Part shown: piece by piece, positions 1-21,969 of the stretch
How positions within the stretch are numbered: the stretch's first letter is position 1
How the letters are laid out: each line of letters starts with the position of its first letter
Virus record (IMG/VR): IMGVR_UViG_3300023219_000049
Coordinates: 1 to 21,969 of that record
Source: a virus
DNA: 21,969 nt
Direction: 5' to 3' (one strand)
The notes under the pieces: model-generated
Databases searched by the model: none
What the model was told of the DNA's origin: nothing
The model's input: only the letters and a program-made list of their open reading frames with translations
Translations under genes and position numbers: made by a program

Positions 1-483
1 TATGCAGATGTCTCAACGAATGCAGCTAAAGCAGAAGTTTCAGCAAACAATCAAAGTAGGGATGAAGCGGATAAGCAGACGCAACGACAGGAAGAAGTAA
101 AGACTAAAAAGGCGGCATTTGAAACGAATCTTGATTCTAAAAGAGCCAACTTTGAAGACTTTGAAGACGTTGCATACGGTCACAGTTTTATGGATTTGGA
201 CTTAGCAGAACAAATCTTTGAAATGGACAAAGGACCAGAAGTTGCTTATCACCTTGGTTCACATTTGGATGAAGCTGCAAGAATTTTTTCATTACCGCCT
301 GTTCAAAGAGCGCGTGAGTTGACTAAACTGGAATTCCAGGTCGAAGCATTAAACCCTAAAAAGGTAAGCGGTGCACCTGATCCAATTAATCCATTGGGTA
401 ATTCTGAAACTATTCAGACCGATCCCGATAAGATGACAGCGGACGAGTGGCGGATCTGGAGGAATAATCAAGTACATGGCTAA
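1..483 (+). CDS. Scaffolding protein, C-terminal part (5' end outside window)
   Basis: The reading frame is open from the first base of the window, so the start codon lies upstream. The visible 160 residues are very rich in Lys, Glu, Asp and Gln and look helical. They end in a Met-Thr-Ala-Asp-Glu-Trp..Trp-Arg-Asn-Asn-Gln-Val tail, a pattern I associate with C-termini of podovirus scaffolding proteins. The coat protein gene starts 15 bases after the stop, which is where scaffolds sit. Such proteins direct procapsid assembly and leave before DNA packaging. An ATG at 190 could give a 97-aa product, but the charged sequence upstream is continuous with it, so I treat the whole frame as one gene. 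Function is inferred from composition and position. Confidence 0.7.
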   Translation, partial: YADVSTNAAKAEVSANNQSRDEADKQTQRQEEVKTKKAAFETNLDSKRANFEDFEDVAYGHSFMDLDLAEQIFEMDKGPEVAYHLGSHLDEAARIFSLPPVQRARELTKLEFQVEALNPKKVSGAPDPINPLGNSETIQTDPDKMTADEWRIWRNNQVHG

Positions 484-498
484 AGAAGGTACAAACTC

Positions 499-1686
499 AT
501 GGCTGCCAACACACTACTCACACCAACGGCGGTGACACGGGAAGCGCTTCGCATCCTGCACCAGAAGTTGAACTTCATCGGTAATATCAACCGACAATAT
601 GATTCACAATTCGCAGTGGAAGGCGCGAAGATTGGATCAACACTTACTATTCGCCTTCCTAATGAATACACTGTTCGAACCGGTGCCACAATCGCAGTTC
701 AAAATACGGACGAGCAAAGCGTAATTTTAACGTTAGCAACCCAAAAAGGTGTTGATGTTGAATTTAGTTCAGCGGATCTAACATTGAGCTTAGACGATTT
801 TAGTAAGCGGATCTTAGAACCCATGATGACTGTCCTAGCGGCAAACATTGAATCTGACGCGCTCAGCATGTTTGAAGACGTATTCAACCAGGTTAATAAC
901 ATCGGTAGTTCCGCTACATTCTTAACTATTCTGGATGGCCGGAAAATCCTTGTTGATAACTTGGCCGGCGCGACCAACCTGAAAATCAACTTAGATACTC
1001 AAACTAATGTTGATATGGTTGATGTGCTTAAAGGTCTATTCCAAGACTCAGCCAACATCTCTAAGCAGTATCTCGAAGGTATGCTTGGTCGTACCGCTGG
1101 TTTTAATTTCTTCGAAAACACTCTAATGCCTCGCCATACCACCGGCACAGATGATGGTACTGGTGACTATCTAACAAATGGTGCAGGTCAAACTGGTAAG
1201 TCTTTAGTAATCGACACAGGCACAGGAACGCTACTTAAAGGCGATATCTTTACGGTTGGTGGCGTTAATCGCGTTCACCCAGAAACTAAAGTTGATACTG
1301 GTAATCTACAGCAATTTGTTGTGACCACTTCAACTGCTGCTTCTGCAACTTCAGTATCGTTTGAACCTGAAATTATCGCTACCGGTGCGCGTCAAAACGT
1401 ATCCAATGCGGCGGCTGATGGTCAGGCATTAACTAAGTCCGGTGGAGTTTCTGCTGTACACGATATTTCATTGGGTTATGCGTCTGATGCATTTACGTTT
1501 GTAACTGCTGATTTGCGTATGCCTCGCGGTGTAGATTTTGCGGCTCGCGAAGTAATGGATGGCATTTCAATGCGTATTGTTAGTGATTATGATATTACTA
1601 ATGATCAATTCCCAACCCGTATTGATGTTCTATATGGATTTAGAACCATTCGTGCTCAAATCGCCGTTCGTTACGCGAATAACTAA
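499..1686 (+). CDS. Major capsid protein, P22 coat protein family
   Basis: This 395-aa protein resembles the P22 gp5-type coat family. It has an N-terminal segment like 'ALRILHQKLNFIGNINRQY', then a basic/beta 'GSTLTIRLPNEYTVRTG' stretch and a helical spine near residues 90-140. A GDIFTVGGVNRVHPET segment near 250 corresponds to the small beta insertion of this HK97-fold family, and the C-terminus is typical ('PTRIDVLYGFRTIRAQIAVRYA'). It would form the icosahedral shell around the genome. The gene follows the scaffold gene and precedes a small virion protein gene with a strong Shine-Dalgarno. Its length is slightly below the 430 aa of P22 gp5. The family call is by recognition, not alignment. 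Confidence 0.88.
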   Translation: MAANTLLTPTAVTREALRILHQKLNFIGNINRQYDSQFAVEGAKIGSTLTIRLPNEYTVRTGATIAVQNTDEQSVILTLATQKGVDVEFSSADLTLSLDDFSKRILEPMMTVLAANIESDALSMFEDVFNQVNNIGSSATFLTILDGRKILVDNLAGATNLKINLDTQTNVDMVDVLKGLFQDSANISKQYLEGMLGRTAGFNFFENTLMPRHTTGTDDGTGDYLTNGAGQTGKSLVIDTGTGTLLKGDIFTVGGVNRVHPETKVDTGNLQQFVVTTSTAASATSVSFEPEIIATGARQNVSNAAADGQALTKSGGVSAVHDISLGYASDAFTFVTADLRMPRGVDFAAREVMDGISMRIVSDYDITNDQFPTRIDVLYGFRTIRAQIAVRYANN

Positions 1687-1701
1687 AAGGAGGGTCATCT
1701 C

Positions 1702-2172
1702 ATGGCTTTAGAAAACCTAAGTAAACAAAGTACTGAAGGCTGTTTGGCTCCCGGGCTACATAATGAAGTTACGGCAAGCGGTGGTGCTACTCGCACCTTG
1801 GTAGCCGCTGATTCAGGTGGTACATTCCTATGGGATGCGGCAACCGGCGTAACATACACATTGCCAGCTCCGGTGGTTGGCATGAAGTTTAGTTTTTACG
1901 CTTCTGTGTCTGTCACCAGTAACGCGCACGTCATTGTTACTGATGCGGCTACAACCTTCCTCGGCGGCGCAATTCAGCAAGTAATCGCTGCAAACGCAGT
2001 CTCGGAAGGCCAAGTAGGTGATGATGCATCTGATGTTACTATCAGCATGAACGGCACCACTACAGGCGGCCTAGAAGGTACTCGTATTGATGTTGAGTGC
2101 TTGTCCGGTACCACCTGGGTAGCTTCGGGTATGGTTGTTAGTTCAGGTACGCTATCAACACCATTCGCATAA
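1702..2172 (+). CDS. Putative capsid decoration / small virion protein
   Basis: This 156-aa protein is rich in Gly, Ala, Thr and Val, with alternating patterns that suggest an all-beta fold. It has no signal peptide or membrane segment. A strong ribosome binding site (AAGGAGGG) lies 8 bases before the ATG, which fits high expression. It sits directly after the major capsid gene and before an intrinsic terminator, so it shares the coat transcript. Position, size and composition suggest a head decoration or capsid-stabilising protein, but I recognise no family motif. It could equally be a minor neck or head-fibre protein. Confidence 0.55.
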   Translation: MALENLSKQSTEGCLAPGLHNEVTASGGATRTLVAADSGGTFLWDAATGVTYTLPAPVVGMKFSFYASVSVTSNAHVIVTDAATTFLGGAIQQVIAANAVSEGQVGDDASDVTISMNGTTTGGLEGTRIDVECLSGTTWVASGMVVSSGTLSTPFA

Positions 2173-2178
2173 ACCTAT

Positions 2179-2197
2179 AGCCCAAGGATGGGCTTTT
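2179..2197 (+). terminator. Intrinsic terminator after the capsid genes
   Basis: A perfect 6-bp stem (AGCCCA with TGGGCT) encloses the loop AGGA and is followed by TTTT. It lies just after the stop of the 156-aa protein gene and before the next Shine-Dalgarno. The U-run is short, so termination is probably partial. It would lower expression of the tail genes relative to coat protein. Confidence 0.65.
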
Positions 2198-2215
2198 AAC
2201 TTTTGGAGTTATAAC

Positions 2216-2413
2216 ATGGTATTAGAAACATGCAGATATCGATTTGTCGATGGTAAAGTAATTACAAAACTGTTTGGCATGAAAGATGGTGACTGGGATA
2301 TTGACCCTGGTTGGCACCATTCACCAAAAGATGCGAAAAAAGCAGCAAAAACTAAAAAACAACTGCAAATCGAAAAGGACGAAGTAGATGGCAACGGCGC
2401 AGGATCTGATTAA
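2216..2413 (+). CDS. Small hypothetical protein (65 aa)
   Basis: The start is the ATG at 2216, preceded by TTTTGGAGTT, rather than an upstream in-frame ATG at 2135 that would run through the previous gene and the terminator. The product has an aromatic and charged N-terminal half (CRYRFVDGK, DGDWDIDPGWHHSP) followed by a Lys/Ala-rich helix and an acidic end. It overlaps the start of the gp4-like gene by 26 bases, so the two are probably translationally coupled. I recognise no family. Its place between capsid and tail genes suggests a small virion or head-completion role. Confidence 0.6.
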   Translation: MVLETCRYRFVDGKVITKLFGMKDGDWDIDPGWHHSPKDAKKAAKTKKQLQIEKDEVDGNGAGSD

Positions 2414-2789
2414 CAGCTCGGCTAAACAGGCAGGAATACTAGCCGAAGGTCAGGCGCTAGAAGGCGGCATTAACTCCGATGCGCTTGATCGCTTAAACAG
2501 ATTAATCGCCCGGTTTCAAAATGACGGCATTTTCCTTGGCCTATCGCAATTAAACGCTGCTGACGAATTATTTATTGATGATGCGGATGAAGAAGCACTA
2601 GAGCTTAGCCTCACGTTAAGGTTAATGTTAAGACATCGCAGGCCAATACAGCCAGGGTTATCAGAGGCAGGCAGAATCGCAGTAACCGAACTAAGAGCCA
2701 AATATACAATCATTAAAGAAATGCCATTAGATAGGGCGTTAACGCGCAAATATTTACCGCGCAAACGCACGTTTGACTCAACGGAATAA
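2388..2789 (+). CDS. Head completion / tail accessory factor, P22 gp4-like
   Basis: This 133-aa protein is predicted to be mostly helical and has the usual gp4-type opening: a helix ('ATAQDLINSSAKQAGILAEGQ'), then 'LDRLNRLIARFQNDGI', matching the P22 gp4 pattern of 'LEAMMAEWYQDGI'. Gp4 binds under the portal ring, closes the packaged head and provides the platform for gp10. The gene lies immediately upstream of the gp10-like gene, the same order as in P22. It is somewhat shorter than P22 gp4 (166 aa). The match is by pattern and gene order. It begins inside the previous reading frame. Confidence 0.7.
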   Translation: MATAQDLINSSAKQAGILAEGQALEGGINSDALDRLNRLIARFQNDGIFLGLSQLNAADELFIDDADEEALELSLTLRLMLRHRRPIQPGLSEAGRIAVTELRAKYTIIKEMPLDRALTRKYLPRKRTFDSTE

Positions 2790-2791
2790 TA

Positions 2792-3799
2792 ATGGCTACC
2801 GGTATATCCATCCCGTTAATCGGCCCAACTTACACAAACAGATCACTACCTGTTTCGGCGCAAGTGACTCGGGGCTTTATTATTGAGGTTAATCCTCCAG
2901 CGCAAGAGCCTGTTTCGTTTAATCCATTCCCAGGGCTAAAACCGTTTTCTACGGGGGTTGGAGCCAATCGAGGAATGGGGCGTCTTAATGATATTCTTTA
3001 TACCGTTTCGGCTAGTACTTTATTTAAAGTGTCATCGACGGGCATTCAAACGTCTATCGGCACTATTGAAGGTGTCGATCGATGTAAACTAGAAGAAGAT
3101 CAAGTTGGTAACTTGGTAATTGCGACGGGTATCGGCAGGCCGTTTCAATATGATGGCACTACGCTAACACAGGGAACCGATGCCGATCTTCCAAACGCTA
3201 GTACTGTTGCATATATAAATCGAAGAATGGTTTACGATGGCAACGGCGGTGACATTGCTTTTTCAGATTTGAGTACTCCCCTTTCAGTAAATAGTGCCAA
3301 TGTTATAATCGCAGAGGCCAAACCTGATGATATGCGGGCGGTATTTGCCTATAAGCAGCAATTGTACGGTTTTGGTGCTGACAGTCTTCAGCCTATGTAT
3401 AACAGCGGCACCGGCAACCCTCCCTATACGTTCATCTTGAATTCTACCCAAGAGATTGGGATTGGCGCCATACACTCGATTGGCTCCAATAATAGGTTTG
3501 CTTATTTCCTTGGAAGCGATTTAATCGTTTATCAATTGGCCGGTTTAACCATTAACCCAGTAGGCAACCCGGCGATAGGCCAAGAAATAGCAAAATACAA
3601 AAGAACAGATGATGCGTTTGGAATGTGTTTCACCTTAGATAACCAGAACTTTTATTTATTATCTTTCCCTACCGGTAATGAAACATGGTTATTTAATGAG
3701 GATGCAGGGCTTTGGACTAATCTCGCATTCGGCACCGATGGCTCGCAACATCTAATAAGCGATTATCAATTTGTCTACGGTAAAAAACCTAGTTGCTGA
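2792..3799 (+). CDS. P22 gp10-like tail hub / packaged DNA stabilisation protein, N-terminal fragment
   Basis: This 335-aa frame matches the gp10 (Phage_stabilise) type: an N-terminal 'SIPLIGPTYTNRSLPVSAQVTRGFIIE' segment followed by beta-propeller-like repeats (LNDILYTVSASTLFKV, GNLVIATGIGRPFQYDG, NRRMVYDGNGGDIAFSD, NNRFAYFLGSDLIVYQL). Gp10 forms the hexameric hub that plugs the neck and holds tailspikes. The frame runs into a TGA at 3797 just after six A residues (3782-3787). The missing C-terminal part is found at once in the next frame. Removing one A would join ..VYGK to NLVADRRNGNIY.. and give about 467 aa, close to the 472 aa of P22 gp10. See the finding on this frameshift. Confidence 0.8.
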   Translation: MATGISIPLIGPTYTNRSLPVSAQVTRGFIIEVNPPAQEPVSFNPFPGLKPFSTGVGANRGMGRLNDILYTVSASTLFKVSSTGIQTSIGTIEGVDRCKLEEDQVGNLVIATGIGRPFQYDGTTLTQGTDADLPNASTVAYINRRMVYDGNGGDIAFSDLSTPLSVNSANVIIAEAKPDDMRAVFAYKQQLYGFGADSLQPMYNSGTGNPPYTFILNSTQEIGIGAIHSIGSNNRFAYFLGSDLIVYQLAGLTINPVGNPAIGQEIAKYKRTDDAFGMCFTLDNQNFYLLSFPTGNETWLFNEDAGLWTNLAFGTDGSQHLISDYQFVYGKKPSC

Positions 3800-4196
3800 T
3801 CGCCGCAATGGCAATATTTACGAGTTAGATTTTGATACTTTCACGGATAACGGCGACACTATCCAGCACCGTCGAGATACGATAGCTATTAATGGCCGAA
3901 CATTCGGAAGGGCTGGTGCGAGAGTGTTCATGGATCGATTTGGAATAGAAATAGAAACTGGAACAAGCTTGGTAAGCGCTGAATCTCAGATTATTATGCA
4001 GTATTCGGACGATAACGGCAGAACATGGAGTTCTGAACGGTTCCAGAACATAGGTGCTCAAGGTGAATTCCTGCACAAGATTGATTGGTTCGGTATGGGT
4101 GATTTTTATACCAGAATGTTCCGGCTTACGATGACCGATAATATTAAATGGGTATTAATTTCTGCGGATGCGGATTTGGAGCTAGACATTGGCTAA
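3771..4196 (+). CDS. P22 gp10-like protein, C-terminal fragment (frame-shifted)
   Basis: This frame carries the missing end of the gp10-like protein. It contains 'GNIYELDFDTFTDNGDTI', a 'FGIEIETGTSL' strand and 'QYSDDNGRTWSSERFQNIG', the P22 gp10 C-terminal pattern (LRWSKDGGHTWSNERW). It ends 'RMFRLTMTDNIKWVLISADADLEL'. It has no convincing start of its own: the first codon is a TTG with no Shine-Dalgarno, inside the upstream frame. It is therefore either part of one protein made through a +1 shift at the A6 tract, the product of a sequencing or assembly indel, or a real broken gene. The meaningful part begins about position 3786. Confidence 0.75.
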   Translation: MSTVKNLVADRRNGNIYELDFDTFTDNGDTIQHRRDTIAINGRTFGRAGARVFMDRFGIEIETGTSLVSAESQIIMQYSDDNGRTWSSERFQNIGAQGEFLHKIDWFGMGDFYTRMFRLTMTDNIKWVLISADADLELDIG

Positions 4197-4644
4197 GGTT
4201 GATCCGTTTGTCATCCAATGGCCCGCTAAATGGATGGCAGACGATGAAATCCGTCCTGTGGTAGAATACCTTAATAGGTTTTTGCATGACTTATTCATCC
4301 GGTCGGGTGGCGGTGATGATTTAATAGAGGCGGTGGTAGAAACCACAGCGGCTGAAGCAGAGGCATCTAGATTTTTAGCTACTATTACCGCATTAGATAA
4401 GAGGGTCAAAGATTTAGAAGAATCAAGCGATACGGACGCATTAATAGCAAAGGTTGCCAAACTAAATCAAAAGGTGAACAAATTGATTAATGAATTATTG
4501 GCAGCGGTTAAAGCTAACGCACCAAATTTAGAGCAGGAGTCAGAAAAAGTAATCTTATTAAAGAACCTGTTAGAAGAAACAAAATTGCTAAATACAAGGA
4601 TAGAGGAAGCATTTGAAACCGAATTAACTAAAGAAGATCTATAA
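4189..4644 (+). CDS. Coiled-coil protein, tail-needle candidate
   Basis: This 151-aa protein starts at a TTG overlapping the previous stop. The first 45 residues are tryptophan and aromatic-rich (PFVIQWPAKWMADDEIRPVVEYLNRFLHDLF), followed by a hinge (RSGGGDD). From about residue 55 to the end there is continuous heptad-like helix (ITALDKRVKDLEESS, VAKLNQKVNKLINELLAAV, LLKNLLEETKLLNTRIEEAF). In P22 the gene after gene 10 is gene 26, the trimeric coiled-coil tail needle. Gene order and coiled coil make this a candidate needle or neck fibre, although it is shorter than the 233 aa of gp26 and lacks an obvious knob. Function is inferred. Confidence 0.6.
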   Translation: MAKVDPFVIQWPAKWMADDEIRPVVEYLNRFLHDLFIRSGGGDDLIEAVVETTAAEAEASRFLATITALDKRVKDLEESSDTDALIAKVAKLNQKVNKLINELLAAVKANAPNLEQESEKVILLKNLLEETKLLNTRIEEAFETELTKEDL

Positions 4645-5228
4645 TGACTTTTATCCTAAAAGATGGTAAGACAGGCACAACCGCAGAAGTTGATGTAAAC
4701 AACAAACTTAAAACTGCCTCAACATCTGAAACAACGTCAACATTTGCTTCAAATAATGGTGATCTCTTTAATATCAATCCTGGAACGATTACCTTGACTA
4801 GTGCGAACTCGTCAGCCCTGTTATATATGTCAAATACTGACACACAGAACTGGGTATTTACGAGGGTGTTTTTTCATGCTATGGCATCTACAGGCGGAAC
4901 TGGAGATTGGCTAGCTGAAGTCATTGCTAATGCGACAGCCGGCACATTGATCAGCGCAGGTACGGCATTCGCACCAGATAATTTGAATTTTGGAAGTGCA
5001 AAGACATTGACATCTGCGACATTAAAAGGTGCAGAAGGATCTACTATTACTGATGGTGAAGTAAGAGCGGAATTTCTAATACCAGTAGTGGGGACTAGAA
5101 ATCTAGTAGCATTTGATAGTGTTATAGTTCAACCTGGAGCTAGTATAGCAATAAGAATCACTCCCCCTGCAGGTAATACGAGTTTAGATGTCCAAGTAGG
5201 TTTTAATTTGCATAGGGTAGTAATATGA
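4644..5228 (+). CDS. Beta-rich virion protein (first of a related group)
   Basis: This 194-aa protein opens with a short module 'LKDGKTGTTAEVDVNNKLKT', followed by a Ser/Thr/Ala-rich all-beta body without membrane segments or cysteines. The opening module recurs in the next gene (LKGPDGQVAKVDSENRLST) and, more loosely, the one after (VDSNSGLQAKVTKFGQLV). I have seen such openings on phage minor structural proteins, where they may act as a virion anchor. Its start overlaps the previous stop (TAATG). It is probably a minor tail or head-fibre component. No enzyme motif is visible. Confidence 0.6.
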   Translation: MTFILKDGKTGTTAEVDVNNKLKTASTSETTSTFASNNGDLFNINPGTITLTSANSSALLYMSNTDTQNWVFTRVFFHAMASTGGTGDWLAEVIANATAGTLISAGTAFAPDNLNFGSAKTLTSATLKGAEGSTITDGEVRAEFLIPVVGTRNLVAFDSVIVQPGASIAIRITPPAGNTSLDVQVGFNLHRVVI

Positions 5229-5249
5229 CTTTTGTAGGGAGTAAGTAAG

Positions 5250-5783
5250 ATGGCAGTCCTTAAAGGCCCAGATGGTCAAGTCGCAAAGGTTGATAGCGAA
5301 AATCGTCTTAGTACATTATCAGTTGATGTGCCATTCGAAAGACATTTAAATACAGAACAGAAAGTCTGGTCTATCTATTTTACCGTTACGCCAACAGGCG
5401 CAAATGATTTATTTTTCTATCTTAAGAACAACGGGGTAAAAGATTTATTTATTTCAAACATAAGAATTAGTTCAACTGTTGTGACAACATTATTTTATCG
5501 TCAAGTGACAGGTACAGCATCGGCAGGAACAGATTCATCTGTTACTAATCGTAATATTGGATCGGCCAATGCTCCTGATGCAACTATTCAACATGATGCT
5601 GATTTTACAGGTTTAACATCTGGTGGCATTTTATTTCATGAAGAGGTAAATGCAGCGAATACTTTGCGACACTTGAGCATAGCCTGTGGGATTATTATCC
5701 CCCAAGGGCAGGCGATAGCTTTTGAAAGAGTTGCAGCAACAGGGACTATTGAATGTGTTGTATCTATATCTGAGGCTGAATAA
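5250..5783 (+). CDS. Beta-rich virion protein (second of the group)
   Basis: This 177-aa protein carries the same N-terminal module as its upstream neighbour ('LKGPDGQVAKVDSENRLST'). A beta-sandwich-like body follows, with strands such as KVWSIYFTVTPT, DLFISNIRISST and GTIECVVSIS. The ATG follows a GGGAG Shine-Dalgarno. It sits in a row of small genes that are nearly end to end, so it should be made together with them. It is most likely a virion surface or tail-associated protein. The body differs enough from the first copy that divergence after an old duplication, or module sharing, are both possible. Confidence 0.6.
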   Translation: MAVLKGPDGQVAKVDSENRLSTLSVDVPFERHLNTEQKVWSIYFTVTPTGANDLFFYLKNNGVKDLFISNIRISSTVVTTLFYRQVTGTASAGTDSSVTNRNIGSANAPDATIQHDADFTGLTSGGILFHEEVNAANTLRHLSIACGIIIPQGQAIAFERVAATGTIECVVSISEAE

Positions 5784-6217
5784 TGGCTACACCTTCCGTT
5801 ATCGTCGATAGTAATAGTGGATTACAGGCTAAAGTTACAAAATTTGGTCAACTGGTTGTTGCTCCAATTCAATACAGTACACCTGTTACAGATTCTCTTA
5901 TTACGATTAATACTGCATTTAACTTTATTACCCCAGAACAAGAGAAGAGTGTTGTTATAACAGATATTATTGTCAGTGCGGATAAGAACGTTAGTAATGT
6001 TGATCCTGCAAATATTGAGATTTTCCAAGCGAGCGCAGCAGATACAACGACAGTGGATACAGCTATAGTAAGCCCTCAACTATCACGAGCCAGTAATCTT
6101 GCACTTAATGGATTGAATCTACTAGTTCCAGAAGGTAAATGGGTCAATGCTAAAACTAATGATAACAATATTTTAGTGACTATCATGTTTTATCGAGTCC
6201 CTGCGGAGGATGTCTAA
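5783..6217 (+). CDS. Beta-rich virion protein (third of the group)
   Basis: This 144-aa protein starts on a TAATG overlap with the previous gene. The N-terminus (SVIVDSNSGLQAKVTKFGQLVVAP) is a degenerate form of the module found on the two upstream proteins. The rest is a compact all-beta domain: 'FITPEQEKSVVITDIIVSADKNV', 'ANIEIFQASAAD', 'LNLLVPEGKWVNAKTNDNNILVTIMFYRV'. The pattern of strand, cytokine-like loop and 'G.wv.vktn....v.vt..fyr' suggests a jelly-roll type sandwich. A minor structural role in the virion is likely; no catalytic residues are apparent. Confidence 0.58.
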   Translation: MATPSVIVDSNSGLQAKVTKFGQLVVAPIQYSTPVTDSLITINTAFNFITPEQEKSVVITDIIVSADKNVSNVDPANIEIFQASAADTTTVDTAIVSPQLSRASNLALNGLNLLVPEGKWVNAKTNDNNILVTIMFYRVPAEDV

Positions 6218-6555
6218 TGGCGATAACAAACAAACAATTAGTAGACAACAAACAAACCACACTAGCGGCAACTCCTGAGTCTGTTTACACGTCACCCGCC
6301 GAGCAAAAAGGCACGTTAATTACTAATTTCACTGCGGCAAACTCTACTGCTGTCGACAGAACATACAAGGCATTTATTGTAACCAGTGGTTCAGCTGTGA
6401 TTCCATTGATACCGACCAGAACAATATTGAAAAACGATACCGATGTTCCTCCAGAGATATCCGGGCAATTTATGCCAGCAGGGTCGAAACTATTCGTTGA
6501 GACGAGCGCGGCTACATCAATTAGCTTTACCGTATCTGGAAGAGAAATATCATGA
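6217..6555 (+). CDS. Small beta-rich protein (112 aa)
   Basis: The gene begins on a TAATG overlap. The product has the pattern 'PESVYTSPAEQKGTLITNFTAANSTAVDRTYKAFI' followed by 'ILKNDTDVPPEISGQFMPAGSKLFVETSAATSISFTVSGREI'. This resembles small phage proteins that form one beta sandwich and are often annotated as virion or head-fibre proteins. It lacks the N-terminal module of its three upstream neighbours. Its stop overlaps the next start (ATGA), so coupling is expected. The virion role is inferred from context. Confidence 0.58.
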   Translation: MAITNKQLVDNKQTTLAATPESVYTSPAEQKGTLITNFTAANSTAVDRTYKAFIVTSGSAVIPLIPTRTILKNDTDVPPEISGQFMPAGSKLFVETSAATSISFTVSGREIS

Positions 6556-6941
6556 CCGCAGCCATCATAATTCAACCACTAGGTATTGAATCAATTTGGC
6601 CTATAGTTAAGGGTTTCATATCAAGATGCGACAGTGACATATCAACATCCGATGATATCTACCCCCTTCTATTATCAGGAAACAGAACGCTTATTCTTGT
6701 GGTAGAATGTAAAGAGATTAAAGGCGCGTGCGTTGCTAAAGAAGTTAATGGATTCAAAAAGAAAATAGTAATTACCACACTTGGCGGTGATGGCGCAGAC
6801 TGGAACGCGGCGATAGATGATTTTTCAAAGCAGTTATTAACTCTTGGATATGATCGTCTTGAGGTTCAGGGTAGACGTGGGTGGCTGAGGTTTCTTAAAG
6901 GATTTGATGAGCTACATACAACAATAGGTAAACAATTATGA
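6552..6941 (+). CDS. GNAT-like phage protein
   Basis: This 129-aa protein has the layout of a small GNAT-type protein common near internal virion protein genes of podoviruses. It has an N-terminal helix (GIESIWPIVKGFISRCDSD) and a 'DDIYPLLLSGNRTLILVV' region. The end is characteristic: 'FSKQLLTLGYDRLEVQGRRGWLRFLKGFDE', where the acetyltransferase-like 'e..GR.GW...l...G' is visible. Known relatives often lack a clear acetyl-CoA loop, and I cannot see one here, so enzymatic activity is doubtful. It overlaps its neighbours by 4 bases on each side, placing it in the same translational unit as the first ejection-type protein. Confidence 0.6.
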   Translation: MTAAIIIQPLGIESIWPIVKGFISRCDSDISTSDDIYPLLLSGNRTLILVVECKEIKGACVAKEVNGFKKKIVITTLGGDGADWNAAIDDFSKQLLTLGYDRLEVQGRRGWLRFLKGFDELHTTIGKQL

Positions 6942-7993
6942 GATTCGTCTTAGGACTTAAATATCCATTAATGGGCGGTGATGACGGCAATGGCAATGGC
7001 AATGGCGGAACTGATAATGGCGACGGCACCTTTGGTCGTGATCTTGGTAAGGCTGTCGGCGGTGCTTTTGGTGCGTCCGTGGCCGGACCGGTCGGTGGCG
7101 TACTCGGTGGTGCCATAGGTGGGGGGGTAGGCGGTCTTTTTGGTGGTGGTGATACATCAGGAGCGACTTCGACATCTGGACGCGGAGACACGGGCGGAGG
7201 GTTTGCTGAGGCGATAGGAACTGGAATAGGCGCCATCGGCGGCGCATTAATTCAAAGAGGAAGCGCTAAAGAACAAGCTGAAATTCAAGCAAATGCGGCT
7301 AGGCAAGGCATATCTGAACAAGAAGCAGCTAGGTTGTTTTTTCAAGAGAGAACTCAGCCATTCCTTGATGTAGGTTTGGCTGGTGGGCAACAGTTGCAAG
7401 ACTTCCTTGGTGCTCCGCAAATAGATACAACACAACGACTTCAAAGCTTTCTCGATGACCCAACGCAGCAACTCGCTGAAATTAATCCTGTCATTGACTT
7501 TTTACGGCAACAAGGTTTTGAACAAATCCAAGAAAGCGCGGCAGCCCAGGGACGCTTGGGTGCTGGTGGAACATTACAAGACCTAACCCGTTTTGATGTG
7601 GGTTTAACATCTACAGTCGTCCCGCAACTTCAGGAACAACAATTCAATCAATTATTTAATGTATCTCAGTTGCAAAACCAATTACAAAACGATCGGTTCA
7701 ACCAATTATTTAACGTGGCCGGTTTGGGGGCAAACGTAGCGTCAGGACAAGGGGTGGCTGCATTAAAAACTGGTACAAATATATCAAATTTATTAAGTAC
7801 AGCAGGGCAAGCTCAAGCGACTGGGGTATCAGGAAGGGAGCAGGCTACATTAGGCCTAATTGAAAATCTATCCTCGATACCTGGTGCGTTCCCTAATCTA
7901 TTTGGGCAGCAACAACGAGCTGGTGGGCCGGCTCCCGTTTCTGACTTAAGCTTTACCCCAAGACCAGCAACTAGCACACAGCCCTCATTTTAG
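6938..7993 (+). CDS. Putative ejection (DNA transfer) protein with glycine zipper
   Basis: This 351-aa protein has a Gly/Asn/Asp-rich N-terminus. A glycine-zipper stretch follows at residues 38-70 (GGAFGASVAGPVGGVLGGAI), able to insert in a membrane, and a second Gly/Ala hydrophobic segment at about 88-106. The remainder is Gln-rich and helical, with two adjoining copies of a 'FNQLFNV..L' repeat near residues 228-256. Short-tailed phages of the P22 type carry three ejection proteins (gp7, gp20, gp16) that leave the head first and form a conduit across the host envelope. The location before two other large Ala/Gln-rich proteins, and the zipper, fit a gp7 or gp20 role. Exact equivalence is uncertain. 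Confidence 0.6.
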   Translation: MRFVLGLKYPLMGGDDGNGNGNGGTDNGDGTFGRDLGKAVGGAFGASVAGPVGGVLGGAIGGGVGGLFGGGDTSGATSTSGRGDTGGGFAEAIGTGIGAIGGALIQRGSAKEQAEIQANAARQGISEQEAARLFFQERTQPFLDVGLAGGQQLQDFLGAPQIDTTQRLQSFLDDPTQQLAEINPVIDFLRQQGFEQIQESAAAQGRLGAGGTLQDLTRFDVGLTSTVVPQLQEQQFNQLFNVSQLQNQLQNDRFNQLFNVAGLGANVASGQGVAALKTGTNISNLLSTAGQAQATGVSGREQATLGLIENLSSIPGAFPNLFGQQQRAGGPAPVSDLSFTPRPATSTQPSF

Positions 7994-8016
7994 ATATAAG
8001 TTAATATAGGTTAATT

Positions 8017-9231
8017 ATGGCAACAAGAACATTTGACCCAGTAGGAGCATTCCAAGGCGCTAGAGGTAGAGCTTTAACAATACAGGCTGCTGAGCAGGAT
8101 ATTGCCGCGCAGCCTATCAGAAACCAACTGGCAGAGCTGAAGCTAGGTCAAGCTCAGGTTGAAGCGCAAAGAGGAACAACCGAGTTCGGTCAAAAGCAAG
8201 CTATTCAGCGAGCCACTATCTTAGGTCAGTCAGCAAAGGCTTTGCGCGGTCTTCCTTTAGAGCAGAGAAATGCGGCTTTTGCTGCTATAGAGCCACAACT
8301 GGAGCAATTTGGAATACCTAGAGGCACATTCAGAGCGGGCCAATTTACTGATGCTAATCTTGATCGGGCTATCGCTGAAGCTCAAGCGTTCATAGGGCAA
8401 CCAGCAGCGGAAGGGGTCACGTTATCCCAAGGGCAAAAAAGATTTGTTGGCGGTCGAGTCATAGCAGAAGTTGCTCCAGCGCCCGCAAAAGCCACACCGT
8501 TGCAACAAAATCTAATAGCGGCAGGATTGATACCAGGAACACCAGCATTCCGAGCGGCAGTATTAAAAGCTACCACTAAGCCAACAACTGTATTACAAAC
8601 AGGAGAAAAAGAAGAAACTAAAGGACTGGCCAAGTTTCGAGTTTCACAATTCAAAACTATCAACGAGACAGCAGAAAAGGCCAACATACTATTAGATAGT
8701 CTAAACCAATTAGATGCTATCGATGTAAAAACGGGCGCGCTTGAGCCTTCCAAGGCTGCCATAGCCGCAGTAATAGAAGGCTTTGGCATTGACGCGAGCT
8801 TGATAGCTAACGCGACAACAGCTCAAGCATTTAACGCCATATCAACCAGGCTTGTTAATGAAGTGCTGAATGCGGCAACCGGCCCGCAAACGGATCAAGA
8901 TGCCGACAGGGCGCGCAAAACAATTGCTAGCTTGGGTGACACCCCAGGAGCGGCAACATTTAAAAACGATTCATTAAGGGCATTAGCATTAAGACAGGTG
9001 GAACAAAGAGATTTCATTGCGGGACAACTAGATTTAGACAAGAATTTATCTGAAGCTAATAAAGCATGGAGAGAATTTAAACGTAAAACCCCTTCGTTAT
9101 CATCAGTTGTCAAAGGTCCAGACGGTTTGCCTATATTCTTTTTTCAATTTAAAGAAAGTGCGAGAATATCAAGGCCTGGTATAAGCGATCAAGAAATTAT
9201 CGATGCATGGAGAGATGTGCATGGCAAATAA
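8017..9231 (+). CDS. Putative ejection / internal virion protein (404 aa)
   Basis: The protein is almost entirely predicted helix, rich in Ala and Gln. It opens with 'DPVGAFQGARGRALTIQAAEQDIAAQPIRNQLAELKLGQAQVEAQRG', an opening shared by many podovirus internal proteins. The central part holds 'GQKRFVGGRVIAEVAPAPAKATPLQQNLIAAGLIPGTPAFRAAVLKATTKP', followed by a long helical C-terminal domain. No signal peptide or catalytic motif is evident. It follows the zipper protein by 23 bases with only a weak Shine-Dalgarno, and overlaps the next gene by 11 bases. I infer that it is the second of three proteins ejected with the DNA. Confidence 0.58.
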   Translation: MATRTFDPVGAFQGARGRALTIQAAEQDIAAQPIRNQLAELKLGQAQVEAQRGTTEFGQKQAIQRATILGQSAKALRGLPLEQRNAAFAAIEPQLEQFGIPRGTFRAGQFTDANLDRAIAEAQAFIGQPAAEGVTLSQGQKRFVGGRVIAEVAPAPAKATPLQQNLIAAGLIPGTPAFRAAVLKATTKPTTVLQTGEKEETKGLAKFRVSQFKTINETAEKANILLDSLNQLDAIDVKTGALEPSKAAIAAVIEGFGIDASLIANATTAQAFNAISTRLVNEVLNAATGPQTDQDADRARKTIASLGDTPGAATFKNDSLRALALRQVEQRDFIAGQLDLDKNLSEANKAWREFKRKTPSLSSVVKGPDGLPIFFFQFKESARISRPGISDQEIIDAWRDVHGK

Positions 9232-11467
9232 AGATGATGATTTGTTTGCTGGATTAACCATAGGAACTAGGAAAGTACCAAATCAACAACAGCAAGCAGC
9301 GACAGCGGCAGGAGTTCCAGAACAAAACGCGGATTTATTTGCGGGCTTAACTATTGGTAACACGCAAATACCAGCGGCAACGCCTGGATTATTGCAGGAA
9401 CCAACACCACCGGGACAGCAATTTCAACCAATAGCACAGCAAAGACAGATTGAACCTGCTACAACTCCATTTCCTGAACAACCAGGAGAAACAAGAGCGG
9501 CACGTGAATTACCAGAAGTTGTTGATAGTGGTATATTGGCCGGTGAAAGCGGGGCTAGAATCGCCGCTATAACGCCAGTGTTGTTAACAACAACAAACCC
9601 TCTTGAGTTCGCTAATATTTTAAAAAGCACATTTCCAGAAAATATCAATTTTCAGACATCACCGGCAGGCGAAATTATTATTGCCAATAATAGGACGGGC
9701 GAAAGAGCTGTAGTCAACCAAGAGGGATTTTCAGCGCAGGACGTTATTCAAGGCTTGGGTTTAATATCTGCTTTCACTCCAGCGGCTAGAGGCGCGGCAT
9801 TAGCAACAGGTGTTGGCGCTCGGGTATTGGCTGGTGGCGCAGGTGCCGGCTTAACCCAAACAGCTATTGAAGGAATTCAAAGTCAGCTTGGCGGAGAACT
9901 TGACCCTGAAGAAATCGCTGTCGCTACTGCATTAGGTGGCGTGGCTGAAACAGTTGTACCAGCGATACAAGCTATTAGGCAATCTCGGAGGGCGGCAGGG
10001 CTAGGAATTGAACGTGCTGAAGTTGCAGCAACAAGAGAGGCCATACGGCCAGCGCAAGAGGCGGTTGAGGCGGTTGAGGCGGTCACAGGGCAGCGGGTCG
10101 GCCTATTCCCCGCACAACAAACACAGGTTCCATCTGAGCTGTTAAAGCAGCGAATACTGCCACAGCTTGATGCAAGTGCAAAGAAAGCAGCATCAGCGCT
10201 AGAAACTCAAAACAAAGAAGTTTTCGATGCTACAGCGACATTAATTAACACTATTGCCCCGGAAGGTTCAATAGTGGGGGCGTCAAAAAAATTTAGGGCA
10301 GCAGCGGATAAATCCATAAGGGCTGCAAGAAAATCAAGAAGCGCAGCAGTTAGACCGCTTTATAATGAAGCATTCAGAGAAGCTAGAGAGCAAGGTTTAG
10401 AGGCTGATTTAAACCCAATAATACAATTTGTTAACGACGAGCTAAAAGGGTTGGTAAAAGATGATCCGGCAGCGGTTGCGCTTAATTCGTTTGTTACACG
10501 ATTGAAAGGTGAGGTTGTGCCAGGAATTCCACCAAGCACCATACTTGATGCGGCAGGCAATCCAATAATACCAGGGACGGCAGCGACAACAAAACCATTA
10601 ACTCTTGAACAGCTTCAAAGCGCTAAACTTACAACTGATGCCAAAATTGATAAAATGGGTGGCATTGTTCCAAGCGCAGCACAAAAAAATGCAAAACGCC
10701 TGTTATCACAAGTTGAGCGAATGTATGTAGATCAACTTGGCGAAATAAGTCCAAAATTTAAAGCGGCCAACGCTGAATTTGCTAGGTTATCCCCTGCAGT
10801 TACAGAACTGGAAGATTCAATATTAGGGCAGGTTGCAAAGGCATCAGATACACAACTTAAAAATATAGCTCAAAAAATATTCGACCCCAAAGCTGGATTA
10901 ACAGATCCAAGTGCAATAGTTAAAGCAAAGAGAGTGATCGATGCGACTGATCCTGATGCGTGGAATAACCTAATGCGCGTTGAAATGAATAGAAGGGTTG
11001 GTGGCTTGGTTCAAATTGCAGAAGATGCAACGGGTGATTTAGTTGGTAATGTGCCCGGTCAGTTAAGATCAGCCTTATTCGGCAACCCGTCACAAAGAAA
11101 AGCTTTGCTATCTGGCATGAATGCAGAACAAAAGAAAAACTTTGGCTACTTAGAAAGTGTGCTCAAGCGCGCAGCATCAGGCAGGGCGGCAGGCTCACCA
11201 ACGGCAGCATTTGGCGAGGCGATCGGAAAACTACGAGGCGTATCCGGTGTAATAAGGGATTTAATCTTTAGACCGTTAAAAACATTAGGTGAGACAGGCG
11301 AGCGTGGTCTATTTGATAGAAACGTATCAGCCTTAACTGACGTAATGTTTGACCCGAGATTTGAACCACAACTTAGACTATTAAGAACATTAAGCCCCGA
11401 CTCGCCTGCGGCCGTAAGAGCTTTTTCACAATTAATCAATACAGCACAAGATAGGGAAAATAAATAA
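9221..11467 (+). CDS. Large ejection / internal virion protein (748 aa)
   Basis: I place the start at ATG 9221, which has GGAGAG 7-8 bases upstream; another ATG at 9203 would add MHGEMC. The N-terminus has two copies of a 'DLFAGLTIG' motif (about residues 7-15 and 36-44). A Gly/Ala hydrophobic segment lies at roughly residues 170-220 (GLISAFTPAARGAALATGVG, LAGGAGAGLTQTAI). A long helical region with many Ala, Lys and Glu runs to the end. Size, position before the tailspike gene and membrane-active segment match a P22 gp16-like ejection protein. I see no lytic transglycosylase signature. Function is inferred. Confidence 0.62.
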   Translation: MANKDDDLFAGLTIGTRKVPNQQQQAATAAGVPEQNADLFAGLTIGNTQIPAATPGLLQEPTPPGQQFQPIAQQRQIEPATTPFPEQPGETRAARELPEVVDSGILAGESGARIAAITPVLLTTTNPLEFANILKSTFPENINFQTSPAGEIIIANNRTGERAVVNQEGFSAQDVIQGLGLISAFTPAARGAALATGVGARVLAGGAGAGLTQTAIEGIQSQLGGELDPEEIAVATALGGVAETVVPAIQAIRQSRRAAGLGIERAEVAATREAIRPAQEAVEAVEAVTGQRVGLFPAQQTQVPSELLKQRILPQLDASAKKAASALETQNKEVFDATATLINTIAPEGSIVGASKKFRAAADKSIRAARKSRSAAVRPLYNEAFREAREQGLEADLNPIIQFVNDELKGLVKDDPAAVALNSFVTRLKGEVVPGIPPSTILDAAGNPIIPGTAATTKPLTLEQLQSAKLTTDAKIDKMGGIVPSAAQKNAKRLLSQVERMYVDQLGEISPKFKAANAEFARLSPAVTELEDSILGQVAKASDTQLKNIAQKIFDPKAGLTDPSAIVKAKRVIDATDPDAWNNLMRVEMNRRVGGLVQIAEDATGDLVGNVPGQLRSALFGNPSQRKALLSGMNAEQKKNFGYLESVLKRAASGRAAGSPTAAFGEAIGKLRGVSGVIRDLIFRPLKTLGETGERGLFDRNVSALTDVMFDPRFEPQLRLLRTLSPDSPAAVRAFSQLINTAQDRENK

Positions 11468-11473
11468 TAGTGT

Positions 11474-11479
11474 TATAAT
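11474..11479 (+). promoter_or_regulatory. Possible -10 element before the tailspike leader
   Basis: A perfect TATAAT lies 7 bases after the stop of the 748-aa gene and just ahead of the structured leader. I see no good -35 hexamer at the normal distance, so it may be a weak or activator-dependent promoter, or chance in A/T-rich sequence. Confidence 0.3.
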
Positions 11480-11482
11480 AAA

Positions 11483-11534
11483 TTGCGGCTAGGGGATACC
11501 CGAAAAGAGAGCATACTCACACTCTCAGCCGCAA
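11483..11534 (+). ncRNA. Three-way-junction RNA in the tailspike leader
   Basis: A perfect 8-bp stem (TTGCGGCT 11483-11490 with AGCCGCAA 11527-11534) encloses two smaller hairpins. One is GGG-GATA-CCC at about 11493-11501; the other is GAGAG (11507-11511) with CTCTC (11522-11526). The result is a compact three-way junction with the single-stranded linker GAAAA. It is followed by AATTTTC, too weak a U-run for a standard terminator. It lies between the ejection gene and the tailspike gene. It could be a leader regulator, an RNA processing site or a weak terminator. It matches no ribozyme core that I could recognise. Confidence 0.5.
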
Positions 11535-11557
11535 ATTTTCTAGTGAGATCATTGGAG

Positions 11558-11581
11558 AATGATTTATAAGAGATAATCATT
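11558..11581 (+). promoter_or_regulatory. Start-site hairpin with 5-codon leader frame
   Basis: AATGATT (11558-11564) and AATCATT (11575-11581) can pair around a 10-base loop containing the likely Shine-Dalgarno AAGAGA of the tailspike gene, whose ATG follows at 11583. The same stretch holds a tiny frame, ATG at 11559 to TAA at 11574-11576 (MIYKR), preceded by TTGGAG. Translation of this mini-frame could open the hairpin. This is a reading of the sequence only. Confidence 0.3.
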
Positions 11582-11582
11582 A

Positions 11583-13784
11583 ATGGCTAGCTTCTCTATT
11601 ATGACCGATGTTCCAAATCCAGTCTTTGATAGTAATGGAGATCCTTTTTCTGGTGCTGTTTTAAAAGCTTTTTTGCCAGGTGGCACAACTAGCACGTCGA
11701 TTGCAATTGATGAAGATGGTGGTAGCCCGCAGGCATCTATAACTTACAACGCGCAAGGTAAGCTAGAGGTTTCAGGTAACGAAATACTTCCATTTATTGA
11801 TAGAAAACATAAGTGGGGCATCTTTGCTAATGCCGCAGACGCAACAGCAAACACGCCATTTTATCAAGGACCATATGACGACGTACCAAAACCAACAGAC
11901 GAAAATGATTTAAATAACAGAGTCGACCGAACTAACCCAGATACGCTAGCAATTGCAATTGCAGACGCAACGCTATTGGTTGGTGATGTTTTACACGTAA
12001 AAGACAGAGGTAATGTGTTTTGGGAAGTGGTCACAAAAGGGACGACACCACTTGTCGATTTGCCGGATACCTTCGGCGTGGTTGCGTCAACCGGGAACAC
12101 AAACTTAGCAATAGCACTGCGAGTTGATGGATGGCTTGATGCTGCCTCTTATGGTTTTATTCCTTCAGGCAATAACACAGCAGCGCTTAGACAGGCATTG
12201 TTAGATTATGGCTATGTATTAGTTCAGCAAAGTGGCGTATATGAAACAGATTCAACAATCGATTTAAGGTTTAAAAAATCATTATATCTATCTAATAACG
12301 TAACAATTAGAAGAACAACAGCGTTGAGCGCTACGGCTGATCCTGTATTCTTCGTGCGAGGTTCATTTTCTGCCATTGTCGGCGAAGGAAGAGATAAAAC
12401 CGCGATAGAAACCGAAAATAAATGTCCCGATGGCGTTGTTAAGTTGGGTTTCGAAGATATGGTAACTGTGCCGACTGGTAATGTTGAGAAGTGTCGATTA
12501 AATGGATTTACGATGAGGGGGCCGACAGCTTTTGGACAGACATCAGGAGCGATAGATGTTGGTTTACATATACCATCACCTGAGCTTGCTACATTCTTTA
12601 ATTACTATCACTCACTCAACGATTTATCAGTAGAGAATGTTAACGTTGGCTATTGGTTTAGAGGGTGGGCTAACGGCATACGGGCCGCTTGGTTATACGG
12701 TGTGAATATCGGCAACACTTCATTGGCTCCTGCTGCAATGATTCATTATAATGGCCCTCTGGACGGTATGATTACCGATACTTTCCTGAATGTATCACCC
12801 GACACTACTGGATTATTAGTTGACAAATTAGACAATACAGCTAATGGCTCGCCACAGGTTATGGTGCCACAATCCAATTCGTTCAAAGGGATTATTACAG
12901 AACAAGGTGGAGCGGCCGCTTTAACACTTGATGTTAAAGATAGCTTGAGAAGTTATTTTGAGATTAGAGATAATTCATCTTTAGGGTTTTCGGTGCATAA
13001 TGATTTCTTTACTGATAATAATATATTATTGGCAGGTCAATCGGCTGGTTTCCCATCAACCAAGGTTACAGAACTTTTTTGTCGCGGTAACGCCTTCTTT
13101 GGTGTCAACAAAAATTCAGTTGATATATCTCAGACCGGCATACAATTGGTTGATCTTGGTTCTAGTGGTTTTACATCTGAACAACAAAATGCACTTTTAC
13201 TTAATAGAAAAATAACCTCTGGTGATATATTACAACTCAGAAAAGATGGAACAGTTGCGGGATCTTTAGGTGAAGCAGCTGCGGATCTTTACATACAGAA
13301 CGTTGGCTCAGGTTTAAGATTCAGTGGTAATAGTAATGAAATTTTCCCTTGTGATGCAACGGGTGGCGTAAGAGATAATTTAATAGCGTGGGGAGCTACG
13401 TTCTCTCGGTTTACGGAGTTTTTCGCTACAAACAACGTGATAAACACATCTGATGAGCGAGAAAAGGAATTCCAAGGTGATTTCTCAGCCAAAGAAAAAG
13501 CCGTGGCATTAAAATTAAAATCCCTGCTAGCTAAATTCAAATGGAATGACTCAATTGAGCGAGAAGAAAAAGGCGGCAAAAAAGCTCGGATTCACATTGG
13601 TATCGGGGCGCAGTCATTAGGTAAAGCATTCGTTGAGGAGGGTTTAAATCCTGGTGATTACGCAATGTTTTGCTATGACGAATGGGACGAAGAAATAACG
13701 GATGGGATTGTAACCGTCGAAGCCGGAAACCGTTATAGCGTTCGACTAGAGCAAGTCAATTCATTCATCATTGCCCACATGTAA
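11583..13784 (+). CDS. Tailspike protein with head-binding domain, beta-helix and S74 chaperone
   Basis: The 733-aa protein has three parts. Residues 1-100 resemble a P22 tailspike head-binding domain ('VPNPVFDSNGDPFSGAVLKAF', 'ASITYNAQGKLEV', 'YQGPYDDVPK'). Residues about 180-600 begin with a pectate-lyase-like entry ('LDAASYGFIPSGNNTAALRQALLDYG') and continue as a repetitive right-handed beta-helix, expected to bind or cleave host surface polysaccharide. The C-terminus, from about 620, is an endosialidase-type intramolecular chaperone (Peptidase S74). 'NTSDEREKEF' provides Ser623-Asp624, the usual self-cleavage site, followed by the helical 'LKLKSLLAKFKW' and 'HIGIGAQSLGKAF' segments. Cleavage would release about 110 residues after trimer folding. 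It is the last gene of the rightward block. Substrate cannot be told. Confidence 0.82.
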   Translation: MASFSIMTDVPNPVFDSNGDPFSGAVLKAFLPGGTTSTSIAIDEDGGSPQASITYNAQGKLEVSGNEILPFIDRKHKWGIFANAADATANTPFYQGPYDDVPKPTDENDLNNRVDRTNPDTLAIAIADATLLVGDVLHVKDRGNVFWEVVTKGTTPLVDLPDTFGVVASTGNTNLAIALRVDGWLDAASYGFIPSGNNTAALRQALLDYGYVLVQQSGVYETDSTIDLRFKKSLYLSNNVTIRRTTALSATADPVFFVRGSFSAIVGEGRDKTAIETENKCPDGVVKLGFEDMVTVPTGNVEKCRLNGFTMRGPTAFGQTSGAIDVGLHIPSPELATFFNYYHSLNDLSVENVNVGYWFRGWANGIRAAWLYGVNIGNTSLAPAAMIHYNGPLDGMITDTFLNVSPDTTGLLVDKLDNTANGSPQVMVPQSNSFKGIITEQGGAAALTLDVKDSLRSYFEIRDNSSLGFSVHNDFFTDNNILLAGQSAGFPSTKVTELFCRGNAFFGVNKNSVDISQTGIQLVDLGSSGFTSEQQNALLLNRKITSGDILQLRKDGTVAGSLGEAAADLYIQNVGSGLRFSGNSNEIFPCDATGGVRDNLIAWGATFSRFTEFFATNNVINTSDEREKEFQGDFSAKEKAVALKLKSLLAKFKWNDSIEREEKGGKKARIHIGIGAQSLGKAFVEEGLNPGDYAMFCYDEWDEEITDGIVTVEAGNRYSVRLEQVNSFIIAHM

Positions 13785-13788
13785 AATA

Positions 13789-13806
13789 AAGCCCCGAGAG
13801 AGGCTT
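13789..13806. terminator. Bidirectional terminator between converging gene blocks
   Basis: AAGCC (13789-13793) pairs with GGCTT (13802-13806) around the loop CCGAGAGA. A/T-rich sequence lies on both sides (AAAATAA before, AATTATTTATTT after). It falls between the tailspike stop and the stop of the converging minus-strand gene. The stem is short, so efficiency may be modest. Confidence 0.5.
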
Positions 13807-13812
13807 AATTAT

Positions 13813-14244
13813 TTATTTAGTGTCAAAGTGTCTAGATATTCCATTTTTTAATACCATGCCATAAAGAAGTTCAACATCGCAGTGTTGGTTAATATTAAAG
13901 AAATCAATCCATTCAATAATTTTCCATAATTCAATAGGTGTCACATCTTCTTTCGGATTCAATATTCTAGTAATGCCGTCAATAGTTAAATAGTAATTTC
14001 TATATACAATAGTTGGCCTATATTCGTATTCCCCAGTAGGCATACCATAAGCCCCATTGATTTCTTGGTATGGATTTAGCGCATCCATTGTTCGGTCGTC
14101 GCTGTTATCAATCGCAGGTTGGCTATTATGCGTATGAGGATGAGGATCACACTCAGGGCAGTAATAACTTTTTTGCGGAGGATCAGTGGCTAACATTCTA
14201 GTGTTATCAACTTTCATTTCTTCATCACATTTATTGCATTTCAT
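13813..14244 (-). CDS. Zinc-ribbon hypothetical protein (143 aa)
   Basis: I choose the ATG at 14244, which has AAGGGG 8 bases upstream, over an ATG at 14307 that has no good Shine-Dalgarno and adds an unrelated 21-residue extension. The product begins MKCNKCDEEMK and has a second pair YYCPEC, so Cys3, Cys6, Cys29 and Cys32 form a four-cysteine zinc ribbon. The rest is acidic with aromatic residues ('RPTIVYRNYYLTIDGITRILNPKEDVTPIELWKIIEWIDFF') and looks like an independent small domain. It is the last gene of the leftward block. I do not recognise the family. Confidence 0.6.
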   Translation of the reverse strand: MKCNKCDEEMKVDNTRMLATDPPQKSYYCPECDPHPHTHNSQPAIDNSDDRTMDALNPYQEINGAYGMPTGEYEYRPTIVYRNYYLTIDGITRILNPKEDVTPIELWKIIEWIDFFNINQHCDVELLYGMVLKNGISRHFDTK

Positions 14245-14307
14245 TTTATTTCCCCTTAATTTCATCAGCTGCGGCCATACATTTCTTACAAGGTTGAAAA
14301 TAACCAT

Positions 14308-14430
14308 CTAGCTTACTAATCTCTTTTGCATGGTTAATGCGGCTAGCGCCCCAGCGTTTCGTATAAACTTACGTCTTGAAGTGTCAACCTCACTATCAAA
14401 TGAGAACATCTTTTTTAACTTGCTAATCAT
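14308..14430 (-). CDS. 40-aa peptide with twin-arginine motif
   Basis: The frame ATG 14430 to TAG 14308 overlaps the ninG stop by 4 bases (ATGA) and has an excellent Shine-Dalgarno (AAGGGGG). The peptide contains SRRKFIRNAGALAALTM (residues 18-34), a canonical twin-arginine pattern (S-R-R-x-F-[LI]-[KR]) followed by a short hydrophobic stretch. It stops 8 residues later, so it lacks a mature domain. In the -1 frame, the sequence continues as an open and protein-like stretch with a CKKC pair that ends at the ribosome binding site of the next gene. See the related finding. Small phage proteins with Tat-like openings are known to me, but their role is not established. Confidence 0.55.
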   Translation of the reverse strand: MISKLKKMFSFDSEVDTSRRKFIRNAGALAALTMQKRLVS

Positions 14431-15050
14431 TTTATCCCCCTTAGTTTTGCGTAGAATCTAGCTCGCTTGTTAAATATTTTCTTGACGCGCTTTAGGTAAT
14501 CGATAGTAAATTTCTTTGGTTTATTATCGCACTCCAATAGCTCAACCCTATCTATCCCGATCCTTTTAACCAATTCGATCCGGTAATCTACAATATTTCC
14601 GGACAAGTACCGGTTGCAGCGTGAGCATTGTAACCAGATATTTATTAGATTAAACCTCAAGTGGCCCGCAGATCCGCGACTTCTAAAATGCCCCGCTTCC
14701 ATTGTGCCGCCGCGCTTTTGTTGTGAAATATTGCTACAGCTAATGCAGCTTTTACCATAGTCACGCATACGAATGTATTTATTAACCGCTGCCTGAGCTT
14801 CTTTGATGTAATCACCAGTGGTTTTTAATCGCTCCTTTGCTTCTCTATGGGCCTTTTTAGCGGCTTTGTTAGCTTTGACTTGTGATTGCTTGAGTTTATT
14901 GATTTGTTGCTGTCGTTGCTTGTTTTGCGTTGCTCTCGCGTAATCCCTAGCATGTTGAATTGAACAGAACCATCCAGTCGGGCACAAAATACCTTTTATT
15001 CGTTCTGAGTATTTCTTGCATTGTGTACATCGTCTGTTTTTATTAGCCAT
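14427..15050 (-). CDS. ninG: NinG/Rap-family recombination protein
   Basis: This 207-aa protein fits the lambda NinG (Rap) family. It has an N-terminal zinc-finger-like region (CTQCKKYS, CPTGWFCS), then a Lys/Gln/Ala-rich coiled stretch (residues 40-75). The family core follows: 'TGDYIKEAQAAVNKYIRMRDYGKSCISC', 'EAGHFRSRGSAGHLRFN', 'QCSRCNRYLSGNIVDYRIELVKRIG' and 'FTIDYLKRVKKIFNKRARFY'. The CxxC, GHxRSRG and CxxCN residues are those of an HNH-like fold. In lambda, this protein promotes recombination through a RecA-linked pathway and acts on branched DNA. It lies between a small HTH gene and the twin-arginine peptide gene, with overlaps on both sides. Confidence 0.87.
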   Translation of the reverse strand: MANKNRRCTQCKKYSERIKGILCPTGWFCSIQHARDYARATQNKQRQQQINKLKQSQVKANKAAKKAHREAKERLKTTGDYIKEAQAAVNKYIRMRDYGKSCISCSNISQQKRGGTMEAGHFRSRGSAGHLRFNLINIWLQCSRCNRYLSGNIVDYRIELVKRIGIDRVELLECDNKPKKFTIDYLKRVKKIFNKRARFYAKLRGIK

Positions 15051-15249
15051 CGTTTAAATTTTCATGGTTCAGTATGCACAGTATTGCTTTTTTATTTACA
15101 GAATTTAGAGGTTTGTCACTATTAAACATTCTTCTAATTGTAGAGATATTAACCCCTAAAGCTTTCGCTAAAGGGGTTTTATAGTTTTCTCCATATTTAT
15201 TTATTAGTTTAGAGATGATCTGTTCTTTCGTGTTCTTGGATAAAATCAA
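15043..15249 (-). CDS. Small helix-turn-helix protein
   Basis: I prefer the TTG at 15249, with GGAGG 6 bases upstream, giving 68 aa; an ATG at 15270 would give 75 aa without a visible Shine-Dalgarno. The product contains 'KTPLAKALGVNISTIRRMFNSDKPLN', a clear helix-turn-helix of Cro/XRE-like type. A final helix, 'NKKAILCILNHEN', follows. It overlaps the end of rsr by about 40 bases and the start of ninG by 8 bases, so it is in the rsr-ninG transcript. It could be a small regulator of this operon or of lysis/late functions. Target sites cannot be assigned. Confidence 0.6.
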   Translation of the reverse strand: MILSKNTKEQIISKLINKYGENYKTPLAKALGVNISTIRRMFNSDKPLNSVNKKAILCILNHENLNDG

Positions 15250-16504
15250 CGCACGCCTCCGAAAAACCATCTATATGTGTCCATGCGTGATAGCCGACAC
15301 CGTTACGGTTAGAGGCTACATTAATCATATAACCAACGCCTCTAGGGTCTGGCACCACATCATGTGATTGCTCATCAGTGATCACAATTAATCTATCATA
15401 TTTCATATTGCCATCAATGCATCTTACGGCACCCCCTAAATAAGTCCTTCCATGAGGTTGAGAATTATGTATGGCGTCTGCTAATGCCATGCCTTTACGG
15501 GGTGCTACCTCCGCAATATTATTAGAGAATGTAAATACCCGAAGGTCTTCACAAATACCACTCAGTAAAATAGCTAAACCGTTAGCCACATCAATGCGAT
15601 TTAAATCTGATTTGCTAGATAATTTCCAGTCCATAGAGCCAGATACATCAACCAATAAAACTGTTTTTCCTGCTAATTGATCCATATCATCCAGCATTTT
15701 TAACATCGCTGAATCGAGTTCACGTTCAAATAAAGGCGCATATTTCGCAGCAGAAATAAAACGAAAAGGCAAGACAGATGCTGAAGGTTTTAATATTGCT
15801 TCTTTAATTAGATTATGATCAACACCAGCTTCATTCATGCCGCGAAGATTTCGGAGCAATGCCATATAACCTAACTTGTTTGTTTTTAATAGGTTTTCAA
15901 AGACGGATTTTTTATCTTCACCAGCGGCCATTCTTGACTCCCAAGTATTAGGAGTTGCTAGTTCATTATTAGATAATCGCTTGAATAAATCTTCTTTATC
16001 TTTAGTTGGTTTAGCATGAGTTAAAAACATAACATCACGTAATTTAATATCCCCAGGTCGATTCCATTTAGCTAATTGGTATTCGTTGAATTTTAAAAAG
16101 GCCTTCCCTAATCCGATCTTCATTTGTTTGGACAAAGGCCGCTTACCTTCCATCCAGTATAATGCAACCAGTTCAGTTATTTCATCAGGTCGATTGATAG
16201 TGTCTTCAATGGCTTGAGCTACCTTGTTGCCGCCTTTCTTTATTAGAACTAACAGTATTAACAATGGTGCGTGACGCAACTTAAAAACTGTTCTAGCTTC
16301 GACAGCTAACGAACAAAGTGTTTCAACATTGCATTGATCGGCAAGACGCATAATTCTAGCTGTAACATCTTCACCTGATTCATAAAATGACTTTTCCCAT
16401 AACAGACACGACATTAAGGTTCTACGTAACTGATTTTCAATTGAGATGTTTTTGGCTGGTGCGCTTTCGTGAGTTTTTAGATGGGTTTGAATGTTAATTC
16501 TCAT
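15209..16504 (-). CDS. rsr: Ro60-family RNA-binding protein (Rsr): TROVE plus vWA domains
   Basis: This 431-aa protein is a bacterial-type Ro60 orthologue. Residues about 20-270 are the TROVE HEAT-like repeat ring, including the signature 'KLRDVMFLTHAKP' (154-166) and 'GYMALLRNLRGMNEAGV' (212-228). Residues 280-431 form a von Willebrand A domain. Its metal-ion site is complete: DVSGS (286-290), Thr354 (GRTYLGG) and Asp377 (VITDEQS). Ro proteins hold misfolded RNA ends in the ring and Y RNAs on its outer face; with a Y RNA they can tether PNPase. The protein is shorter than typical Ro60 (about 530 aa). Two Y RNA-like genes lie immediately upstream on the same strand, strongly supporting the call. 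AGGAA precedes the ATG. I see no RtcB/RtcA genes nearby. Confidence 0.9.
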   Translation of the reverse strand: MRINIQTHLKTHESAPAKNISIENQLRRTLMSCLLWEKSFYESGEDVTARIMRLADQCNVETLCSLAVEARTVFKLRHAPLLILLVLIKKGGNKVAQAIEDTINRPDEITELVALYWMEGKRPLSKQMKIGLGKAFLKFNEYQLAKWNRPGDIKLRDVMFLTHAKPTKDKEDLFKRLSNNELATPNTWESRMAAGEDKKSVFENLLKTNKLGYMALLRNLRGMNEAGVDHNLIKEAILKPSASVLPFRFISAAKYAPLFERELDSAMLKMLDDMDQLAGKTVLLVDVSGSMDWKLSSKSDLNRIDVANGLAILLSGICEDLRVFTFSNNIAEVAPRKGMALADAIHNSQPHGRTYLGGAVRCIDGNMKYDRLIVITDEQSHDVVPDPRGVGYMINVASNRNGVGYHAWTHIDGFSEACVDFIQEHERTDHL

Positions 16505-16514
16505 AATTATTTCC

Positions 16515-16544
16515 TAGTTGATTGACTTACATAAAATCCAACTA
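16515..16544 (-). promoter_or_regulatory. Inverted repeat in the rsr 5' leader
   Basis: TAGTTG and CAACTA (16515-16520 and 16539-16544) can pair around an 18-base loop. The rsr Shine-Dalgarno (AGGAA) follows directly. The stem could shield or expose the ribosome binding site or mark the 3' boundary of the Y RNA transcript. Support is the inverted repeat alone. Confidence 0.25.
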
Positions 16545-16545
16545 A

Positions 16546-16683
16546 GGTGATCTGGGGAATAAACGAATAAGGAGATTTTCGCGCTCTAACCAGCTGAGCT
16601 ACAGAAGCTTTCACCTCTGGACGGACTCGAACCGCCGACCTCGTCATTAGCATTGAAGTAACCTAATTCTTCGCCACCTGACC
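16546..16683 (-). ncRNA. yrlA: Y RNA-like gene with permuted tRNA-like module (YrlA type)
   Basis: On the minus strand, the order is: a Ro-site-like segment (GGTGGCGAAG.., 16655-16678), then a complete T-arm (16619-16640: GGCGG-TTCGAGT-CCGTC). An acceptor-like 6-bp stem closed by the loop TGAAAG follows (CAGAGG with CTTCTG, 16614-16619 with 16602-16607). Next comes a D-arm (TAGCTCAGCTGGTTAGAGCG, 16582-16601). A stem at the anticodon-arm position joins 16638-16648 to 16566-16576 (10 of 11 pairs, counting G-U). T-arm before D-arm with a capped acceptor stem is the hallmark of YrlA-type bacterial Y RNAs, which mimic tRNA. It lies just upstream of rsr on the same strand. The exact ends are estimated, the 3' end least surely. 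Confidence 0.82.
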
Positions 16684-16689
16684 ATTATA

Positions 16690-16755
16690 GTTGGGAACAT
16701 GCAAACACGGTGTATTTTCGTACAAAGAAGTAACCGCGTTCTTCACCACAACAAC
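16690..16755 (-). ncRNA. Second, smaller Y RNA-like gene
   Basis: Lying 72 bases from the corresponding motif of the tRNA-like Y RNA, this segment repeats its core: GTGGTGAAG..GGTTACTTC (16727-16749) against GTGGCGAAG..GGTTACTTC. It folds as a Y RNA. The lower stem is GTTGTGG with TTCCCAAC (one mismatch); the internal loop is TGAAG opposite TGCATG; the upper stem is 8 bp (16733-16740 with 16704-16711, one G-U). The internal loop recalls the CGAAG/UGCACUU Ro-binding region of animal Y RNAs. It lacks tRNA-like arms. Pairs of Y RNAs next to rsr are known in Salmonella (YrlA, YrlB). It may be cotranscribed with the tRNA-like copy. Confidence 0.62.
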
Positions 16756-16758
16756 TAT

Positions 16759-16786
16759 AGAATAGCGCAATATGCGCGAATATCAA
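16759..16786 (-). promoter_or_regulatory. Promoter of the Y RNA-rsr unit with operator-like palindrome
   Basis: On the minus strand, TTGATA (16781-16786) and TATTCT (16759-16764) are 16 bases apart. The predicted start falls at about 16752-16755, where the smaller Y RNA stem begins. The spacer holds an inverted repeat, GCGCA-TAT-TGCGC (16765-16777), that could be a repressor site or chance. The agreement of predicted start with the independent RNA fold supports the call. Confidence 0.5.
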
Positions 16787-16819
16787 ATAAAAATATCGCT
16801 TTCTTCATATTAAATTTCC

Positions 16820-17260
16820 TTAAAAAAAGCTATATAGTTGGTTTAATGTATTCTCGTTCGCACCACCGAAATCAATGTTTTCAATAGCGGCATTAATCAG
16901 CGCGCTATATAGCTGTTCAAATTCTTCTTGAGACATTTTGCCGTAACTAATAGATTTAGGAGTAATTATGGTGTTGCCTTTTATCCCTGTGCCAACATCA
17001 TAAAAACCAGCCAACACGGTTAAGTCACCTCGGAAAAGCTCAAATTGTTTCGCTTCATCCTGAAACTCGTTACCGCCACGCCAATGAGCAAAGCAAAAAT
17101 TGAAGAAAGCAAATACTTTGCCGTGGAATGCCGAATTTCTAGTTAGTTTAATTTCAACCTCATAATCCTCTCCGGTTTTGAATCGGTTCATCCTGTCAGC
17201 TTCAATATCTGACGATGGAATTAGAATGCCTCCAGGCTGTTTTTTGAAACTAACTTTCAT
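16820..17260 (-). CDS. DUF1367-like phage protein
   Basis: This 146-aa protein has the layout of the DUF1367 family often found in lambdoid nin-like regions. 'VSFKKQPGGILIPSSDIEADRMNRFKTGEDYEVEIKLTRNSAFHGKVFAFFNFCF' corresponds to the family's conserved 'K...G.L.P......e.l...k.G......k..Rn..fHrk.fall...f'. A middle part, 'YDVGTGIKGNTIITPKSISYGKMSQEEFEQLYSALINAAIE', completes it. The molecular function of the family is not known. Its ATG overlaps the preceding stop by 4 bases. Together with NinG it marks this block as a lambdoid-style accessory/recombination region. Confidence 0.72.
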   Translation of the reverse strand: MKVSFKKQPGGILIPSSDIEADRMNRFKTGEDYEVEIKLTRNSAFHGKVFAFFNFCFAHWRGGNEFQDEAKQFELFRGDLTVLAGFYDVGTGIKGNTIITPKSISYGKMSQEEFEQLYSALINAAIENIDFGGANENTLNQLYSFF

Positions 17261-17556
17261 CTCTTAATCCTTTTAATTTCAGCGATAGCATTGTTAAGCG
17301 CGTGTTCTAAATCATGTTCTTTTTCAAATTCTTCGCCATCAATACGCATTAACTGGTTTTCTGATAAATGATAGCATTTAATATCTTTAATTTTTCCACG
17401 ATAAACACAGTTCATTGGCCGGTCTACTTCCCATCTATCGCTATCAAGGTACCATGGGACATAGCCAAGAAATTTACCCACGGTTACTGATTTTCCTTCG
17501 TTTCCAGCCGTGCTTTTAATAACCAGCGCCAGACAGCCTTCTTCAATTGGTTTCAT
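17257..17556 (-). CDS. Hypothetical protein (99 aa) with barrel-like N-terminus
   Basis: Two adjacent ATG codons exist; the second (17556) has better spacing from GGAG. 'IEEGCLALVIKSTAGNEGKSVTVGKFLGYVPWYLDSDRWEVDRP' is a small beta-barrel-like pattern shared by many phage proteins of unknown function, resembling KOW-type segments. A helical tail rich in Glu and Lys ends the protein. It overlaps both neighbours by a few bases, so it is translated with them. No catalytic residues are evident and I do not assign a function. Confidence 0.58.
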   Translation of the reverse strand: MKPIEEGCLALVIKSTAGNEGKSVTVGKFLGYVPWYLDSDRWEVDRPMNCVYRGKIKDIKCYHLSENQLMRIDGEEFEKEHDLEHALNNAIAEIKRIKR

Positions 17557-17761
17557 CATCGTCTCCTTCTCCTATATTGAGTTTTTTGTCTAATTCATGT
17601 TCTTTATCTAATTCACGTTGCAACTGTTGCTTTTCGTAGGCATCTTGAGCAAGTTTTAGCCGTTTAGCTTTCAAGCTAACCTTTAGTCTCCCAATTGGTT
17701 TTTCTATATCCTCCCAACCTTCAGCATCAGAAGGTATTGTGTGAAATTTTAATTTTTTCAC
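17543..17761 (-). CDS. Small charged coiled-coil protein (72 aa)
   Basis: Translation starts at a GTG whose first bases overlap the stop of the upstream gene (GTGA). After a short N-terminus (KKLKFHTIPSDAEGWEDIEKPIG) the product is nearly all charged helix, with repeated Lys, Glu, Leu and Gln. It ends with the acidic GEGDDDETN. It overlaps the next gene by 14-17 bases. No family is recognised. The tight overlaps on both sides make it a real gene despite its size. Confidence 0.5.
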   Translation of the reverse strand: MKKLKFHTIPSDAEGWEDIEKPIGRLKVSLKAKRLKLAQDAYEKQQLQRELDKEHELDKKLNIGEGDDDETN

Positions 17762-18162
17762 AACTCACCTTCACTAGCTTCGTTTAATATTTTATTTCTG
17801 AGCGCTGTGTAGAATTTGTTGAGGTATATAGTTGGCCGTCCGCGATCAAGTTCGGTCATTGGGCATAAGGGGAATTGAGATAATACTGGGTATTGATCTG
17901 ACCAATCTTTGATAGTCCATCTGGTCATCTTGGCGTGATGTTTAATAAAATCCATGTTGTTGTTGATAGCCATGGTTATCTCGGGCCAGTAATGATAATC
18001 CTGTTGAGCATGGTAAGTGCAGGTGCTTTGACCGCCAAAATTAATGGTTGCAACCAGAGGACACTTACAACTACACCTCTTTGCTCGCTGCTTTGATATT
18101 GCTTTGTCCTGGGCACTGGCTTTTAAGTTTCTAACTAAATTCGAAGCTCTATTATCTACCAT
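17758..18162 (-). CDS. Cysteine-cluster hypothetical protein (134 aa)
   Basis: The N-terminal 30 residues are basic (RNLKASAQDKAISKQRAKR). Then comes a putative metal site: Cys30, Cys32 and Cys34 (CSCKC), with Cys48 and His51 (CTYH). The second half is aromatic and basic, ending 'GRPTIYLNKFYTALRNKILNEASEGEL'. A strong GGAGG precedes the ATG, which lies inside the end of the upstream RHH/replication-type gene. Similar CxC..CxxH proteins are frequent in phage early regions. A nucleic-acid-binding role is a guess from charge and context. Confidence 0.55.
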   Translation of the reverse strand: MVDNRASNLVRNLKASAQDKAISKQRAKRCSCKCPLVATINFGGQSTCTYHAQQDYHYWPEITMAINNNMDFIKHHAKMTRWTIKDWSDQYPVLSQFPLCPMTELDRGRPTIYLNKFYTALRNKILNEASEGEL

Positions 18163-18622
18163 GATAATAACCCTCCAGTATCTTTGCTAAGTTGGCCGGT
18201 TTACAAACCCACTCTAATGATATTTTGAAAGGTTTTCTGTCTTTAGATTGGGTCTTGCCCATTAGGAAATCGTTTTGCTTGATGAGTTCGAAATAATCTG
18301 ACCACGCTTTTAGGTCCGAAAAATTATTTTTTATTCTGGTCTGTATGCTTTTACGACGGGTGTCAGTAATCAATTCCATTTGTGTGGCATACGTATCAGC
18401 GAGCATTGTATTCCATAACTTAACAACAGCCGCAACTGACAAACCCGATTTTCTATTAATTTTCACCTTTTCTGGTTCCACTACCTCAGTTTGGGCCATA
18501 ATATTTTTACAGGCTCTGTTGATAACATAGCTTGGTGAACGGTCATCTAATGTTGATGCTACCTCTACAGCCCAGTTATATACATCAGCGTCTAAACTTA
18601 TCGATTTTTTAACTTTGGTCAT
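18152..18622 (-). CDS. RHH DNA-binding domain fused to phage replication-type C-terminal domain
   Basis: The 156-aa product has two parts. Residues 1-43 (KKSISLDADVYNWAVEVASTLDDRSPSYVINRACKNIM) look like a ribbon-helix-helix: a short basic strand, then two helices. Residues about 62-156 (VVKLWNTMLADTYATQMELITDTRRKSIQTRI, 'LKAWSDYFELIKQNDFLMG', 'RKPFKISLEWVCKPANLAKILEGYY') match the C-terminal domain found on many phage replication-initiator or replisome-organiser proteins. The combination suggests a DNA-binding replication factor that regulates its own promoter. It is the first gene of the leftward unit, and tandem 10-bp repeats lie in its leader. The start has AGAGG 8 bases upstream. Confidence 0.65.
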   Translation of the reverse strand: MTKVKKSISLDADVYNWAVEVASTLDDRSPSYVINRACKNIMAQTEVVEPEKVKINRKSGLSVAAVVKLWNTMLADTYATQMELITDTRRKSIQTRIKNNFSDLKAWSDYFELIKQNDFLMGKTQSKDRKPFKISLEWVCKPANLAKILEGYYHGR

Positions 18623-18648
18623 ATGATTAACCTCTATTAATAATGTAG

Positions 18649-18668
18649 TATTACTTGGTGTTACTAGG
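18649..18668 (-). promoter_or_regulatory. Tandem 10-bp operator-like repeats
   Basis: Given on the plus strand, TATTACTTGG (18649-18658) and TGTTACTAGG (18659-18668) are directly adjacent and agree at 8 of 10 positions. They lie over the predicted start of the leftward transcript. Direct repeats at one-turn spacing are typical of ribbon-helix-helix repressor sites, and the first gene downstream encodes such a domain. Autoregulation is inferred. Confidence 0.45.
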
Positions 18669-18670
18669 TA

Positions 18671-18697
18671 AGTATAGTCAATTAATCATATAGTCAA
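18671..18697 (-). promoter_or_regulatory. Leftward promoter of the replication/rsr block
   Basis: On the minus strand, TTGACT (18692-18697) and TATACT (18671-18676) form a sigma70-like pair with a short 15-base spacer. The octamer TTGACTAT occurs twice here, once at each hexamer. The predicted start at about 18664 lies in the tandem operator-like repeats, and the next gene starts at 18622. Confidence 0.5.
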
Positions 18698-18757
18698 GGA
18701 TTATTTGTTTACTCCTTGTTTAATTGAATAGTGAATTTATTGCTAGCCATTAATTCA

Positions 18758-18832
18758 TTAACGATACATATCTACCATATCAGCCATTACAGTTAGCGTT
18801 TTATCTTCTAGCTCTACAGTGAATTTAATCAT
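18758..18832 (-). CDS. Possible 24-aa peptide
   Basis: ATG at 18832 is preceded by AGAGGAATGAT, and the frame ends at TAA 18758. The peptide, MIKFTVELEDKTLTVMADMV.., has an amphipathic strand-then-helix pattern. It sits 15 bases after the stop of the cysteine-rich mini-gene. Only the Shine-Dalgarno and sensible composition support it. Confidence 0.35.
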   Translation of the reverse strand: MIKFTVELEDKTLTVMADMVDMYR

Positions 18833-18846
18833 ATCATTCCTCTTGT

Positions 18847-18981
18847 CTATTCTTCCCAGCCGCCTTCACAATCACAGCCTTCAACATCACAGTGGCCCCA
18901 ACCATGTTCTTCAGGATCATGATCGCAAGTACAGTCACAAAAATATATTGGTTGCTCGCAGTCTTCCCATTCATCGTCCAT
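18847..18981 (-). CDS. 44-aa acidic, cysteine-rich miniprotein
   Basis: ATG at 18981 has AAGGA 8 bases upstream, and the frame ends at TAG 18847. The peptide holds seven cysteines (FCDCTCD, HCDVEGCDCEGG), three histidines and many Asp/Glu with hardly any basic residue. It should bind metal (zinc or similar) and is strongly acidic. It lies between two hypothetical genes on the same strand. Composition and ribosome binding site make it likely to be real. A DNA-mimic or metal-binding antagonist role can only be guessed. Confidence 0.6.
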   Translation of the reverse strand: MDDEWEDCEQPIYFCDCTCDHDPEEHGWGHCDVEGCDCEGGWEE

Positions 18982-19015
18982 TATGTGTTCCTTAGTTAAT
19001 GTTTATTAGTAAGTA

Positions 19016-19615
19016 TTAATCTTTGTAAAAGGTATCTAATACGTCTTCAAATATATCTTTAGGATTAACTATATCCGATTGGAACCCATCCTCGCCTGGC
19101 AAACGCATTTCTTTATCAGGCAGTTGAATCTGTAACCACTCCTTGTTGGGGCACATATCTCGGTTAAATGCAAAGTGCTGATATAAATCTTCGCCAACTA
19201 CACGACGTACTTTAATTCTAAAGTCATCATGGAAGTGAAACTTATCTCCGCTTATTACTATATTCTCGATTATTTCTATATCTTCGAGGTAGTCGGCTAC
19301 TCCATTAATAATATGTCCTAATCCTGGATCAGCAACTACAGACAAAATTACGAAGTCTGGGCGATTATCTCTAGCTAGACCGAATGTATAGAAACCAAGT
19401 TTATTTACACAAATTATCTGAAATCGACCACCGTTTTCTAGATCATGTTTTTGTTGTTCTTTAATCAGCCCCGAGCGATAGGGAACAAGACAGTCCTGAC
19501 AATAATACTTGCCTTCACTGGAATGAGCTTTATCTCCTGGCTGTATATGCGGACAAAGATTAGATGCTTCTGTTAATGGTACGATCACATCTCTTTTAAT
19601 TTCTGGTAATGTCAT
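19016..19615 (-). CDS. Hypothetical protein with N-terminal metal site (199 aa)
   Basis: The N-terminal part has a possible zinc ribbon: Cys21 and His23 (LCPHI), then Cys39 and Cys42 (YYCQDC). The remainder is a mixed alpha/beta domain ('GGRFQIICVNKLGFYTFGLARD', 'DFVILSVVADPGLGHIINGVADYLEDIEIIENIVISGDKFHFHDD'). It continues to an acidic C-terminus. AAGGAATAAAATA precedes the ATG. It follows the 131-aa gene by 4 bases and both have near-identical leader motifs. I do not recognise the family; no nuclease or methylase motif is visible. Confidence 0.52.
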   Translation of the reverse strand: MTLPEIKRDVIVPLTEASNLCPHIQPGDKAHSSEGKYYCQDCLVPYRSGLIKEQQKHDLENGGRFQIICVNKLGFYTFGLARDNRPDFVILSVVADPGLGHIINGVADYLEDIEIIENIVISGDKFHFHDDFRIKVRRVVGEDLYQHFAFNRDMCPNKEWLQIQLPDKEMRLPGEDGFQSDIVNPKDIFEDVLDTFYKD

Positions 19616-19619
19616 TATT

Positions 19620-20015
19620 TTATTCCTTAATCTCTAACGTTTCTATCGCGTCAAATTCCTTTAAGAATCTAGTTATATTGCCTACCTCTACAATATGTGA
19701 CGGCATATTATCCCAAACCTTGTCGAACACACCAGCTGACTCAATGCACTTATCTATATTGTCTATATGATCCATGCATTGTTTTAGATAAAAAATGGCT
19801 ATATCTTCTTTCTTTGTTAATTTGTAATCAAATACGGTTAGATAGCACTGATACTTACCTTTTTCATTTTGTGAAACTTCAATGCCAGGAAGAATATTAG
19901 GCGATTCTGCTAATGTTTCATATTCACTGCCGTAAAATTCTACTTGCCTTAACTCTTCCACATCAAACCCCGACGCCTCGATAAATGCTAGTAATAACTT
20001 ATGTGTATCGTTCAT
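19620..20015 (-). CDS. Hypothetical acidic protein (131 aa)
   Basis: This 131-aa protein begins with a helix (DTHKLLLAFIEASGFDVEELRQVEFYG). A beta segment follows (GKYQCYLTVFDYKLTKKEDIAIFYLKQCMDHID). It is strongly acidic, with two or three isolated cysteines and no membrane part. AGAGGAATAAAATA upstream of the ATG is nearly identical to the leader of the next gene (AAGGAATAAAATA), suggesting matched translation. It occupies a typical early-gene position but has no recognisable motif. Anti-host function is possible but unsupported. Confidence 0.5.
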   Translation of the reverse strand: MNDTHKLLLAFIEASGFDVEELRQVEFYGSEYETLAESPNILPGIEVSQNEKGKYQCYLTVFDYKLTKKEDIAIFYLKQCMDHIDNIDKCIESAGVFDKVWDNMPSHIVEVGNITRFLKEFDAIETLEIKE

Positions 20016-20059
20016 TATTTTATTCCTCTTTGTCTTGAATAGCGCTTATTAGCTATTAG

Positions 20060-20401
20060 CTATTTACGTAACCACTTCACTTCTATGTCACGGTGTCGTT
20101 TCATTTGCTTATTAGTCATTCTTAAGGCATGTTTTTCCAAGTAGCATAAACACAAGTCAATCTCTGATATAACATTTTGCTTTGCTTTCTTTTTCTTTCC
20201 TTTACTAATTGGAGTATTGTTACTCTCGAATGCTTCCGCTTGCTGCCCTGTGATTACTTCACCTATGATTGAGTTTTTCCATCCGTGCTGTGGAGGCCAG
20301 GTTAAACCAAGTGCTATTATCTGGGCTCTGGTCCAAGCACCTCTCTTAGTTTTGAATTCGTTTATGTACTCGTTTGTTACTAATACTGCCTCTGTTCTCA
20401 T
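20060..20401 (-). CDS. Hypothetical phage protein with 'GAWT..WPP..GW' motif (113 aa)
   Basis: The product carries 'YINEFKTKRGAWTRAQIIALGLTWPPQHGWKNSIIGEVIT', a compact motif seen in many phage proteins of unknown function. A Lys-rich linker (SKGKKKKAKQ) and a basic C-terminal helix follow. Positive charge suggests nucleic-acid contact. Its first 8 codons and upstream region belong to a 96-bp sequence repeated at the end of the window, where the frame after MRTEAVLV diverges and stops soon. I assign no function. Confidence 0.55.
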   Translation of the reverse strand: MRTEAVLVTNEYINEFKTKRGAWTRAQIIALGLTWPPQHGWKNSIIGEVITGQQAEAFESNNTPISKGKKKKAKQNVISEIDLCLCYLEKHALRMTNKQMKRHRDIEVKWLRK

Positions 20402-20474
20402 GATTGAATCGCCTTATTTATAATTAGTTCAGAAACGTATACTTTATCTTGGGTATAGCAAGCCATACAAAGAC
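20379..20474. repeat. 96-bp direct repeat, copy A
   Basis: This stretch is identical to 21874-21969, offset 1495 bases. It covers the first 23 bases of the 113-aa gene and its upstream region, up to the left edge of the structured RNA region. The identity ends on the left at 20378 and on the right only because the window ends. Confidence 0.95.
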
Positions 20475-21386
20475 AGGGTAAAAAACACCCAAAATCTATT
20501 GTAAGGCTACACTAAAACTAGTCCGGGAAACTGTAGGGACTTTAGAGCTTTAGGCCGTGGTCTTTCTCCACGATTGACAACTTTTTACATCTCTGCATTA
20601 AATGAGCTTGTCACGAATAACCGAAGTAACAACCGAGGAGTACTAGTCCAACATGAATCTTGGTTAAACGCTGCCACACACTCCGGTTTTTTAACAAATA
20701 CCCAGTACCGGATTAGACATATAACCCCTGAGTCAGGATTTCGAGTTATAAGGCTGGGAGGGGGAACTTGAGGCATTAAAAAAGGCTTTGGTAGTAACTG
20801 GTGGTTTAGGTAAGTGACATTACCCCAGCTACTAACAAAACCTTCTAAACTGTCTTTTGGAAACCACACCAATCAACAAATTAACTATAGCATGGATTTG
20901 GAATTAACCAAAAACCTGTATATAAGAATGAGCTAGCTGGATGACCTTTCCCAAGGTTAGAAGCCGTACTTTCAACGGATTAAAGGATTATGTCCAACAA
21001 CTATTTTCTACTAACTCACTCATATATAAAGGCTTTAACCATTTAAAAGCGTTGTATTTAATGTGCTAGCAACTTGAGGTTTTCACCATTGATGAAGCTC
21101 AACTACTTGTTAGGTTTTTCACTAAGCTTTAACAGGACTTGAACCCAAGAGCACCCTAAACACTCTCCACCTCATCAGAAATCAACTCAACGTCACACCC
21201 GTCGGCTTTACCGTCTAATATCTCTCTGATTCAGTTGCTACCACATTAAACACAACGCTTTAACTACTTGAAAGAATTTGTGTCTGCCCTAATCTATTCT
21301 GCAAAACCCCACTAGGGTAGAGTCTGTGAGAATCAACCTAATTAAAGATTGCCGTTTGCATTATTAACCAGACACAAAAAAGGATA
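20475..21386 (-). ncRNA. Large structured noncoding RNA candidate (GOLLD/ROOL-like giant RNA)
   Basis: About 910 bases hold no credible gene but many strong stems. The largest joins 21046-21074 to 21233-21261 (29 positions, 27 Watson-Crick pairs). Others join 20915-20932 to 21015-21032 (15 of 18 pairs) and 21277-21286 to 21369-21378 (10 of 10). Smaller ones include TATAAC/GTTATA, CCGTGG/CCACG and GCTGGG/CCCAGC. The minus strand is favoured: a mismatch in each of the two largest stems becomes G-U there, and two hairpins gain GNRA tetraloops (GGT-GAAA-ACC; ACCTT-GGGA-AAGGT). A T-loop-like GGGTTCAAGTCC is also on that strand. Size and phage context recall GOLLD or ROOL RNAs. I cannot assign the family, and the ends are approximate. 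Confidence 0.68.
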
Positions 21387-21698
21387 TCATAAAAAATCAG
21401 GTTCTTGATGGAAAACTTCAACATCCGATTTGATTTTTTGCTTAGATTTTACCTGTAAATCAACGTCAAGATAATCACCAAATTCCCATATCATGTTCTT
21501 TAAAGCTATCGGTTGATGCATTATGTCTGGTCTTACTCCTTTAATTAAAATATTCCATGCTGCACCTTTGGTCATATATCTATTCACTGTGCTAACTTCT
21601 CTCCAGTTAACGATTTCAGACTTTGCGTTATCGAACATTGTTGATAATTGTTCAAAGGTTATTGTTTCAGCTATTTTCTTTGCGGTTGTTTTGTTCAT
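21387..21698 (-). CDS. Hypothetical protein (103 aa)
   Basis: The product is a small, mostly helical protein: 'TAKKIAETITFEQLSTMFDNAKSEIVNWREVSTVNRYMTKGAAWNILIKG', then 'IALKNMIWEFGDYLDVDLQ'. It ends in a charged tail. GGAGAAATAAG precedes the ATG. It follows the truncated gene upstream by one base and ends next to the large structured RNA. No motif is recognised. Being directly next to the RNA, it is a candidate partner or merely a neighbour. Confidence 0.52.
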   Translation of the reverse strand: MNKTTAKKIAETITFEQLSTMFDNAKSEIVNWREVSTVNRYMTKGAAWNILIKGVRPDIMHQPIALKNMIWEFGDYLDVDLQVKSKQKIKSDVEVFHQEPDFL

Positions 21699-21699
21699 C

Positions 21700-21873
21700 T
21701 TATTTCTCCTGTTTAGTCATATATTCAAGAAATTTATTAACCGTTACAATGTGATATAAAGGCAATGGTGTGGATAAATCACATTTAACCAGATGATTGT
21801 TATATTGTGTTTGACCTGTTTCAGCTTTTTTTACTAGTGTTAAATCAGATCGCCTAAATAGATAACCCTCGAC
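21700..21873 (-). pseudogene. Truncated gene cut by the repeat junction
   Basis: A minus-strand frame ending at TAA 21700 reads ..VEGYLFRRSDLTLVKKAETGQ.., then 'YNNHLVKCDLSTPLPLYHIVTVNKFLEYMTKQEK'. It looks like the C-terminal part of a genuine protein. Going upstream, it runs into the 96-bp repeat at 21874 and meets a stop without any usable ATG, GTG or TTG. Its N-terminus therefore seems to have been replaced by the repeat, through recombination or misassembly. The family is not recognised. Confidence 0.5.
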
Positions 21874-21969
21874 ACTAATACTGCCTCTGTTCTCATGATT
21901 GAATCGCCTTATTTATAATTAGTTCAGAAACGTATACTTTATCTTGGGTATAGCAAGCCATACAAAGAC
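21874..21969. repeat. 96-bp direct repeat, copy B, at the window end
   Basis: Identical over 96 bases to 20379-20474. It contains the first codons of the 113-aa gene (MRTEAVLV), here followed by an unrelated stretch that stops after about 10 codons. It abuts the cut-off end of the truncated gene. The repeat may continue past the window. Confidence 0.95.

Follow-up and report, generated by a model that had tools for sequence, protein, structure and literature searches.

Positions 20475-21386 of the window, the 21,969-nt stretch of viral DNA analysed here, contain only short ORFs, the longest being 65 aa on the plus strand and 95 aa on the minus strand; a Pfam search with the latter returned zero matches. 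The preliminary description had seen no credible gene in this region, with which these ORFs agree, and had proposed a giant, ornate noncoding RNA on the minus strand. That strand has a folding energy of -265.2 kcal/mol (z -6.93, with none of 20 shuffles as low), compared with a z of -1.48 for the plus strand, which supports that placement. The long-range stem 21046-21074/21233-21261 is exactly as first described, its 29 positions comprising 27 Watson-Crick pairs, one G-U pair and one mismatch. Its score of 59.5, the best in the region, exceeds that of every stem in 60 dinucleotide shuffles (maximum 41), and the second-best stem reaches 42, against 29 in the same shuffles. Further long stems are formed by 21010-21036/20911-20937 and 20825-20846/20780-20801. 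The smaller elements named at the outset were also recovered: a perfect 10-bp closing stem UUUGUGUCUG/CAGACACAAA (21369-21378/21277-21286), a T-loop motif GGGUUCAAGUCC and, by eye from the sequence, a GNRA-type hairpin CCUU[GGGA]AAGG at 20945-20956. Structure on this scale is beyond chance, as had been claimed, and together with the homologues described below it makes a real structured RNA family almost certain.

Two other features of the window deserve mention. A TROVE/vWA Ro60-like protein is encoded at 15209-16504 on the minus strand and has ~50% identical relatives in Brevundimonas, Caulobacter and Xanthomonas phages. Positions 20379-20474 and 21874-21969 form a perfect 96-base direct repeat, with which the contig end re-enters its own sequence; beyond it may lie a second RNA copy or a tandem duplication, or the repeat may be an assembly loop.

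The window DNA gave no match to GenBank phages, and a 113-aa ORF tried as a route to relatives yielded none. Homologues were gathered by DNA pattern scans, covariance models and BLAST. In record L091, a relative of the 103-aa ORF that borders the region is followed by ~1.2 kb of noncoding DNA matching parts of the window, in which a HEARO RNA (L091:10477-10705, 105.8 bits), a separate element, is flanked on either side by a copy of a tRNA-like frame, GAGUGAGUUAG...CUAGCUCAUUC. Pattern scans gave the relatives L094, G001, L111, L114, L123 and L126; matches in L109, L110, L112, L113, L115-L122, L124, L125, L127-L130, L133 and L134 had none of the remaining conserved parts and were discarded as chance hits. 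Scanning contigs of bacterial genomes led to phage-like contigs binned with Colwellia and Psychromonas, and BLAST with the RNAs so gathered led to named Vibrio and Pseudoalteromonas phages, where the RNA occupies an unannotated gap of ~550-650 bases or carries a tRNA annotation only. In all, 20 copies of a conserved core were found in 17 records, including seven named Vibrio or Pseudoalteromonas phages; Vibrio phages NF, Seahorse, 1.054.O, 1.275.O and BT-1011 are among the carriers. Vibrio phage NF, the Colwellia contig and record G049 have two copies per genome. The second copies (L138:7280-7413, L142:16964-17069 and L158, that of phage NF) lie ~8-15 kb away and are clearly of a different subtype.

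The tRNA-frame pattern had zero matches in bacterial genomes, and the L114 RNA had no match in plasmids. Among 299 Colwellia-family, 24 Psychromonas-family and 395 Psychromonas-order genomes, only the seed genome was matched, so the RNA looks phage-borne and not like a host gene. The core is missing from most of the window phage's P22-coat relatives. Record L093, which gave no core match, has a phage-contig tRNA cluster at 18637-19418 with unusually long insertions, possibly introns.

A first covariance model (R1) was built from nine aligned copies of the 5′ part and a second (R2) from 18 copies, the window being excluded from both. R1 finds the window at 20872-20777 on the minus strand with 28.3 bits and R2 finds it with 36.2 bits; the E-values, rough because calibrations were short, are 3.6e-5 and 1.4e-6, respectively. 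R1 also recovers the second copies in the Colwellia contig, G049 and phage NF, plus one copy in each of six other named phages. Across the 18 copies, 97.3% of cells are paired and 23 of 29 core pairs have changed on both sides, in an alignment that, being fitted to the model, is biased towards the structure; slid-partner controls gave 39-58% paired and 2-10 pairs with changes on both sides. In an unfitted MAFFT alignment, 11 of 30 pairs already had double changes. The long stem of the core is followed by at least six U's in nearly every copy. An extended -10 site with a score of 9.5 or more out of 10.5 against TGnTATAAT stands 5-7 nt before the 5′ hairpin in 7 of 12 copies, and the corresponding site of the window, TGCTATAGT, lies 11 nt before its hairpin. 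The position of this site likely fixes the 5′ end of the RNA. The 3′ end, where G001 has a terminator-like hairpin, is placed with less certainty.

The conserved core is the 20778-20872 stem and not the 29-position stem, of which no exact homologue was found among the relatives. A single RNA of ~900 nt was set aside, as the homologues put a promoter-like site and 5′ hairpin at 20857-20911. The minus strand of 20475-21386 is real structured RNA, probably comprising two units (Table 1); what survives of the giant RNA first proposed is a large structured minus-strand noncoding RNA, and what probably does not is the single molecule, which the promoter-like site splits.

Table 1 Features of the two RNA units and the adjoining ORF in the window
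Feature	Position	Strand	Remarks
103-aa ORF	21387..21698	-	A conserved neighbour (82% identity in L091) immediately before unit A; outside the RNA
Unit A slot-1 hairpin domain	21277..21378	-	Closed by UUUGUGUCUG/CAGACACAAA; 86% identical to L094 over 127 nt
Linker CUUUCAAGUAGUUAAAGC	21257..21274	-	Identical in G001, L094, L111 and L123
Unit A module C	21046..21261	-	29-position stem enclosing the T-loop motif
T-arm-like segment UUGGGUUCAAGUCCUG	21119..21148	-	Inside module C
Unit A module D	20911..21036	-	Slot-2 tRNA-like frame GAGUGAGUUAG ... CUAGCUCAUUC; same frame in 7 other records
Promoter-like site TTGGTT-16-TATAGT, extended -10 TGcTATAGT	~20884..20911	-	91% identity over 55 nt with the site that precedes the L091 RNA
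Unit B 5′ hairpin UUGG...CCAA	20857..20872	-	In relatives GUGG/CCAC, GCGG/CCGU, GCAG/CUGC
Unit B conserved core D2	20778..20872	-	Hairpin and long stem ending UUUUUU
Candidate pseudoknot helix GUUUAG (20845-20850)/CUAAAC (20804-20809)	20804..20850	-	p 0.09 in the window
Unit B 3′ domain	20476..20777	-	First ~20 nt resemble L142b and L091; remainder divergent
5-bp hairpin with U-rich tail	20476-20490	-	3′ end of the unit B domain

Unit A (21378-20911) begins with a slot-1 hairpin a few bases past the stop codon of the preceding ORF. It lacks both promoter and core, and its transcript would also include that ORF. Modules C and D have the frame end CUAGCnCAUU in common, which makes module C a probable duplicated slot-2 module, paralogous to D. 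By sequence, unit A is probably a promoterless partial copy of the family with two tRNA-like modules. Unit B (20872 to ~20476) and the second RNA of G049 (L142b) share 75% identity across 132 nt; in unit B, the 3′ domain gave no significant match beyond its start and slot 1 is empty. Unit B is probably a complete, divergent copy with its own promoter-like site. The window, L091 and G001 have downstream genes in common.

Slot 1, which follows the U tract immediately, is occupied by intact tRNAs in L114 (Trp), L132 (Gly) and phage Seahorse (Trp-Arg-Gly), by an intact tRNA Tyr plus a second tRNA-like segment in L126, and by a tRNA-like element, annotated tRNA-Und, in phage 242E40-1. A tRNA within the RNA was thus seen in L114, L126, L132 and Seahorse, and the window has tRNA-like modules only. 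Elsewhere slot 1 is filled by a hairpin with a covarying closing stem as long as that of a tRNA (GUGUCUG/CAGACAC, GUAUCUG/CAGAUAC or GUGUCCG/CGGGCAC). The 3′ domains of 242E40-1 and 1.054.O are 98.9% identical and their slot-1 contents differ, which points to exchange of slot 1. Slot 2, present in some copies, is a constant tRNA-like frame with a variable interior; the T-loop motif occurs in six of the eight interiors outside the window, and also in module C of the window. In L123 (6310-6424), slot 2 contains a tRNA-like element that carries, close to the anticodon region, a long insertion and scores 33.6 bits with the Rfam tRNA model.

In most copies, the loop of the long stem is paired with the segment that separates this stem from the 5′ hairpin, forming a pseudoknot whose sequences turn over almost completely (GAAAUUAGUUGA/UCAACUGAUUUC, GUAAAUUGGUAA/UUGCCGAUUUAC, AAUGUUUGAUAA/UUAUCAGACGUU, UGGUAAAGAUA/UAUCUUUACCA). 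The helix reaches p ≤ 0.01 in 8 of 12 copies. Over nine copies, pairing averages 11.1 of 12 within a copy and 6.2 between copies (permutation p 5e-5). The 6-bp helix of the window is weak taken alone. In some copies the same segment can pair alternatively with a second downstream segment, significantly so in a minority; L126 offers both UUGAUAAAGG/CCUUUAUCAA and AAUGUUUGAUAA/UUAUCAGACGUU. One segment with two possible partners suggests a switch.

The family appears new and outside those in Rfam, a possibility raised at the outset, to which the homologues and the covariation in the neighbouring core now add. With the gathering score as threshold, zero Rfam families matched the window; relaxing it to E ≤ 10 brought up just Methylophilales-1 and U8, both far under cut-off. 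Covariance models of GOLLD, ROOL, OLE and HEARO, the searches originally proposed, gave no match in the window at gathering score or at E ≤ 10, and GOLLD and ROOL gave none in relative L145 at E ≤ 10. ARAGORN detected no tRNA or tmRNA in the window, and Rfam likewise detected no tmRNA. Methylophilales-1 (RF03011) aligns over its full length with the slot-1 domain and resembles that domain only, with 23.2 bits at window 21277-21378 and 27.8 bits at L094:539-639 against a cut-off of 79.9; as these two copies are 86% identical, the matches are not independent. Methylophilales-1 RNA might, for its part, belong to some larger phage RNA. The open-access literature searched, with subscription journals outside its scope, yielded no prior account of the new family.

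On balance, we read the region as a mosaic member of a new family: large structured noncoding RNAs, carried by marine gammaproteobacterial phages, that may act in trans as tRNA carriers. The sequences show the order extended -10 site (in most copies), covarying hairpin, pseudoknotted long stem, U tract, slot 1, linker, in some copies slot 2, and a 3′ domain of ~300 nt; the RNA would be made during infection. That tRNAs recur within a large, folded RNA of phages that has a promoter of its own makes a trans role like that of GOLLD and ROOL, as a folded RNA bearing tRNAs or their mimics, our leading guess; by this analogy the RNA may be a trans-acting, tRNA-carrying scaffold, a proposal we make tentatively. 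More speculatively, the RNA could be a modular platform with a constant frame, two exchangeable tRNA-shaped slots, cargo swapped by recombination and a 5′ switch of pseudoknot and U tract; the cargo might be an intact tRNA, a pseudo-tRNA, a hairpin or even a neighbouring HEARO element.

Against a trans-acting carrier count, in the window, the weak pseudoknot, the empty slot 1 of unit B and its 3′ domain unmatched beyond the start, and, in the family, the U tract after the core stem, which is terminator-like and suits a role in cis. Together with the alternative pairing and the position before genes, it makes a cis-acting attenuator the main rival, though a somewhat unlikely one: an attenuator or RNA antiterminator at the heads of phage operons, in the spirit of HK022 put, in which hairpin, pseudoknot and U-tract stem would toggle between termination, leaving an RNA of ~125 nt, and read-through into the tRNA and downstream genes. 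The promoter directly upstream and the genes close behind the RNA fit such a device, as do the near-universal long stem and U tract, the two copies per genome in three cases, and the pre-stem segment, which in several copies has two possible pairing partners downstream. However, the second pairing is significant in a minority of copies only, the downstream genes vary among phages, and the conserved parts run 300-500 nt beyond the U tract in an RNA that far exceeds the known put and attenuator elements in size; the insertion of tRNAs and slot 2 are also left unexplained.

Degenerate slot-1 and slot-2 modules might instead serve as tRNA-mimic decoys that divert host tRNA-cutting defence enzymes or tRNA-binding proteins. 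Slot-2 interiors that differ greatly between phages within a constant frame, most of them with a T-loop, and slot-1 inserts swapped between close relatives would suit a decoy, but intact tRNAs with normal anticodons also occupy slot 1, and we consider this improbable. Bacterial Y RNAs contain tRNA-like modules, and the Ro60-like (TROVE) protein of the window (Pfam E 2e-12) could in principle have the RNA as a Y RNA-like partner. Yet no Rfam Y RNA family matched, and the 13 other RNA-bearing records, seven named phages included, gave no Ro60 match in a search run without a positive control and on several fragments. With Ro60 found in the window record only, a Ro60-binding role is unlikely for the family, and we rate this explanation as very improbable. 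A degraded protein gene or chance structure, to which the short ORFs might point, is practically out of the question given the covariation, the homologous unannotated intergenic regions in many phages and the failure of the 95-aa ORF to match Pfam.

Only a few families of large structured phage RNAs have been described, and what GOLLD and ROOL do is not yet settled. The family would represent a novel type of RNA machine, or of RNA switch, in phages. Its presence in cultured Vibrio phages makes expression, structure and role directly testable, and turns the reason why phages embed tRNAs in large RNAs into a testable question.

As a large, ornate, tRNA-associated phage RNA, the family is of a kind already known. 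The put RNAs of HK022 are promoter-proximal phage RNA structures that act as antiterminators; they are ~65 nt long, with two hairpins and no tRNA. The new RNA is likewise a promoter-proximal phage RNA structure, but it is far larger and can include tRNAs. GOLLD and ROOL occur in phages near tRNA islands; GOLLD has a structured 3′ region and a variable 5′/linker part, with linkers that can hold tRNAs, and ROOL, a phage and prophage RNA, has several pseudoknots (PMC12286853). The new family shares with ROOL a tie to tRNAs and, in most relatives, a pseudoknot, although its tRNAs lie inside the RNA, whereas those of ROOL lie beside it. Like GOLLD, it is large, ornate and phage-borne, and tRNAs can lie within it; GOLLD forms an RNA-only multimeric cage. 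The new family is marked by a core consisting of a 5′ pseudoknotted stem with a U tract and by a length of about 450-700 nt.
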